This document shows, one piece after another, positions 1 through 64,000 of a stretch of DNA of 64,000 nucleotides (positions within the stretch are counted from its first letter, which is position 1; each line of letters starts with the position of its first letter). The notes under the pieces were generated by a model that saw only the letters and a list, made by a program, of their open reading frames with translations, was not told where the DNA came from and ran no database searches. The stretch covers positions 97,296-161,295 of the forward strand of contig NZ_VDMB01000005.1 of assembly GCF_006175995.1 (NCBI RefSeq), given 5' to 3'. The translations under genes and the position numbers were made by a program. The stretch is from Desulfobotulus mexicanus (GTDB lineage Bacteria > Desulfobacterota > Desulfobacteria > Desulfobacterales > ASO4-4).

Positions 1-136
1 CTCCCTGCTTTATTTCTTTTTCAGCAGGAATATTGTTGAAGATGGACTGCCATACTTCATCGTTTGCTGAAGATACAGCTATGGTAAGAAAAAAAGTCAG
101 ACCCAGAACACTCAATACTTTCAAAGATTTTAGCAT
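1..136 (-). CDS. secreted protein, N-terminal fragment (runs off window)
   Basis: Only the first 45 codons are in the window; the gene continues beyond base 1. The start ATG at 136 follows a strong GGAGGAGG ribosome binding site. The N-terminus is a Sec signal peptide: MLKSLK, then a hydrophobic stretch of about 15 residues, and a likely cleavage site after SSA near residue 24. The visible mature part (NDEVWQSIFNNIPAEKEIKQ) matches no family I recognise. The product is probably periplasmic or exported. That a gene starts here is fairly sure; its function is unknown. Confidence 0.6.
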   Translation of the reverse strand, partial: MLKSLKVLSVLGLTFFLTIAVSSANDEVWQSIFNNIPAEKEIKQG

Positions 137-306
137 AAGGCCACCTCCTCCCAAAAAAGATATAAAAAAATATTGGCTCATGATTGAGGCCTTCCGTACC
201 GCCTCTGGCACAGAGGGTTTCTTCTGTAAAATGCAGCAGCTTTGTATCGTTGCCTGCGCATCTGTCTTACAGGTATGACACTTAAAAAAATGTACTGAGT
301 AGCAGC

Positions 307-458
307 TATACTCCGCATGGTCATTCTTGATACATGGGGCAATCTTGAAACGATATTGTAGGGGCAGGCCCCCGTGCCTGCCCTGGTTTTGGGCAACCAT
401 AGGGGGTTGCCCCTACAGAAAACCCATTAATGTTTCACGGTTGACCGCTTGGAGTATA
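307..458. repeat. inverted-repeat-bounded segment carrying a REP-like element
   Basis: The ends are 17-bp inverted repeats: TATACTCC-gcat-GGTCA at 307-323 and its imperfect complement TGACC-gctt-GGAGTATA at 442-458 (13 of 17 pairs). Inside, at 358-416, lies GTAGGGGCAGGC...GCCTGCCC followed by GGGCAACC...GGTTGCCCCTAC, that is, two hairpins that also pair with each other at their GTAGGGGCA ends. It looks like a small non-autonomous mobile or palindromic element. Confidence 0.5.
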
Positions 459-472
459 ACGCCCTGCTACGA

Positions 473-504
473 CGTTTTGTCATAAAGTAACTTTTGAAGT
501 TACT
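473..504. repeat. 32-bp dispersed repeat, copy 1
   Basis: The sequence from CGTTTTGTCATAAAG to TTTGAAGTTACT is identical, in inverted orientation, to 37608-37639. It contains a short palindrome, AGTAACTT-TTG-AAGTTACT. The match extends more weakly into the flank on the low-coordinate side. It probably marks two degenerate copies of one mobile element. Confidence 0.6.
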
Positions 505-622
505 TTATGTTTTGAATTTAGTTACAGAAAAAAGGCTGTTTTTTCTGTGATGTCAGTTCAGGTCAGAGGGTATTGTTTTCAGATGGAATAATTGTACGCT
601 CCCTTTTTCCCGGAAGCAAGGC

Positions 623-663
623 AAAAAAAACCGCACACCTCCAATGGCAGGAAAGGTGTACGG
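623..663 (-). terminator. Rho-independent terminator of the hyuA-FTR operon
   Basis: Read on the minus strand, an imperfect stem CCGTACACCT / AGGTGTGCGG is followed at once by eight T residues. It lies 40 bp downstream of the FTR-like stop codon, as expected for the end of the operon. Confidence 0.65.
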
Positions 664-702
664 TACAGGATGGGTTTTGATAATTTCAAAAAGGTAAAAG
701 GA

Positions 703-1038
703 TCAGAACATTTTTTCCACAGGCCTGCGTTCGGGGACATAAGTTTCGGGAATCTTAGCCTGATTCCAGTCCTCAGAAACATAAAGGTTGCAGTAGCAGC
801 TGCCAAACTCCGTCACATCCGGCTCTCTGTAAACACAGGGGCAGAGAATATCGGCATCCTTTTCCCTGTCTCCGGAAGCCAGCCTGCAGGGGCAGGCCAT
901 ATAGCCATAACGCTCCTTGTTATGCAGCAAAGCCTCCAGAAGCTCCATGACCCGCTCTTTATGTTTTGAAAAGAAATAGCCCTTTGCTTCCTGGTTTTTT
1001 TTCAGCATTTCATAGAGTTTTTCAGATGTCATTGTCAT
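703..1038 (-). CDS. ferredoxin:thioredoxin reductase catalytic subunit-like protein
   Basis: 111 residues with all six cysteines of the FTR catalytic chain: CPC at 49-51, CPC at 66-68 and CYC at 81-83, within a YMACPCRL...CPCVYRE...FGSCYCNLYV pattern. In the known enzyme these bind a [4Fe-4S] cluster and form the adjacent redox disulfide that passes electrons from ferredoxin to thioredoxin. Spacing differs slightly from the plant form (14 and 12 residues between motifs). No variable (alpha) chain is nearby, as in other anaerobes. The start ATG overlaps the glutaredoxin stop (TGATG), so the two are translationally coupled, which suggests the glutaredoxin is its partner. Confidence 0.85.
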   Translation of the reverse strand: MTMTSEKLYEMLKKNQEAKGYFFSKHKERVMELLEALLHNKERYGYMACPCRLASGDREKDADILCPCVYREPDVTEFGSCYCNLYVSEDWNQAKIPETYVPERRPVEKMF

Positions 1039-1457
1039 CAGAATCCCAGCGCCTCCCTGATTTCATTTTCACGGAATCCCACAATAACCTTGTCATTTAT
1101 CACAACAGTCGGAAAGGAGCATCGGGGATTGAGTTCACGAAGCTCCTTCAGAATCAGTGCCCGTTCTTCCTGATCCAGCGTATCCACGTCCGTAAAGGAA
1201 TATGCCACACTGCATTCACTGAGAAGCTGCTTGGTGGACTTGCAGTGGCTGCAGGTACTGAGGGAGTACAGGGTTACATTATCTGGCTTGTTCTGATCCG
1301 GTTCCTTCATGGTGTAAGCTCCTTTTGTCCGGGTGTCTGAAGAAGGCGCAGCAGAAAACGCAGCGGATGTTTTATTGCCCCGGCTGCTGCCCGAAAGACC
1401 CGGTTCAGCAGCGTTTTTTCCGGAAAGTTTTTTTATCCATCCTGAAATAAATCCCAT
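1038..1457 (-). CDS. glutaredoxin with optional N-terminal extension
   Basis: The C-terminal 90 residues are a compact glutaredoxin: active site CSHC in LYSLSTCSHCKSTKQ, cis-proline motif FPTVVI, and the final GFRENEIREAL helix. A Ser/Ala-rich leader of about 49 residues precedes it, beginning with a possible amphipathic helix (MGFISGWIKKLSGK). Two starts look usable. ATG 1457 has AAGGAG 6 nt upstream, and in-frame ATG 1310 has AAAGGAG 8 nt upstream; the latter gives the canonical 90-residue protein. ATG 1463 touches the Shine-Dalgarno and is unlikely. The stop overlaps the FTR-like start by one base. The likely role is a dithiol carrier reduced by the FTR-like protein. Confidence 0.85.
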   Translation of the reverse strand: MGFISGWIKKLSGKNAAEPGLSGSSRGNKTSAAFSAAPSSDTRTKGAYTMKEPDQNKPDNVTLYSLSTCSHCKSTKQLLSECSVAYSFTDVDTLDQEERALILKELRELNPRCSFPTVVINDKVIVGFRENEIREALGF

Positions 1458-1486
1458 GGACATCTCCTTTCAAGCAGGCTTTTTTG

Positions 1487-2836
1487 TTATGAGCCTGTAT
1501 ACAGATCCGGATAATCCCTAAGAAAGCGGTAAAGGGTTGCCCTGCCTACCCCAAGGAGCTTGGCAGCTTTGGCCTTGTTTCCATCGGTACGTAGAAGCAC
1601 CTGGGCCACAGTATCCGGTTCCAGCTTGCGGGCGGGGCCTCTTCGGGATTTCAGCTCCACTTCACCCCGGATCTCATGGGGCAGATCCACAGGTCCTATT
1701 TCGCCTCCGCCGGATTTTACTATGGCAAAGCGTACCGCATTCTGCAACTCACGGACATTGCCGGGCCAGGAATAATCCATGAACATGCCTAAGGCTTCCC
1801 TGGAAATTCTAGGCGAGGTGTGGGGATACTGCCGGGCAGCCTCCTCCATGAAGTGGTGGGCCAGAAGGGCAATGTCATTGCGCCTTTCCTTAAGGGGGGG
1901 CAGCTTTATTGGCACCACATTCAGGCGATAGTAAAGATCGTCCCTGAAATCTCCCTTTGCCACCTCTTTTTTCAGATCCCTGTTGGTTGCGGATACTATC
2001 CGGGTGTTCACCTGCAGGGTCTGTTCTCCACCCACCCGCTCAAAGGTGCCTTCCTGCAGAAAACGCAGAAGTTTTACCTGCATGTATTTGGAAAGCTCAG
2101 CCACTTCATCCAGAAAAACAGTTCCCCCGTCGGCCAGTTCAAAACGCCCTTTTTTATCCCGGACAGCTCCGGTAAAGGAGCCTTTCACATGGCCGAACAG
2201 CTCGGACTCAATGAGACCCTCTGGCAGGGCTCCACAATTGATGGGAACAAAGGGTTTTGCGGATCTGGGGCTTTCATTGTGTATGGCCGCAGCCACAAGC
2301 TCCTTTCCCGTTCCCGTATCCCCTGTGATATGTACGGGAAAATCGTACTGGGACACGTCCCGGATCTGCTGGAAAATCTGAAGCATTTTGGGATCATTTC
2401 CTATAATACCGGAAAATCGTCCCATATCCTCAGCCCGGAGACGCAAATTGAAAAGATCCGTCACATCCCGCATGGCTGCCATAACTCCCCAGAGGGAGCC
2501 GTCTGACCGCTTCATGGCAGTAACACTCATTTCCACCTGCAGAACCTCACCGGAGCGGGATACCAGATTCAGGGGATAGGCCTTGTGATCACCTTCAAAG
2601 GAACTGCCGTCACAAAAGGAGCAGCGGCTGCCGCAGAGGGGAGCGCCAAAAACCTCATGACAGTCTTTTCCAATGACTTCATCCCGCAGAAAGCCCGTCA
2701 TCCGCTCCGCCTCCCGGTTGAACACAAAAATTCTGCGTTCGGTATCATGGGCGACAATCCCCGTGTCCAGGTTATCGAGAACACGGGAGAGATTTTCCTT
2801 TGAATATAAAACATCATCCATAGATAGATGGCTCAT
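1487..2836 (-). CDS. PAS-domain sigma-54-dependent transcriptional activator
   Basis: 449 residues in three parts. A PAS sensor (about 10-125) contains GIVAHDTERRIFVFNREAERMTGF and a Cys-rich stretch (CHEVFGAPLCGSRCSFC) that could bind metal or sense redox state. The AAA+ domain has Walker A GDTGTGKE, the sigma-54 contact loop as GSFTGA (one change from GAFTGA) and Walker B GGTVFLDE. A Fis-type helix-turn-helix ends the protein (NKAKAAKLLGVGRATLYRFL). ATG 2836 has AGGAAGG 5 nt upstream; ATG 2839 sits too close. It lies 36-40 bp after hyuA and 29 bp before the glutaredoxin, in one operon. I saw no clear -24/-12 promoter nearby. Confidence 0.9.
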   Translation of the reverse strand: MSHLSMDDVLYSKENLSRVLDNLDTGIVAHDTERRIFVFNREAERMTGFLRDEVIGKDCHEVFGAPLCGSRCSFCDGSSFEGDHKAYPLNLVSRSGEVLQVEMSVTAMKRSDGSLWGVMAAMRDVTDLFNLRLRAEDMGRFSGIIGNDPKMLQIFQQIRDVSQYDFPVHITGDTGTGKELVAAAIHNESPRSAKPFVPINCGALPEGLIESELFGHVKGSFTGAVRDKKGRFELADGGTVFLDEVAELSKYMQVKLLRFLQEGTFERVGGEQTLQVNTRIVSATNRDLKKEVAKGDFRDDLYYRLNVVPIKLPPLKERRNDIALLAHHFMEEAARQYPHTSPRISREALGMFMDYSWPGNVRELQNAVRFAIVKSGGGEIGPVDLPHEIRGEVELKSRRGPARKLEPDTVAQVLLRTDGNKAKAAKLLGVGRATLYRFLRDYPDLYTGS

Positions 2837-2875
2837 CATGGCCTTCCTGATTTTTCTACAAAAATTGGCTGTTTT

Positions 2876-4522
2876 TCAGGCTGTGGGATTTTCCTGCACT
2901 TCCCCAGCCGCAAGGGCGATGCGAAGGGCACCAATGGCATTTCCTACACCATGGTGTTCCGGCAGAATCAGCTCCGTTCCCAGAGACCGGGCTACTTCCG
3001 GTAAAAGGAAAGATGCCGCAGCCCCGATTCCCACCAGAGGGCCCTTCAGCCGGAAGCCTGCCTCAAGGATTTCATGCTTTCTCCGGTCAGGCCAGAAAGC
3101 TGAAAAACTTTTCCCCGTTTCCAGACGCACAAGAAAATCAATTATGGCATCTTCAATATCTGCCGCCACCCGGTCCAGCACTTCCCTGCAGAAATCTTCC
3201 ACATTCATATTCAGAACACGGGCAAGGATGCTGGCACCCTCAAGGGAGGCCTCTTTCAGGCCAAAATCCAGAAGCCCCAGCACATGGAGTGCATCCGTAG
3301 GCGTAAAGCCCACGCTTTCTATGTATCCCTTCTGAAGCCCTGCAGCCATACGGTCTTTTAAAACCATATCCGGAAGTCCCGTAAGCTCTGCCAGTCTTCC
3401 CCGCCCCATGGGACCATGACTGAGAAGAAGTTTATAAATGACATCTTCTTCACCGCTTCCTGCCACAGCCCGGAGGCAGGAAGCATTTTCTTTTCCATCC
3501 ATCCACTTCGAAGGCGGAGGGATATCCCCTGCCATGCAGAGGGGAACAGCCCTTTCCGGGCCAATCAGCATACCTTTTCTGTCTGTCCGCACAAAGGAAT
3601 CTCCACCTGCACCCACCGTATACATGGAAACGGCAGGCACATGGGTTTCCCAGTTTCCAATGCGGCTGCCTTCGGTATTGACAAGGGGGCTGCCATTGCG
3701 GATGCGGGTAATGTCCGTTGTGGTTCCTCCCACGTCCACCACCAGGGCCTGACCTTTTTTCGAAAAACCTGCACCAAACCAGGCCGTAGCCGCAGGCCCG
3801 CTGGCCACGGTGCTGGCAGCCTGATGCACAGCCTCTTTCGCATCCATGCACCTGCCATCTCCGCATACCACACGCAGTCCTTTTTCCAGCCCGTGTTTTG
3901 AAAGGGTAAGGGAAACACCTTCAAGAAAAGCCTGCATTTTCGGCATCAGGCGGGCATTCAGAACGGTGGTGGCGGCACGGGCATCAAAACCGGGGCGGGC
4001 GCTGACTTCGTGGGAGCAGAATACGGGTTTGGCATCCACCAGCTGAATGGCTTTGGCAGCCACTTTTTCGTGGGTGGGATTGGCAAAACTCATGGCGGAG
4101 ATCACTGCATAGGCATCCACATTACCCCGGAAAAAAAGAACACCCTCCAGCAGCCCTTCCACATCCAGCGGTGTTTCCTCTTCTCCTGTAACAGTATGTC
4201 CGCCCGTCACCTGACGGATACCTGCAACGGGCAGCTCCAGATGCTTGTCCAGCCCAATGACAAAAAGCCCCACATCCGCTCCCTGACCTTCCACTATACT
4301 GTTGGTGGCAAGGGTGGAGGAAACCGCAACCAATGTTACTTTTTTTGCATCAAAGTCTGCGTTCTGGCTGAGAAGCTGCAGCACCCTGTCCAGACATAGC
4401 TGAAGATCCTGATGCGTGGTTGGCGTTTTAGCCGTGGCCAGCACCTTGCCTGTATCCAGATCCATCAAAGCGGCATCCGTAAAGGTTCCGCCTGTATCCA
4501 TGCCGATTCCGTAACGATCCAT
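2876..4522 (-). CDS. hydantoinase/oxoprolinase family protein (HyuA-like)
   Basis: 548 residues. The N-terminus IGMDTGGTFTDAALMDLDTG is the hallmark of the hydantoinase A / 5-oxoprolinase N-terminal domain, and VVDVGGTTTDI around residue 270 is the second phosphate-binding motif of this ASKHA (actin-like ATPase) fold. The family uses ATP to open cyclic amides (hydantoins, 5-oxoproline) or to activate acetone-type carbonyls. No HyuB partner is adjacent, so the substrate cannot be named; the stand-alone form may be an activator or lone ATPase. The start is supported by AAGGATGG. It is first gene of the operon with the PAS activator, glutaredoxin and FTR-like protein. Confidence 0.85.
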   Translation of the reverse strand: MDRYGIGMDTGGTFTDAALMDLDTGKVLATAKTPTTHQDLQLCLDRVLQLLSQNADFDAKKVTLVAVSSTLATNSIVEGQGADVGLFVIGLDKHLELPVAGIRQVTGGHTVTGEEETPLDVEGLLEGVLFFRGNVDAYAVISAMSFANPTHEKVAAKAIQLVDAKPVFCSHEVSARPGFDARAATTVLNARLMPKMQAFLEGVSLTLSKHGLEKGLRVVCGDGRCMDAKEAVHQAASTVASGPAATAWFGAGFSKKGQALVVDVGGTTTDITRIRNGSPLVNTEGSRIGNWETHVPAVSMYTVGAGGDSFVRTDRKGMLIGPERAVPLCMAGDIPPPSKWMDGKENASCLRAVAGSGEEDVIYKLLLSHGPMGRGRLAELTGLPDMVLKDRMAAGLQKGYIESVGFTPTDALHVLGLLDFGLKEASLEGASILARVLNMNVEDFCREVLDRVAADIEDAIIDFLVRLETGKSFSAFWPDRRKHEILEAGFRLKGPLVGIGAAASFLLPEVARSLGTELILPEHHGVGNAIGALRIALAAGEVQENPTA

Positions 4523-4845
4523 TTTTATTCCATCCTTAAAAGACCTGTGAAACCATTCAGCCTTGGGTATATCGTATAGTAAGCATACCTTTTGCTGTAT
4601 TTAACTTAAGTTATGTTTTTTAGAGAAAATGTCAGAAAAACAAGGACTGCATACACAATAAGCGTCCTTATGAAAAGATCTCCGCCGGAAAGATAACAGG
4701 CAAAAGCGATGCAGGAAAGAAAAAACAGGGCTTTATTGCCAGAGGAAGGTCTCTGAGATAAAGTGACTCTTTGTATTGATGGCTTTATAGAAAATTGTCT
4801 GTTTGTGGAAAAAGACCTTATGGCAGAAGATTATTGGGAGAAAAT
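4523..4845. other. divergent promoter region between hyuA and GDSL hydrolase genes
   Basis: About 320 bp separate two divergent starts, so promoters for both must lie here. I see an AT-rich stretch at 4560-4620 and an imperfect hairpin AAGGAC...GTCCTT (about 4642-4670), but no convincing -35/-10 or -24/-12 pair. No gene is evident. Confidence 0.35.
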
Positions 4846-5469
4846 ATGCAGCAGGACAGGAAAATACGGACGGCTTTTGTGGGAGATTCCATTCTGTACG
4901 GCTGGGCCGTGGCACCGGAGGCTGCCTGTTGGCAGGTTTTTCAGGCCCTCACCGGTTTTGATGTGGTATCGGAAGGAGGTTTTAATCCCATGGCCCTGCC
5001 CGGCGGCACTCTGCCGGATCTGGTTACCCGGACACCCCGGCTTGTGGAACGCTACCGGCCGGATCTGGTTTTTGTCTGTGCCGGAGCCAATCATTATGAT
5101 GGTGACGGAACCCTGAGCTGGCCCTATGGCATGGGAGAAAAAGAGCTTTTTGTTCTTTATAAAAGACTGTTTTCTGACCTTAAGGGGGCAGGTGTCCGGG
5201 TTGTCTGGCTGGGTCTTCCGCCCTTTGAGGCCTGCGGTGCGGATCAGAAAATTCCCCTGGATCTTTCCGAAAAGATCGCATCCTTTTGTTCCCATGTGGC
5301 AGGGGACACCCGCTATTTCATTGAGGACATGCTGAAAGATCCCTCGTGGAACGCCAGAGGTGGCCGTTTTTATGACAATCTGGCACTGGATGTTCATCCC
5401 AACAGTGCAGGACAGGTATGTATAGCCCAGAGCTGTGTCGCATGGGTTCGGGAGGCAGGGATCTTATAA
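4846..5469 (+). CDS. SGNH/GDSL-family hydrolase
   Basis: 207 residues from ATG 4846 (GGGAG 5 nt upstream). Block I is FVGDSILYGW with the nucleophile Ser15, block III is CAGANHYDGDG with the oxyanion Asn, and the C-terminal block V is DVHPNSAG with the catalytic Asp and His. These residues make a serine esterase or lipase of the SGNH fold likely active. No signal peptide is seen, so it is probably cytoplasmic. Substrate unknown. An in-frame ATG at 4795 lacks a ribosome binding site. The last 6 bp overlap the antitoxin gene on the other strand. Confidence 0.8.
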   Translation: MQQDRKIRTAFVGDSILYGWAVAPEAACWQVFQALTGFDVVSEGGFNPMALPGGTLPDLVTRTPRLVERYRPDLVFVCAGANHYDGDGTLSWPYGMGEKELFVLYKRLFSDLKGAGVRVVWLGLPPFEACGADQKIPLDLSEKIASFCSHVAGDTRYFIEDMLKDPSWNARGGRFYDNLALDVHPNSAGQVCIAQSCVAWVREAGIL

Positions 5470-5739
5470 GGAGTTTTTGCAGGTCACCATTTCCCAGTGA
5501 CCTTTATCTACCGAAGGAGCATCCAGCCAGTCTTGGTCCGATTCGAACATTTCTTTTGATGTAATGGCTTTATCAAAAGCCTCTTTCCAGCCTTCTCTGT
5601 TTTCCTTGACAGGCTTTATTAAGAGACCGTTGTCTGTGATTTTGAACTCCAGTTGCCTTTCTTCCAACCCTGCCTGCTCAATGAGCGCCTTTGGAATGCG
5701 GATACCTTGTGAATTCCCTATTTTTATTAAAGTTGCCAT
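5464..5739 (-). CDS. AbrB/MazE-type antitoxin (orphan)
   Basis: 91 residues. The first 45 (LIKIGNSQGIRIPKALIEQAGL...FKITDNGLLIKPV) form the swapped-hairpin DNA-binding domain typical of MazE/SpoVT-AbrB proteins. The acidic tail (KAITSKEMFESDQDWLDAP) is the usual toxin-binding arm. GGAGG stands 6 nt before ATG. A MazF-type toxin normally follows, but the GDSL gene meets the stop from the opposite strand, so the toxin is missing. Its promoter and first codons are duplicated at 8146-8461. It is probably an orphan antitoxin, or a regulator that binds the repeated sites upstream. Confidence 0.8.
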   Translation of the reverse strand: MATLIKIGNSQGIRIPKALIEQAGLEERQLEFKITDNGLLIKPVKENREGWKEAFDKAITSKEMFESDQDWLDAPSVDKGHWEMVTCKNSL

Positions 5740-6028
5740 TTCAGCCTCCAGATGCGGTTGATGTAATTACAATATGACTACAAAAGACCCCTTGCCAATT
5801 GTAATTGTCTGTTGATTCAGGCTCTCAGTCTTAAAAAAGGGGATTCTGGAACTTTCGTCTTTTGGCAGGTATCAGCCTTTTTATGCACAGGCCCAATCCT
5901 GAATCCGCAGCCCCCAGGGTTGCCTGGCTGTGTGAACTATACCTGGCGTGTGCTATGGAGATGTTTCTGTGTCGATGTAATCCAGAAATATCGACATCTC
6001 TGTTTGGCCGTGTCGATGATGTGAGCAG
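5710..6028. repeat. ~319-bp diverged direct repeat, copy 1 (antitoxin 5' end plus upstream)
   Basis: This stretch contains the first 10 codons of the MazE-like gene and about 290 bp upstream. It aligns along its whole length with 8146-8461, with roughly one difference in five by eye. Conserved blocks include AAAAAAGGGGATTCTGGAA, TTTTGGCAGGTATCAGC and GGTTGCCTGGCTGTGTGAAC. A plus-strand open frame in each copy is broken relative to the other by indels, so it is not coding. The pair brackets the ATPase/TOPRIM genes. Confidence 0.75.
5970..6018. promoter_or_regulatory. putative operator: three GTCGAT sites (copy 1)
   Basis: GTCGAT at 5971, its complement ATCGAC at 5990-5995 and GTCGAT at 6012 form an inverted plus direct array about 230 bp upstream of the antitoxin start. 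The same three-site array, with one base changed, survives in repeat copy 2 (8403-8451). Conservation suggests a protein-binding site, possibly for the antitoxin itself. Confidence 0.4.
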
Positions 6029-6043
6029 AAAATAGGTTTTGAG

Positions 6044-6802
6044 CTATCTTTCAACCCCCATGGTCTCAAAGCAGCGTTCAACATCGGAAGATATTTTTTT
6101 CAGAAACTTGCCAGGTCTGATGGAGACGCTATGCAGCAATGCTTTATCGTTGTAAGGAATTTTCTGGCCCTTGAGGTTCCGGATCAGCAAAGCCATCAGG
6201 GTTTTACCCCGAAGCAGGAAAAAGTATTTTTTCCAAAGAAGCGTCCTTAGTGCATGGGGCCAGGCTTCACCCTCCGTCAGACGAAGCCGTTCTTCTTTCT
6301 TTTCATGGCTGCAATCAAGGATAGCGTTTACATGGTCAGAGATGGAAAGCGTCTGATCGGAAAGGTGGCGGGATAAGGCAAGGGCGTACCAGTCAAGGAT
6401 TTCTGCAAGTTCATGGCAGAACCGCTCTTTTTTCCCCAAGAGTTTCCAGAGGCGGCCATCCACATACACATCATTTTCAATGGAATAGCCGTGGGTGAAT
6501 ATCAGGCAGTTTTGGGAATATTCCCGCGGGATGCCCGTATGCACCCAAGTGTCTCTGTCTGCGACAAAGGCAAGCTTCAGCGTGGCCGAAAGTTCGTTTC
6601 TGCGCCTGAAAAGCTCAAGCACATTGGGCCTCCCATGGGCGGGAAAAACCGATATTCCCATATGGGATAAACGGTTTTCGATTTCTCTGTATACAATCAC
6701 ATCGTCTCCCCCTTCAACAATGAGGGTGGGAAGTGAGGAGTGCCGGAGCGTTGCCATGATTTCATCCACAGATGCGGGATAGGGACTTCCTGCAATGCGC
6801 AT
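6044..6802 (-). CDS. DUF4435/TOPRIM protein, PARIS AriB-like effector candidate
   Basis: 252 residues from ATG 6802. The TOPRIM core is visible: LIVEGGDDVIVYREI with Glu30, then KLAFVADRDTW with Asp82 and Asp84, the acidic metal-binding set of TOPRIM nucleases. A helical C-terminal half follows, with no recognisable extra domain. DUF4435 paired with an upstream ABC-type ATPase is the layout of the PARIS anti-phage system, in which AriB is the toxic nuclease held by AriA. The start lies one base after the ATPase stop (TAA-C-ATG), so translation is coupled. Longer in-frame starts inside the ATPase gene are less likely. PARIS identity is inferred; a generic OLD-like pair is the alternative. Confidence 0.75.
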   Translation of the reverse strand: MRIAGSPYPASVDEIMATLRHSSLPTLIVEGGDDVIVYREIENRLSHMGISVFPAHGRPNVLELFRRRNELSATLKLAFVADRDTWVHTGIPREYSQNCLIFTHGYSIENDVYVDGRLWKLLGKKERFCHELAEILDWYALALSRHLSDQTLSISDHVNAILDCSHEKKEERLRLTEGEAWPHALRTLLWKKYFFLLRGKTLMALLIRNLKGQKIPYNDKALLHSVSIRPGKFLKKISSDVERCFETMGVER

Positions 6803-6803
6803 G

Positions 6804-7985
6804 TTACTGGTCTCCTTCATTGCCATGATCCATGCCCAGCAGCGTTTCCTTGTCCGGGTACTTGGCGTAGATGAAGGGAGAATGGGTTGCAACGATGAAC
6901 TGATTGGAAGACTGCTGTTTTACGAGAATGGAAAAAAGCTGGCGCTGCCAGTCCACATGCAGGCTCAGTTCAGGCTCATCAATGAGGATAACGGCATTTT
7001 GAAAAAAGGAATTATAGGCGATAAAGCTGAAAAGCTGTTTTTCTCCGGCAGAAAGAAACTCCGAATGGATGGCCTTTGCCGCCTCACCGATGGTGAGTGT
7101 GCTGTCTAATCTGATGCCGCTGTGCTGCATGATGCTGGAAACAATTTCTTTGATAACATTAAAGGGTTGCATGATTTTTTCTGTGAATGTTTCCAGTTCT
7201 TCCATTTCTTTTTTGGCGGCTTCAAGCAGCTTCATTTCAACCGGCGATATGGATGGTTCTTCTGCCAGGGGATTGCTGCTATTCTTTTTTTTACGCTTCT
7301 GTGTTTTGTGGAATTCTTTTTTAAACTCGACCATATAGTTTTCAAGGTCTTTGATGGCTTTTTTAAAATTGTCTGAATATCCCATCTTAAGGGAATTGAG
7401 CTCCTCGGAACGGGAGGCATACTCCTTGATCAGTAACTTTTCGATGTCATGGGTGCCTATGGATAAAACCAGAGAATGCTTATCGTTGGACAGTCGTCTG
7501 GAAAAAGCAGACAGGGATTTGCCGATATCGTCCGTCAGGTGCTCTTTGGAACCGGGTCTGTGTCTGCCAATGGAAAAGCCCCCTTCAATTCTTCTGAATG
7601 TGGGAAGAAACAGGGAAGATCCTATATTGAAAAGGGCTGTATCTGCCTGATCTTTTTCAGAAAGGAGATATCTTTCACCATCATGCAAGAACTCGGAGAG
7701 ATAGCGGGCGCCGCTGCCATGGTGAAGCACTTCGACCCTGCCGGTGGGACGTTTCCGGTCTAAGGTGCATGTATATTCAGAGGTTTTCAGTTCTGCTCTT
7801 TTAAAGGGAATTTCGTTCATGGCAAGTGAAAGATTGCCGCTCAGGACATACCATAAAAGCTTGAGAAGGGTGGTTTTTCCAGAGCCGTTTCTTCCTGTGA
7901 AGATATTGATATCCTCGTTAAAATTTATACGGATGGCTTTGTCCTGTCCAAGAAAACCCTCCAATACAAGACTCTGAATCTTCAT
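6804..7985 (-). CDS. AAA/ABC-type ATPase, PARIS AriA-like candidate
   Basis: 393 residues from ATG 7985 (GGAGG 5 nt upstream). Walker A is GRNGSGKTTLLK at 31-42. The centre (about 195-285) is a long Lys/Glu-rich helical or coiled-coil arm. An ABC signature-like LSAGEKQLFSF precedes Walker B VILIDEPELSLH (about 332-343) and the switch histidine in VATHSPF. This is the SMC/OLD-like ATPase seen in defence systems (AAA_15/AAA_21). With the coupled DUF4435 gene it matches PARIS AriA, which senses phage anti-restriction proteins and releases AriB. No integrase or restriction genes adjoin it. It sits between two diverged direct repeats. Confidence 0.78.
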   Translation of the reverse strand: MKIQSLVLEGFLGQDKAIRINFNEDINIFTGRNGSGKTTLLKLLWYVLSGNLSLAMNEIPFKRAELKTSEYTCTLDRKRPTGRVEVLHHGSGARYLSEFLHDGERYLLSEKDQADTALFNIGSSLFLPTFRRIEGGFSIGRHRPGSKEHLTDDIGKSLSAFSRRLSNDKHSLVLSIGTHDIEKLLIKEYASRSEELNSLKMGYSDNFKKAIKDLENYMVEFKKEFHKTQKRKKKNSSNPLAEEPSISPVEMKLLEAAKKEMEELETFTEKIMQPFNVIKEIVSSIMQHSGIRLDSTLTIGEAAKAIHSEFLSAGEKQLFSFIAYNSFFQNAVILIDEPELSLHVDWQRQLFSILVKQQSSNQFIVATHSPFIYAKYPDKETLLGMDHGNEGDQ

Positions 7986-8086
7986 TGTTCCTCCAGATAA
8001 AATCAACCCGGCCGAAACGGTCAGGATATTTCAATCTTTCAAGCTTTTTTATACTTTCCCTGCCCGCTGGACCAGCATATGCAAAC

Positions 8087-8128
8087 AGCCTATCAGGAAG
8101 GGCATACTTCCTGACAGGCTACTTTTTT
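8087..8128 (+). terminator. Rho-independent terminator-like hairpin
   Basis: A 14-bp stem with one mismatch (AGCCTATCAGGAAG / CTTCCTGACAGGCT) has a 6-nt loop and is followed by AC and six T residues on the plus strand. No plus-strand gene ends here. It may be left from a lost gene, or may insulate the ATPase promoter from upstream reading. Confidence 0.6.
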
Positions 8129-8130
8129 AT

Positions 8131-8175
8131 TCACCATTTTTCCATTGAATTCCCGATTCTGATTAAAGTTGCCAT
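8131..8175 (-). pseudogene. truncated MazE-like antitoxin start
   Basis: The sequence encodes MATLIRIGNS, nearly identical to the first 10 residues of the antitoxin at 5464-5739, with the same GGAGG ribosome binding site. After codon 10 the homology stops, and the frame ends four residues later (MEKW-stop). It is the residue of a duplication or recombination whose breakpoint lies at the GAATTC common to both copies. Confidence 0.75.
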
Positions 8176-8461
8176 TTCAGCCTCCAGATGCTGTTGACAT
8201 AATTGCAATGTGACCACAAGAAGATCTCCTGTCAATTCTAATTGTCAGCTGATTCGGGCCTTAATTTTAAAAAAGGGGATTCTGGAATTTTAGATTTTTG
8301 GCAGGTATCAGCTTTTTTATATACAGATCCAATTCTGAATCCGCAGCCTCCCAAGGTTGCCTGGCTGTGTGAACGAAGCCTGTCGTGTGCTATGGTGTTA
8401 TGTGTCGATAGAATCCAAAAATTTCGACACCCCTGTTTGACCATGTCGATGGTGTAAACAG
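8146..8461. repeat. ~316-bp diverged direct repeat, copy 2
   Basis: Partner of 5710-6028 in the same orientation, beginning at the shared TGAATTCCC and ending after the third GTCGAT-type site. Small indels shift all reading frames between copies. It lies upstream of the ATPase gene and probably contributes its promoter region. Confidence 0.75.
8403..8451. promoter_or_regulatory. putative operator: three GTCGAT sites (copy 2)
   Basis: GTCGAT at 8404, TTCGAC at 8423 and GTCGAT at 8445 keep the spacing of the array at 5970-6018 within two bases. If the orphan antitoxin binds these sites, it could control the ATPase/DUF4435 operon from here. Confidence 0.38.
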
Positions 8462-8475
8462 GCTTCAGGGCAGGT

Positions 8476-8550
8476 GGGCACCCGTAAAGGGTGCCCCTAC
8501 AAAACAGGGTAAGTAAAAAGCATTCGTAGGGGCAGGTCTTGCGTCTGCCC
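8476..8550. repeat. REP-like hairpin pair
   Basis: Two short hairpins stand in tandem: GGGCACCC-gtaaa-GGGTGCCC (8476-8496) and GGGGCAG...CTGCCC (about 8529-8550, preceded by GTA). They share the GTAGGGGCAG core with copies at 358, 14151 and 19252, and mark a dispersed palindromic family in this genome. Confidence 0.6.
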
Positions 8551-8625
8551 GCATTAAAATATCCGCTCGCACCATGGCCTGACAACAATCAGACCTGTAA
8601 GCTGTGGCTGAATGAAGGAGGCTGC

Positions 8626-8805
8626 ATGTTCAAGGATTTTTCTCTGGGATGCCTTGTTTTAATAGCTCTGGCAATCCTTGTTCCTTTGGGAGTGATCATT
8701 TTTCAGGCCTTATTCTGGACTGCCAGCCAGTTGATCAAGCTTGTTGTTGCTGTTGTCGTACTGATCATCATAGGCAGGGCAGTGAGAATATTTTTGAACA
8801 GATAA
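8626..8805 (+). CDS. small membrane protein, function unknown
   Basis: 59 residues from ATG 8626, preceded by AAGGAGG with 5 nt spacing. Two hydrophobic segments (about 9-28 and 34-51) are joined by a short polar stretch, and the C-terminus is basic (GRAVRIFLNR). I recognise no family. The good ribosome binding site and the double membrane profile support a real gene. It lies just outside the 42-bp direct repeat at 8854. Similar two-helix proteins occur both as housekeeping membrane proteins and in defence loci, and the sequence does not decide which. Confidence 0.6.
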   Translation: MFKDFSLGCLVLIALAILVPLGVIIFQALFWTASQLIKLVVAVVVLIIIGRAVRIFLNR

Positions 8806-9224
8806 GCTGGCAGATATTCTTAGTGATTTTAGAAAAACATCATGTGTTGAGGGTTTGAGAAGCACAGATTTTCACATACTCCCCCTACACCTCCAAAAAG
8901 CGGAGGAACAGGAGTTACAAAAGCAAGGAAGCATGGAACCGAGGATGGCCTGGCCTGAAATGAGAAGATATGTGTTAAGAGCAAGGGTTTCCTGCTGATT
9001 TTTGCAGCCATGGTTTTGTGCCCCCCTCCCCCCCCCAAAAAAAAATAAAGAAAAAAGAATTGATCTGACGGAAACTGTCGCAGGTCTGGTGTATGCTTCT
9101 TTTTAAGAAAAAATGCCTGAGTTTTCATCCTTGGCATTTTTGGTGCTTTTGTTTACAAGGAAGAATCATCACACCTGCATAAAGGCGGTCTTGCGCTGTC
9201 CATGTGCACATTGAGGGGAATTTC
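8806..9224. other. intergenic region with direct repeat and homopolymer tract
   Basis: No gene is seen. It holds the 42-bp repeat (8854-8895), a CCTCC...GGAGG hairpin next to it (about 8890-8906), and a C-run followed by an A-run (9021-9045) where length errors in the assembly are possible. The promoter of the WYL regulator should lie near 9120-9200 but is not obvious. Confidence 0.4.
8854..8895. repeat. 42-bp direct repeat, left copy (att-like)
   Basis: TTTGAGAAGC followed by ACAGATTTTCACATACTCCC and CCTACACCTCCA matches 12597-12638 at 39 of 42 positions in the same orientation. The right copy overlaps the 3' end of purF. The two copies bracket the WYL, zinc-finger, DUF1643 and lipoprotein genes. 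Confidence 0.75.
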
Positions 9225-10226
9225 ATGGGTAATACCTACCGCCAGTGCCTTATTCTGCAGATGCTTCCAAGGGAGCCACTATGTACAGACACGGCAAGCC
9301 TTGAACGCAGACTTCGGGAAAAAGGGATTGAGGTTCATCGAAGAACCATTCAGAGGGATCTGGAAGAGCTTTCGCGGGTTTTTCCAATCGCCTGCAATGA
9401 CAACGAAAAGCCCTACGGCTGGTTCTGGAGCATAAATGCAGAGGCCATCCATTTGCCCCAGATGAATCCGATCACAGCCTTTTCTTTTCGCATGATAGAG
9501 GCTTTTCTCCATTCGGTTATGCCTCCTGCGGCCCTGAAGACTCTGGAGCCCCATTTCAGTGAAGCTTCCAATATTCTGGATGCTGTCCGGGCCGAATCCT
9601 TCCGTTCCTGGCCGGACAAGGTGAAAATATTAAGCCGCACCCAGCCCCTGAAACCGCCCCACATTGATGCCGCCATTCTGAATACGGTCTATGAAGGCCT
9701 TATGGATGGAAAACGCATTCAGGCCAGCTATAGAAAACGGGGCGAAGAAGCCTCCACAGATTACACCATCAACCCTCTGGGTATCGTGCTGCTGGATTCG
9801 GTGATTTACCTTGTCTGTACCATGCGGGACTACCAGCGCATGGAGGACGTGCGCCAGCTTGCCCTGCACCGCTTTCTTTCTGCAACCCTTCTGGAGAAGC
9901 CGGGTCTTGTTCCCGAAGGTTTTTCCATGCAGGGCTACATTGACAGCGGAGCCTTCACCTATCTTCAGGGAAACCAGCCCATGGCCCTTGAATTTCTGAT
10001 GGAAAAATCCGTGGCAACCCATCTCTTTGAAACCCCCCTTTCCGAAGATCAGCGCATCACGCCCCATGATGAATTGAGGGTGAAGGTTGAAGCCACGGTG
10101 CTGGATACGGCCCAGATTCGCTGGTGGCTGCTGGGTTTTGGTGAGTTTGTTCAGGTGATGAAGCCGGAAAAGCTGAGGGAGGCGTTTGGCAGCAGGGTTA
10201 AAAAAATGCACTCCATGTATGCCTGA
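9225..10226 (+). CDS. helix-turn-helix / WYL-domain transcriptional regulator
   Basis: 333 residues from ATG 9225 (GAGGGG about 7 nt upstream; ATG 9204 has no site). The N-terminal winged helix (RQCLILQMLP...LERRLREKGIEVHRRTIQRDLEEL) is DeoR-like. The centre carries a WYL domain (IQASYRKRGEEASTDYTINPLGIVLLDSVIYLVCTM), where the usual WYL triplet reads VIYLV. The C-terminal WCX-type extension is VATVLDTAQIRWWLLGFGEFVQV-like. WYL regulators bind ligands, often nucleotides or nucleic acid, and control phage-defence and stress loci (BrxR, CapW). It stands first in the repeat-bracketed block. Base composition is like the core genome. Confidence 0.85.
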   Translation: MGNTYRQCLILQMLPREPLCTDTASLERRLREKGIEVHRRTIQRDLEELSRVFPIACNDNEKPYGWFWSINAEAIHLPQMNPITAFSFRMIEAFLHSVMPPAALKTLEPHFSEASNILDAVRAESFRSWPDKVKILSRTQPLKPPHIDAAILNTVYEGLMDGKRIQASYRKRGEEASTDYTINPLGIVLLDSVIYLVCTMRDYQRMEDVRQLALHRFLSATLLEKPGLVPEGFSMQGYIDSGAFTYLQGNQPMALEFLMEKSVATHLFETPLSEDQRITPHDELRVKVEATVLDTAQIRWWLLGFGEFVQVMKPEKLREAFGSRVKKMHSMYA

Positions 10227-10308
10227 AAGCTATGGGCTTTAAAAGACATGAAGCCTTATGAAATGGACATGACAGAATAACAACCATCAAAAAAAGGGAG
10301 GACTCAGA

Positions 10309-10641
10309 ATGACCATTAAGCATCTTGGAGAGGTCTGCCCCAATTGTAAAAAGGATTTTGACCTCCTGTCTCTGCCCGTTACCTGTGCCATGTGCCATGG
10401 AATAATGCACAGAACCTGCACCAAAGATTCTTTCATACTTGAACGCCTGGACAAACTGAATTTCAATAAAGACCGAATTTGCTATACCTGTTTGGAAAAA
10501 TTTAAGGCAGAAATTAAAAAAGATGAAAAATTACAGAATATTATTACGGCCTATGAAAAAGGATACTCAAGCGGGTACGATGCTGGATTTGTTGCCGGAA
10601 GAAATACAAGGCCGCCGTTTCTAAAAGGTATCAAGCAGTAA
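10309..10641 (+). CDS. small C4HC3 (PHD/RING-like) zinc-finger protein
   Basis: 110 residues, with GGGAGGA before ATG 10309. Eight ligands are spaced as a cross-brace zinc finger: C10-x2-C13-x12-C26-x2-C29-x4-H34-x2-C37-x20-C58-x2-C61. This is the C4HC3 order of PHD fingers and would bind two zinc ions. The Trp usual two residues before the seventh ligand is replaced by Arg56. After a charged helix comes the short GYSSGYDAGFVAGR segment, a Gly/Tyr-rich repeat of unknown role. Such fingers are rare in bacteria. Function unknown; a protein- or nucleic-acid-binding adaptor is plausible. The flanks are the WYL regulator and the DUF1643 gene. Confidence 0.7.
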   Translation: MTIKHLGEVCPNCKKDFDLLSLPVTCAMCHGIMHRTCTKDSFILERLDKLNFNKDRICYTCLEKFKAEIKKDEKLQNIITAYEKGYSSGYDAGFVAGRNTRPPFLKGIKQ

Positions 10642-10756
10642 TCTCTTTCACCAAAAAGGGTTAAAAAAGGATAGCATTTTTTAAAAAGTTTGATATGTTT
10701 AATTTTTATTAATTAGGGTTGATTTTCTGGTTAACATACAAAGAAATGGTAGTTAT

Positions 10757-11311
10757 ATGGAACAAAATAATAACTATAAGCTCTTGGAGAAGCCCGTGAC
10801 TAATCCGAAGCATGATCGGTCCAGAGTTATCTCTATAGCCATTAAATCTAATTGTGGTCAGTATCGCTATGTCCTCAAGCGTATCTGGAATACAGAATTA
10901 GAAGTAGGAGCGTTTCTGTGCGCAAACCCATCCAAAGCAGACCACCTTTTATATGATGAAACAGTGTTTAAATGTAATAATCTTGCGGTACAGTGGAACT
11001 GGGGCGGCTTCTATATCCTCAATCTCTATCCGCACTACTCAACTGATCCAAAAAAAAAGAAGCAAACTCTTGATACAGACATAAAAAATTCGCACTATAT
11101 AAAAAAAATTTCTGAAAGAGTAAGTATTTTTGTTTTAGCCTGTGGGAATGGGCATAAAATAAGAACAAGCAAACTCATCGAGGGTATCTCGAAGGAAAAG
11201 CTTTTCTGTCTTCGAATTAACAAAGGTGGTGGTTTTCTTCATCCTTCTCGTATAAATCCAGAAGAGTTTGATCGACCAATAAGGGTGTTCGGTGAGGAAG
11301 CTTATAGATAA
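10757..11311 (+). CDS. DUF1643 family protein
   Basis: 184 residues. The pattern RYVLKRIW...VGAFLCANPSKADHLLYDETVFKCNNLAVQWNWGGFYILNLYPHYSTDP is that of DUF1643 (usual form MLNPSTAD...D.T...C..FA...G.G...N...). A second conserved piece is FVLACGNGHKI, and the C-terminal LRINKGGGFLHPSR fits the family end. Biochemical role unknown; the family is common on mobile elements and phages. Codon use is AT-richer than the core genes. The ribosome binding site is weak (GGTAG), so the start is less certain. It lies in the repeat-bracketed block. Confidence 0.75.
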   Translation: MEQNNNYKLLEKPVTNPKHDRSRVISIAIKSNCGQYRYVLKRIWNTELEVGAFLCANPSKADHLLYDETVFKCNNLAVQWNWGGFYILNLYPHYSTDPKKKKQTLDTDIKNSHYIKKISERVSIFVLACGNGHKIRTSKLIEGISKEKLFCLRINKGGGFLHPSRINPEEFDRPIRVFGEEAYR

Positions 11312-11674
11312 GGATATATAGTGATATATTCTCATTTAATCTGTCTTTATTTGTTGAAAAAACAAGGTTTCCAAGGGTTTTATCTATTGGCTTTCTATTT
11401 TCCAACACCGTTATCCTCGTTATCAATCAGTAAAAAGAATGGACAAATTACAGAGAACTGGTCAAATGCAACAGAGCTTAATTTATTTACCAAATAAAAC
11501 CGAAGCGTACGCGGCAAAGTATCTATTCATTCAGATTTGATCGCAAAGACCAGCTATTTTCATCTGCTCCGAGTGGGAAAAGAGTTTTTTATAAAGTATT
11601 TTTTAGTTGAAAAATAAGATGCTTTTAACTTTTATAAATATATCTAGCTTGTTATTTTTAAGGAGGAATGCAAA
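11312..11674. other. AT-rich intergenic region
   Basis: Over 360 bp of AT-rich sequence without a credible gene. Its end supplies AAGGAGG for the lipoprotein at 11675. The composition, like that of the next gene, is far from the GC-rich core and suggests transferred DNA. Confidence 0.4.
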
Positions 11675-12457
11675 ATGAAAAATATTACTTTTAATAAGAA
11701 TGCTTTTGTCTTAGCTATCGTTACTCTTTTTTTTGTTGTTGGATGCAGCCATAATGCTCCCAAAGAATACCACTCAGATCTTTATGAAAACATACAATAC
11801 CACCATTATTTTCCACAATCATTTTTCGGTAGCGGTCAAAATAATCAAGACAGTGTAGCATTGAAAAAAATAGATCATTTTAATAGAGGTGGTTACAATC
11901 ACGCAATTTTTAAAGATTTAAATGAGTGGGCAAAGCTTAGTAATAAAGGAGCACCTCTTAATGAACATAATGCTTTTACAAAAAGAAAAGCTGCCATTTT
12001 TTTAGGTAGAGGTGTAATTTCATATCAGTTTGCTAATTTTAATTATACTGAAAAAAAGGAAAAATGTTATAGCTTTTTTTGTGTCCCGGGCAAGCCTTAT
12101 GTCAAGCCAGAGTTTTTAATTGCTATGAAATTTGATGCTGTATCTAATGTTTTATATAATGTTTCATATATATTTTCCGTTCCTGCAAAAATTATTCATT
12201 CAACAAGAGTGGCTGAAGGACCCATTGAATGGATGAAAACTATTGTATTACTGCTTTTTTCTGGTTTTATTGCTTTTTTTATGATATTTATTGGAGCAAT
12301 AATAGGTTTTATATGTCATCCTTTTCAATCATTAGCTAATCTTTTAATTAGCTTAGATGGAGGTTATCAAACCCACTTGCTTTATTCTCTTTTAGATTTA
12401 TTTTGGAATGCAATTTTATTATCTCTTTGGGATATCATATATCTTTTTTTTAAATAA
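11675..12457 (+). CDS. AT-rich lipoprotein with C-terminal membrane segments
   Basis: 260 residues; AAGGAGG precedes ATG. The N-terminus is a lipoprotein signal (MKNITFNKNAFVLAIVTLFFVVGC) with the lipobox Cys at about 24. A soluble region (25-180) has no domain I know; RGVISYQFANFNY and CYSFFCVPGKPYVKPEF stand out. Two strongly hydrophobic segments follow (about 188-212 and 240-258). A protein both lipidated and multi-spanning is unusual. The gene is much richer in A+T than its neighbours, with many AAT, TTT and AAA codons, which points to recent acquisition. Function unknown. Confidence 0.65.
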   Translation: MKNITFNKNAFVLAIVTLFFVVGCSHNAPKEYHSDLYENIQYHHYFPQSFFGSGQNNQDSVALKKIDHFNRGGYNHAIFKDLNEWAKLSNKGAPLNEHNAFTKRKAAIFLGRGVISYQFANFNYTEKKEKCYSFFCVPGKPYVKPEFLIAMKFDAVSNVLYNVSYIFSVPAKIIHSTRVAEGPIEWMKTIVLLLFSGFIAFFMIFIGAIIGFICHPFQSLANLLISLDGGYQTHLLYSLLDLFWNAILLSLWDIIYLFFK

Positions 12458-12480
12458 TACTCGTCCTGTAAACTTCCAAA

Positions 12481-12499
12481 TCCCCGGCTTTGCCGGGGA
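12481..12499. other. short perfect hairpin after the lipoprotein gene
   Basis: TCCCCGGC-TTT-GCCGGGGA forms an 8-bp GC-rich stem 23 bp past the lipoprotein stop. A T-tract is lacking on either side, so a terminator role is only possible, not shown. Confidence 0.4.
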
Positions 12500-12596
12500 T
12501 CACTAATTCAAAACCTACAAAAGAACAAGACACTTATCAAGGGCACTATTTTTTACAAAGTTAGAAACCGGATTTAAAAGGCACCTTATATTGAAA

Positions 12597-12638
12597 TTTG
12601 AAAAGAACAGATTTTCACATACTCCCCCTACCCCTCCA
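12597..12638. repeat. 42-bp direct repeat, right copy, overlapping purF 3' end
   Basis: Partner of 8854-8895 (39 of 42 identical). Its last 11 bp are the final codons and stop of purF on the minus strand. A repeat that includes the 3' end of a conserved gene is the usual look of an integration site restored after insertion, but no integrase is present. Confidence 0.75.
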
Positions 12639-14034
12639 GACACCCCTTGGTAAGACTTGAATCAAAACTCACAGGATACTTCCCGTCAAAGCAGGCCATG
12701 CAGAACCCATCCCCCTTTTTTTCAATCCCCGTGGCCTTCACAAGGCCCTCAATGGAAAGGTAATGCAGGGAATCCAACCCCAGATAATCCCTTAACTCTT
12801 CTACGGTTTTGCTGGCTGCTATCAGCTCGCCCTTGCTGGAAAAATCAATGCCATAGACACAGGGAAAGCGGTGGGGCGGGCAACTGATGCGCATGTGCAC
12901 CTTGTTGACCCCAAGCTCCCGCAGGGCTTTGACGCGGGTTTTGGCCGTAGTACCCCGGATGATGGAATCTTCAATAATAATGATGTCCTTTCCCCGGAGC
13001 ACTTCCTTTACGGGATTGAGCTTCACCCGAACGCTGAAATCCCGCATCTCCTGAGTGGGCTGAATAAAGGTACGGCCCACATAGTGGTTGCGGATCATGC
13101 CCATTTCAAAGGGAATGCCCGAGGCTTCGGCGTAGCCGATGGCCGCATACATGCCGGAGTCGGGAAAGGGCATGACCAGATCCGCCCTTACCGGTGCCTC
13201 AAGTGCCAAAGCTTTGCCGTGGGCCTTGCGGGTTTCGTAGACATTTTTTTCAAAGATGGTGGAATCCGGCCGGGCGAAATAAATGTACTCGAAAATGCAG
13301 AAATGCCTTTTGGGTGCCGGATGGGGATTAAAGGAGCGGATGCCGTCCTCATGTATGATGACAATCTCGCCGGGGTCCAGCTCCCGGATGAACTCCGCCT
13401 GCACGAGATCCAGAGCGCAGGTTTCCGAGGCCAGCACATAGCGGCCGTTGAGTTTTCCAAGACATAAGGGTCTGAAGCCGTTGGGGTCTTTCATGCCGAT
13501 GAGCTCCCCGTGGCTGGTGGAGGCCACAAAGGAGTAGGCCCCTTCGAGGCGCAGAGCCGTGCGGGACAGTGCTTCTTCCAAAGTGGCGTTTTTCAGGTTC
13601 TTGATGAAAAGATGGATGGCTATTTCCGAATCCATGGTGGTCTGGAAGATGGAGCCTTCATCCTCCAGTTCCCGTTTGAGAATATGGGCATTGACGAGGT
13701 TACCGTTGTGGGCAAGGGCGTAGTGCCTGCCCTTGTGCTGCACCACAAAGGGCTGTGCATTGAGGATGTTGGAGCCGCCTGTGGTGGAATAGCGCACATG
13801 GCCGATGCCCGTGCCACCGCCCAGAGAGAGGATTTCCTGTTTTTTGAAGATATCCGGAACCAGCCCCATGCCCTTGTGGCAGAGGATGGTTTTGTCACGG
13901 CTGACGGCAATACCGCCGCTTTCCTGGCCCCTGTGCTGCAGGGCGTAGAGTCCGAAATAACAGAGCTGGGCGGCATCGGGATGCTGATGGACACCGAAGA
14001 TTCCGCAGGCTTCTCTGGGGCGCTGGCTGGTCAT
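12628..14034 (-). CDS. purF: amidophosphoribosyltransferase
   Basis: 468 residues; catalyses PRPP + glutamine to phosphoribosylamine, the first committed step of purine synthesis. The short propeptide MTSQRPREA precedes the nucleophile Cys10 (CGIFGV). The Ntn glutaminase motifs HRGQESGGIAV, GHVRYSTTG and AHNGNLVN are present, as is the PRPP-loop IIIIEDSIIRGTT. Cys residues in RHFCIFEYIY, RISCPPHRFPC and GFCMACFDGKYP suit the [4Fe-4S]-bearing Bacillus-type enzyme. AAGGAAA precedes ATG. It is followed at its 3' end by the 42-bp repeat. CarB and CarA lie upstream in the same direction, with a 188-bp repeat-bearing gap. Confidence 0.97.
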   Translation of the reverse strand: MTSQRPREACGIFGVHQHPDAAQLCYFGLYALQHRGQESGGIAVSRDKTILCHKGMGLVPDIFKKQEILSLGGGTGIGHVRYSTTGGSNILNAQPFVVQHKGRHYALAHNGNLVNAHILKRELEDEGSIFQTTMDSEIAIHLFIKNLKNATLEEALSRTALRLEGAYSFVASTSHGELIGMKDPNGFRPLCLGKLNGRYVLASETCALDLVQAEFIRELDPGEIVIIHEDGIRSFNPHPAPKRHFCIFEYIYFARPDSTIFEKNVYETRKAHGKALALEAPVRADLVMPFPDSGMYAAIGYAEASGIPFEMGMIRNHYVGRTFIQPTQEMRDFSVRVKLNPVKEVLRGKDIIIIEDSIIRGTTAKTRVKALRELGVNKVHMRISCPPHRFPCVYGIDFSSKGELIAASKTVEELRDYLGLDSLHYLSIEGLVKATGIEKKGDGFCMACFDGKYPVSFDSSLTKGCLEG

Positions 14035-14083
14035 GGTGTATTTCCTTATATTGTGGCCGTATTTCTTGTTTGAATTTTTCTGA

Positions 14084-14222
14084 AACTATACCCTCACCCC
14101 GGCCCTCTGGCTTCGAGAGCCTCAGCCACCACCCAGGGGGAGAGGGTGAAGGGCAGGCACAGGGGCCTGCCCCTACGATATTATGCCCTCAGCCCGGTCA
14201 TTGTTTCTGGGGGAGAGGGGTA
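14084..14222. repeat. two intergenic palindromic repeats between purF and carB
   Basis: CCCTCACCCCGGCCCTCT...GGGGGAGAGGGTG (about 14091-14148) belongs to a type of intergenic palindrome seen in many genomes. It is followed by GGGCAGGCACAGGGGCCTGCCCCTAC (14151-14176), the REP-like family of this window, in reverse orientation. A second partial CCCTCAGCCCGG...GGGGGAGAGGGG ends beside the carB stop codon. Confidence 0.6.
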
Positions 14223-17200
14223 TCAGGAATGGTACTCCTGCAGACTGCGTACATCCGGCGCACCTTGCTGCAGAACGGATACAGCATGGCGGATGGACCT
14301 TGCCCCTGCCATGGTGGTGGTATAGGGAACACGGTACTGCAGGGCTGCCCTTCGGATGCGGTATCCGTCTTCCTGAATACGGGTATCGTTGCTGGCTGTG
14401 TTCACAATGAGCTGGATTTCTCCGTTTTTGATGGCATCCACCACATGGGGTCTGCCGATGGAAACCTTTTTGATCATGCGGTTTTCAACGCCATTTTCCT
14501 TAAACCAGGTGGATGTGCCTCTGGTTGCGGCAATGGAAAAGCCTAAGGCGGCAAATTCCTTGGCAAGCCTCAGGGCTGCTGCTTTGTCAGCATCTTTAAC
14601 ACTGATGAAAACACAGCCGGATAAGGGGATTTTCTGACCCACACCGTGCATGGCCTTAGCAAAGGCCATACCCAGATCCATATCAATGCCCATAACTTCG
14701 CCCGTGGATTTCATTTCAGGCCCCAGCAGGGTATCGGATTCGGGGAAGCGGTCAAAGGGCAGTACCACTTCCTTGACGGAGTAATGCCCTGGAGTAAGTT
14801 TTTCCGTCAGCCCCATACCGGAAAGCTTTTCACCCATCATAACCCTTGTGGCAAGTTTTGCCAGAGGAACACCCGTGGCCTTACTCACAAAGGGAATGGT
14901 GCGGGAAGCTCTGGGGTTTACCTCCAGCACGAAGAGTTCTTGGCCCTGTATGGCGTACTGAACGTTCATAAGCCCCACCACCTTCAGCTCCTTTGCCATG
15001 GCCTTGGTTGCGGCACTCACCTCTTCCAGCATCTTTTCGCCGATACTGTAGGGCGGCAGCACGCAAGCGGAGTCTCCGGAGTGGACACCTGCTTCCTCGA
15101 TATGCTCCATGATGCCACCGATGATGGTGGTTTCTCCGTCGCTGATGGCATCCACATCCAGCTCCACGGCATCGGAAACAAATTTATCTATCAGCACAGG
15201 ATGACCCGGTGAGGCTTCCATGGCAAGCCGGGTAAAGGAAAGCAGGGAATCATCGTCATAGACTATCTTCATGGCCCTTCCCCCCAGTACATAGGAAGGC
15301 CGTACCACCACGGGATAGCCTATCTTCTGTGCCACCTTCAGGGCAGCTTCCACGGAGCTGGCCGTCCCGTTGGCGGGCTGACGCAGGCCCAGTTTATGCA
15401 ACATGGCCTGAAAAAGCTCCCGGTCTTCGGCCATGTCTATGCTTTCGGGCTGGGTTCCCAGAATGGGAACGCCTTCGGCATGGAGGGCTTCGGAGAGGTT
15501 GAGGGGGGTCTGCCCGCCGAACTGCACGATAACTCCGTCGGGCTTTTCCTTTTCAATGATGTGCAGCACATCTTCTCTGGTCAGGGGCTCGAAGTAGAGT
15601 TTATCCGAGGTATCATAATCCGTGGAAACGGTTTCCGGGTTGGAGTTCACCATTATGGATTCAACACCCATCTCCCGCAGGGCAAAGGCCGCATGCACAC
15701 AGCAGTAGTCGAACTCAATGCCCTGCCCGATGCGGTTGGGTCCGCCGCCCAGAATCATCACCTTTTTTTTGTCCGATACCCTGGCCTCGCATTCTTCTTC
15801 CCAAGTGGAATAGTAATAGGGTGTGGCTGCCCTGAACTCCGCAGCACAGGTGTCCACAAGCTTGAAGACCGGAGCAAGGCCAAGTTCTTTGCGTTTTTCC
15901 GAGATCTTTTTTTCAGTACTTCCCGTAAGCCATGCGATCTGCACATCGGAAAAACCCATTTGCTTGGCCTGCAGAAGAAGGTCTTTGTCCATTTTTTCTC
16001 CGGCCCTGCGGATGGTATCCTCAAAGGAAACAAGCACACGGATCTGGTGGAGAAACCATGGGTCTATGGAGGTCAGCTCATGGATGGCTTCCACGCTCAT
16101 TTTCTGGCGGAAAGCTTCCCGGATATAGAAAAGACGGCGGGAGTTGGGGGTGGCAAGTTTGTGATATATTTCCGCCTGACCGGGTTTTCTTCCTTCGAGA
16201 TCCTCGATATCCCGACCGTCGGCACCAAGGCCAAAGCGACCAATCTCAAGGCTACGCAGGGCTTTTTGCAGGGCTTCTCTGAAGGTACGGCCTATGGCCA
16301 TGGTTTCCCCAACGCTTTTCATGGCCGTTGTGAGCACATCCGGGCTTTCCGGAAATTTTTCAAAGGTCCAGCGGGGAATTTTCACCACACAATAATCAAG
16401 GCTTGGCTCAAAGGCGGCCAGTGTTTCACCGGTGATATCGTTTTTCAGCTCATCCAGGGTATAGCCCACGGCCAGCTTGGCGGCGATTTTGGCAATGGGG
16501 TAGCCCGTGGCCTTGGATGCCAGAGCCGAGCTTCGGGAAACCCTGGGGTTCATCTCTACGATGATCATTTCCCCGTTTTCAGGATTCACGGCAAACTGAA
16601 CATTGGAGCCGCCCGTATCCACGCCGATTTCACGGATAATGGCAATGGCCGCATCCCGCATCACCTGATATTCCCGGTCGGAAAGGGTCTGGGCCGGGGC
16701 AACGGTAATGGAATCCCCCGTATGAATCCCCATGGGATCAATATTTTCTATGGAGCATATAATTACCACATTGTCGGCCCTGTCCCGCACCACCTCCAGC
16801 TCGTATTCCTTCCATCCGAGAACGGATTCTTCCAGCATGACCTGGGTGATGTGGCTGGCATCCAGTCCTACCCTTGCCATCAGCTCCAGCTCCTCCATGT
16901 GGTAGGCAACACCGCCGCCAGTGCCGCCAAGGGTGAAGCTGGGGCGTACGATGATGGGAAAGCCGATTTCTTCTCCGATGATCCGGACCTCATCCATGTT
17001 ATGGGCAAAGCCGCTCTTTGGAATGCGAAGGCCGATTTTATTCATGGCATCCCGGAATCGCTCCCTGTCTTCGGCCTTTTCAATGGCATCTATGGAGGCA
17101 CCTATCATCTCTACCTTGTACTTTTCGAGAACGCCCATGCGGGCAAGGCTTATGGCTGTGTTGAGTCCGGTCTGGCCTCCAAGGGTGGGCAGAAGGGCAT

Positions 17201-17450
17201 CCGGCCTTTCCCTTTCAATGATGCGGGCCACGGATTCAGGTGTTACTGGCTCAATGTAGGTGCGGTCTGCGGTTTCCGGGTCCGTCATGATGGTGGCTGG
17301 GTTGGAATTGACCAGCACCACTTCATAGCCCTCTTCCCTCAGGGCTTTGCAGGCCTGGGTTCCGGAGTAGTCAAATTCGCAGGCCTGGCTGATGATGATG
17401 GGGCCTGCACCGATAATCATTATTTTATGGATATCCGTCCGTTTTGGCAT
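14223..17450 (-). CDS. carB: carbamoyl-phosphate synthase large subunit (copy in carAB operon)
   Basis: 1075 residues from ATG 17450 (GGAGAAG upstream; longer starts add a hydrophobic stub). It uses bicarbonate, ammonia delivered from CarA, and two ATP to make carbamoyl phosphate for pyrimidines and arginine. Both homologous halves are present, each with an ATP-grasp domain ([12 protein letters not shown] and [11 protein letters not shown]) and the dinucleotide-like starts [12 protein letters not shown] and [20 protein letters not shown]. The C-terminal allosteric MGS-like domain ends in VRSLQEYHS. The first loop has IISQ where IGQ is usual. carA lies 84 bp upstream across a palindromic tandem repeat. 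A second carB lies at 42437-45637. Confidence 0.97.
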
Positions 17451-17497
17451 GGAAGTGTCTTCTCCGTATAAAGAAAAAAGCAACAAAAGCAACAAAC

Positions 17498-17577
17498 AAA
17501 AGGGGTCAGACCCCTTTTATACCCACAAAAGGGGTCAGACCCCTTTTATACCCACAAAAGGGGTCTGACCCCTTTTG
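17498..17577. repeat. 29-bp tandem palindromic repeat across the carA 3' end
   Basis: Three copies of AAAAGGGGTCAGACCCCTTTT (21-bp palindrome) start about 29 bp apart (GGGGTC at 17502, 17531 and 17560), with linker ATACCCAC. The third copy carries T at the centre, that is, it is inverted. The carA stop codon at 17535 lies inside the array, so repeat DNA encodes the last residues of CarA ([12 protein letters not shown]). The rest fills the carA-carB gap. Confidence 0.9.
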
Positions 17578-18713
17578 TTTTTGTTCTCCGCCACCATTTC
17601 AGAAAAATCATTAAACAGATAATGGGCGTCATGGGGACCGGGTGAGGCTTCGGGATGGTACTGCACCGTGAATATGGGAAGGGTGTTGTGCCGGAAGCCT
17701 TCCAAAGTACCGTCATTGAGATTAACGTGGGTGACGGTGACAAGGGAAGGGTCCAGTGTGCTCAGGTCCACGGCAAAGCCATGGTTCTGGCTGGTGATTT
17801 CCACACGCTTTGTGGCCTCGTTGCGCACGGCCTGATTGCCACCCCTGTGCCCGAATTTAAGTTTGAAGGTTTTGCCCCCCATGGCAAGGCCTAAAAGCTG
17901 GTTGCCAAGGCAGATACCAAAGATGGGTTTAAAGCCGGTCAGCTCCCTGATGGTGCTGACTGCATAGCTTACGGGTTCGGGGTCTCCGGGGCCGTTGGAA
18001 AGGAAAATACCGTCGGGATTCAGGGCCTTGACCGTGGAGGCGGATGTGGTGGCGGGAAGAACCAGCACCTCAAAGCCTGCCGTTTCCAGAGAACGGAGAA
18101 TATTGTATTTTATTCCGAAGTCAAAGGCTGCCACCGTATGGTTTTTGTTTTTCTTCCATATGTTTTCATTGAGTTCTGCCGAAGGCCCCAGGGAAATGCG
18201 CCGTCCGTCCCGCCAGAAGTAGGGTATTTCTGTGGAAACCTCCCTTACCAGATCCCGGCCAGCCATGGATGGCAGGGCTTTTGCCTTTTCCACAAGTTTA
18301 GCAGTATCCGTTTCCAGAGTGGAAATGACGGCACGCATGGCACCTTTTTCCCGGAGGTGCCGGGTAAGGGCACGGGTGTCCAGACCTTCTATGCCCATGA
18401 CATCCTGGGATTTCAGATATGCCGCAAGGGATGATGTGGCCCTGTGGTTGCTGTAAAAATCCTGATATTCCCTGACAATGAAGGCCGCCACCTGAATGCG
18501 GTCGGATTCCACATCTTCAGGGTTGACACCGTAGTTGCCCATGAGGGGACAGGTCATGGTGACCATCTGTCCCCTGTAGGATGGATCGGTGAGAACTTCC
18601 TGATAGCCGGTCATGCTGGTGTTGAACACAACTTCGCCGCCTGTTTCTCCTGCTCCGGTAAAGCTTGTGCAGGGAAAAATGCGGCCGTCTTCCAGGGCCA
18701 GAATCGCTTTCAT
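17535..18713 (-). CDS. carA: carbamoyl-phosphate synthase small subunit (glutaminase)
   Basis: 392 residues from ATG 18713 (AAGGGGG about 4 nt upstream). It frees ammonia from glutamine for CarB. The N-terminal domain has the CarA start [39 protein letters not shown] pattern. The class I glutamine amidotransferase domain shows [12 protein letters not shown] with the catalytic Cys, and [13 protein letters not shown] with the catalytic His-Glu. The final dozen residues come from a palindromic repeat and replace the usual CarA end, probably harmlessly since they follow the normal last helix ([10 protein letters not shown]). First gene of the carAB pair. Confidence 0.96.
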
Positions 18714-19340
18714 TGAACCCCCTTGCATGGAAACGGCGAAGTGATCCCCGAAGGAAAAATGCGCCATTTTTCACAAAATAAAAATACAGGCAGAGTGATT
18801 GATACCATAATGAAAAACCTTATTTGCTTAGGGCGTTGAAAAACATCGATATACCGTTTATGGAGTTCAAACTCCCTCTTTGAAGTGAAACACCAAATTT
18901 AAAAAGGTATATTGACAACTTTCGTGTCCCTTAGCACTGTTTTTTTGAGTTCTGGTTTGTTTATGAGCCTCCTCACCCCCGGCACTCAGGCCAACAGGCT
19001 TTCAGCACATTGGACAAAACCCGTTTTTGGCCTGTGTGCCGGGCAAGACCCCGGCCTCTCTTCCTCTGGGCTGGGCTTTACCCACAATTTTTATCAAGCC
19101 TGTTGAGTTGCAAAAATGTAGTTTTGAGGGTGTTCAAATGCTCTTTAAAGTCCTTAATGACCTTAAAGTCCTTAACGACAATACCCACGACCGGCCTCAA
19201 CACCATAAAGAGGTAGGTGCACCTGCGAATGAATTGTGCAGCCCCTGTTTTGTAGGGGCAGGCCCCTGTGCCTGCCCTTGGGTGAGGGTTCCATAAAGAA
19301 CCTTTTTATCTAGGAAGGAAAAAAATCCCACTTCCCACTC
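18714..19340. other. intergenic region between carA and the glutamate synthase genes
   Basis: No gene is supported in 627 bp. It contains the promoter region of carA (not resolved), an 18-bp unit repeated in tandem at 19144-19179 (TTTAAAGTCCTTAATGAC then CTTAAAGTCCTTAACGAC), a REP-like copy at 19252-19277, and a small hairpin GGTTC-GAACC with five T residues at 19287-19307 on the plus strand. Open frames through the tandem repeat look like repeat translation, not protein. Confidence 0.5.
19252..19277. repeat. REP-like palindrome
   Basis: GTAGGGGCAGGCCCCTGTGC followed by CTGCCC, a near copy of the elements at 358 and (inverted) 14151. It forms a GGGCAGG...CCTGCCC hairpin. Confidence 0.7.
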
Positions 19341-21671
19341 CTATCCAACGGGTACGGCCGGATGCAGGTCCCAGATGCCGCAGGGGCAGGCACCGGCGCA
19401 GAATCCGCAGGCAATGCAGCGCTCTGCGTCCACTTCATAGGAAAAGCTGTTTTTTCCAAGGTCTTTTCTGGAAATGGCTCCTCCGGGGCACAGCTCCACA
19501 CAGATACCGCAGTCCCTGCAGTTGCCGCAGGAAGCGCACTGGGAACCGCAGCCGCCCAGATCTTCCTTGGGTGGAATGCGGGGATCAAAATATTCCAGAT
19601 GCACCCTTTCCAGCTTCAGTATTTCCCTTGCATCCATTTCCGGAAGCCTGCCTTCGGCCATGTCGCAGATGGCCTGGGCCGTTCTGCGTCCAGCACCGAT
19701 GGCATCGGTGATCAGGCCCTGCCCCACCATGTCGCCTATGGCAAAGATTTGAGCATCCGTGGTCTGGCCGTATTCATTGACCCGGATCCGACCCTTTTCT
19801 ACCACCACACTTTCCGGCAGAAAATCCAGAACAGCCATGTCCCCTATGGAGGTTACAATGGTGTCCGCCGGAATCAGCTCACCGTTTTCAAGCAGCACGC
19901 CTTCTTTAGTGAGGGCTTTGGTGAAGCAGGGCCAGCGGAAGACGGCACCGGCTTTTTCCGCATCTTCCTTTTCCACACCAAAGGCGGCGGGTTTTTGTAT
20001 GTCTATGAGGGTGATGTTTTCCGCACCGAGGCGCTTTGCTTCTGTTGCCACATCGCAGCCCACATTGCCCGCGCCGATAATCACCACATTTTTTCCGGGT
20101 TTTATGGCATTGGCTTTGGCCTGTTCCAGAAAATCAAGGGAAGTGACCTGCCGCTCCCCGCCATCCACCATAAGGCGTCTGGGGCTGGATGCGCCGGTGG
20201 CTATAATGATGTGGTCGTGGTCGCTTTTCAGCCGCTCCACATCCTTTCGGGTAAGGGACTGTTTGAGGTGTATGTGGGGTATTACTTCAGCAACCCTTTC
20301 CAGCTCCTTTGTCAGCACTTCCTGTGGAATGCGGGATTCCGGAATCACAGAGCGCATTTTTCCGCCCAGCACCTCGCTTTTGTCCAGAATCACCACCTCA
20401 TGCCCTTTGGAGCGGAGCTGCCAGGCCACGGAAATACCCGCAGGTCCGCCACCGACAACGGCCACCTTTCTGCCCTTTATGGCAGGGAATACCGGGGTGA
20501 AAGCGGCAAGGGAAGCTTTTCCCAGTGGCTTGATATCCACAGGGGCCATAAAGGCACTGTTTCGGGTGCAGGCTTCCATGCAGGGATTGGGACAGAGGTA
20601 GCCACAGACCGTTGCGGGAAAGGGCGTGTAGCTTAAGGCCATATCCACGGCCTCGTCCATGCGTCCTTCTCTTATCAGCTGCCAGCGCTGCTGCACTGGA
20701 ATACCCGTGGGGCAGGTTCCTTCACAGGGGGCTTTGTATTTCCGGTTCTCCCATACGGGCACAAATCGCCGCAGTTCTCCCCTGGTAATCAGGGGGATGG
20801 GACTCATGTCCAGATCTGTCAGATCACCGATGAGCCCGCCCTTTCCCAGCTCTTTATCCCAGATGCCTTTGCGGAAATCCCTCATGGAGCCACGCTCCGT
20901 CTCCCGTTTTTCCATGGGAGAGCGGGCTACAAGGCACTGCCAGTCTTCCCGTACGCTTAGGGTGTCGTAGAGTTCGGGTTTTTGAATTTTAAGAAGAAAA
21001 TCCGAAAGGCCCTTTTTCAGCCAGATCCAGTCTTCTTCTTCAATGGGAACCATGCGGGCATCGGCCTGACTGAACCCGTCCATGGGCCCCCGGAAAAAGA
21101 CCTGACCGCCCACCATGCCGACCATGGGCCGGTGTCCCAGAACATTGTCAGGATTCTGGGGCTGCCATCCGCAGATGACAGCTTTTCCGCCTGCCATGAA
21201 TTCACCGAAAAAATCTCCGGCGGAACCAAGCACCCAGAGTTCGGGCGGTTCAAAACGGGGGTTGCGTTTGGTCATGGTCATGCTGCGGGAGCCTACGGAC
21301 CCGGCCACCCAGACCTTGCCCTGGGCCATGCCGTTGCAGGTTCCGTTGCCTGCGTTGCCATGGACGAGTATGTTTGCTCCGGCATTGAGCCAGCCCGTGT
21401 CTTCGGAGGCGGAACCCATGACTTCTATTTCTGTGTTGGGATAGCCAAAGCTCCCAAGGCGCTGGCCCGCAGTACCTTCGATGCGTATGCTTACGGGTTC
21501 TTCTGCCTTCCAGAGTCTTCCGCCTATGCCGTGCTGACCAGCAGCCCGGATTTCCAGATTGCGGAAGCCTTTGTTGACAGCCTCCTGAATGTGTTCTTCC
21601 AGAAGACGGGATTCCAGGCGGATGCCCTCACTGTCCCTGCCTTCTATGATAAGCGTTTTAGAGTTATGCAT
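19341..21671 (-). CDS. glutamate synthase GXGXG-GltD-ferredoxin fusion
   Basis: 776 residues joining three modules. The first about 250 residues are the GXGXG beta-helix of GltB (GRLWKAEEPVSIRIEGTAGQ...VHGNAGNGT...WVAGSVGSRSMTM). A GltD-type oxidoreductase follows (about 310-690), with cysteines CEGTCPTGIP and CGYLCPNPCMEAC for Fe-S clusters, FAD motif VAVVGGGPAGIS and nucleotide motif VVIIGAGNVGCD. The C-terminus is a ferredoxin with C-rich motifs CASCGNCRDCGICVELCP and CIACGFCAGACPCG. GGAGGA precedes ATG. Last of three glutamate synthase genes; it should feed electrons from NAD(P)H or ferredoxin to the FMN subunit. Confidence 0.9.
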   Translation of the reverse strand: MHNSKTLIIEGRDSEGIRLESRLLEEHIQEAVNKGFRNLEIRAAGQHGIGGRLWKAEEPVSIRIEGTAGQRLGSFGYPNTEIEVMGSASEDTGWLNAGANILVHGNAGNGTCNGMAQGKVWVAGSVGSRSMTMTKRNPRFEPPELWVLGSAGDFFGEFMAGGKAVICGWQPQNPDNVLGHRPMVGMVGGQVFFRGPMDGFSQADARMVPIEEEDWIWLKKGLSDFLLKIQKPELYDTLSVREDWQCLVARSPMEKRETERGSMRDFRKGIWDKELGKGGLIGDLTDLDMSPIPLITRGELRRFVPVWENRKYKAPCEGTCPTGIPVQQRWQLIREGRMDEAVDMALSYTPFPATVCGYLCPNPCMEACTRNSAFMAPVDIKPLGKASLAAFTPVFPAIKGRKVAVVGGGPAGISVAWQLRSKGHEVVILDKSEVLGGKMRSVIPESRIPQEVLTKELERVAEVIPHIHLKQSLTRKDVERLKSDHDHIIIATGASSPRRLMVDGGERQVTSLDFLEQAKANAIKPGKNVVIIGAGNVGCDVATEAKRLGAENITLIDIQKPAAFGVEKEDAEKAGAVFRWPCFTKALTKEGVLLENGELIPADTIVTSIGDMAVLDFLPESVVVEKGRIRVNEYGQTTDAQIFAIGDMVGQGLITDAIGAGRRTAQAICDMAEGRLPEMDAREILKLERVHLEYFDPRIPPKEDLGGCGSQCASCGNCRDCGICVELCPGGAISRKDLGKNSFSYEVDAERCIACGFCAGACPCGIWDLHPAVPVG

Positions 21672-21680
21672 GGTTTCCTC

Positions 21681-23315
21681 CTACACCACATAGCGGATGC
21701 CGAGGCGTTCGGCGGCATGGTAGTCATTGATTCCCAGGGCATCGGACATGCCGATGGGCAGGGAGGTGGAGCGGCCCAGGGGGGCAAGAATTTTTCTAAG
21801 CTCCATGTCAAAGGCCAGATAAAGATCCACCACGCGTTCCGCCACCTTCTCCGCATCCAGCCTGCGATAGATTCTCGGGTCCTGGGAGGCTATGCCCTTG
21901 GGACAAAGCCCGATGTTGCAGATGTTGCAACGGTCCTGCTCGGAGCCGAGGCAGCCTGCTGCGGCCTGCATGATATATTTACCCGTCTGCACTCCGGAAG
22001 CGCCCATCATGATGAGGGCTGCGGCATTGGCTGCGAGGTTGCCGTTTTTGCCTACACCGCCCCCTGCAAAAAGGGGAATTTCATTCTGCTTACCCACCTT
22101 CACAAGGTTTAAGTAGCAGTCCCGCAGGTTGGAAGCGATGGGATGTCCCATGTGATTCATGGACACATTATAGGCGGCCCCGGTTCCTCCGTCTTCTCCG
22201 TCAATGGCAAGTCCTGCGGCGTAGGGATTTCTGGTGAGGTTGTTGAGCACCGCAAGGCTTGTGGATGTGGCGGATATCTTGGGATAGACCGGAACCCGGA
22301 ATCCCCAGGCCATGCTCATGCTCTGGATCATCTTGGCCACGGATTCCTCTATGGAATACTGGGTCTGATGGGTGGGAGGGCTTGGCAGGCTGACCCTTTC
22401 CGGCACACCGCGGATGGCGGCAATCAGCTTATTGACCTTGTGCCACATGAGCAGTCCTCCATCTCCGGGCTTGGCTCCCTGTCCGTATTTAATCTCTATG
22501 GCGCAGGGGTCTTCCTTCATTTCAGGAATGGCGTGGATGATCTCATCCCAGCCGAAATAACCGGAGGCAATCTGGAGAATTACATATTTGAGGAAACGGG
22601 AGCGCAGAAGCCTTGGCGGGCATCCGCCCTCTCCCGTACAGATCCGCACGGGCATGCCCATTTCCTCATTGAGGTAGGCCACTCCCATCTGAAGGCCTTC
22701 CCACATGGTAGGTGAAAGGGCGCCGAAGCTCATGCCACCGATGACCAGAGGATAAATTTCCCGCACAGGCGGCATCCATCCGTGCTCCCGCTGGTGCTTC
22801 AGGGCATCTCTTGGTTCCAGCACCCGGCCCAGCAGGGTATTCACATCAAAGGTGTGGCGACCGGCATCAAGTGCCGGGTCCGTGAGCATGGAAATTCGGA
22901 TGAATTTAATCTGATCCAGAAGGCCTGACGGGTCGTTCCGCCGCCCTCCCCTGCTTTTTGGCTGTCCCCCCTGATTTATGTGATAGCGAAGTTTGTCACT
23001 GCCATCATTGCGGACAGGAGCAATGGCGTCATTGGGACAGACCAAAGAACACATGGCACAGCCCACGCAGGCATAGGCCGGGCTTGTTCTCTGGCGGATG
23101 CCGTAGCGGATAGTCTGGGAGGAGGATGGTTTTTCCGCAAATCCTGTGCCTGCTTTGATTTCCCGCTTGCGGAATACACCCAGCTCTATGGAGTTCACCG
23201 GACATACGGCGGTGCAGCTGCCGCAGAGGGTGCATTTGTCCTGATTCCAGCGGATCTGCCAGGGCAGATCGCTGATGCTTAAGCTTGACGGGATAATCTG
23301 TCCGTTTGCCGACAT
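21681..23315 (-). CDS. glutamate synthase FMN-domain subunit with N-terminal ferredoxin
   Basis: 544 residues. Two [4Fe-4S] motifs open the protein (CTLCGSCTAVCPVNSIE and CVGCAMCSLVCPNDAIA). The GltB-type alpha/beta barrel follows, binding FMN and 2-oxoglutarate: GGMSFGALSPTMWEGLQ, GEGGCPP, KYGQGAKPGDGG and IDGEDGGTGAA are its signatures, and CNICNIGLCPKGIASQ the Cys cluster. This is the archaeal/anaerobe-type split enzyme. AAGGAGG with 8 nt spacing supports ATG 23315, which overlaps the amidotransferase gene by 37 bp. It converts 2-oxoglutarate plus ammonia from glutamine into glutamate. Confidence 0.92.
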   Translation of the reverse strand: MSANGQIIPSSLSISDLPWQIRWNQDKCTLCGSCTAVCPVNSIELGVFRKREIKAGTGFAEKPSSSQTIRYGIRQRTSPAYACVGCAMCSLVCPNDAIAPVRNDGSDKLRYHINQGGQPKSRGGRRNDPSGLLDQIKFIRISMLTDPALDAGRHTFDVNTLLGRVLEPRDALKHQREHGWMPPVREIYPLVIGGMSFGALSPTMWEGLQMGVAYLNEEMGMPVRICTGEGGCPPRLLRSRFLKYVILQIASGYFGWDEIIHAIPEMKEDPCAIEIKYGQGAKPGDGGLLMWHKVNKLIAAIRGVPERVSLPSPPTHQTQYSIEESVAKMIQSMSMAWGFRVPVYPKISATSTSLAVLNNLTRNPYAAGLAIDGEDGGTGAAYNVSMNHMGHPIASNLRDCYLNLVKVGKQNEIPLFAGGGVGKNGNLAANAAALIMMGASGVQTGKYIMQAAAGCLGSEQDRCNICNIGLCPKGIASQDPRIYRRLDAEKVAERVVDLYLAFDMELRKILAPLGRSTSLPIGMSDALGINDYHAAERLGIRYVV

Positions 23316-24409
23316 ACTTTAACCTCCTTGCGATCCGGGCCCACCATGGCCATATCGAGGTGCATGGGTTGAAAATCTTTGCTCTTATCCCTGTCCGGGA
23401 TCACCGTGTCCAGACCACAGACTTCCGATGAAAAGGCCCATATGCCGGGCTTGCCACCCACAATGCCGGGCCGGAGTTTTTTGCTGTCCTGACCCATGAA
23501 AAGGGTGCCGTCCGGAAGATTACCGATGATGCAGTTGGGTCCGTCAATGATAAGCCTTCTGCAGCTCTGCTTGAGTATCCTCAGTACGGATGCGTCAGGA
23601 TGGGAATTTAGCGCCTCATCCGGAAGGGGGGTGATAATGTGTTTGTAGGCATCCAAGGGAAGATCCAGAAAGGTGCTGATATAGTGAAGAATATGCACAA
23701 AGACCTCGGAGTCGGACTGAAATCCGATATAGCCGTCAAAGCCCCGGGATTCCAGAAATTCCTTTACGGGTATGAAGGCGGTGTTCTCTCCGTTGGTCAT
23801 GGTGGCAAAGCCTTCCAGAAAAAAGGGATGGCAGGCATAGAGATTGATGGCATAATTGGTGTTCTGTCTGCCCTGGGCCATGATGATGCGGGCTGTGATG
23901 CCATGGCGGTCGAGATCCATATAGCGGCCAACCGTAAGGGGATCTCCTATTTCCTTGATCATGATCACATCCGGCCAGAAGGAGAAGACAATCATATCGC
24001 CGTCGGCTTCACCCATTTCACGGAGCTCTAGTCTGACCTTGAGGAGACGGCGGTGTTTTTCTTCTTCCGCCAGATTTTCCCAGGCTCTGGGATAATCGTA
24101 GGCCCGGATCAGGTAGATGTCCCTTGACGGCGTTCCCGCAGGTGGTGTTTCAGGAAGCTGTATGCCCATGCGGTATTTGGTCATAAAGCCTATGTCCATC
24201 ATCAGGGTATCAAGCTTTTTTAGACCCGCATCCGTAAATATCCCTGAAAGTATGGGCGCTCCCTTGATGGCGGCAAAGGGGCCACCCAGATCCCTCATAA
24301 ACAGCCCCACTCCGGAACCGTCATGGCCTTCCCGCATGGCATCCAGTGCTTCCAGTGCCTTCATGGGGGAAAGGGGGGTGTCGCTGGTTACTGCAAATAA
24401 ACGGCACAT
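23279..24409 (-). CDS. glutamate synthase glutaminase subunit (class II amidotransferase)
   Basis: 376 residues. Cys2 directly after Met (MCRLFAVTSD) is the Ntn nucleophile, and GHDGSGVGLFMRDLGG is the class II glutaminase pattern. Further matches are ATMTNGENTAF and FQSDSEVFVHILHYI. It corresponds to the N-terminal domain of large GltB proteins and releases ammonia from glutamine. First gene of the three-gene operon; AAAGGAG precedes ATG at a somewhat long spacing. The order GATase, FMN barrel, GXGXG-GltD-ferredoxin follows the domain order of fused GltB-GltD. Confidence 0.9.
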   Translation of the reverse strand: MCRLFAVTSDTPLSPMKALEALDAMREGHDGSGVGLFMRDLGGPFAAIKGAPILSGIFTDAGLKKLDTLMMDIGFMTKYRMGIQLPETPPAGTPSRDIYLIRAYDYPRAWENLAEEEKHRRLLKVRLELREMGEADGDMIVFSFWPDVIMIKEIGDPLTVGRYMDLDRHGITARIIMAQGRQNTNYAINLYACHPFFLEGFATMTNGENTAFIPVKEFLESRGFDGYIGFQSDSEVFVHILHYISTFLDLPLDAYKHIITPLPDEALNSHPDASVLRILKQSCRRLIIDGPNCIIGNLPDGTLFMGQDSKKLRPGIVGGKPGIWAFSSEVCGLDTVIPDRDKSKDFQPMHLDMAMVGPDRKEVKVCRQTDRLSRQA

Positions 24410-24782
24410 TTATATGTCTCCTTTAAAAAAGGGCTTTAAAACGCTTTTTTTCACACGGCTTTCCATGGGGCCTTTTTACTGAAGTGGAAGAATCCGCCTG
24501 CAACAAGGGTCTTTTTGCAGAAAGTATGCCATGACTTCTAATTGATTGTTGTGTTTTTTGTTTTTTATATAAAAAGGATATGTTAAATTGATTTATTATT
24601 CAATGGCTATCTTTTTTTTCGAATCCGCTGGCATCCGTTTATTTTCAAAAAATGATATTTTTGTGATTTTGGGTACAGAAATGTAATTTTTTAAATTCCT
24701 GTGATCTGTATCGCCCATAAGGTGCACATATTCAGGTTTTCTTTCTTTTACCGATAAGATAAGAAAAAAGGAGGAAATCATT
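24410..24782. other. divergent promoter region, AT-rich
   Basis: This lies between the amidotransferase start and the small gene at 24783, which read away from each other. It is AT-rich from 24540 to 24680. No promoter can be named with confidence and no gene is seen. Confidence 0.35.
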
Positions 24783-25130
24783 ATGGAAATTATTATTGGA
24801 AAAATTGCAGAAAGCAGTTCTGCCGGTCATAGGGGGCATCCACGGTATCAGCAGGGAGACGTACCTGTAAAAGTACTCAAGGTCCGTCCGGCAAGATCCA
24901 GAAGAAATGCCCTGCTTGAAGGGAAGGATCGCAGGGATGAGAATGTGGAGACAGATCCCATGAGGGGAAAAGTTCTGGTTCTTATGGTTCCTGACGGCAG
25001 CCGTTTACCCGTGGATCTGGAAACGGGAGATTATCAGCTCAGGCTCCGGATTATTTCTGACAAAACTGGAGAAACACCAAAGATCAATACAGGGAATAAA
25101 GAGGATGTCGGCCTGAACATCAGGGCTTAG
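24783..25130 (+). CDS. small hypothetical protein
   Basis: 115 residues with a clear AAGGAGG 7 nt before ATG. It is soluble and basic in the first half (GHRGHPRYQQGDVPVKVLKVRPARSRRNALLEGKDRRD), with a beta-rich centre (KVLVLMVPDGSRLPVDLETGDYQLRLRII) and a polar tail. There is no signal peptide, membrane segment or cysteine motif, and no family is recognised. It is 63 bp upstream of the GIDE/LemA membrane protein on the same strand and may be co-transcribed. Confidence 0.6.
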   Translation: MEIIIGKIAESSSAGHRGHPRYQQGDVPVKVLKVRPARSRRNALLEGKDRRDENVETDPMRGKVLVLMVPDGSRLPVDLETGDYQLRLRIISDKTGETPKINTGNKEDVGLNIRA

Positions 25131-25193
25131 GGAGAAAAGAGAAGCAAGTTTCATATCAATAATAATCTTTTTTTAAGGAAGGCTTTTTCCCCT

Positions 25194-27431
25194 ATGAAAA
25201 AAAACACAGGAAATCCGTCGTCAATCTCGGTTTTTTTTAAGTTTATACTGAAAATTTCCGGTGCAGCCATCTGTTTTGCTGTGGCTTTTTTTCTTTTTCA
25301 ATGGGGTTTTGGCCAGATGCGGGAGGCAAGGCAGATCGACCGCTTTCCCATGACACCCGTAGAAGCACTGGCAGACGGGCCCTATGCCATTCAGGGCAGA
25401 GTGCTTGCCGATAATCATCTGATAAAGGCCCCATATTCCGGCAGCGAGGTGGTTTATGTCCGGTATCGCCTTGAGGAAGAATACAAGGACAGTGATGATA
25501 AAACCAGAATCCGGGTGCTTGAAAGCGGAGAGCGGGGGACGGATTTTTTCCTTGGTGATGAAACCGGGCAGGTGAAGATAGACTGGAATAACCGGCCGGG
25601 CAGCATGGTTTTTTCCCTTTCCATGAGCATGAACAGAAAGGATGGGAAACTTACTTACAAGGAATGGGCCATCAGAGAAGGGCAGACTTTAAGTCTTCTT
25701 GGGGAATACGCAGGGGATAAAAACAGCTTCCACTTTTCCATGAAGCAGTCCGGCATACCGCCCATTTTAACGGACAGCTCCCTGCAGGCCGAAGGTGGAC
25801 AGAATCTTTTGCTGGCCTCCATTCTTACCTCCCTTGCCTCGGGGCTTGTGGCCCTTGCCATTGCCCTTTTGCTTTCTGCTTTGCATGTACACCGTTTCTG
25901 GGTCTTTGTTTTTTTTATGTCTCTTGGTGTTGTGTCCATACTCACCTCCATGGGAATGAATCAGTTGAAACGGGACTGGAGTGAGGCTGCCGCCCTCTAT
26001 CAGATGCGTTACAGGGTTGTGGAAAAAGCCCCAGACCCAGCGTCCCGCACAGACCTTTATGCCATGCGTCTTCTCATGGAAAAAAACAGCATGCAGTGGC
26101 CGGACAGAGGGCTTTTCCTTGCCATGGCAGATACCATGTTTCCCATGCCCGTGGGCCTGCTTCCCGAAGAGAAGAAAAGGGCCGAAACTCTTGTGGAAGC
26201 CACGGACAGCAGTTATCTCCATTCCTTCTGGCTGGTTTCAGGCTTAACCTTTCTGGGAATTGTTCTGGGTGGTATCTTTTTTTTCACAAGCTTTAAAGCC
26301 ATACGCAGAAAGCGTCTGATAGAGCATATTCCTACGGCTAAAACCAAAGGTCTCAGCTACGGTCTTGCCGAGCTTAAAGGTCTGATCCGGACGGATGAAG
26401 AGCTTCCCTGCATACAAAGTCATCTGAAAAAAATGGATTGCGTGGCCTGGAGTTACAGCATTGAAGAAAAAAGAAAGGACAGCGACAATAAAAGCAGATG
26501 GGAAACCATTGCCAGCGGCAGTGACTGTACGGATTTCTGGCTGGAGGATGAAGAAGGACGGGTAAAAATTCAGCTAAAGGATGCAGAACTGGAGTTTCCT
26601 GAAAACACTACATGGCATGAGGGAAATCGACGCTACAGGGAAAGCTGGATGCCAGCGGAGACTTCCGTATATTGCATTGGTTTTGCCGGTCTGGATGAAA
26701 AATGCAGTGACAGCCTTGCCCTGCAGAAGGGTGACAGCAGTAATTTCTTTTTCATTACCCACAGAAAGGAAGAGGCCCTTCTTCTTTCCATGTCTTCACG
26801 GAGCTTTCTTCTTTCATCCTTCGGCCTTGGTTCAGTTCTCTTTGCATGCACAATTCTCTGGGCCGGACTGGGCTGGCTGACGCCGGGAGCCCTTTTTAAA
26901 ATTTCCCTCTCCGTTCCCTTAACGCTTCTTGTCTACACCATTATCCTGCATTACAATGACCTTGTTTTTCTGAAAAACCGTGTCAGAAAAACCTGGAGCG
27001 ACATAGACACCATTCTGCAGAAGCGTTTTGATCTCTGGCCCCAGCTCCAGAGCATTGTTCAGGCAAGCCTGCAGCATGAAAGGGAGCTTCTAACTGCGGT
27101 TTCCTCCCTGCGAACCCGGACGGCCCCGGAAGAAGGCGATCCGGACAGCGCAGACCGTATCATCAGGGAAGAACAGGTAGTTACCCGGCAGTTCCTTGCC
27201 CGTGTGGAAGCATATCCTGAGCTGAAAACACAGGCGCTGGTGCAGCAGTTCAGCGAGGAAATCCGAAAAACAGAGAATTATCTTGCCCTGCTGCGTCAGG
27301 GATACTCGGACAGTGTGGAAATTTACAATATCCGTATCCAGTCTTTTCCGGACCTTTTTCTGGCAAAGGCTTCCGGTTTTAAACCGGAAAAACCTTTTCA
27401 GGCAATCTCCGGTCAACCTGAAAAAATATGA
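25194..27431 (+). CDS. membrane protein with two GIDE-like domains and a LemA-like C-terminus
   Basis: 745 residues. After a first membrane helix (about 14-36) comes a GIDE-like domain (GPYAIQGRVLADNHLIKAPYSGSEVVYVRYRLEEEYKDSDDKTR...FFLGDETGQVKID). Membrane helices follow near 205-250 and 340-365. A second, similar domain then appears (LAELKGLIRTDEELPCIQSHLKKMDCVAWSYSIEEKRKDSDNKSRWE...FWLEDEEGRVKIQ). After two more helices a LemA-type helical domain begins at NDLVFLKNRVRKTWSDIDTILQKRFDLWPQL. GIDE-LemA pairings are known, but the doubled domain is unusual. Role unknown; envelope stress or membrane quality control is a guess. purT follows after 9 bp. Confidence 0.75.
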   Translation: MKKNTGNPSSISVFFKFILKISGAAICFAVAFFLFQWGFGQMREARQIDRFPMTPVEALADGPYAIQGRVLADNHLIKAPYSGSEVVYVRYRLEEEYKDSDDKTRIRVLESGERGTDFFLGDETGQVKIDWNNRPGSMVFSLSMSMNRKDGKLTYKEWAIREGQTLSLLGEYAGDKNSFHFSMKQSGIPPILTDSSLQAEGGQNLLLASILTSLASGLVALAIALLLSALHVHRFWVFVFFMSLGVVSILTSMGMNQLKRDWSEAAALYQMRYRVVEKAPDPASRTDLYAMRLLMEKNSMQWPDRGLFLAMADTMFPMPVGLLPEEKKRAETLVEATDSSYLHSFWLVSGLTFLGIVLGGIFFFTSFKAIRRKRLIEHIPTAKTKGLSYGLAELKGLIRTDEELPCIQSHLKKMDCVAWSYSIEEKRKDSDNKSRWETIASGSDCTDFWLEDEEGRVKIQLKDAELEFPENTTWHEGNRRYRESWMPAETSVYCIGFAGLDEKCSDSLALQKGDSSNFFFITHRKEEALLLSMSSRSFLLSSFGLGSVLFACTILWAGLGWLTPGALFKISLSVPLTLLVYTIILHYNDLVFLKNRVRKTWSDIDTILQKRFDLWPQLQSIVQASLQHERELLTAVSSLRTRTAPEEGDPDSADRIIREEQVVTRQFLARVEAYPELKTQALVQQFSEEIRKTENYLALLRQGYSDSVEIYNIRIQSFPDLFLAKASGFKPEKPFQAISGQPEKI

Positions 27432-27440
27432 AGGAATCCT

Positions 27441-28601
27441 ATGTTATTCACAAGCCCTTTAAAAAGTAACAGCATCAGAATCATGCTCCTTGGCAGCGGC
27501 GAGCTTGGCAAGGAAGTGGTAATAGAGGCAGCACGCCTTGGCATTGAAACCATCGCCGTGGACAGCTACCCCAATGCTCCGGCCCATCTCGTGGCCAATG
27601 CCGCCCATGTGGTGAATATGAAAGACAGGGATGCCCTTCTGGAAATCATCCGTCGGGAGAAGCCCACCTTTATTCTTCCGGAAATTGAAGCCTTGAGCAT
27701 TGAAGCCCTTGAAGATGCGGAAAAAGAAGGGTTTCATGTCATTCCCAATGCCGAAGCCGTGAAAAAAACCATGAACCGGAAGAATATCCGGGAATTTGCA
27801 GCAAAGGAACTGGGGCTTCTTACCAGCGCCTACCGCTTTGTGAAAAGCTTTGGGGAACTGCAGGCAGCAGTCGGAGAAATCGGTATCCCCTGCGTGGTCA
27901 AACCCGTCATGAGCTCTTCCGGCCACGGGCAGAGTATCATCCGGTCCGAAGCGGAACTGGTCCGGGCATGGGAACATGCAAAAGAGGCCAGGGGAGATGC
28001 CAGCGAGCTGATTGTGGAAGAATTCATTCCCTTTGATTATGAAATCACCCTTCTTACGGCACGCACGGAAAAGGAGACGGTTTTTTGTGAACCCATCGGG
28101 CACCATCAGGAAGACGGGGACTATGTTCTCAGCTGGCAGCCCATGGATATGCCGGGAAATGTTCTTGAAAAAGCCCGGATGATGGCAAGAACCATCACAG
28201 ACGGACTTGGAGGTCGGGGCATTTTTGGCGTGGAATGCTTTATAAAAGGCGAGGACGTTTATTTCAGTGAAGTGAGTCCCCGTCCCCATGATACGGGTAT
28301 GGTCACCCTGATTACCCAGAGCCAGAGCGAGTTCGCCCTGCACGTAAGGGCCGTTTTAGGTTTGCCCCTTGATTTTGTTTTTTACGGTCCGGGAGCAAGT
28401 GCGGCATTCAAAAGCAGCAGCGAGGCTTCTGTGCCTGTGCTGGATGTACCGGATGGGGCTTTTGACAAAAATGCCTTTATCCGTATCTTCGGCAAGCCCG
28501 TCAGCCATGTGGGTCGTCGCATGGCCGTGGCTCTGGTTTTTGATGAGGTGGAAAAGGCTAAAACAAAAGCACAGGAAATAGCCGTTTCAATAAAAGGATA
28601 A
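27441..28601 (+). CDS. purT: formate-dependent phosphoribosylglycinamide formyltransferase
   Basis: 386 residues. It makes formyl-GAR from GAR, formate and ATP, the third step of purine synthesis, without folate. The start [21 protein letters not shown], the motif [21 protein letters not shown], the ATP-grasp stretch [14 protein letters not shown] and [28 protein letters not shown] are PurT signatures. AAGGA 5 nt before ATG. Formate use fits an anaerobe with formate or hydrogen metabolism. It is followed by the [FeFe] hydrogenase gene on the same strand (58 bp). Confidence 0.96.
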
Positions 28602-28659
28602 AAATAAGGTTCCCGGGAAATGGTGCATGACCGGAAACAGAACCGGAGGAAATCAGACA

Positions 28660-30105
28660 GTGCTCAACATCAATAACAAGGCCACAGAGATCAAGCGTGA
28701 AATCCTGATTCATATAGCCAGGTATCAGCTTGAGGGTATATTGGAAAAAAAACTGTACGCCCTCCCCAGAAAAATGCTTCCCCTGCATGGTACACCCTTT
28801 CGCTGCTGCGTTCACCATGACAGGGAAATACTCAGTCAGCGTATCATTGCACGGCTGGGTCACAGCATAGAAGACTATGATGAGGAAAAGCAGCTTTCCG
28901 ATTATGCTGCGGAAGCCCTGAAAAGGGAAAAACCAACGGGACCCATGCTCACGGTCATTGATGAGGCCTGTAATGCCTGTATCCGTGCCTGTTATATGGT
29001 TACCAGTGCCTGTCAGGCCTGTATCGCCCGACCCTGCATGACCAACTGCCCTAAAAAAAGTATCCATATCCAGAAAGGCCGTGCCCTGATTGACGATGCC
29101 CAATGCATCAACTGCGGTATCTGTCAGAAAAACTGCCCCTTCCATGCCATCATTAAAATCCCCGTTCCCTGTGAGGAAGCCTGCCCGGTAAATGCCATCA
29201 CCAAGGATGAAGACGGCAAGGAAACCATTGATTACAATAAATGTATTTTCTGCGGTGCATGTATAAGGAGCTGTCCCTTTGGTGCCATGGTGGACAAGGG
29301 ACAGCTTGTGGATGTGATCCGGCATATAATAGAAGGTAAAAAAGTGGTGGCCCTTTATGCTCCTGCCATTGCCGCCCAGTTCCGTGCTGCTCCGGGGCAG
29401 CTGGATGCGGCCTTCATCCGGGCCGGATTTCATCAGACCTTTGAGGTTGCCCTTGGTGCGGACATAACGGCAGCAAAGGAAGCCCTTGAGTTTGAAGAAA
29501 GAATGGAACAGGGAGACATCCTGATGACTACTTCCTGCTGCCCGGCCTATGTACGCGCCATTGAAATCTATGTGCCGGAACTCCTGCCCTTCATCTCGGA
29601 AACCCGGTCTCCCATGCATTATTCAGCAGAACGGGTGAAAGAGGCGTTCCCGGACTGCATCAGCGTATTTGTCGGCCCCTGCCTTGCCAAACGTAAGGAG
29701 GGTTTTGATGATCCCAATGTGGATTATGTGCTTTCCGCCGAGGAAATCGGTGCTCTGTTTGTCGCCAGAGAAATCGATGTTGCCGCATGTGAGCCTGTCC
29801 TTTCCCAGAATCAGCCCACCAGCAGTGCGAGATACTTTGCCCGTTCCGGCGGTGTTGCCCAGGCCGTTCAAAGCAGGCTTACACACCCGGAAAAACTGAA
29901 AGTAAGGGTGATAAACGGCCTGGACAAGGCTGGCATGAAAGCCCTCAAATCCTATGGCAGAGCTGCATCGGAGAACAAAGAGGCAGATGCCAACCTTGTG
30001 GAGGTAATGGCATGTGCCGGGGGATGCATCAATGGCCCTCTGGTGCTGACTAATCCCAAGACCGCAGGAAGTCAGCTTCAGAAATATGCGGAAAGCAGCT
30101 CCTAA
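28660..30105 (+). CDS. [FeFe] hydrogenase, group B-like
   Basis: 481 residues from GTG 28660 (GGAGGA 9 nt upstream; ATG 28627 lacks a good site). The N-terminal half has many Fe-S cysteines (CNACIRACYMVTSACQACIARPCMTNCP, CINCGICQKNCPF, CEEACPVNAI, CIFCGACIRSCPFG). The H-cluster domain follows with L1 TSCCPAYVR, L2 GPCLAKRKE and L3 EVMACAGGCINGP, which are group B variants of the canonical motifs; all four H-cluster Cys and the L2 Lys are present. It should interconvert protons and H2 with ferredoxin, or sense H2. No HydEFG maturases are in the window. The pirin gene follows after 21 bp. Confidence 0.88.
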   Translation: MLNINNKATEIKREILIHIARYQLEGILEKKLYALPRKMLPLHGTPFRCCVHHDREILSQRIIARLGHSIEDYDEEKQLSDYAAEALKREKPTGPMLTVIDEACNACIRACYMVTSACQACIARPCMTNCPKKSIHIQKGRALIDDAQCINCGICQKNCPFHAIIKIPVPCEEACPVNAITKDEDGKETIDYNKCIFCGACIRSCPFGAMVDKGQLVDVIRHIIEGKKVVALYAPAIAAQFRAAPGQLDAAFIRAGFHQTFEVALGADITAAKEALEFEERMEQGDILMTTSCCPAYVRAIEIYVPELLPFISETRSPMHYSAERVKEAFPDCISVFVGPCLAKRKEGFDDPNVDYVLSAEEIGALFVAREIDVAACEPVLSQNQPTSSARYFARSGGVAQAVQSRLTHPEKLKVRVINGLDKAGMKALKSYGRAASENKEADANLVEVMACAGGCINGPLVLTNPKTAGSQLQKYAESSS

Positions 30106-30126
30106 GCCTTAAGAAAGGAAGCAGGC

Positions 30127-30975
30127 ATGGAAACATATCGCAGGATTAAAGAAGTGGTAAAAGGAGAAGAAACCAGAGACGGTGCAGGAGTGCGACTGGT
30201 GAGGCTTTTCAACTGCCGCACGGCGGAACTCTTTGATCCCTTTCTCATGATGGACGCCTTTGATAACAAAAGGCCTGAAGATTACATCAAAGGATTTCCC
30301 TGGCACCCGCACCGGGGTATAGAAACCATCACCTACCTTATAGAAGGCAAGGTGGATCATGGTGACAGCCTTGGGAATAAAGGCCGCATTCTGGATGGGG
30401 ACTGCCAGTGGATGACCGCAGGCAGCGGTATCATTCATCAGGAAATGCCCCAGCCGCCGGGCAGGATGCTGGGTGTACAGATCTGGCTGAATCTGCCGGC
30501 AGACAAAAAAATGGCTCCACCTGCCTATGGCGATATCCGTTCAGATGCAATTCCCCTCATCCGGGAAGAGGGATGTGAAATCCGTCTGATAGCAGGCAGA
30601 TACCGGGGTGTTCAGGGTGCTTTTGAAGGCCGGTATATTAAGCCCCTTTTTATGGATGTCAGCCTTGCGCCTCATGCTCTCTGGGAACTCCCGACGAATG
30701 CCGGGGACACTCTGTATACTTACATCTTTTACGGAGAAGGCCGCTTTGATCCTGAGCATCCGCCCATGGGTGAAAAAAATGTTCTGCTGTTTGGTTCCGG
30801 CAGCAGAATACGCGTGGAGGCCGGGGATGCGTCTTTGCGTTTCATCCTCCTGTCCGCTCCTCCGCTTAATGAACCCCTTGCCTGCGGAGGTCCCATTGTT
30901 ATGAATACAAGAGAAGAAGTGGAGCTGGCATACAAAGAGCTGGATGACGGCACCTTCATCACCCCTAAGCATTAA
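30127..30975 (+). CDS. pirin family protein
   Basis: 282 residues, bicupin fold. The N-terminal cupin has the pirin metal ligands in FPWHPHRGIETITYLIEGKVDHGDSLGNKG and MTAGSGIIHQEMP (His, His, His, Glu pattern). The C-terminal half carries GEGRFDPEH...VLLFGSG and the family end LNEPLACGGPIVMNTREEVELAYKELDDGTF. Pirins are iron proteins; some are quercetinases or redox-dependent regulators. AAAGGAAG precedes ATG. Probably last gene of the purT-hydrogenase-pirin run; a weak CCTCCATG...CATGGGGG hairpin follows at about 31013. Confidence 0.92.
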   Translation: METYRRIKEVVKGEETRDGAGVRLVRLFNCRTAELFDPFLMMDAFDNKRPEDYIKGFPWHPHRGIETITYLIEGKVDHGDSLGNKGRILDGDCQWMTAGSGIIHQEMPQPPGRMLGVQIWLNLPADKKMAPPAYGDIRSDAIPLIREEGCEIRLIAGRYRGVQGAFEGRYIKPLFMDVSLAPHALWELPTNAGDTLYTYIFYGEGRFDPEHPPMGEKNVLLFGSGSRIRVEAGDASLRFILLSAPPLNEPLACGGPIVMNTREEVELAYKELDDGTFITPKH

Positions 30976-31045
30976 TTCCTCTTTGCATTACCAAAATTCC
31001 ATAGGCAGGGTTCCTCCATGTAAAGAAAAGCATGGGGGCGTTGTT

Positions 31046-32125
31046 TTAGAAACTGCCCGCCATATCCGACAGGGCCACGCTGATATCAAGGGCAAAACCC
31101 AGCCCTTCAAATTTGTGGGTGAGTTCCTTGAAGGTATTGATTCCTACCACCTCTCCCTTTTGGGTGATGAGGGGACCGCCGGAATTACCGGGATATATTT
31201 TGGCATTGGTCTTGACCCATACCCCTTCCATGCCGGAGAGAATTCCGTTCACAACGGAGTGGTTGAGTCCTGCCGGGTTGCCAATGGCATAGAGGGGTGC
31301 GCCCCTGGGAAGGAGTCTCGGGTTGGCTGTTTCCATTTTGGGTGTGCGGGAGTATCCTCTCAGATGAAGAAGGGCCAGATCGTGCTGCTCACTGATTTTG
31401 ATAATGGATGCCTGTAAGGATGATCCGTCCGCAAGTCCGATACGGACCTGTCTCTGAGTCCCGGCCAGATTGTTCTGCCATTCAAAATCCCTCCGGTGTT
31501 TGTCCAGCTCGTCCTTTGCCTGCCGGTATTCCTGCCTTATACCCCTGAGGTAGCTTTCCCGCTCCCGGATATTGCGCTGTTCATCCTGAAGATTTTTTCT
31601 GGCCCTTTCCTGCTGGCTGGAATGCATTTCTGGAATCCTCAACCCGTAGTCATCGGCTCTTTTTCGTGCATCCTCAAGGCGCTGTTCTTCCTGCCGGATC
31701 TGTTCTCCATAGGTGCGAAGCTTCTGTTCCGTCTTTCTGTAGTGTTCTCTCTGTTTTTGTGCTTCAGCTTTGTCCTGTTGCAGCACATGGCGGTTGGTGA
31801 GGATATGGCCCCTTTCACTGATAAAAAAACCCGTACCTATGCCAAGAACGGATTCCACGCGGACAGTTGCCATGGCAGCCTGTTCCACAGCAGTCCTGGG
31901 GTTTAGTTTTTTTTCAAGGATTTCAATAAGATCACTTCCCCTGGGGTGGGAGTTGCCCTGGCTAGCTATTTCCTTGTACTCTGCACCGGGAACCTTCATG
32001 GGATTGTCCGTAAAATGTATGACCCCTTTTTCGTCGGTGAACTGATAAATTTCCGATGCAGAAACCATTGATGAACAAAGGAGGACAGCAAGGACAAAAA
32101 ACAATATGGTCTTGAAATTACTCAT
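31046..32125 (-). CDS. DUF4124 trypsin-like protease with coiled-coil insertion
   Basis: 359 residues. A signal peptide (1-24) is followed by DUF4124 (IYQFTDEKGVIHFTDNP). A chymotrypsin-fold protease then has His113 (LTNRHVL), Asp249 (EQHDLALL) and Ser315 (GNSGGPL), so it should be active. Between His and Asp lies about 100 residues of charged, Gln/Arg/Glu-rich heptad sequence (116-216), a predicted coiled coil placed inside the catalytic domain. There is no PDZ domain. It is probably periplasmic. AAGGATG precedes ATG. The gene converges on pirin. The insertion could act as a sensor or oligomer arm; that is inference. Confidence 0.85.
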   Translation of the reverse strand: MSNFKTILFFVLAVLLCSSMVSASEIYQFTDEKGVIHFTDNPMKVPGAEYKEIASQGNSHPRGSDLIEILEKKLNPRTAVEQAAMATVRVESVLGIGTGFFISERGHILTNRHVLQQDKAEAQKQREHYRKTEQKLRTYGEQIRQEEQRLEDARKRADDYGLRIPEMHSSQQERARKNLQDEQRNIRERESYLRGIRQEYRQAKDELDKHRRDFEWQNNLAGTQRQVRIGLADGSSLQASIIKISEQHDLALLHLRGYSRTPKMETANPRLLPRGAPLYAIGNPAGLNHSVVNGILSGMEGVWVKTNAKIYPGNSGGPLITQKGEVVGINTFKELTHKFEGLGFALDISVALSDMAGSF

Positions 32126-32489
32126 CTTGCATCCTTGTTATAATAGGGTGGGCTGGATTTTGATACTTGAGGCAGGCATGCTCTGCAACTTTATTAGAGC
32201 ATGCTTCGGGGGGATGGGTCCATAAAAAAAGGTCTGTGGGATAGTTTGCGAGTCATCCCGCAGGCGGGGACAGGCTGAAAGGAGACTGGTCAGCGGATGA
32301 AGATCTGTCGGCTGACCTGAAATTCCGGACTCAAAGCGGCTGTTGAACGCTATGAAAGCAAGGCATAATGATCAAAACGGTTCTTCTGGATAAATCCCTG
32401 CACAACCGGAACCGATTTGACTGCGGCATTGATCCTTTGAATAATTATCTGAAAAATATTGCAGAAAAAGAACTTTGCCCTGTCTCATA
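32126..32489. other. intergenic region with hairpin and GNAT remnant
   Basis: Upstream of the DUF4124 protease. A perfect 9-bp inverted repeat GCATGCTCT / AGAGCATGC stands at 32176-32204 without a T-tract. From 32368 the sequence encodes the broken start of a GNAT toxin. Nothing else is recognised. Confidence 0.45.
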
Positions 32490-32514
32490 TCAGTTTACAA
32501 TCCATATGGCCTGA
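32368..32514 (+). pseudogene. GNAT-family toxin (TacT-like) N-terminal remnant
   Basis: ATG 32368 opens 48 codons. The first about 33 read IKTVLLDKSLHNRNRFDCGI followed by DPLNNYLKNIAEK, the usual opening of GNAT toxins of DUF1778/TacA-TacT modules (F.CG...LN.YL). The rest of the acetyltransferase is absent, and the frame runs into the usp gene on the other strand and stops. No DUF1778 antitoxin remains. It is a relic of a lost toxin-antitoxin locus. Confidence 0.65.
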
Positions 32515-33431
32515 TCTCTGGCCATTTCCACAAGTTTTTCCCCTACCCTTCCCATCAGAAAATCCTGTATTCTGGAGACTCCCCTGCGTCCAACGAAGAT
32601 TGTTCCCCAGCCTTCCTTTTCAGCCATATCCAGAAGTCCGAGGGAACGGTTCATATAGCCTGTGATAATAAGGCTTTCCATGTTTGTTTTTTCCACGGAA
32701 TGCTCTTTAAGAATCTGAAGGGCTTTTTCCATGGCAGGTTCTATTTTCATCCGCCGGTTTTTTTCCTGATCATCTATGGTCTGCCTGACAGTCACAGTGC
32801 CCGGATTCTGAAATTCACCATTAAAAAGATTGAAAGAGCGGGCAATGTGAAGAATGTGGAACTGTTTATCTGTACCGGCAAAAAGGGATGCAGAAAATCG
32901 AAGACAGCTTCTGGAATCCCTGGAATCATCAAAGCCGATGAGAATATGATTTGTTTCCGCATTTTCGCCAACGATGACGAGGGGAATATGCAGGATGCGG
33001 GATACAAGCTTCCGGGCAACATTGCCGATGGGCAGGCGGGCAAGGTTGGAGCATCCCTTGCGCCCCGCAAAAACAGCTGCATATCCGTCCATGCTTTCGG
33101 AAATAATATCCCGTGTAATACCGGTATTTCGCCGGTACATTTTAATGTTAACGCATTTTCGGGGGAATCCCGCTTCCACTAATATGCTGCGTGCCGTCTC
33201 AAGGACACTGGCAAAGCATTTATGCTGTCTTGTAGCCCATTCAACCATCTCTTCTTTGTGTATGCGATTTTCAGGGTCCGGGTAGATATCCCAAAAGGAT
33301 TCCGGCATATCCAGCTCAACAAGAAAAAGGACTATTTCTGACCGGTCTTTGGGCAGCATGGCTGCGGCATAATGGACGACGGCCATGGATGCCGTTGAGC
33401 CATCAAGGGCAATCAGATACTTTAGATCCAT
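32490..33431 (-). CDS. tandem universal stress protein
   Basis: 313 residues with two UspA domains (about 1-155 and 160-313). Each ends in the ATP-binding glycine motif: GRKGCSNLARLPIGNVARKL and GRRGVSRIQDFLMGRVGEKL (G-2x-G-9x-G). The N-terminal strand LKYLIALDGSTAS and the second ILIGFDDSRDS are typical. Cytoplasmic, with no signal. A GGAG-rich ribosome binding site precedes ATG. USPs bind ATP or nucleotides and act in stress survival; the exact function is not predictable. The 3' end overlaps the GNAT remnant. Confidence 0.9.
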   Translation of the reverse strand: MDLKYLIALDGSTASMAVVHYAAAMLPKDRSEIVLFLVELDMPESFWDIYPDPENRIHKEEMVEWATRQHKCFASVLETARSILVEAGFPRKCVNIKMYRRNTGITRDIISESMDGYAAVFAGRKGCSNLARLPIGNVARKLVSRILHIPLVIVGENAETNHILIGFDDSRDSRSCLRFSASLFAGTDKQFHILHIARSFNLFNGEFQNPGTVTVRQTIDDQEKNRRMKIEPAMEKALQILKEHSVEKTNMESLIITGYMNRSLGLLDMAEKEGWGTIFVGRRGVSRIQDFLMGRVGEKLVEMARDQAIWIVN

Positions 33432-33992
33432 AGTTTCTCCTTCTCCGTCAGAAATGATCTCTTTTTATTAAAACTTCCCCCTTCCTCTACTTGCAGGCTG
33501 CGTGCCGTAAAGATGCTGAAAGTATTTTTTTGTAATCAGGGTTTGATAAAGCTGGTTTTTTGCTGGGATTAAAGAAGTCCGGTCTGCTTATCCGTATTGC
33601 TGAGTTAGTTGCAGGCAGGGATGTCTGGCTACTGGCCTGTTAAAAATTTTGCCAGCTTGTAAAAAGGTGGAAGCAGGAGCCAGTATGCAGCAGGAAGAAT
33701 TCCATGGATCGTCAGGGCTTATAAGGGAACTCAAGGAAGATGTTGAGTGTTATGCCTGCTGCCTCCTTTCCCGATTTTTAAGGCTCCCTTTGGCAATGGG
33801 GACCGGAGCTGATAATCACAAAAATGGTATTGCGTGGCTAGGATTTTGAACATTTTTGTATAAAAAATAAATTAATATGAATTATGGATTTCATATAAAT
33901 ACTGTCATATTAAGCATTTATATTTTTTGTGCCTTCTCTGGCATGAATTGTGATTCTATTTTATGGGGGAAAGACATTAAAAGGAGGACTCC
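33432..33992. other. intergenic region between usp and the EAL gene
   Basis: 560 bp between divergent genes. One 54-codon plus-strand frame starting at ATG 33685, with GGAG nearby, reads MQQEEFHGSSGLIRELKEDV and further; its Cys pair and hydrophobic tail match nothing I know, so I do not call it. The part from 33840 to 33960 is AT-rich and probably promoter DNA for the EAL gene. Confidence 0.35.
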
Positions 33993-35279
33993 TTGTTTCA
34001 GGAAGACAAAGGGCCGGGATCCATGGCCATGATAAAAAAAACATCTGCATGTTCATTTAATAAGGTGTCTTCCCTCATGGGTAACTGCGGGGACTGCTGG
34101 GAAGGCTACTGGACAGACCACAGGCTGGCCTCGGTTTTTCAACCGGTGTACAGCCTCGCCCATAAGAGGATTGTGGGATTTGAAGCTTTGATACGGCCAA
34201 CGAGAAACGGCCAGCCCCTGGCTCCTCCGGATTTTTTCAGAGGACTTTCCACGGAAAAACTCATGCTGGCAGACCGCCTCTGCCGTGCCCTCCATGTGGC
34301 TAATTTTCTAAAGCTTGGCAATAAAGACAGCTGGCTTTTTCTCAATGTGGCCACTGATGTTGCCGTTCATGCCAGGCAATATGGCTCATTTTTTTCTGAG
34401 CTTCTGGATTATTACAAACTTTCTCCGGAATCCGTAGTGATTGAGGTGGTGGAACAGGCCACAGAAGATCCGGAACGTATGGACAGGGGTATATCCTTTT
34501 TCAGGGATCTGGGCTGCCTCATTGCCATGGATGATTTTGGCGCAGGAAGTTCCAATTTTGAACGGATCTGGCGTTTTTCCCCCCACATTGTGAAGCTGGA
34601 CCGAACCATCATTGCCCGTGCAGGTCGCGAAGCCCGTACCCGGCGCATGCTTCCCGGCATTATTTCCCTTTTGCATCAGGCAGGCTCCCTTGTTCTTGTG
34701 GAAGGCATTGAAAGGGAGGAGGAAGCCCGTATTGCCATGGAATCGGATGCCGACATGGTACAGGGGTATTATTTTGGCAGACCGGAAAAGAATCCGTCTC
34801 CGGCCTCTCCTGATTTTGATGGTCTGATGGAGCGATGCAAGGCTGAGCTGGGAGAAAAGGAGCATCTGTGGCGAAGGCGGAACAAGCCGGTTCTGGATCT
34901 TTTCTCCCTTGCCCTTGAGAAGCTCTGTTCCGGACTTAAGCCGGAGGAGGCCTTAAGGGGCATGCTGGAGGATAAGAGAACCCTGCGATGTTATCTGCTT
35001 ACTCCCACTGGGCTGCAGGTGGGGTCCACCCTTACGGGTACAGCTCCGGAAAGAAGGTCCGACGCCTGCTTTGCTCCTTTGCAGGAGGGACGCAGCGGAG
35101 ACTGGTTCCGCCGACCCTATTTCAAAAGGGCTCTTCGTACTCCCGGCCGGGTTCGGGTCACCCAGCCCTACCGCTCCATCACCGGAGACGGAATGTGCCA
35201 GACCCTTTCCTGTTATGTGACTTCAGGATCAGAAAGCTGGATTGTCTGCTGTGATCTCTGTTTCAGCGATATTTTATGA
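33993..35279 (+). CDS. EAL-domain c-di-GMP phosphodiesterase with C-terminal Cache-like domain
   Basis: 428 residues. TTG 33993 is chosen because AAGGAGG stands 5 nt upstream; ATG 34023 lacks one. The EAL domain (about 40-280) keeps the catalytic set: FEALIRP, FLNVATD, VIEVVEQ, AMDDFGAGSS, VKLDRTI, VEGIEREEE and QGYYFGRP. It should hydrolyse c-di-GMP to pGpG. The last 110 residues (WFRRPYFKRALRTPGRVRVTQPYRSITG) look like a single Cache/PDC sensor fold, here without membrane helices, so it may sense a cytoplasmic ligand. A strong terminator follows at 35342. Single-gene unit. Confidence 0.88.
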   Translation: MFQEDKGPGSMAMIKKTSACSFNKVSSLMGNCGDCWEGYWTDHRLASVFQPVYSLAHKRIVGFEALIRPTRNGQPLAPPDFFRGLSTEKLMLADRLCRALHVANFLKLGNKDSWLFLNVATDVAVHARQYGSFFSELLDYYKLSPESVVIEVVEQATEDPERMDRGISFFRDLGCLIAMDDFGAGSSNFERIWRFSPHIVKLDRTIIARAGREARTRRMLPGIISLLHQAGSLVLVEGIEREEEARIAMESDADMVQGYYFGRPEKNPSPASPDFDGLMERCKAELGEKEHLWRRRNKPVLDLFSLALEKLCSGLKPEEALRGMLEDKRTLRCYLLTPTGLQVGSTLTGTAPERRSDACFAPLQEGRSGDWFRRPYFKRALRTPGRVRVTQPYRSITGDGMCQTLSCYVTSGSESWIVCCDLCFSDIL

Positions 35280-35341
35280 AAAAAAGTCTGTACGGCATAC
35301 AGTACATATGCATTTGCAGAGTTTGAAAATGATAATATTAT

Positions 35342-35378
35342 AAACAAACCGGAGGCCCAAGGCCCCCGGTTTGTTTTT
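35342..35378 (+). terminator. Rho-independent terminator after the EAL gene
   Basis: A 16-bp stem with one mismatch (AAACAAACCGGAGGCC / GGCCCCCGGTTTGTTT), a 3-nt loop and a run of T residues. On the minus strand the preceding A-run gives AAACAAACC, so it could also serve the converging acyl-CoA dehydrogenase gene. Confidence 0.85.
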
Positions 35379-35422
35379 TAGTTCTTAAATCAAAGACTTT
35401 TCAAGCTGAAACCTGAATATCA

Positions 35423-37222
35423 TCAGCCTCCGAAACCCGCATCTTCCATGTCGATGGCTGCGCCATCCATGACCCGGATGGAGGCAAGCCTACCTGCGGT
35501 AACAGGAAGCTGGGTATTGATGAAGAAACGGGCCGTGGTGATCTGGCCTTTGTAAAAGGCATCATCCTTTTTCTTCAGACCGATTTTGGGTTCGGCCACA
35601 AGGGCCCGCCACAAAAGCATCCATGCCATGGTCAGATCACCCGTGGCCTCCAGGAAGGGATGGGTAAAGGCAAAGGCGTTAAGCACCTTGTCGCTGGCTG
35701 CGGCCTTACCCAGTACCATGGCGGTTTCCGTGTAGGTTTCCAGCAGTTTTTCCAAATTTTCCGCCAGAGGCCGGATGGATTCAATGTTCCGAGCCTTTTC
35801 TATGGTGCTGCGGATTTCCTCCAGATAAGCCATGAAAGCGGCCCCTTTTTTCATGCCCATCTTGCGGCCCACAAGGTCCATGGACTGGATGCCGTTGGTA
35901 CCTTCGTAGATCTGAAAAACACGGGCATCACGAAGCAGCTGGGCCACGGGATACTCCTCCACATAGCCGTAGCCGCCATAGACCTGAACCGCATGGGAGC
36001 AGACCTCAAAGGCCTTGTCCGTGATGTAGGCCTTGATGATGGGAGTCAGAACCTCTTCAATGTTTTTCAGTCTTTCCTTTTCTTCCGGGCTGTCGGAAAG
36101 CTGGCAGCGGTTCTGGATCATACCATTGTAGTAAATGAGGCTGCGCATGCCGTCCACAAAGCTCTTCATGATCATGAGCTGGCGACGCACATCCGGGTGA
36201 CGGATAATGGCCGCAGGACCTGCATCGGCGGGATCGGTCATATGCTTGGTCTGAATACGCTGGCGTGCGTAATCCAGGGCATACATATAGGCCGTGGTTG
36301 CGTTGGCAAAACCCTGAAGGCCTGTCATCTGACGGGCTTCATTCATCATGTGGAACATGGCGGCCATGCCTTTGTTCTCTTCTCCGATGAGGGTGCCTAT
36401 GCACTCACCCTTTCCTCCCAAAGTCAAAGAGCAGGTGGAATTGCCGTGCAGGCCCATCTTATGCTCAATGCCCGTGCAGATTACATCATTAAATTCTCCT
36501 AAGGAGCCATCTGCCTTGATGCGGTATTTGGGCACCATGAAAAGGGAGATGCCACGGGTGCCTTCGGGGGCTCCTTCAATGCGGGCAAGGGTTGGATGGA
36601 TGATATTTTCCACCATATCCTGCTCACCACCGGAGATGAAGATCTTGGAGCCAGAAAGGGAATAGGTGCCGTCGGGGTTGCGCCTGGCCACAGTACTCAG
36701 GGCACCCACGTCGGAGCCTGCATCCGGTTCGGTGAGGAGCATGGTGCCGGACCATTTGCCAGCATACATGTTTTTCAGTACCTGATTTTTCTGCTCATCC
36801 GTACCAAAATTCTCTATCAGCCGGGCCGCACCATGGGTGGCCATGTGAAAGAGCATGAAGGAGTTGCAGGCGCCATGGAAATACTCACTGGCCGCAAGGC
36901 ATACTGGCTTGGGCATTCCCTGCCCTCCCCACTCCGGCGTATCTCCCATGGCCAGCCACTGACCGTCCAGATAGTTTTTGTACACCTTATGATAGGCTTC
37001 GGGTACCCGAACGGTTCCGGCATCAAACTCGCAGCCTGCATCACTGATTTTCTGTAAAGGAAGAATTTCCTTGATGGCAAGGTTTCTGGCTTCATTCACA
37101 ATGAGGTCGATGGTTTTACGGTTGAATTCCGTGAAGGTGCTGCTTTTGGCAAGCTCGGCCACCTCAAGCTGTTCATGGAGCACAAAATCCACATCACGGC
37201 GGTCGGCAATAACTTGGGCCAT
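35423..37222 (-). CDS. acyl-CoA dehydrogenase (DmdC-like, with C-terminal extension)
   Basis: 599 residues, the long form of the family. Matches include GDTPEWGGQGMP, the FAD-binding TMLLTEPDAGSDVG, SGSKIFISGGEQD, GIEHKMGLHGNSTC and VYGGYGYVEEYPVAQLLRDARVFQIYEGTNGIQ, followed by a helical extension (about 460-599). It oxidises an acyl-CoA to the 2-enoyl-CoA, passing electrons to ETF; long acyl or 3-methylthiopropionyl-CoA-type substrates are handled by relatives. AAAGGAG precedes ATG. Gene stands alone between terminator and a MITE-like region. Substrate not predictable. Confidence 0.92.
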   Translation of the reverse strand: MAQVIADRRDVDFVLHEQLEVAELAKSSTFTEFNRKTIDLIVNEARNLAIKEILPLQKISDAGCEFDAGTVRVPEAYHKVYKNYLDGQWLAMGDTPEWGGQGMPKPVCLAASEYFHGACNSFMLFHMATHGAARLIENFGTDEQKNQVLKNMYAGKWSGTMLLTEPDAGSDVGALSTVARRNPDGTYSLSGSKIFISGGEQDMVENIIHPTLARIEGAPEGTRGISLFMVPKYRIKADGSLGEFNDVICTGIEHKMGLHGNSTCSLTLGGKGECIGTLIGEENKGMAAMFHMMNEARQMTGLQGFANATTAYMYALDYARQRIQTKHMTDPADAGPAAIIRHPDVRRQLMIMKSFVDGMRSLIYYNGMIQNRCQLSDSPEEKERLKNIEEVLTPIIKAYITDKAFEVCSHAVQVYGGYGYVEEYPVAQLLRDARVFQIYEGTNGIQSMDLVGRKMGMKKGAAFMAYLEEIRSTIEKARNIESIRPLAENLEKLLETYTETAMVLGKAAASDKVLNAFAFTHPFLEATGDLTMAWMLLWRALVAEPKIGLKKKDDAFYKGQITTARFFINTQLPVTAGRLASIRVMDGAAIDMEDAGFGG

Positions 37223-37607
37223 CCTGAAATCTCCTTTTTCATTGGCATTAAAGTCAGTGATTAAATATCAGACTGGTTAAAAATCAGATTGATTTGAAAT
37301 CCGGCAGACCTTAAGCTGCTGTCTGGTTTTCTGGTGCCTGTGGCAGTAAAAAAACCTCAGGCTATGTATCTAACCCTAAAAACATTTTTTCTGACATAGT
37401 TCAATAACGATAATTAAAAAAATGAATAAAGGTTCATAAAAATGGTAAGCGGCCTTGATTTTTAAGGATATTTGCCCATGCTCAAACGAAATAAAAACCA
37501 TTTTTCATAAATGCAGACAGGGTTTATGTTCGTTACCCAACCAAAAGCAAGACTGTGGCTGTATTAAGAGTCTTGCAAAATGAGATTTAACTTTTCTGTA
37601 ACTTCTG

Positions 37608-37639
37608 AGTAACTTCAAAAGTTACTTTATGACAAAACG
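37608..37639. repeat. 32-bp dispersed repeat, copy 2
   Basis: An exact inverted copy of 473-504, containing the palindrome AGTAACTT-CAA-AAGTTACT. It abuts the inverted-repeat element at 37656. The following bases (CGTAACACGGCGT) also resemble the flank of copy 1. Confidence 0.65.
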
Positions 37640-37655
37640 CCGTAACACGGCGTGG

Positions 37656-38002
37656 GTTGCTGTTCAGCACAGTTTATTCCGAACTGCCAATGCTGTAATT
37701 GCAGCAGCTTCGTACTGCTGTAAGGCTCCGTGGCTATTTGTAAGTGACATTGCAATCGTTTCGGATCAGAGCTTTGTAGGCCTGTGCGAAAGAAGCGGCA
37801 AACTGTCTGAGCCGACACAAAGGCAGCGTGCTTAAGTCTGCCATTGTAATCAAAAAGCTTATCCTGCCTGTGGCGGGGAGTTTTTGCCGCTTCCGCACAG
37901 GGCAAGAAGCTCCCGAATAAGATTGCGTCACGGGCAAATAGCCTGGGGCCTGTGCATCTGTCTTGCATGTATGGTGTTTGGAAAACTGTGCTGAACAGTG
38001 AC
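37656..38002. mobile_element. MITE-like element with 20-bp terminal inverted repeats
   Basis: The ends GTTGCTGTTCAGCACAGTTT (37656-37675) and its complement (37983-38002) match at 18 of 20 bases and enclose 347 bp. Inside, another inverted pair, GCCTGTGCG..GAAGCGGCAAA (37780-37802) with TTTTGCCGCTTCCGCACAGG (37882-37903), gives a nested hairpin. No open frame encodes a transposase. No clear target-site duplication is visible. A non-autonomous element or structured relic fits best. Confidence 0.55.
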
Positions 38003-38076
38003 CTGTAATGAAGGTTCGTATGGCTGAAAATCAGTGCTAATCAGATGAATTCTTGTATCGATTCGGAGAAAAAAAG

Positions 38077-38652
38077 ATGAATCAGCCCCTGAAATTTACA
38101 GGCATTCACCATCTGGCCCTGGCCACCCGGGATCTGGGAGCCACCATACGTTTCTGGCGGGATCTGGTGGGGTTGCCCCTTTTTCTTGGTTTTGGCAGAA
38201 AAGGTTATCGTCAGTATTTTTTTTCCATTTCAGAAAGCTGTGCTCTGGCTTTTTTTGAGTGGCCGGAGGTTGAAGCCCTTAGCGAAAAGGATCATGGTGT
38301 TCCCGTTAAAGGCCCTTTCGGCTTTGACCATGTATCCATAGGCGTGGAAAATGATGGGGACCTTGCCCGTATGAAGGCAAGGCTTGAGGCGGCAGGCTTA
38401 TGGGTTTCCGAGGCTGTGGATCATGGATTCATCCACTCCATCTACACCTTTGACCCCAACAATATTGCCGTGGAATTTTCTGCTCCTGCAGGCAGCAGCG
38501 ATCTGCGATCCAGCCCCGTACTGGCGGAAAATGATCCACCTCCGGAAGTCGCTGAAGGCCCTTTTCCCCAGACGCAGCTTTTCGCTGATCCGGAAGAGGT
38601 TCCTGAGCTTATCCTCTATCCCGGTGAAGGCAGAGATGTTGTGCCCCGTTAA
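38077..38652 (+). CDS. VOC-family (glyoxalase/dioxygenase-like) protein
   Basis: 191 residues from ATG 38077 (GGAG upstream; TTG 38053 is less likely). Paired beta-alpha-beta modules: IHHLALATRDLGATIRFWRDLVGLPLF, then FGFDHVSIGVENDGDLARMKARLEAAGLWV and the end SIYTFDPNNIAVEFSAP. Metal-binding positions His (IHH), His (FDH) and Glu (VEF) are present. The last 40 residues are an acidic, proline-rich tail. VOC proteins include isomerases, lyases and dioxygenases, so the reaction is unknown. It lies 32 bp upstream of the sigma-54 activator, likely co-transcribed. Confidence 0.82.
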   Translation: MNQPLKFTGIHHLALATRDLGATIRFWRDLVGLPLFLGFGRKGYRQYFFSISESCALAFFEWPEVEALSEKDHGVPVKGPFGFDHVSIGVENDGDLARMKARLEAAGLWVSEAVDHGFIHSIYTFDPNNIAVEFSAPAGSSDLRSSPVLAENDPPPEVAEGPFPQTQLFADPEEVPELILYPGEGRDVVPR

Positions 38653-38684
38653 GCTGCCATTATTCTTTAAGCCAAGGAGCCTTT

Positions 38685-40172
38685 ATGCCCCCCAGAAAAC
38701 ACCTCAGTGAATCCGAACGCAATTTTTTTGAGCTGGTATTCAAGGCAGGGATGACCAATCCCTTCAGTGATGCCAGAAGTCAGCTGGATGCCTCCATTGC
38801 GGGCGTTTTTCCGGAAACGGACAGGCAGGAGCGAATACGGCGCATGGTGGAAGAGGTTGCCCGAAAAATAAGTCTGCTGGAAAAGGAGGGCCGGGCCAAT
38901 CTGGAAGCCTATGAAGGCAGGGATAAGGTTCTTCTGCGTACTACCTTTCTCTTTGAGCTTTTCTATGCATTCCGCAGAAAATTCGACGCCCTGATTGAAG
39001 CCCAGGTGGCAGCAGGCACAGCACCGGTACGTGTTCCTTTCACCAGAGATGCCCTGGCCCTGCTCCAGAAACGGGGGCTGAAAACCCGGCATACCTTTGA
39101 GCTGGCTTTTCAGCTCAGAAGGGCTTACCACTTCATCGATCGCAGTCTATCCGGAAGATCCCCATCCATGAAAAAATTCCGGGAGAGCCTTTGGAACAAT
39201 GTCTTTACCCAGAATCTGGATCTTTATGAACGCTACCTTGTTAATCGCATGGAAGATTTTTCCACCCTTATTCTGGGGGAAACGGGGACGGGAAAGGGCA
39301 GTGCCGCTGCAGCCATAGGCAGATCTGGCTATATTCCCTTTGATCCTGAAAAAGAACGTTTTGTGGAAAGCTTTACCCTTGCCTTTGTGCCCTTAAACCT
39401 TTCCCAGTTTCCCGAAAGCCTCATGGAATCTGAACTTTTCGGCCATAAAAAAGGTGCTTTCACAGGGGCCGTAGACGATTTTAAAGGCGTTTTTGCCCGC
39501 TGTTCACCCCATGGGGCTATTTTCCTTGATGAGATCGGTGAGGTTTCCACTCCCGTTCAGATCAAGCTTCTTAATGTTCTGCAGGAAAGAATTTTTTATC
39601 CTGTGGGCAGCCATGAGGCCATGCGTTTCCATGGTCGGGTCATTGCCGCCACCAACAAAAGTCTTCAGGATTTACGGGAAAAGGTTTTCAGGGACGATTT
39701 TTATTATCGCCTTTCTTCGGACATCATTGAGGTTCCTCCTTTGCGTCACCGCATACGGGAGGATCCTAAGGAGCTGGATACCCTCCTGGATCATACGGTT
39801 ACCCGTCTTGTGGGCATACCCTCGCCGGAGCTGGTGGAAATGGCAAAGCAGACCCTTGCCCGAAAACCCGGACCGGACTACCCATGGCCGGGGAATGTTC
39901 GTGAAGTGGAGCAGGCCGTCCGCAGGATTCTTCTGACCTCGGTATATGAGGGGGAAAAGCGATCCCGTCCGGTTTCTCTGGATGCCCATATTCTGGAAGG
40001 TATTGAGTCCGGAACCCTTACTGCCCAGGAACTGCTCATGGCCTATTGCGCCCGTCGCTATGAGGATGCCCGTACTTATGAGGAAGTGGCCCGGCAGACG
40101 GGTCTGGACAGGCGTACTGTGAAAAAATACATCGACGGATGGCGGGCTGCACAGGGGGGGCATGGCAGGTAA
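38685..40172 (+). CDS. sigma-54-dependent activator with an unusual N-terminal domain
   Basis: 495 residues. The N-terminal about 190 residues are helical and basic, with no PAS, GAF or receiver domain. The AAA+ module has Walker A GETGTGKGS, an intact GAFTGA loop (KKGAFTGAVDDFKG), Walker B GAIFLDEIGEV and the arginine region RDDFYYRLSS. A 30-residue stretch between Walker A and GAFTGA (GYIPFDPEKERFVESFTLAFVPLN) is longer than usual. The C-terminal HTH reads TYEEVARQTGLDRRTVKKYIDGW. AAGGAG precedes ATG. Acyl-CoA dehydrogenase 2 lies downstream and is the obvious but unproven target. I found no good -24/-12 match in the gap. Confidence 0.88.
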   Translation: MPPRKHLSESERNFFELVFKAGMTNPFSDARSQLDASIAGVFPETDRQERIRRMVEEVARKISLLEKEGRANLEAYEGRDKVLLRTTFLFELFYAFRRKFDALIEAQVAAGTAPVRVPFTRDALALLQKRGLKTRHTFELAFQLRRAYHFIDRSLSGRSPSMKKFRESLWNNVFTQNLDLYERYLVNRMEDFSTLILGETGTGKGSAAAAIGRSGYIPFDPEKERFVESFTLAFVPLNLSQFPESLMESELFGHKKGAFTGAVDDFKGVFARCSPHGAIFLDEIGEVSTPVQIKLLNVLQERIFYPVGSHEAMRFHGRVIAATNKSLQDLREKVFRDDFYYRLSSDIIEVPPLRHRIREDPKELDTLLDHTVTRLVGIPSPELVEMAKQTLARKPGPDYPWPGNVREVEQAVRRILLTSVYEGEKRSRPVSLDAHILEGIESGTLTAQELLMAYCARRYEDARTYEEVARQTGLDRRTVKKYIDGWRAAQGGHGR

Positions 40173-40533
40173 TGCTTTGTTTTGTAGATAGTCAGAATAT
40201 TTTTTTCTTTTATCCCTTGCACACAAGCTATTTTTTGATAGGATAGAAAAAAAGACTTTGTTCCGGACCCTTTCCTGAGGGACATAGTTCGTGCGCAAGC
40301 ATTTCCGGGCCAGAGTGTTTTACTTTCGGGTATCTGATCCGATTCGGCATGTGTAACAGATGTATTATGGGCGGAAAATCCTTTCAGCCCATCCATTCCA
40401 CAGGCTGAATCTTTACGAAATTCCGGGTTGACCATGCTGCAGCCCCGCAGCAGAACGGGCCTGAAGGGGTCCATTGCAAATGGCTTATCCGGGGTTTTGA
40501 TTCACACACCTCATTTCCAAGGGAGCAAGGCAG
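40173..40533. other. upstream region of acyl-CoA dehydrogenase 2
   Basis: 360 bp without a gene. A possible weak sigma-70 pair is TTGCAC (about 40217) and TAGGAT (about 40239), 16 bp apart. A CTGC-AGCCCC-GCAG hairpin lies near 40437. No clear sigma-54 GG-N10-GC element was found on the plus strand. Confidence 0.3.
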
Positions 40534-42240
40534 ATGATCCTATTCAATCCCAAGCTGCACAACCGCAAGCATGCCGATGAAAAAACCCAGAAAATGATGC
40601 AGGCCGTTATTGATTATTTTGAAACCAAGGGTTTGAAAAGTATCAAGAAAGACTGGCATGACAAAACCTGGAATTATGAATTTGTTAAATTCATGAAGGA
40701 AAATCAGGTCATGGCCACCCTTATGACCCCTGCGGGTTACGGTGCCGAAGATTCACGCTGGGACACCTACAGAAACTCAGTATTTGCTGAAATATCAGCT
40801 TTCTATGGCATTACTTACTGGTACACCTATCAGGTGTCCATGCTGGGCCTTGGTCCCATCTGGATGGGTTCCAATGAAGAAATCAAACACAAGACAGCTA
40901 AACTTCTTCAGGATGGTGAAGTGTTCGCCTTTGGTCTTTCGGAAAAAGAGCATGGGGCGGATATATATTCTTCCGACATGATGCTTTATCCCCAGGAAGA
41001 TGGCACCTACAAGGCAAATGGTGATAAATACTACATTGGTAACGGAAATGAGTGCGCCATTGCCTCCACCTTCGGCAAAGTTGCAGACAGCGATGATTAT
41101 GTATTTTTTGCCGCCAATTCCAAACATCCCCAGTATGAGTGTGTAAAAAATACGGTAAATGAGCAGAACTATGTGGCTGAATATGTTCTCCATGATTATC
41201 CCATTACCGATGCGGACATCATGGAGCGGGGTCCCAAGGCATGGGACAACATGCTCAATACCATCAACGTGTGCAAATTCAATCTCGGCTGGGGCGCCAT
41301 CGGCATGGCCACCCATTCCTTCTATGAGGCCATCGATCATGCGGCCAACCGCAATGTTTATGGCAAGTACGTGACGGATTTTCCCCATGTAAAGCGGCTT
41401 TTTACGGATTCCTATACCCGCCTTGTGGCCATGAAGGTCTTCTCCGAGCGTGCCATCGACTATATGCGTTCTGCCAAGGCAGATGACCGCCGCTACCTCC
41501 TCTATAATCCCATGGTTAAAATGAAGGTTACCACCCAGGGTGAAGAGGTGATTAACATGCTCTGGGATATCATTGCGGCCAAGGGCTTTGAGGCGGAACC
41601 CTTCTTTGAGATTGCGGCCCACGAAATCCGCATGCTGCCCAAGCTTGAAGGTACGGTTCATGTCAACATGGCACTGATTGTCAAGTTCATGAACAACTTC
41701 CTTTTCAATCCTGCGGAATTCCCTGTAATACCCAAGCGCGATGATGTGAGCAATGATGATTTCCTCTTTGATCAGGGCCCCACGGCAGGGCTGAGCAAGG
41801 TACAGTTCCATGATTACAATCTGGCTTACAAAGGTGTGGATCTGCCCAATGTGAATGTTTTCAAAGAGCAGATTGAAAGCTTTAAAAAATTCCTTGTGGA
41901 AGCCACACCGGATAAAGGCCAGGCCAGAGACATTGATTATCTGCTGGTTCTGGGAGAGATTTTCTGTCTTGTTCCCTATGGCCAGCTCATCCTTGAAGCT
42001 CGTGAATTCTGGCCGGAGCTGGATGACGACCTGATTGAGGAAATCTTTGATTTTATGATCAGGGATTTCAGCAGGCATGCCACCACCCTTTTCACCAAGC
42101 CTTCCAATACGGACAAGCAGAGGGAAATGGCCCTTGCCATGATCAAGGCACCTGCTGCCAATCCGGAGCGTTTCAACAAGATCTGGACGGAGCAGGTATA
42201 CAGCCTGAAAGGTCAGTATAAGATGCGGGATCAGGACTGA
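40534..42240 (+). CDS. acyl-CoA dehydrogenase family protein
   Basis: 568 residues. The fold is that of acyl-CoA dehydrogenases: LMTPAGYGAEDSRW, FAFGLSEKEHGADIYSSDM (FAD/substrate loop, where Ser-Glu-Lys replaces the usual T-E-P), then KANGDKYYIGNGN and a helical C-terminal domain with LPKLEGTVHVNMALI. It differs clearly from the dehydrogenase at 35423 and lacks the C-terminal GTNGIQ motif. It may act on an unusual acyl-CoA; its level is perhaps set by the sigma-54 activator just upstream. AGGGAG precedes ATG. A strong terminator follows. Confidence 0.85.
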   Translation: MILFNPKLHNRKHADEKTQKMMQAVIDYFETKGLKSIKKDWHDKTWNYEFVKFMKENQVMATLMTPAGYGAEDSRWDTYRNSVFAEISAFYGITYWYTYQVSMLGLGPIWMGSNEEIKHKTAKLLQDGEVFAFGLSEKEHGADIYSSDMMLYPQEDGTYKANGDKYYIGNGNECAIASTFGKVADSDDYVFFAANSKHPQYECVKNTVNEQNYVAEYVLHDYPITDADIMERGPKAWDNMLNTINVCKFNLGWGAIGMATHSFYEAIDHAANRNVYGKYVTDFPHVKRLFTDSYTRLVAMKVFSERAIDYMRSAKADDRRYLLYNPMVKMKVTTQGEEVINMLWDIIAAKGFEAEPFFEIAAHEIRMLPKLEGTVHVNMALIVKFMNNFLFNPAEFPVIPKRDDVSNDDFLFDQGPTAGLSKVQFHDYNLAYKGVDLPNVNVFKEQIESFKKFLVEATPDKGQARDIDYLLVLGEIFCLVPYGQLILEAREFWPELDDDLIEEIFDFMIRDFSRHATTLFTKPSNTDKQREMALAMIKAPAANPERFNKIWTEQVYSLKGQYKMRDQD

Positions 42241-42270
42241 TTTTTAATTCCTGAGATCTGTGAGTAAACA

Positions 42271-42306
42271 AAGCGCCGGTACCCCTTTTAAAGGGCTCCG
42301 GCGTTT
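42271..42306 (+). terminator. Rho-independent terminator after acyl-CoA dehydrogenase 2
   Basis: The stem CGCCGG-TACCC-CTTT / AAAG-GGCTC-CGGCG with a TTTT run lies 30 bp past the stop. It separates the dehydrogenase from the solitary carB. Confidence 0.75.
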
Positions 42307-42436
42307 TGCTGCCTTTTTTGGAGGTTTTTTAAAAATCGGACAAGGGAAGCATTTGCGGATTTTTTTAAAGTCTGCCATATTGCGGCCGAAAAAAATGAGT
42401 TTTTTTATTTTTCCCCTTTTAACAAGGAGCATGGCT

Positions 42437-45400
42437 ATGCCCAAGAGGCACGATATTCATAAGGTGCTCATCATCGGATCCGGCCCCATCATCATCGGCC
42501 AGGCCTGTGAGTTTGACTATTCCGGCACCCAGGCATGCAAGGCCCTGCGGGCCCTTGGTTACAGCATTGTTCTGGTCAATTCCAACCCCGCCACCATCAT
42601 GACAGACCCCGGCATGGCGGATGCCACCTACATTGAACCCCTTAATGTGGAAAGCTTAAGGGAGATCATTAAAAAGGAAAGGCCGGATGCCCTTCTGCCC
42701 AACCTTGGAGGTCAGACGGCACTCAATCTCTCTTCGGCTTTGGCGGAAGCCGGTATTCTGGAAGAATTCGGAGTGAAGGTCATAGGCGTTAACCTTGATG
42801 CCATCAAGCGCGGGGAAGACAGGGATACCTTCAAAAAAACCATGGCAGAGATCGGCATAGAAACGGCCCGCAGTGAAATTGTCACCACCATGGAAGAAGC
42901 CATGGTGGCCGTGGAAGAGATGGGCCTTCCTGTGGTGGTACGGCCTGCCTATACCATGGGTGGGACGGGCGGCGGCTTTGCCTATAATATGGAAGAATTT
43001 GAAGATATCGTTGCCAGGGGGCTGGCGGCCAGCCCTGTACGGCAGGTGCTCATTGAAGAATCCGTGCGGGGCTGGGAAGAGCTGGAACTGGAAGTGGTGA
43101 GGGACTGTACAGGCCACAAGATTACCATCTGCTTCATTGAAAACGTGGATCCCATGGGTGTTCATACGGGAGATTCCTTCTGTACTGCCCCCATGCTCAC
43201 CATTTCAAAAGAGCTTCAGGAAAGGCTGCAGGATTATGCCTACCGCATTGTGGATGCCATTGAGGTTATAGGCGGAACCAATGTGCAGTTTGCCCATGAT
43301 CCTGCTTCAGGCAGGGTTGTGGTTATTGAAATAAACCCCAGAACTTCCCGATCATCCGCCCTTGCATCCAAGGCCACGGGTTTCCCCATTGCCCTTGTGT
43401 CCGCAAGGCTGGCTGCAGGACTTACCTTAAGTGAAATGCCCTACTGGCGCGACGGCACCCTGGATCGTTACACTCCCTCAGGGGATTATGTGGTGGTCAA
43501 GTTCGCCAGATGGGCCTTTGAAAAATTTGAGGGTGTCAATGACCGCCTCGGCACCCAGATGCGGGCCGTGGGCGAGGTTATGAGCATAGGCAGAAATTAT
43601 AAAGAAGCTATGCAGAAAGCCATACGCTCTCTGGAAATAGGACGCTACGGCCTTGGTTTTGCTAAAGATTTCCATGAAAAAAGCCTTGAGGATCTCATGG
43701 GTCTTCTGACGGAGCCTTCCAGCGAAAGGCACTTTATCCTTTACGAAGCCTTGAGAAAAGGTGCGGATATTGAAAGTCTGCACGGGGTTACCCGTGTAAA
43801 GACCTGGTTCCTTGAGCAGATGAAGGAGCTTGTGGATTTTGAGGAAGAAATTTTAAAACACAAAGGCGGTATGCTTCCGGATGCCCTGCTTATTCAGGCT
43901 AAAAAAGACGGTTTTGCAGACCGCTATCTGGCAAAGCTGCTCTCCATCAGTGAAGAGAGTATTCGTGAAAAAAGAAAATCCATGAACCTTAAACCCGGAT
44001 GGGAGCCCGTCCCCGTCAGTGGAGTTGAAAATGCGGCCTATTATTATTCCACCTGGCATGGCGGAGATGATGTGGCTGTTTCATCGGGGAAAAAAGTAAT
44101 GGTTCTGGGCGGTGGTCCCAATCGCATTGGTCAGGGCATAGAGTTTGACTACTGCTGTGTACACACAGCCTTTGCCCTGAAGGATTCTGGTTATGAAACC
44201 ATTATGGTGAACTGCAATCCTGAAACCGTTTCCACGGATTATGACACCTCGGATAAGCTCTATTTTGAACCTCTGACCGTGGAAGATGTTCTGGCCATAT
44301 ATGAGAAGGAAAAATGTGAAGGGGTTGTGGTGCAGTTTGGCGGCCAGACGCCCCTGAACATCGCAAAGGAGCTTGAGGCTGCAGGTGTTCCCATCATGGG
44401 CACCAGTCCTGCAACCATAGATATGGCCGAAGACAGGGCTCTGTTCAATGCGATGATGGAACGCCTTGGCATTCCCCAGCCCGAATCCGGTATGGCGGCC
44501 ACGGAAGAAGAAGCCATAGCCATTGCTTCCCGCATAGGTTATCCCCTTATGGTACGGCCTTCGTATGTGCTGGGTGGCAGGGCCATGGAGGTTGTGCATG
44601 ATGAAGAAAGTCTGAAAAACTACCTTTCAAGGGCAGTAATTGTTACGCCGGACCGTCCCATTCTCATCGACTGTTTTCTCCAGAATGCCACGGAAGCAGA
44701 AGCCGATGCCATCTGTGACGGACAGGATGCCTTTGTGCCTGCGGTTATGGAACATATTGAAATGGCAGGGGTACATTCCGGGGATTCAGCCTGCGTGATT
44801 CCACCCGTCACCATTTTGCCCCGGCATGTTGAAACCATAGAGGAATATACCCGCAAAATTGCTGTGGAAATGGGTGTTAAAGGCCTGATGAACATACAGT
44901 ACGCCATTTCAGATGATAAGGTGTACATTCTGGAAGCCAATCCCAGAGCCAGCCGCACCGTTCCTCTGGTTTCCAAGGTCTGTGCCATTCCCATGGCCCG
45001 TATGGCCGTGCGCATCATGCTGGGGGAAAAACTTGTGGATCTTGGATTGAAGCGGCCACAGTTCTCTCATTTTGGTGTGAAGGAAGCGGTTTTCCCCTTC
45101 CCGATGTTTCCTGAGGTGGATCCTGTGCTGGGACCGGAAATGCGCTCCACCGGAGAAGTTCTGGGGATGGCCCATTCTCCAGGGCTTGCTTTTTTCAAAG
45201 CTGCCGAAGCAACGGGTTCCCTTTTACCTCTGGAAGGAACTGTTCTGATTACTGTGGCAGATCCGGATAAGGAAGAAGCTCTGGTGGCGGCAAGGCTTTT
45301 CCATGAAATGGGTTTCAGAATCCTTGCCACGGGCGGTACCCATACTTTCCTGGAAAAAAATGGTGTGCCTGCTGAAAATGTGAAAAAGCTCAGGGAGGGC

Positions 45401-45637
45401 CGACCCAATATCGGAGATGCGGTCAAAAACAATGAGGTAAACCTGCTTCTGAACACGCCTTCGGGCAAGCACAGTATTACGGATGATTCCTATATCCGTA
45501 AGGCTGCCATACGTTTTGGCGTACCCTATATCACTACCCCTGCGGCAGCCATTGCTGCGGCAAAAGGTATTGCAGCGCGGAGAAAAGGTAAGGAAGCTGT
45601 ACAGAGTCTGCAGGAATTCCATGCGGAAATGAGCTGA
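42437..45637 (+). CDS. carB: second carbamoyl-phosphate synthase large subunit (solitary)
   Basis: 1066 residues from ATG 42437 (AAGGAG 7 nt upstream; ATG 42431 is too close). Both halves are complete: [64 protein letters not shown] and [14 protein letters not shown], and the C-terminal domain ends in VQSLQEFHAEM. It keeps the normal IIIGQ loop that the operon copy lacks. The two CarB proteins differ at many positions, so this is not a recent duplicate. No second carA is nearby; it may share CarA, use free ammonia, or serve arginine rather than pyrimidine synthesis. Terminators lie on both sides, so it is a single-gene unit. Confidence 0.94.
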   Translation: MPKRHDIHKVLIIGSGPIIIGQACEFDYSGTQACKALRALGYSIVLVNSNPATIMTDPGMADATYIEPLNVESLREIIKKERPDALLPNLGGQTALNLSSALAEAGILEEFGVKVIGVNLDAIKRGEDRDTFKKTMAEIGIETARSEIVTTMEEAMVAVEEMGLPVVVRPAYTMGGTGGGFAYNMEEFEDIVARGLAASPVRQVLIEESVRGWEELELEVVRDCTGHKITICFIENVDPMGVHTGDSFCTAPMLTISKELQERLQDYAYRIVDAIEVIGGTNVQFAHDPASGRVVVIEINPRTSRSSALASKATGFPIALVSARLAAGLTLSEMPYWRDGTLDRYTPSGDYVVVKFARWAFEKFEGVNDRLGTQMRAVGEVMSIGRNYKEAMQKAIRSLEIGRYGLGFAKDFHEKSLEDLMGLLTEPSSERHFILYEALRKGADIESLHGVTRVKTWFLEQMKELVDFEEEILKHKGGMLPDALLIQAKKDGFADRYLAKLLSISEESIREKRKSMNLKPGWEPVPVSGVENAAYYYSTWHGGDDVAVSSGKKVMVLGGGPNRIGQGIEFDYCCVHTAFALKDSGYETIMVNCNPETVSTDYDTSDKLYFEPLTVEDVLAIYEKEKCEGVVVQFGGQTPLNIAKELEAAGVPIMGTSPATIDMAEDRALFNAMMERLGIPQPESGMAATEEEAIAIASRIGYPLMVRPSYVLGGRAMEVVHDEESLKNYLSRAVIVTPDRPILIDCFLQNATEAEADAICDGQDAFVPAVMEHIEMAGVHSGDSACVIPPVTILPRHVETIEEYTRKIAVEMGVKGLMNIQYAISDDKVYILEANPRASRTVPLVSKVCAIPMARMAVRIMLGEKLVDLGLKRPQFSHFGVKEAVFPFPMFPEVDPVLGPEMRSTGEVLGMAHSPGLAFFKAAEATGSLLPLEGTVLITVADPDKEEALVAARLFHEMGFRILATGGTHTFLEKNGVPAENVKKLREGRPNIGDAVKNNEVNLLLNTPSGKHSITDDSYIRKAAIRFGVPYITTPAAAIAAAKGIAARRKGKEAVQSLQEFHAEMS

Positions 45638-45672
45638 CAACAGTCAGTCCAGAAAACAGTTAAAACATATTT

Positions 45673-45714
45673 AAAGCCCCGGAGAGCAGAGAAAATCAGT
45701 TCTCCGGGGCTTTA
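45673..45714. terminator. bidirectional terminator between carB (second) and ahbB
   Basis: AAAGCCCCGGAGA and TCTCCGGGGCTTT form a 13-bp perfect stem with a loop of about 16 nt. The A- and T-rich ends let it serve both converging genes. Confidence 0.85.
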
Positions 45715-45716
45715 AA

Positions 45717-46190
45717 TTATTCTGTTTCAAAGTAGCGCATGGAAGTCTTTTTCAGTTCCCGTATACTGAAAAGCATGGAATAATCCCCTATACCTGCTTT
45801 TTCAGCCATTTGTTTTACAATATCCCTACAGGAATCCTGACTTCTGGCATGGACCATGGTGTAGAGATTGTAGGGCCAGCCGGGCTTGGGATCCCGGCGG
45901 TAACAGTGGGAAACCGCCTCAAAAGTGGCCATGGTTTCACCTATTTCCTGAATCTTTTCTTCAGGAGCTTTCCATGCCACCATGGCATTTGCAGAAAAAC
46001 CGGATTTCTGATGACGCAGGGTAGCACCATAGCGGCGTATCAGCTTTTTTTCATCCAGACTTTTCAAAAGTCCAAGAAAAGTTTCTTCTTCCATGCCAAG
46101 GCCTTCGGCCAGAATTTCATAGGGATTCGCTTCCAGGGGAATATCTCCCTGAATGGCAGAGATGACCTTTTTCTCATTTTCTGTCAGCAT
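45717..46190 (-). CDS. ahbB: siroheme decarboxylase subunit (Lrp/AsnC-like), AhbB type
   Basis: 157 residues. An AsnC-type helix-turn-helix start (MLTENEKKVISAIQGDIPL) is followed by LIRRYGATLRHQKSGFSANAMVAWKAP, FEAVSHCYRRDPKPGWPYNLYTMVHAR and a C-terminal KKTSMRYF, the pattern of siroheme decarboxylase subunits. AhbA and AhbB convert siroheme to didecarboxysiroheme on the alternative heme pathway of sulfate reducers and archaea. The B assignment rests on the RHQKSGF and VSHCYRR stretches; the A partner is not in the window. GGTGGAG precedes ATG. It follows the methyltransferase gene by 27 bp. Confidence 0.85.
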   Translation of the reverse strand: MLTENEKKVISAIQGDIPLEANPYEILAEGLGMEEETFLGLLKSLDEKKLIRRYGATLRHQKSGFSANAMVAWKAPEEKIQEIGETMATFEAVSHCYRRDPKPGWPYNLYTMVHARSQDSCRDIVKQMAEKAGIGDYSMLFSIRELKKTSMRYFETE

Positions 46191-46217
46191 AAAAACTCCA
46201 CCTGAAAATTTTCCCGC

Positions 46218-47057
46218 CTAAGGTTTTTTTTCATTGTCTTCACCATCCGGTTCTGTCCTGAAGGGTTGCCCCAGCATATAGCTTTGGGCGGAGAAGCCAA
46301 AGCGTACGGAAGGATAAAGGGTAAAAAAATTCAGCCAGCCCATCTGGGGCATCATTTCTCCAAGATAATAGTGGCTTTCGCACATGCGAATATCATTCCG
46401 CCAGCTTTCCAGTTCTTCCGGAGTGTTCATTCCCCACCGAAAACGGGCCCCAGTAAGCATCAGGGTGGGGTTAAAGGCGCTCATCATCATCTGATAAGGA
46501 CTTACGGCATCGAAAATTAAAAAGGAAGAAGAAAAATTCTCCATAATGTTCTGTATGAAATTCCGGATACACGGTTCTTCAAGGTACATGAGGACACCTT
46601 CGGCAATGATCAGGAGGGGGCGGTTTTCGCAAGGGATGTTCTTATGCCAGTCCGGATCTTTAAGGGAGGCCTCCACCATATGATATCTCTCGTCTTCCCC
46701 AATAAATAAGCGCCGGATTTTCATCACTTCCGGCAGATCCAGTTCATACCAGTCCATACGGCCTGTGTCCATGCGGAAGAAACGGGTATCAAGGCCTGCT
46801 CCTACATTGACAACAACGGCATCGGGGTGGGTTGCCAGAAAACGTTCCACCATCCCGTCCACGGTAGCCACACGCATCAGCGTTGCCGTTTTCATTAGGG
46901 TATGCTTTTTCAGTATGTTAAAATCATAGGGTATTTTTTTAATAAGTTCTTTTGCCATGGGATCATGGACAATGGGAGATGGGGCATCACATTCTTCCGC
47001 CCGGAAATAAAGGGGCAGAAGCAGGGTTCTGGAAATGGCATCAAGGCAGGAAAACAT
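46218..47057 (-). CDS. LCM-family class I SAM-dependent methyltransferase
   Basis: 279 residues. The SAM-binding motif is VVVNVGAGLDTRFFRMD (about 90-105), followed by YELDLPEVMKIRR and LIIAEGVLMYLEE, which are typical of the leucine carboxyl methyltransferase / TIGR00027-like family. Bacterial members methylate carboxyl groups of small molecules in secondary metabolism; the substrate here is unknown. AGGGGGTG precedes ATG. Probably co-transcribed with ahbB. A tetrapyrrole-related role is only suggested by that neighbour. Confidence 0.82.
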   Translation of the reverse strand: MFSCLDAISRTLLLPLYFRAEECDAPSPIVHDPMAKELIKKIPYDFNILKKHTLMKTATLMRVATVDGMVERFLATHPDAVVVNVGAGLDTRFFRMDTGRMDWYELDLPEVMKIRRLFIGEDERYHMVEASLKDPDWHKNIPCENRPLLIIAEGVLMYLEEPCIRNFIQNIMENFSSSFLIFDAVSPYQMMMSAFNPTLMLTGARFRWGMNTPEELESWRNDIRMCESHYYLGEMMPQMGWLNFFTLYPSVRFGFSAQSYMLGQPFRTEPDGEDNEKKP

Positions 47058-47403
47058 GGCACCCCCTGATTAAATGGCGGGTATGGAACAAAAAGGATGG
47101 GGTTTTCACATAACGCTGTAAAGATTCCCTGAATAAACAGATTTTAAATAAGGGAACGGAGTAGGCATGCTGTTACCGCATCAGAAATGAACCGGATCAC
47201 TTCCATAAAAGAATAAACTAAATTCTAACAGAAAGTCCGGAGAAAGTCTTCCCTTAAAAAAACAGGCTTATCTGTCCTATCAGTGCAATGCACAAACCTT
47301 GCATTGCTACCCACCCATAAATCATGCTATAAGCAGTAACATTTCTATGCAGTTCCATCCTGATAAAGCCCGCCCACCTTTGTTACCTCAGCAAGGAGGA
47401 TGT
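47058..47403. other. divergent promoter region upstream of phaC
   Basis: 345 bp between divergent starts. The only striking element is the palindrome GCAATGCA-CAAACCT-TGCATTGC at 47285-47307, about 100 bp before the phaC start. No gene is seen; promoters are not resolved. Confidence 0.4.
47285..47307. promoter_or_regulatory. 23-bp palindrome upstream of phaC, possible operator
   Basis: Perfect 8-bp arms (GCAATGCA / TGCATTGC) around a 7-nt spacer. No T-tract follows, so a binding site for a dimeric regulator is more likely than a terminator. The regulator is unknown. Confidence 0.4.
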
Positions 47404-49176
47404 ATGAAAGCCCAGAAAAAACCCATTATCCGAAAAACGGAACCTGCCAAGGAAATTCCTGTCGTACAGGAAAATGAAAGTGCTGAAGAAAATTCTATAC
47501 TGGAGGCTGCCCATATCATAGACAGAAATTTCCGTAAAGATATGGTCCGATTTACAGGTCCCATGGATGTTCCGGCTTTCAGCCGGGCCTATTTTGACGC
47601 CATAGTCCACCTGGCATGGAGTCCTGGCACCCAGTTTCGCATGATGCTGGAAAGAATGGAATTTTTTACGGATCTTTTTGCTATAAAATCAGGAATGTCT
47701 CCACCTGTCTTAGATCGTCGTTTTCGGGATCCCCAGTGGAATGACTGGCCCTTTTCCATGTATAAAGATCTTTTTATACGTTTTGAAAAACATATGGAAA
47801 GCCGTTTTAAGGATATCAGGGGCGTATCCGAACATTCAAACCTGTTGATACAGTTTCTGACCCATCAGATCACCGCCATGATGAATCCCCTGAACTTTCC
47901 CGTCACCAACCCGGAAGTTATCCGTACCACTTTGGAGCAGGGAGGGCAGAATATTGTCAAGGGCATGCAGAATCTCATTGATACCCTGACCACCCACGGG
48001 GGAGAGCTGGTGGTCCGCCATAGCCGGGATGATTATCACGAGGTGGGCAAAACCCTTGCTACCACACCGGGAAAGGTGGTTTTCCGTAATCGTTTAATTG
48101 AACTGATTCAGTATGCACCGGTAACGGACAAGGTCTGCGGAACTCCCATTCTTCTGGTTCCTGCCTGGATCAACAAGTATTATATTCTGGACTTAAGCCC
48201 CCACAACAGTATGGTGCGTTATCTCACGGAGCAGGGCTTTACCGTCTTTATCATCAGCTGGAAAAACGTGGACGGCAGTTTCAGGGATGATGGCATTGAC
48301 ACCTATGTTAAAAACGGACTCGTGGAAGCCATTGCGGAAATCCGTCAGATTACGGGCAGCGACGGGGTACACCTGACGGGCTACTGCATGGGTGCCATTC
48401 TCTGCTCCATTGCGGCAGCCTTCCTGAGGAGCCAGGAAGATACCTCAGTAAAAACCCTCTCCTGCTTTGCCTCCCAGCTGGATTTCAGCGATGCAGGGGA
48501 TCTTAGAAGCTTCATAGATGAAAGCCAGATAACCTTCCTCAAGGACCTCATGGAAGAGAAAGGTTACCTTGCCAAATCCAACATGATGCAGACCTATAGC
48601 CTGCTGAGGCCCAGAGATCTTTACTGGAATTTCCTCATTGATGAATTTTTCCTTGGCAAAGATCCCTTTAATCTGGATTTTCTGTTCTGGAACGATGACG
48701 GCACCCGCATGCCCATGCGCCTTCATATTGATATCCTTGAGAGGCTTTATCTGGAAGATCAGCTCACGGAAGGCAAATTCCGCATGGATGACGGCCGGAG
48801 CATTGACCTGAGAAATATAGACATGGATCTCTACTCCGTGGGAACCCTGAAGGACCACATCGCACCCTGGAAATCCGTGTACAGAATTCCCCACTTTGTA
48901 AGTTCACCCATTAAATTTGTGCTTGCATCCAGTGGTCATATCGCAGGAATTATTGTTCCGCCCGGTTCCAAGGGGCATTACCACACCGATGGTCTTCTCG
49001 GTCACGGTCCGGAGCACTGGCTGGCAACGGCCCACATGCACGAAGGCAGCTGGTGGCCTGACTGGGCTGCATGGATGAAGGAACGCAGTCAGCCGGAAAC
49101 CAATAAACTTCCCTGGCCGCCTGCCAAGGGAAGGGATCTGGGAGCCGCTCCCGGAACCTATGTTACGGAAAAGTAA
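47404..49176 (+). CDS. phaC: poly(3-hydroxyalkanoate) synthase, class I
   Basis: 590 residues from ATG 47404 (AAGGAGGA 5 nt upstream). An N-terminal tail precedes the PhaC N-terminal domain (FRDPQWNDWPFSMYKDLFI). The alpha/beta hydrolase core has the lipase-box-like GYCMGA with the nucleophile Cys, Asp in LKDHIAPWKS and His in SSGHIAG. WWPDWAAWMKERS is the typical C-terminal motif. It polymerises hydroxyacyl-CoA into storage polyester on granules. No phaA, phaB, phaP or phaR lies beside it. A terminator follows at 49307. Confidence 0.93.
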   Translation: MKAQKKPIIRKTEPAKEIPVVQENESAEENSILEAAHIIDRNFRKDMVRFTGPMDVPAFSRAYFDAIVHLAWSPGTQFRMMLERMEFFTDLFAIKSGMSPPVLDRRFRDPQWNDWPFSMYKDLFIRFEKHMESRFKDIRGVSEHSNLLIQFLTHQITAMMNPLNFPVTNPEVIRTTLEQGGQNIVKGMQNLIDTLTTHGGELVVRHSRDDYHEVGKTLATTPGKVVFRNRLIELIQYAPVTDKVCGTPILLVPAWINKYYILDLSPHNSMVRYLTEQGFTVFIISWKNVDGSFRDDGIDTYVKNGLVEAIAEIRQITGSDGVHLTGYCMGAILCSIAAAFLRSQEDTSVKTLSCFASQLDFSDAGDLRSFIDESQITFLKDLMEEKGYLAKSNMMQTYSLLRPRDLYWNFLIDEFFLGKDPFNLDFLFWNDDGTRMPMRLHIDILERLYLEDQLTEGKFRMDDGRSIDLRNIDMDLYSVGTLKDHIAPWKSVYRIPHFVSSPIKFVLASSGHIAGIIVPPGSKGHYHTDGLLGHGPEHWLATAHMHEGSWWPDWAAWMKERSQPETNKLPWPPAKGRDLGAAPGTYVTEK

Positions 49177-49306
49177 GAGGTCAGCATGTCTGATTCCTGT
49201 ATAGGGCAGCCGGGCTGTTTTTAGGTGCTTCTGTAATAGCTTTGAACAGTACCCTGCGGCATCTTATCGTAGATTAATTTGCACTTACTCACTTAGAAAA
49301 AATCTT

Positions 49307-49346
49307 AAGGTTCCGGTGCTGGCTTATTATGCATCGGAACCTTTTT
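49307..49346. terminator. Rho-independent terminator after phaC
   Basis: AAGGTTCCGGTGC / GCATCGGAACCTT pair with one mismatch around an 11-nt loop, then T residues. The upstream AAAAAATCTTAAGG gives a T-run on the minus strand, so it may also end the sodium channel transcript. Confidence 0.8.
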
Positions 49347-49488
49347 GATTTCTGATTATCAGGAAAGACATACTCCGGATCAAAAAAAAATTGCAGGAAG
49401 GGTTTTGCTTTTGCGGGTACCCGTAAAGGCTTTTTCGTTAACAGAGACCCGTATGTGCTATTTGCAGCACAAATAGTACTCTGGATGC

Positions 49489-50325
49489 TTACTTTCCGGA
49501 ATCAGAAGAAACTTTTCTGTTCAGTTCCATAAGCAGCTCCTTTACTTCTGCAAGTTCTTTTTTCAGGGCGTCCGCTTCCAGCTGCCGGACGCATTCCTGC
49601 GCTTCTGCCTGGGATTCCTGCATGTTATTCACAATTACCCCGATAAAAAGATTGATGACAATGAAGGTTCCCATGAGAATAAAGGATACAAAGTAAAGCC
49701 ATGCCCATGGGCTTTCCCCAAGCAGGGGTCGCATCACGCCGCTGGCCCAGGATTCCAGGGTGACCACCTGAAAAAGGGTAAGCAGGGTCACATGCATGGA
49801 GCCGAAGTATTCAGGGCTGATGCTGCCAAAAAAAATCGTTCCCATTACGGAAAACACATAAAAAAGCAGTCCCAGCAGAAAGGCAATGTTCCCCATGGCC
49901 GGAATGGTGGCAAGAAGAGCACCTATCATGCGCTGAAGGGAGGGAATTATGGATATGGTGCGCAGTACCCTTAGAATACGCAGAATACGCAGCACAGACA
50001 CAAAATGGCCTCCGGCAAGGGCAAGGCTGCTGGCCACAATGAAAAAATCAAAGAGATTCCAGCCATCCTTAAAAAATCCCAAGCAGGGCCGCGAGCCTGC
50101 AATACGGATGATGATTTCTATGGTGAAGATAATAATGAATATCTTTTCAATGAGATAAAAGCCATTCTGAAAAGAAAGGTAGAGGGATGGATAGGTTTCA
50201 ACGCCGATGACAATGGCATTGAGAATGATCATGGCTATGATAAAATTTTTGAAACGGGAATTTTCAGCAATGGTATTACACAAGCCTGTGACACCAGATT
50301 TTTTTTGATTTTCTTTATAAAACAT
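49489..50325 (-). CDS. voltage-gated sodium channel (NaChBac family)
   Basis: 278 residues from ATG 50325 (GGGG 8 nt upstream; ATG 50406 has no site). Six membrane segments. S4 is an arginine ladder (VLRILRILRVLRTISIIPSLQRM), and the selectivity filter is TLESWAS, the signature of bacterial sodium channels. After S6 (VINLFIGVIVNNM) comes a charged C-terminal coiled coil (EADALKKELAEVKELLMELNRKV) that assembles the tetramer. It conducts Na+ on depolarisation and is linked elsewhere to motility, chemotaxis or pH homeostasis. Divergent from the BCCT transporter, whose relatives use sodium. Confidence 0.93.
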   Translation of the reverse strand: MFYKENQKKSGVTGLCNTIAENSRFKNFIIAMIILNAIVIGVETYPSLYLSFQNGFYLIEKIFIIIFTIEIIIRIAGSRPCLGFFKDGWNLFDFFIVASSLALAGGHFVSVLRILRILRVLRTISIIPSLQRMIGALLATIPAMGNIAFLLGLLFYVFSVMGTIFFGSISPEYFGSMHVTLLTLFQVVTLESWASGVMRPLLGESPWAWLYFVSFILMGTFIVINLFIGVIVNNMQESQAEAQECVRQLEADALKKELAEVKELLMELNRKVSSDSGK

Positions 50326-50549
50326 CAATAAATCCCCTTTATTTATAAAATGAAGCTTTCCGGCTTCTGGCCGAATACCTGTGTTTACTTGAGAAGTATT
50401 TTTCATACAACGGATTTTTTAAGAATGATTCCTTGCTATTTTTAGTAGAAGACAAAGCTTCATTATGATAATTTAAAAAGTTTTATTTTGGCCTTGCTTT
50501 GTCTGGAGCAGGGCATTTACTCATAATAACAACTATAAAGGGCTTTATT

Positions 50550-52172
50550 TTGTCTTGTTCAGAATCGGATGGTACGGAAGAGCGTCGCTTGGGTGATCCT
50601 GTTGTTCTAGTTTTAAGTGCTGGTTTTATTGTTCTTTTTGTTATTGCTTCTTTTATAAATATGGAGGGTGTTGCCGGTATAATCGGTAGCGGCTTTGCAT
50701 GGACAGCAAGGGTGCTGGGTTCCTACTTTCAACTTCTTTTACTGTTTACTTTTTTTATTGCCATGGGCCTGGCCATTTCACCGGCCTCCAGTGCCCGAAT
50801 AGGTGATTTGGATACGCCTGAAATCAGTACATTCAAGTGGCTCTCCATGATTATGGCAACACTTCTGGCGGGCGGAGGTGTTTTTTTTGCTGCGGGTGAG
50901 CCTGTATACCATTTCGTTGTCAGCCCTCCGGCTTTTGACACAGCAGCCGGTACGGCTGAGGCTGTATCCGGTGCACTGGCACAATCATTCATGCACTGGG
51001 GCTTTCTCGCCTGGGCCGTATTGGGCACACTTAGCTCCGTAGTACTTGCCCATGCCCACTATGATAAAGGCCAGCCCTTACAGCCGAGAACTCTTTTGTA
51101 TCCTGTCATGGGCGAACGCATTATGAAAGGCTGGTTTGGCGGAGTCGTGGATGCCTGCTGTGTCATTGCTGTTGTCGCCGGAACCGTAGGCCCCATAGGC
51201 TTCCTTGCAACACAGGTAAGCTATGGACTGCATGTACTTTTCGGACTTCCCGACGGCTTTTCAACACAGATCGGAATTCTGTTTTTTCTGGCCTGCATTT
51301 ATGTCACCTCCGCCATTACAGGAGTACATAAAGGGATACAGATACTTAGCCGATTTAATGTTTTCCTTGCATTAGGTATTGCTGCTGCAATTTTCATTTT
51401 CGGCCCTACCCTTTTCCTGACCAATGCCCTCACTCAGGGACTTGGTGAATACATCAGTTCCTTTTTTGCCATGGCTACCATGACTGCGGAAACGGCTCCA
51501 GCCTGGTGGATGCAGTGGTGGACGGTTTTCTTTTTTGCCTGGTTCATTGGATATGGTCCCCTTATGGCAATTTTTGTGGCACGCATTTCCCGTGGCAGAA
51601 CCATCCGTGAAATGTTTGTGGCCGTGGCTGTAATGGCTCCCATTGCCACAACAGTATGGTTTACCCTCTTGGGCGGATCAGGTATTTATTATCAGCTTAT
51701 CGGTGTCATTGATTTGACGGAAGCCTTAAACAATTTTCAGTTTCATGTGGCAACCCTGACAGTGGCACAGGCACTTCCCGGAGGCACCTTTATGGCCCTC
51801 GCCATTCTTGTGCTGACTACAATCTTTGTGGCGACCACAGGGGACTCCATGAGCTATGCCATCTCTGTTGTAGGAGCAGGCCATGACCAACCTAATAAAT
51901 TTGTTCGCGCTTTCTGGGGTATTGCCATGGCTCTGATGGCAGGACTTCTTCTTTTTATGGGCGCAGGACAGATAAGCGCTCTGCAACAGTTTATTGTAAT
52001 CACCGCAATTCCAGTTTCTCTTGTACTGCTGCCTTCACTATGGACCGGACCCAAGGCGGTTTATGCCATGGCAAAGGAGCAGGGAGTGACCTTTGTTAAA
52101 CGAAGAATGATAGATGATAATTTTCCTTCTCCACAAGGAGAAGATACTCTGGAAATAGAAAACCGTACCTGA
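50550..52172 (+). CDS. BCCT-family transporter (betaine/choline/carnitine type)
   Basis: 540 residues from TTG 50550 (AAAGGG 7 nt upstream); TTG 50499 is an alternative without a clear site. About twelve membrane segments. The family core is visible: FFAAGEPVYHF, then the Trp-rich AWWMQWWTVFFFAWFIGYGP and VARISRGRTIREMF. BCCT carriers import compatible solutes such as glycine betaine with Na+ or H+. The usual MGIG... sodium-site loop reads LLAGGGVFFAAGEP here, so coupling is uncertain. The C-terminus is short and charged. Confidence 0.88.
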   Translation: MSCSESDGTEERRLGDPVVLVLSAGFIVLFVIASFINMEGVAGIIGSGFAWTARVLGSYFQLLLLFTFFIAMGLAISPASSARIGDLDTPEISTFKWLSMIMATLLAGGGVFFAAGEPVYHFVVSPPAFDTAAGTAEAVSGALAQSFMHWGFLAWAVLGTLSSVVLAHAHYDKGQPLQPRTLLYPVMGERIMKGWFGGVVDACCVIAVVAGTVGPIGFLATQVSYGLHVLFGLPDGFSTQIGILFFLACIYVTSAITGVHKGIQILSRFNVFLALGIAAAIFIFGPTLFLTNALTQGLGEYISSFFAMATMTAETAPAWWMQWWTVFFFAWFIGYGPLMAIFVARISRGRTIREMFVAVAVMAPIATTVWFTLLGGSGIYYQLIGVIDLTEALNNFQFHVATLTVAQALPGGTFMALAILVLTTIFVATTGDSMSYAISVVGAGHDQPNKFVRAFWGIAMALMAGLLLFMGAGQISALQQFIVITAIPVSLVLLPSLWTGPKAVYAMAKEQGVTFVKRRMIDDNFPSPQGEDTLEIENRT

Positions 52173-52292
52173 AATTACGTTCTGTCAGCAGGGTGTGTCC
52201 GATCATATGAACGGCCTGCATTGCCTGCTTTGCTTCCCTGTCGGCCTTGACTGAAAAAGGCTGACAGGATAATCGTTTGTGAAAGTAGATCA

Positions 52293-53222
52293 ATGAAATG
52301 GATAGCCCTTAAAATCATTTTTGAAGGTGAAAACCCGGCCATGATGGAAGATCTTCTGGCAGCGGTTTTTGCAAACCATGGCATAAACGGCGTCAGCATT
52401 GACCAGCCGGATCTGGAACCCGAAGAAGGCTGGGGGGAAGATGCCCTGCCAAAGCCTGAATTTCCCGCGGTAACCGGCTATATTCCCAAAAACGAGGAAG
52501 CCAGAGAGCGCATGGAAGCCATTGTGAAAGAAGCCTCTGAGCTGGCCCTTGCCCTTAACTTCAGCCTCCGCAGTCAGAGTGTTGAAATTGACGAGGAAGA
52601 CTGGGCCGAAAGCTGGAAGGCTTTTTTCTGGCCGGAAAAAATCGGTAAACGCATTGTGGTGAAACCCACCTGGCGCAGTTATGACCCCAAAGGAGATGAC
52701 ATTGTGCTGGAAATTGATCCCGGCATGGCCTTTGGAACAGGAACCCACCCCACAACTTCCCTCTGCATACAAAAAATTGAGGCCATGATCCGTCCCGGTG
52801 ATGCGGTGCTGGATGTGGGCACCGGCTCCGGCATTCTTCTCATGGCCGCAGGAACCCTTGGAGCAGGAAGGCTTGTGGGAGTAGATAACGATTCTGTTGC
52901 CATTGAGGTGGCTGCGGCCAATCTTTCCCTCAATGGTTTCGGGCCGGAAAAACGGGATCTTTTTGTGGGAAATCTTGCGGAACAGGCCGAAGGCCCCTTT
53001 GATCTGGTGGTGGCCAATATCCTTGCGGAAGTGGTGGTGATTTTAATTCCCGATATTGGCAGGGTTCTGCGGCCCGGTGGCAGGGTCATCCTCTCCGGTA
53101 TCATTGAAGAAAAAGTTCCCATGGTACTGGATGCATTGAGAATCAATGGTTTTTCTGCTCTGGAAAGCGAGCTGGACAGGGGCTGGGCCGTATGTGTGGC
53201 CTCACTGAACTCCCCTGCCTGA
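52293..53222 (+). CDS. prmA: ribosomal protein L11 methyltransferase
   Basis: 309 residues. The N-terminal substrate-binding domain begins MKWIALKIIFEG, and the link EEDWAESWKAFFWPEKIGKRIVVKPTW is typical. The SAM domain has IDPGMAFGTGTHPTTSLCI, VLDVGTGSGILLMAAGTLGA and the catalytic-site motif VVANILAEVV. It trimethylates lysines and the N-terminus of L11. The ribosome binding site is weak. It converges closely on the HtrA gene, with 29 bp between stops. Confidence 0.95.
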   Translation: MKWIALKIIFEGENPAMMEDLLAAVFANHGINGVSIDQPDLEPEEGWGEDALPKPEFPAVTGYIPKNEEARERMEAIVKEASELALALNFSLRSQSVEIDEEDWAESWKAFFWPEKIGKRIVVKPTWRSYDPKGDDIVLEIDPGMAFGTGTHPTTSLCIQKIEAMIRPGDAVLDVGTGSGILLMAAGTLGAGRLVGVDNDSVAIEVAAANLSLNGFGPEKRDLFVGNLAEQAEGPFDLVVANILAEVVVILIPDIGRVLRPGGRVILSGIIEEKVPMVLDALRINGFSALESELDRGWAVCVASLNSPA

Positions 53223-53251
53223 TCATGGCAGAGGTGCCCGCCCCTGTTTTT

Positions 53252-54595
53252 TCAGGATTCCAGCGGCAGGGTTAGGGTATATATGCGGTTTCCCCTCTGT
53301 ATGCGCAGGGAAACTTCCCTGTCCATACGATGCCGTATCAGTGCTGCATGGAGGTCGGAAAGACTTGTTATTTCCCTTTCGCCCAGACTTCGGATGCGGT
53401 CGCCGGGCCGGGCTCCGGCACGGTACAGTGCGCTGTTTTTCCTGATCTCTGTCAGGACAAGGGAATTGGGAGTTTCCGGCTGTTCGACAACCTGAATACC
53501 CATGAGTTTTTCCGGCAGGGCTGCCGCCCTTTCCATGGGATAGGATATTGGACTCATGGAAAGGGTAAGGGATTTTCCCTTCCTCATCAGGTCCAGACGG
53601 ACAGAAGTTTCCGGCAGCAGCATTTCCAGATGTTCCCTGTAGTCCGTAATTTTCGCCACAGGCTGGCCGTCCATGGCGGTCAGAACATCTCCGACCCGTA
53701 TCCCGGCCCGCAAAGCAGGAGAGTCCTTTTCAATGTCCCGAACCAGAAGCCCCTGCACCTCTCCCTTGCCCAGATAGTCCGCAAGGCTCCTGTCCATTTC
53801 CTGTATCCTTAGTCCGGCCCAGAGTGGAATGACCATGCCGTGCTCAATGAGGTCCTTTGCAATGCGCCGTGCCCTGTCAATGGGAATGGCAAAGCCTATG
53901 CCCTGGGCTTTGGCATGGATGGCCGTGTTGATACCAATGACTTCTCCACGGATATTAAGCAGGGGGCCTCCGGAGTTGCCGGGGTTGATGGAGGCATCGG
54001 TCTGTATGAAACGTTTGAAAACCTGACGGTTGCTTCGCACATGCCGGTTGGTGGCGCTGATCACCCCTGTGGTGACGGTATGGGAAAATCCAAAGGGATT
54101 GCCAATGGCGATCACCGTTTCACCTATCATGAGATCGTGGCTGACTCCCATAGGGGCCTGGGGCAGGGCAGTATCGCTTTCAATGCGGAGAACGGCAAGG
54201 TCGCTTTCCGTATCCGCTCCCACAAGCAGGGCAGGAAGCTCGCTGCCGTTTTCAAGGGTCACGGTAATGGTTTCTCCCCTTGCCACCACATGGGCGTTGG
54301 TCAGTACATAGCCTCTTTTTCCGTCAATAATGACACCGGAGCCAAGGCTGGTTCGCTGCTGGCGCATCCCCGGACTGCCCTCAAAAAAATCCCTGAAGAA
54401 ATCATCAAAAAAAGGGTCTCCAAAGCCCCTTCTGTGCCGGGTTTCCGTGTAGGCCGCACTGATATTGACCACTGCCGGGGCCACATTGCGCACGGCAATA
54501 ACAACGGGGGTTTCCCGGTCCGGCAGTGCGGCGTGAATCTGCAAGGGAAGAAGAAGAAAGCACAAACAAAACAGAATCCATTTGCCCTTGATCAT
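53252..54595 (-). CDS. HtrA/Deg-family periplasmic serine protease
   Basis: 447 residues. Signal peptide 1-22, then a protease domain with His102 (LTNAHVV), Asp132 (ESDLAVLRI) and Ser208 (GNSGGPLL). A Phe-rich LA loop follows the first strand (FGDPFFDDFFRDFFEG). Two PDZ domains follow (about 250-345, VQGLLVRDIEKDSPALRAGIRVGD; and 350-447, VLTEIRKNSALYRAGARPGDR). This is DegP/DegQ/Do-type architecture, for degradation or refolding of misfolded envelope proteins. The start has a weak AGAAG site. Divergent from the radical SAM gene. Confidence 0.93.
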   Translation of the reverse strand: MIKGKWILFCLCFLLLPLQIHAALPDRETPVVIAVRNVAPAVVNISAAYTETRHRRGFGDPFFDDFFRDFFEGSPGMRQQRTSLGSGVIIDGKRGYVLTNAHVVARGETITVTLENGSELPALLVGADTESDLAVLRIESDTALPQAPMGVSHDLMIGETVIAIGNPFGFSHTVTTGVISATNRHVRSNRQVFKRFIQTDASINPGNSGGPLLNIRGEVIGINTAIHAKAQGIGFAIPIDRARRIAKDLIEHGMVIPLWAGLRIQEMDRSLADYLGKGEVQGLLVRDIEKDSPALRAGIRVGDVLTAMDGQPVAKITDYREHLEMLLPETSVRLDLMRKGKSLTLSMSPISYPMERAAALPEKLMGIQVVEQPETPNSLVLTEIRKNSALYRAGARPGDRIRSLGEREITSLSDLHAALIRHRMDREVSLRIQRGNRIYTLTLPLES

Positions 54596-54751
54596 GACTT
54601 CTGCTATCCTTTTTTATTTTGTATATGAACGTTTTTTTGTGGTGTTCTGGTCAGTGCATTTTTGGAAGAGACGCATCAGACAAGCCTTTTCCCGCCCCCC
54701 TTTTTGCCACCGGACCCTTATTTTCCAAGACCCTCTGCCTCCGGTAATATC

Positions 54752-57244
54752 ATGTCCTTATCCAGCCATCAATTTGAATCCATCCTTTCCAGGGTGGAAA
54801 AACCCAGCCGTTATCTGGGTACGGAAGTCAACAGCATCCGCAAGGAAGGCGCGAATTATTTCCGCGTGGGCCTTGCCTTTCCCGATATGTATGAGATCGG
54901 AGCCTCCCACTTCGGCCTGCAGATTCTCTATGATATTTTAAACAGGGATGAAAGCATTGCAGCAGAGCGTATCTATGTGCCTGCTCCGGACATGGCCGCC
55001 CTGCTCAGGGAGGCAAATCTTTCCCTGATGACCCTTGAAACCCGCACCCCCATTGCTGATCTGGATATTCTCGGCATCAGCCTGCTCTATGAGCTGAACT
55101 ATACGGGCGTGCTGGAAATCCTGAACCTTGCGGGGCTGCCCTTTTACAGCCATGAGAGGAATGAAACCCATCCCCTCATTATTGCCGGTGGTCCCTGCGT
55201 CTGCAATCCTGAACCCATGGCCCCTTTCTTTGATGCCATGCTCATGGGCGACGGAGAAGAACAGCTCCTCCAGCTTTGCCGCAGCGTGCAGGAATTTAAA
55301 AAGACCGGTGGCGGTACCCGCAGGGAGCTTCTCAAAAAACTGGCCCTGATGGACGGTGTTTATGTTCCATCCTTTTACACCCCCTCATGGGATGAAAAGG
55401 GCCTGCAGCGCCTTGAGCCGGAAGAAGGCCAGCCCCCTTCCGTGAAAAAAGCCGTACTGGCTTCCCTGGAAGCAGCTCCCGTTCCCCTGAGACCAGTTCT
55501 GCCCTTTACCAATCCGGTTCACGACAGGCTGCGCCTTGAGATAGCAAGGGGCTGCACAAGGGGCTGCCGTTTCTGTCAGGCAGGAATGCTGTACAGACCG
55601 GTGCGTGAACGCTCCATGGAAAGGCTTCTGCAAATTACAGAGGTGGCACTGGCTGCTACGGGTTATGACGAAATGTCCCTTTTGTCCCTTTCTACGGGGG
55701 ATTACGGCTGCCTTGCGGATCTCATGGAACACCTCATGGACCGCTATGCCGGAGAACAGCGGGCCATCAGCCTGCCCTCCATCCGGGCCGGACGCCTGAC
55801 CCCGGAATTGATGGAACAGATAAAAAAGGTCCGTAAAACCGGTTTCACCATTGCCCCGGAAGCGGGAAGTCAAAGGCTCCGGGATGTGATCAATAAGAAT
55901 ATTACAGAAGAAGAAATCGTCAATACCGTAAGGGATGCGGTTTCTCTGGGATGGAATCAGATCAAGCTCTACTTTATGGTTGGTCTTCCCACGGAGACAG
56001 ATGAAGACCTGCAGGCCATTGTGGATCTTGCGGATAAACTGCGCCGCTTCCGCACCCCACAGGGCAAATGGGGGCAGGTAACCGTCAGTGTGGGCACCTT
56101 CATTCCCAAGCCCCATGCTCCCTTTCAGTGGGCAGGGATGATCTCCCTTGACGAAGCCATGGAAAAATTCCGCTTTCTGAGAAGCCGCTTGAAAATGCCC
56201 GGTGTTCAGTTCAAGTGGCAGCATCCGGCCAGCAGCCATCTGGAAGCCCTCTTTTCCAGAGGCGACCGCCGCATGGCTTCCCTTCTGGTACGGGCCTGGG
56301 AAAAGGGCTGCGTGCTGGATGGCTGGTCCGACTACTTTAAGCAGCATCTCTGGGATGAAGCCATTGCAGAGGAAGGGCTGGATGTGGACTTTTTTGTTTC
56401 CCGCCAGCGCTCCCTGGATGAACCCCTGCCATGGGATGTGATGGATATCCGTGTAACAAAGGATTTCCTGAAGTCGGAGTGGGAAAAAGCCTTTGCAATG
56501 ACCCTGACCCCGGATTGCCGGGAGGGGAGCTGTGCAGGATGCGGAATCTGCGATTTTGATACCATTGAACCAAAGCTTTTTTCTGAAGTAAGGACAGAAA
56601 AGGCAGCGCCGCCCCGCATGCCGCAGCATTTCAGAAGTCTGAAGGTCAATTTTGAAAAAACAGGGCCTGCCCGGTTTTTTGGCCATCTCGAAATGATTCA
56701 GATCCTGCTGAAGGCCCTGCGCATGGCCGGTGTCACCTTTAAGTTCTCCATCGGATTTAATCCAAAGCCTGAGATCCGTTTCGGTGATACCCTGCCCCTT
56801 GGTATGGCCAGCCTTTGTGAAAATTTTACATTGACGGCCGGAGCTGAAATATCTGCTGAAGGTCTTGAAGACAGGGTGAATCCCTTTCTTCCCCAAGGCC
56901 TTAAAATAACTGCATGCAGAGAGGCAAGGCCAGGGGAAAAAGAAGATCCGGTCCTGTATTATGAAGTGCGCAGCACCGATCCCTTTGATCCTCAGAAACT
57001 TGAAGCTTTTGCAGTTAAAGAAGAATGGATTCTGGAAAAACCCGGTAAAAAGGGTAAGGTCAGACTTCTGGATATCAAAAAATTTATTGTTCATATGGAT
57101 ATCACAGAGGAGAGGGTTCTGTCCCTTTCTCTGAGATCCTGGGAAGAGAGAACCCTTCGGCCTGCACAGGTATTAACGGCGGTTTTTGATATGACGCCGG
57201 AGGCGGTAAGCAATCTTGAAATTATCAAGGTATATGCCGGTTAA
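54752..57244 (+). CDS. B12-binding-type radical SAM protein fused to DUF2344
   Basis: 830 residues from ATG 54752; earlier TTG codons are possible but lack support. The N-terminal B12-binding-like domain (FPDMYEIGASHFGLQILYDIL...ILGISLLYELNYTGVLEIL) is followed by a radical SAM domain with the cluster motif CTRGCRFC at about 268-275 and TIAPEAGSQRLRDVINK. A Cys cluster (CREGSCAGCGIC) joins it to a C-terminal DUF2344 domain (from about 625; FRSLKVNFEKTGPARFFGHLEMI). This fused TIGR03960/TIGR03936-like protein sits beside rng in many bacteria; its reaction is, to my knowledge, unestablished. rng begins 20 bp after it. Confidence 0.9.
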   Translation: MSLSSHQFESILSRVEKPSRYLGTEVNSIRKEGANYFRVGLAFPDMYEIGASHFGLQILYDILNRDESIAAERIYVPAPDMAALLREANLSLMTLETRTPIADLDILGISLLYELNYTGVLEILNLAGLPFYSHERNETHPLIIAGGPCVCNPEPMAPFFDAMLMGDGEEQLLQLCRSVQEFKKTGGGTRRELLKKLALMDGVYVPSFYTPSWDEKGLQRLEPEEGQPPSVKKAVLASLEAAPVPLRPVLPFTNPVHDRLRLEIARGCTRGCRFCQAGMLYRPVRERSMERLLQITEVALAATGYDEMSLLSLSTGDYGCLADLMEHLMDRYAGEQRAISLPSIRAGRLTPELMEQIKKVRKTGFTIAPEAGSQRLRDVINKNITEEEIVNTVRDAVSLGWNQIKLYFMVGLPTETDEDLQAIVDLADKLRRFRTPQGKWGQVTVSVGTFIPKPHAPFQWAGMISLDEAMEKFRFLRSRLKMPGVQFKWQHPASSHLEALFSRGDRRMASLLVRAWEKGCVLDGWSDYFKQHLWDEAIAEEGLDVDFFVSRQRSLDEPLPWDVMDIRVTKDFLKSEWEKAFAMTLTPDCREGSCAGCGICDFDTIEPKLFSEVRTEKAAPPRMPQHFRSLKVNFEKTGPARFFGHLEMIQILLKALRMAGVTFKFSIGFNPKPEIRFGDTLPLGMASLCENFTLTAGAEISAEGLEDRVNPFLPQGLKITACREARPGEKEDPVLYYEVRSTDPFDPQKLEAFAVKEEWILEKPGKKGKVRLLDIKKFIVHMDITEERVLSLSLRSWEERTLRPAQVLTAVFDMTPEAVSNLEIIKVYAG

Positions 57245-57263
57245 GGTTCAGGAAAGGGATGTT

Positions 57264-58817
57264 TTGAAAAAAGAACTGATTGTGAATGTGGCACCGGGGG
57301 AAACCCGGGTTGCCCTTCTTGAAAATGGTGTCCTTTCAGAGTTTTTTGTGGAGCGGGGGGAAGAAGAGAACATCACGGGCAGCATCTACAAAGGACGGGT
57401 GCAGCGGGTACTGCCGGGAATGCAGGCCGCTTTTGTGGATATAGGGCTGAAGCAGGCTGCCTTTCTCTATGTGGATGACGTGATGCCGGACCCCTGCGGA
57501 CTGGAAGTGCTGGATCCGGAAGATGAAACCGAAGGTCCTCCCCGCGCTTTGGGAAAGAATAACCGGGAAAGTCGCCACCGCATAGAAGCCCTTCTGAAGG
57601 AAGGTCAGGAGCTCATGGTACAGGTGATCAAGGCTCCTGTTGGCACCAAGGGTGCCCGTATCACCACCCAGATATCACTTCCCGGCAGATTCCTTGTGCT
57701 TATGCCCACGGTTCCCCATGTGGGAGTCTCAAGGAAAATACTCTGTGATGAGGAAAGACAGCGGTTGAAGGATCTTGTGGAAGCCCACAGAAATCCTGAG
57801 CATGGCTATATTTTCCGTACGGCAGCCGAAGGCGTTGAATCCCCTTCCGTTTCAAGGGAAATGGATGTGCTGGACCGTCTCTGGGAGATGATTCAGGCCC
57901 GATACAAAAATCAGAAGGCATCGACACGTATTCACAGGGATCTTTCCGTAACCTTCCGCTCCCTCCGGGATCTGCTCACCCACGATGATGCCCGCCGTCT
58001 GGTCATTGATTCCAGGGAAGGATGTGATGCGGTACGTCAGTTCCTTGGCAGAACCATGCCGGATCTGGAAGTGGATGTGCTTCATTATAGTGGCAAAGCA
58101 TTGATTTTTGATGCATATAACATAGAAGCTGAAATACAGCGGGCGCTGAAGAAAAAGGTCTGGCTGAAATCCGGCGGCTACATTGTCATAGAGCAGACCG
58201 AAGCCCTTGTGGCCATTGATGTGAATACGGGCCGCTATGTGGGCAAGGAGAATTTTGAGGAAACCATTCTCCTCACCAACCTTGAAGCTGTCCGGGAAAT
58301 TGCCCATCAGATCCGCCTTAGGAATCTCTGTGGTATTATCATTATTGATTTTATTGATATGGCCCGTCCGGCCAATCAGGACAGGGTTTATCAGGCATTC
58401 AGGGACGCGGTTCAGGCGGACAGGGTGAAAACCAATATCCTGCCCATGAGCGAACTGGGGCTTGTGCAGATGACCCGTAAAAGAACAAGAAAATCCCTTT
58501 CAAGGATTCTTTGCAGCAATTGCCCCTGCTGTGATGGCCGGGGCCATGTGGCTTCTCCTGTGACCTTATGTTTTCAGATTTACAGAGAGCTGCTGCGTCA
58601 TGCGGAAGATGCCCAGGGAGAGGGCTTCACCATTGTCTGCCACCCGGAAACCGCAGAAGAGATGCTCCGGGGTTCAAGGTCTCTGGTGGATATGGTGGAA
58701 AAGAAAACGGGTATGCAGGTATATGTGACGGCAGATCCGGCCTGCCATCCTGAGGAATTTGATATTGTTGAAAATCTTAAGGTGAAAACCAGAGCCGGCT
58801 CTGGAGAATCGGGTTGA
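57264..58817 (+). CDS. rng: ribonuclease G (RNase E/G family)
   Basis: 517 residues from TTG 57264 (AGGAAAGGGA 5 nt upstream), giving the family start MKKELIVNVAPGETRVALLE; ATG 57234 is an alternative that would overlap the previous gene. An S1 domain follows (SIYKGRVQRVLPGMQAAFVDIGL), then the catalytic domain with Asp in VAIDVNTGRYVG (about 317) and IIIDFIDM (about 360), and the zinc-link CSNCPCCDGRG (about 417). It is an endonuclease for 16S rRNA 5' maturation and mRNA decay. The C-terminus is short, so RNase G rather than E. Confidence 0.95.
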   Translation: MKKELIVNVAPGETRVALLENGVLSEFFVERGEEENITGSIYKGRVQRVLPGMQAAFVDIGLKQAAFLYVDDVMPDPCGLEVLDPEDETEGPPRALGKNNRESRHRIEALLKEGQELMVQVIKAPVGTKGARITTQISLPGRFLVLMPTVPHVGVSRKILCDEERQRLKDLVEAHRNPEHGYIFRTAAEGVESPSVSREMDVLDRLWEMIQARYKNQKASTRIHRDLSVTFRSLRDLLTHDDARRLVIDSREGCDAVRQFLGRTMPDLEVDVLHYSGKALIFDAYNIEAEIQRALKKKVWLKSGGYIVIEQTEALVAIDVNTGRYVGKENFEETILLTNLEAVREIAHQIRLRNLCGIIIIDFIDMARPANQDRVYQAFRDAVQADRVKTNILPMSELGLVQMTRKRTRKSLSRILCSNCPCCDGRGHVASPVTLCFQIYRELLRHAEDAQGEGFTIVCHPETAEEMLRGSRSLVDMVEKKTGMQVYVTADPACHPEEFDIVENLKVKTRAGSGESG

Positions 58818-59063
58818 CAGTCTCGGGGAAATATGATTCCCTGATGCGATTTGTCCAGAGCAGGGAAACCTGTTCCGGCAAGGGGTGTGATGGAAATCCT
58901 GTGTAAAAAAGGTACTTTTTCATAATATACAGGTCATTGCCCCATCTTGAAAGCTTGTGATCAGCATGCGGTCCTGTCATGGTTAAAGGTGTTTTTTCAG
59001 GACAGGCAGCTTATAAAACCGTAACACAACAGCAGACCCATATGGTCTAAGGGATGTAAGATT

Positions 59064-59198
59064 ATGAAAAGAACATTTCAGCCAAGCCGCATCAAGCGGG
59101 CAAGAAACCATGGATTCCGTAAAAGAATGTCCACCACTGCGGGCCGTCGCATCGTCAAGGCCAGAAGAGCCAGAGGCCGTAAGCGTCTTTCTGCCTGA
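59064..59198 (+). CDS. rpmH: 50S ribosomal protein L34
   Basis: 44 residues, [20 protein letters not shown]... ending [12 protein letters not shown], the very basic L34 sequence. GGGATG lies 8-9 nt before ATG. It opens the conserved rpmH-rnpA-yidD-yidC-jag-mnmE cluster usually found near the replication origin. dnaA is not upstream here; rng is. Confidence 0.97.
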
Positions 59199-59569
59199 AG
59201 AGGTTGGTTTTTCTGTATTATCTGGTTCTGCGCTGCCCTCAGGGCAGCCGCGGAAAAAAACTTGAATCGCAGTTTTTTTCTGTTCCATTCAAAAAAAGCA
59301 TCGGGTTGCTTCGGGATTTTTTAAAGAATATTCCCGGAGACAGGACTTGAAGAGTTACTGATAGATCAACACATTCGGCAAAGCTAATGATCTTAAGGTC
59401 TGTTGAGAAGATCAGGGTCTTTATCTGTATCGAGTGGAAAATGAACTTATTAGTATAAAAGGGCCCTGTAAAACAGACCAGTTTCCGAACCGGTCCCGGA
59501 TACCCTGCTCTTATGAAAGGTACAGGCTTGCAGCGACGGGTAAAAAAGGGCTGTCATAGGAGAGCTGAT
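59199..59569. other. long rpmH-rnpA gap with hairpins
   Basis: The rpmH-rnpA gap is usually short; here it is 371 bp. A perfect hairpin GCTGCCC-TCA-GGGCAGC at 59232-59248 is followed by AAAAAAACT...AGTTTTTTT (59254-59279), which can pair or act as a terminator-like T-run. This could partly separate rpmH from rnpA, so a second promoter for rnpA is likely between 59300 and 59550, but I cannot identify it. Confidence 0.45.
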
Positions 59570-59935
59570 TTGCAGGGATGTTTTACAAAGGCGGATCGCC
59601 TGCGAAAGCGGGGAATGTTTGTCCAGCTTTCAAAAACAGGCAACAAGGTGCATTCCCGTTATTTCCTTGCGCTGTTTTCCGGAAACGGTTTTTTCCGTCC
59701 CCGTGTGGGGATTACGGCTTCCAGAAAAGTTGGAAATGCTGTGAAAAGGAATCGTATCAAGCGGCTTGTTCGGGAATATTTTCGGACCCGGGGGAAAATG
59801 CAGATCACCGGCAGTCTCGATATTCACGTCATTGCCAAGCGAGAGGTGGTGGACCAGACTGCAGACCGTATTTTCTCGTCCCTTCAGGATCTGTTCGAAA
59901 AGATTGAGAGGAGATCGGGTGACCTAAGTGTTTAA
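59570..59935 (+). CDS. rnpA: ribonuclease P protein component
   Basis: 121 residues from TTG 59570, chosen for AGGAGAG 5 nt upstream and the usual length; ATG 59513 would add 19 atypical residues. The family start [16 protein letters not shown], the central [30 protein letters not shown] (RNR motif) and the end [16 protein letters not shown] are all present. It binds RNase P RNA and helps mature tRNA 5' ends. The last 8 bp overlap yidD. Confidence 0.93.
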
Positions 59936-60140
59936 ACGTCTGATTCTGCTGCTGATCCGTATTTATCAGCTGATTCTGTCTCCCCTGCTGGGTCCCTCAT
60001 GCCGGTTTTACCCCACCTGTTCGGCCTATGCTTATGAAGCGGTGCAGAAATATGGTGTTTTTCGGGGTGGCTGTATGGCCATCAAACGTCTTTTGAAATG
60101 TCATCCGTTCCATCCGGGCGGTGTGGACCCTGTACCCTGA
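59928..60140 (+). CDS. yidD: membrane protein insertion efficiency factor YidD
   Basis: 70 residues from GTG 59928, overlapping the rnpA stop. The pattern [62 protein letters not shown] is the complete YidD family signature, including its conserved Cys residues. It is thought to aid YidC-dependent membrane protein insertion, and it stands in its usual place between rnpA and yidC. Confidence 0.95.
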
Positions 60141-60270
60141 TTCGGGAGAGGTTCCTGCCGCCTTTTTGTATTGGTGACCGACAGGAAAGGTCTGTGCCGG
60201 TTTAACCATTTTCCGGTCCGCGTCTGGGTAGCGGGCACCCGCACACCCCTGGGAGTATTAGGAGTTACTC

Positions 60271-61905
60271 ATGGAGCAGTTTCGTTTTCTTGCAGCCATT
60301 GTCTTGTCTTTTCTGGTATTTATTGTCTGGAATTATTTTTTCATGCCTGAGCCGCCGCCTGTGGTGGAAAGGCCCCATGAAGTCGCTCATTCTGTACAGA
60401 ATGAGTCCTTTGCTCCGGGCATGGCAGCAACGCCAGCACCTGTCCCGCAGTCTTCAGCAGAGGAACCTTTACGGGCAGCCCGTTTGATCACGGTGGAAAC
60501 GCCTCTTTATACGGCTGTTATTTCCGAAACAGGTGCTGCCTTTAAAGGGCTTTCCCTTAAAAATTACCGGGAGGGTTCGGAAAAGGGAAGCCCTGAAAAA
60601 CAGATTCTGGATCACAGCCTTGGGGCCAATTTTATACTTTCCATGGAAAGCAACAGCATTCCAGGCCTTGAAAATGCCATTTTTACGGGTCCGGAGCAGC
60701 AAAGGCATGTTTTGTCCGGCGCGGAAGGAAATCTGGTATTTTCCTGGACTTCTCCGGATGGCTTTGTGGTGGAAAAGCGCTATACCTTTTCTCCGGAAAG
60801 TTATCTTATAGCCTGTGACGTCCGTATCCGGAATACGGGCAGCCGGATTATTGCCGATCGCATGGGTTTTTCCCTGGTATCTCCGACCGCAGACAGAAGA
60901 GCCATCGGATTTGAAGGTCCCACGGTCTTTATTGACAGGGATGTGGAGCGTCTGAAAAATAAGGAAATACGCAAAAAGAGTCGTTACAACGGGGATGTCC
61001 GCTGGATGGCCATTCAGGACCGTTATTTTGCCACAGCCATTATTCCGGCCGTTGAAGAACCCTCTTCGGTGAATATTCTCATTGAGGGAGACAGGGCTTA
61101 CAGGGCTACCTACTTCACGGACACCTTTCATCTGACTCCAGGGGCGCTGCTGACAAAAAAGGCCTATTTTTACGCAGGCCCGAAGAGTGTGAGTGTGCTC
61201 AAGGATGCCGGATACGGTCTTCAGGCCCTTGTGGATTTTGGCTGGTTCGACATTCTTGCCCAACCCTGTCTCTGGCTTTTAAATAAGATTTATAATGTTA
61301 TACCCAATTATGGGATAGCCATTATTCTTCTTACGGTATTTATAAAAATTATATTCTGGCCCCTGGGTAACAAGAGCTACAGGGCCATGAATGAGATGAA
61401 GAAACTACAGCCCCTGATGATGGAGCTCAGGGAAAAATACGGCAATGACAAGCAGAAGATGAATCAGGAAATCATGAATCTGTACCGGACTTACAAGGTA
61501 AACCCCATGAGCGGCTGCCTTCCTCTGCTGGTACAGATGCCTATCTTTATTGCCCTTTACCGTATGCTGTATGAGGCCATCGAGCTGCGCCATGCGCCAT
61601 TTATGGGATGGATACAGGATCTTTCCGCACCGGATCGTCTCTTTGATTTCGGTTTTTCCATTCCCTTCATGCAGGAACCCTATGGTATTCCCGTCCTGAC
61701 CATCATTATGGGCGCCACCATGTTTCTGCAGCAGAAAATGGCTCCTCCTGCAGGTGATCCCCTGCAGGCGAAAATTATGATGTTTTTGCCGTTGATCTTT
61801 ACGGTAATTTTCATCAATTTCCCCGCAGGCCTTGTTCTTTACTGGCTTGTGAACAACATCCTGTCCATTGCGCAGCAGTATTATATTATCAGGACCTCGA
61901 AATAA
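60271..61905 (+). CDS. yidC: membrane protein insertase YidC
   Basis: 544 residues. TM1 is at 5-24, followed by a proline/glutamate-rich linker and the large periplasmic beta-supersandwich domain (about 70-330) of Gram-negative YidC. The conserved insertase core starts near 345 (LNKIYNVIPNYGIAIILLTVFIKIIFWPLGNKSYRAMNEMKKLQP), with the cytoplasmic hairpin and further membrane segments (VNPMSGCLPLLVQMPIFIALYRML, PLIFTVIFINFPAGLVLYWLVNNILSI). AGGAG lies 6 nt before ATG. It inserts and folds inner-membrane proteins with or without Sec. Confidence 0.97.
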   Translation: MEQFRFLAAIVLSFLVFIVWNYFFMPEPPPVVERPHEVAHSVQNESFAPGMAATPAPVPQSSAEEPLRAARLITVETPLYTAVISETGAAFKGLSLKNYREGSEKGSPEKQILDHSLGANFILSMESNSIPGLENAIFTGPEQQRHVLSGAEGNLVFSWTSPDGFVVEKRYTFSPESYLIACDVRIRNTGSRIIADRMGFSLVSPTADRRAIGFEGPTVFIDRDVERLKNKEIRKKSRYNGDVRWMAIQDRYFATAIIPAVEEPSSVNILIEGDRAYRATYFTDTFHLTPGALLTKKAYFYAGPKSVSVLKDAGYGLQALVDFGWFDILAQPCLWLLNKIYNVIPNYGIAIILLTVFIKIIFWPLGNKSYRAMNEMKKLQPLMMELREKYGNDKQKMNQEIMNLYRTYKVNPMSGCLPLLVQMPIFIALYRMLYEAIELRHAPFMGWIQDLSAPDRLFDFGFSIPFMQEPYGIPVLTIIMGATMFLQQKMAPPAGDPLQAKIMMFLPLIFTVIFINFPAGLVLYWLVNNILSIAQQYYIIRTSK

Positions 61906-61918
61906 TGGGGGAGAGGGC

Positions 61919-63082
61919 ATGAATACCACAGTAGAATATGAAGGTAAAAGCGTGGAAGACGCCCTGGAAAATGCCAGCAGGAAGCTGAAGCTTTCCAAGG
62001 ATAAAATTCACTACGATGTTATTTCCTATGGTTCCACGGGTATTTTTGGGCTGGTTGGGGTAAAAAAAGCAAAAATCCGCGTTAACCTTTCCCAGGGAAA
62101 AGATGGCGGTTCCGCAGAATCCGATCGTAAGGTCAGTGCATCCTCCCTTGTGGATGAAGCCTTTGGCTCCGTGCAGAAGGGTGCTGCACCGCAGGAGAAA
62201 AAAAATAATGGTGGTGACAGATCTCAGCGCCCCCAGGGAAAGAAAAAGCAGGACTCGAGGGAAACCGTTAAAGAAGTACAGGCAGAGCCCGAGGCCATTA
62301 GGAGCCAGGAAACGCTTCCTGAAGAAAAAATGGTATCTTCATCAGCAATGGAAGAGGAAAGCTCCGGCGGTCCCCTTGATCCTCCGGTGATGGAAAAGAG
62401 TTCCCGTTCACGCTCCCGGTCTGCCAGATCAAAAAACAGCCGTGGTAATGGCAGAAAACCTGCGATATCCTCAGGCACATCCGTAAAAAGTAAGGATGAA
62501 GAAGAGGCTTTATCTGTCACTCTGCCGGAATCCGAGGAAGATGGCTTTTCTGAAGTTGCAGAAGAAAACCCGGCGCCCGTTGAAGTGACGCCGGAAATGA
62601 TTGCCCGGGGCCGTGAAATTCTCGAAAAGATACTTCCCTATATCAGTGAGGATGTCACCATACGGGAAGAGGTGTCTCCGGGCCGCATTCTTTTCAACCT
62701 TGATGGGGGTAATCCCGCCATCATCATTGGCAAGCGGGGCCAGACTCTGGAAGCCATACAGTATGTGGTGGATAAAATTGTCAACCGGGACGCCGAAGGG
62801 CGGGTCCGTGTCCAGATGGATGTGGAAGGGTATATTGAAACCCGCAAAGAGCACCTTCAGCAACTGGCCCTGAAACAGGCGGAAAAGGCAAGACGTACGG
62901 GCAAGCCTGCCACCATAGGCCAGATGAATGCCCATGACCGCAGGATTATCCACCTTGCCTTAAAAGATGACCGGGCTGTCCGCACCCAGAGTGTGGGGGA
63001 GGGCTACTACCGAAGGCTGGTAATTTTTCCGAAAAAAGTCCGACGTCGCAGATCCGATGGAAACGGGAGCGAAGAAAGCTGA
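61919..63082 (+). CDS. jag: Jag/KhpB-type RNA-binding protein
   Basis: 387 residues from ATG 61919 (GGGGGAGAGGG just upstream), 13 bp after yidC. The Jag-N domain (VEYEGKSVEDALENASRKLKLSKDKIHYDVISYGSTGIFGLVGVKKAKI) is followed by about 170 residues of low-complexity, charged, Ser/Glu/Lys-rich linker. A KH domain (ILFNLDGGNPAIIIGKRGQTLEAIQYVVDKI) and an R3H domain (NAHDRRIIHLALKDDRAVRTQSVGEGYYRRLVI) end the protein. It binds RNA and partners KhpA in other bacteria. The linker is unusually long. Confidence 0.94.
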   Translation: MNTTVEYEGKSVEDALENASRKLKLSKDKIHYDVISYGSTGIFGLVGVKKAKIRVNLSQGKDGGSAESDRKVSASSLVDEAFGSVQKGAAPQEKKNNGGDRSQRPQGKKKQDSRETVKEVQAEPEAIRSQETLPEEKMVSSSAMEEESSGGPLDPPVMEKSSRSRSRSARSKNSRGNGRKPAISSGTSVKSKDEEEALSVTLPESEEDGFSEVAEENPAPVEVTPEMIARGREILEKILPYISEDVTIREEVSPGRILFNLDGGNPAIIIGKRGQTLEAIQYVVDKIVNRDAEGRVRVQMDVEGYIETRKEHLQQLALKQAEKARRTGKPATIGQMNAHDRRIIHLALKDDRAVRTQSVGEGYYRRLVIFPKKVRRRRSDGNGSEES

Positions 63083-63122
63083 AAAGCGGTTATCCACTGC
63101 TGGTACAAAATCAGTTTTGAGA

Positions 63123-63160
63123 AAGTACCGCTCCTCTTCACATGGAGCGGTACTTTTTTT
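63123..63160 (+). terminator. strong terminator between jag and mnmE
   Basis: AAGTACCGCTCC / GGAGCGGTACTT form a perfect 12-bp stem with a 9-nt loop, followed by a T-run. The rpmH-jag transcript probably ends here, so mnmE would need its own promoter in the short space before 63195, or read-through. Confidence 0.88.
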
Positions 63161-63194
63161 ATTGGCGGGTACAAATGGAGACAGGAAAAAAGAT

Positions 63195-64000
63195 ATGCCT
63201 CTGGACAATACAGAAACCATTGCCGCCATCGCTACCCCACCGGGTACCGGAGGTATAGGCATCATAAGAATTTCCGGACCTGCATCCATAGCCATTGCCT
63301 GTAGCCTGTTCCACAGAAAAGGTATTGCAGGTCCTGCGGCTCCCCATGATCTTATTTCTCACCGTCTGACCCTTGGACATATATGCGATCCCACCGGTGG
63401 GGAAATTCTGGATGAGGTGCTGGTGGTGGCCATGCGGTCCCCCAGGTCTTTTACAGGAGAAGACGTGGTTGAAATCCAGGCCCATGGAGGCCCCTGGCTA
63501 CTCCGCAGCATACTTGCTCTGGTGCTTGATCAGGGAGCCCGTCTGGCTGACCCCGGAGAATTTACCCGCCGTGCCTTCCTCTCTGGCCGCATGGATCTCA
63601 CCCAGGCCGAAGGGATGATGGATTTGATTGAGGCCAGAACCTCAGCAGCCAGAAAAATGGGTTCCGCCCTTCTCCGGGGAGAGCTGGGAATGGAGGTTAC
63701 CCGTCTCAGGGAAGCCCTGCTGGAGCTTGCCACTCGCATGGCAGCGGAAATAGATTTCCCCGAAGATGTGGGGGATCTTGTAGATACGGAACAGGTGCTG
63801 CGGGATCTGCAGGAAAACTTTTTGCCGGAGCTTCGCCGTTTCATCCGCATGGGTGAAAACGGAGTCCGCCTCAGGGAGGGCTTGCGCATTGTGATTGCCG
63901 GCCTTCCCAATGCTGGAAAATCTTCTGTCATGAACCGTTTGCTGGCCATGGACCGTTCCATTGTCACGGATATTCCAGGCACCACAAGGGATCTTGTGGA
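63195..64000 (+). CDS. mnmE: tRNA uridine-5-carboxymethylaminomethyl modification GTPase, 5' part
   Basis: 268 codons before the window ends. The start MPLDNTETIAAIATPPGTGG and the motif IGIIRISGP form the MnmE N-terminal formyl-tetrahydrofolate-binding domain. PRSFTGEDVVEIQAHGG, PGEFTRRAFLSGRMDLTQAEGMMDLIEA and a helical domain follow. The G domain then begins with G1 GLPNAGKSS and G2 TDIPGTTRD, where the window cuts. With MnmG it modifies wobble uridines of tRNA. AGGAAAAAAG lies before ATG. Confidence 0.96.
   Translation, partial: MPLDNTETIAAIATPPGTGGIGIIRISGPASIAIACSLFHRKGIAGPAAPHDLISHRLTLGHICDPTGGEILDEVLVVAMRSPRSFTGEDVVEIQAHGGPWLLRSILALVLDQGARLADPGEFTRRAFLSGRMDLTQAEGMMDLIEARTSAARKMGSALLRGELGMEVTRLREALLELATRMAAEIDFPEDVGDLVDTEQVLRDLQENFLPELRRFIRMGENGVRLREGLRIVIAGLPNAGKSSVMNRLLAMDRSIVTDIPGTTRDLV

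Follow-up and report, generated by a model that had tools for sequence, protein, structure and literature searches.

FYVE and PHD zinc fingers are hallmarks of membrane traffic and chromatin in eukaryotes, and folds of this type mostly bind peptides or lipids. The fingers of Rab effectors further indicate that a FYVE fold lacking the PI3P-binding signature can bind protein. In bacteria, about 40 proteins with FYVE domains have been reported, all of unknown function, and phosphoinositides are called rare (PMC9324892), so that a bacterial FYVE-like finger is unusual yet precedented. Small prokaryotic zinc-finger proteins can also matter under particular conditions (PMC6562870). Bacterial FYVE/PHD versions are few, and a compact stand-alone one carried on a mobile segment would be easily expressed and tested. 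Here we describe such a candidate in a 64,000-nt stretch of the Desulfobotulus mexicanus genome (contig NZ_VDMB01000005.1; the whole stretch is called the window below), together with the segment that carries it.

Zinc ligands and profile comparison

The finger gene (Table 1) encodes a protein of 110 aa, whose translation is MTIKHLGEVCPNCKKDFDLLSLPVTCAMCHGIMHRTCTKDSFILERLDKLNFNKDRICYTCLEKFKAEIKKDEKLQNIITAYEKGYSSGYDAGFVAGRNTRPPFLKGIKQ. Its ribosome-binding site is strong, the frame is intact and the ligand set complete, and the ORF is a genuine accessory gene. The eight ligands in the translation are C10, C13, C26, C29, H34, C37, C58 and C61, with the spacing C-x2-C-x12-C-x2-C-x4-H-x2-C-x20-C-x2-C; order and spacing agree exactly with the C4HC3 pattern given in the preliminary description, which was also right that the PHD Trp is missing, as the protein contains no Trp whatsoever. 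A loose, general regular expression for cross-brace fingers matched just 5 of 1,000,000 residue shuffles of the protein, and because matches are so rare the ligand pattern cannot be ascribed to chance. When the open frames of the window were searched with the cross-brace expression, 0.03 matches per window were obtained after shuffling versus 2 in the real sequence, namely the finger ORF and a ferredoxin-type Cys run. The core is followed, within the last 30 residues, by a ladder of glycines (G85-x3-G89-x3-G93-x3-G97) with an aromatic residue directly after each of the first three, and this GxxxG helix is possibly an element of helix packing or dimer formation.

Table 1. Positions of the finger gene, its parts and surrounding features in the window
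Feature	Position	Strand	Basis or remark
AbrB/MazE-like antitoxin ORF	5464..5739	-	
Direct repeat of ~300 bp, first copy	5710..6028		
AAA ATPase and DUF4435/TOPRIM-like gene pair	6044..8006	-	
Direct repeat of ~300 bp, second copy	8146..8461		
Left 42-bp direct repeat of insertion	8854..8895	+	comparison with sister species G002
WYL/WCX transcriptional regulator	9225..10226	+	Pfam; 82 nt upstream of finger gene
Shine-Dalgarno-like GGGAGGA of finger ORF	10296..10302	+	upstream sequence; 6-nt spacer to ATG
FYVE/PHD-type zinc-finger protein ORF	10309..10641	+	110 aa, pI 9.0, 12.6 kDa
Predicted eight-ligand zinc-binding core, C10 to C61, C4HC3 order	10336..10491	+	sequence and model
Predicted C-terminal helix of finger protein, residues 73-99	10525..10605	+	H73-99 in low-confidence single-sequence model
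Divergent DUF1643 protein with phage relatives	10757..11311	+	Pfam
Predicted lipoprotein/membrane protein	11675..12457	+	AT-rich (GC 29%); no Pfam family
Right 42-bp direct repeat of insertion	12597..12638	+	93% identical to left

Among 24,736 Pfam models, FYVE (PF01363) is the best match of the finger protein, with 25.3 bits and an E-value of 1.7e-5 over residues 8-65 (25.8 bits in the genome scan), which does not reach the gathering cut-off of 27.8 bits. As a control, ten sequences were made in which the eight ligands stayed fixed and the remaining domain residues were shuffled; their top FYVE score was 11.7 bits and the top score of any Pfam model 19.7. Since the ligand-fixed shuffles lose the score, the FYVE match reflects more than the ligand spacing alone. 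The sole PHD model in the Pfam list, PHD_4, scored 9.0 bits against a cut-off of 30.6, and PF00628 (PHD) gave no row in the scan of all models. Prok-RING_1 (PF14446) scored 14.7 bits (cut-off 29.1) and covered residues 7-39, i.e. the first half only, while Rad50 hook and DZR gave weak matches. With phmmer against PDB sequences, the FYVE domain of Vps27 (E 0.065) and a PHD finger of MLL (E 0.1) ranked first, neither of them significant, and no family in PADLOC, NCBIfam or PHROG fits the protein.

Regarding the signature residues, the PI3P-binding motifs W-x-x-D and (R/K)(R/K)HHCR are both absent, and at the third ligand the protein reads LPVTCAMC, with VTC where the FYVE signature has HHC. At the seventh ligand R56-I57-C58 corresponds to the RVC-type motif of FYVE, the change of V to I being conservative; R56 itself occupies the position, two before this ligand, of the PHD Trp, and the C4HC3 ligands stand in PHD order. 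As the PI3P signatures and the PHD Trp are both missing, we assign the protein to neither family and regard it as FYVE/PHD-type, nearer to FYVE than to PHD. Its earlier label of PHD-like is thus supported for a cross-brace finger of FYVE/PHD type, and not for PHD specifically.

Search for relatives and predicted fold

The idea that the finger might represent a separate prokaryotic family was not borne out, as none of the searches returned a homologue. This applies to the viral and genome contig collections, where the scans depend on short exact stretches of peptide and so pick up only close relatives, to tblastn against phages and plasmids, to both other genomes of the genus, and to 395 genomes of the phylum, 194 of the order and 389 of the class, these sets being partly overlapping. 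A FYVE profile run on 297 phylum genomes yielded one above-cut-off match elsewhere (L098) plus many weak ones, and none of the eight weak matches inspected resembles the finger protein. The weak matches of the first searches were rejected, none of them combining an open frame with the ligand pattern, and so were those inspected later, which fell in frames that were unrelated or broken by stops. When the viral and genome collections were scanned for the exact ligand spacing, most of what came back was Cys-repeat or antisense-looking frames, likewise set aside.

One plausible protein did come from the exact scans, an 89-aa phage ORF (L022:9005-9274, minus strand) with exactly the same eight-ligand spacing, whose best Pfam match is the C1 domain (22.4 bits, E 1.1e-4); scans with relaxed spacing added a phage ORF of L174 (10615-10902, minus strand) and an 80-aa segment of L137. 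The L022 and L174 ORFs resemble the finger protein in having the same or a similar ligand spacing, one small domain and a C-terminal extension. Their identity to it is 22-28%, mostly at the ligands, with pairwise E-values of 4e-4 and 0.003, and homology cannot be shown. Neither a profile of these two ORFs and the finger protein nor a pattern including HRTC recovered any relatives.

For the finger protein alone AlphaFold2 gave a pLDDT of 39. An alignment of four sequences, i.e. the finger protein and three spacing-matched segments from viral contigs (L174, L022 and L137), raised the pLDDT to 70.2 with a pTM of 0.58, and this model consists of short strands (E23-25, E32-34, E38-40 and E56-58) and then a long helix running from the last ligand pair on (H59-71). 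The best 25 rows of a Foldseek comparison with the PDB were all FYVE, Rab-effector FYVE-like or PHD structures (probability 0.72-0.99), the lowest E-value being 0.023 and PHD6 of MLL3 ranking first by E-value. In VIA-align 2, a Z of 5 or more was reached by 13 chains, every one of them a FYVE or FYVE-like Rab-effector finger, including 2zet_C (Z 6.7, rmsd 3.3, 63 aligned) and 1vfy (Z 6.1, rmsd 3.7, 64 aligned), and PHD chains came below them at Z 3-4; values of 5-6.7 are middling for this model, in a range reachable by common arrangements, and rows less than 1 apart are tied. The top matches among predicted viral structures were giant-virus proteins annotated as phosphoinositide 3-kinases, with E-values no better than 0.014. 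All of the PDB comparisons rest on one model, and this model is to be taken as support rather than proof, because its alignment was picked by ligand spacing and the alignment of the cysteines was partly imposed.

Taken with these limits, we consider a cross-brace of FYVE/PHD type fairly likely; it would hold two zinc ions, the predicted pairs being C10/C13 with H34/C37 and C26/C29 with C58/C61. The cross-brace reading of the preliminary description, as opposed to two zinc ribbons, is supported by the FYVE score of 25.3 bits, by the shuffle control and by the alignment of the model with FYVE, Rab-effector and PHD chains.

Inserted segment and neighbouring genes

The finger gene is located on a 3.74-kb segment, apparently of recent insertion, beside purF, between the 42-bp direct repeats of Table 1. 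In the sister species the end of purF is joined to the upstream flank with one repeat copy, and the 3.74 kb are missing; the gene arrived, or was retained, on a mobile or recombined segment. No integrase or transposase was recognised among the ORFs of the segment. The GC content is 52% in the WYL gene, 40% in the finger gene, 38% in the DUF1643 gene and 29% in the lipoprotein gene, and as it differs from gene to gene a composite origin is possible.

The stretch from the WYL gene to the finger gene showed no terminator-like site, so their co-transcription is possible. Two paralogues of the WYL protein, 61% and 48% identical to it, are encoded in its own genome, 5 of 197 other genomes have relatives of it, and relatives of the DUF1643 protein are present in 76 phage records. 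Neither a finger nor a DUF1643 gene stands at any of the seven WYL loci elsewhere, and neither a finger nor a WYL gene at any of the five DUF1643 loci in the phylum. The WYL and DUF1643 homologues thus occur elsewhere without the finger, which leaves a conserved system of the three genes unsupported. The preliminary description had spoken of an apparent island and seen a hint of a conflict or regulatory system; the island is borne out as an insertion absent from the sister species, a recurring gene set is not.

At one WYL paralogue locus (L091:5806-9895, minus strand), the neighbours include the gene of a 1113-aa Hsp70-type-ATPase-like protein and a further ORF, so that several accessory regions of this genome may have a WYL regulator with them. 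Elsewhere in the window, the AAA ATPase and DUF4435/TOPRIM-like gene pair matches AriA (E 2.5e-29) and AriB (E 8e-7) of PARIS and is, as judged from sequence, probably a phage defence system of PARIS type. It is bracketed by the two direct repeats of about 300 bp, whose ungapped blocks are 81-89% identical, and one copy of the repeat is found at the corresponding site of the sister species. The repeat takes in the beginning of an AbrB-type antitoxin gene, the second copy of which (near 8175, minus strand) looks truncated.

Possible roles and comparison with known systems

Our preferred reading, offered tentatively as a whole, is that a small soluble accessory protein would fold around two zinc ions as a cross-brace treble clef of FYVE/PHD type, that the GxxxG-ladder helix after the core would probably give a dimer, and that the product may act as a zinc-stabilised protein-binding adaptor for some partner. 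The adaptor function is a guess that we hold with some reserve, and it is the leading one because the FYVE-like fingers of Rab effectors bind protein without the PI3P signature. Most likely the protein is not a reader of PI3P or of histones, since the residues serving those ligands are absent.

Another possibility is that the same fold binds nucleic acid, the protein being basic with its pI of 9.0, and has an auxiliary part in regulating either the segment or some invading element. The adjoining WYL regulator and the phage-related DUF1643 gene among the neighbours fit this; however, GC is 52% in the WYL gene versus 40% in the finger gene, the two do not recur together, and the FYVE/PHD-type folds which the model resembles are mainly binders of peptides or lipids. 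We regard this role as unlikely, though the first to be weighed against the adaptor.

Less likely still is a protein made of two simple zinc knuckles or ribbons, in which the FYVE score would come from cysteine spacing. Cys-rich sequences easily match zinc-finger profiles, there are weak matches to Prok-RING_1, Rad50 hook and DZR, and every score stays below its cut-off; but the FYVE score is lost in the shuffles that keep all eight ligands, and the model displays a treble-clef arrangement at moderate confidence.

A membrane-associated FYVE-like domain binding anionic lipid seems very improbable. FYVE is the best match in both sequence and structure, a predicted lipoprotein gene follows downstream on the same segment, and some 40 bacterial proteins carry FYVE domains of unknown function (PMC9324892); against this, W-x-x-D and R/K-R/K-H-H-C-R are absent, with VTC for HHC and no Trp, and phosphoinositides are rare in bacteria (PMC9324892). 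An equally slight chance is given to a functionless orphan gene, either young or in decay, which would suit the failure to find any homologue, the absence of the gene from the two remaining genomes of the genus and its location in an AT-rich insertion, but not the intact frame, the strong Shine-Dalgarno sequence and the full ligand set.

Beyond the single protein, one might imagine a bacterial branch of the FYVE/PHD superfamily on mobile segments, serving phages or their hosts as peptide-binding adaptors and diverging too fast for sequence searches. We consider this quite improbable; if true, it would bear on the origin of the eukaryotic FYVE and PHD fingers, and the evolutionary weight of the present finger is limited because it is a single orphan.

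Returning to the preferred reading of a protein-binding adaptor, the finger can be set beside several described groups. The one-domain zinc-finger micro-proteins of haloarchaea (PMC6562870) are likewise small, single-domain and prokaryotic and have accessory, condition-dependent roles; unlike the finger protein they are archaeal and shorter than 70 aa, and the likeness is by description only. Prok-RING_1 corresponds in its first half and not in its second. The PHD finger (PF00628 and relatives) shares the C4HC3 order, and MLL3 PHD6 tops the Foldseek list by E-value, whereas the finger lacks the Trp before the seventh ligand and aligns with PHD chains at lower Z than with FYVE. The Rab-effector FYVE-like fingers (melanophilin, rabphilin, RIM and Slp4), which supply the top and several other rows of VIA-align 2, have a FYVE fold without the PI3P signature, as the finger protein may, and theirs serves protein binding; they differ in being eukaryotic and in their long Rab-binding flanking helices of other sequence, and no relation at the sequence level is shown. 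The FYVE domain itself (PF01363) departs from the finger in that the latter has His as its fifth ligand, lacks W-x-x-D and (R/K)(R/K)HHCR, and scores below the cut-off. What the two have in common is the set of eight ligands in cross-brace order across the whole domain, a helix, predicted in the finger, after the last ligand pair and a basic residue shortly before the seventh ligand (RIC in the finger, RVC in FYVE), and FYVE provides the best matches by both profile and structure.
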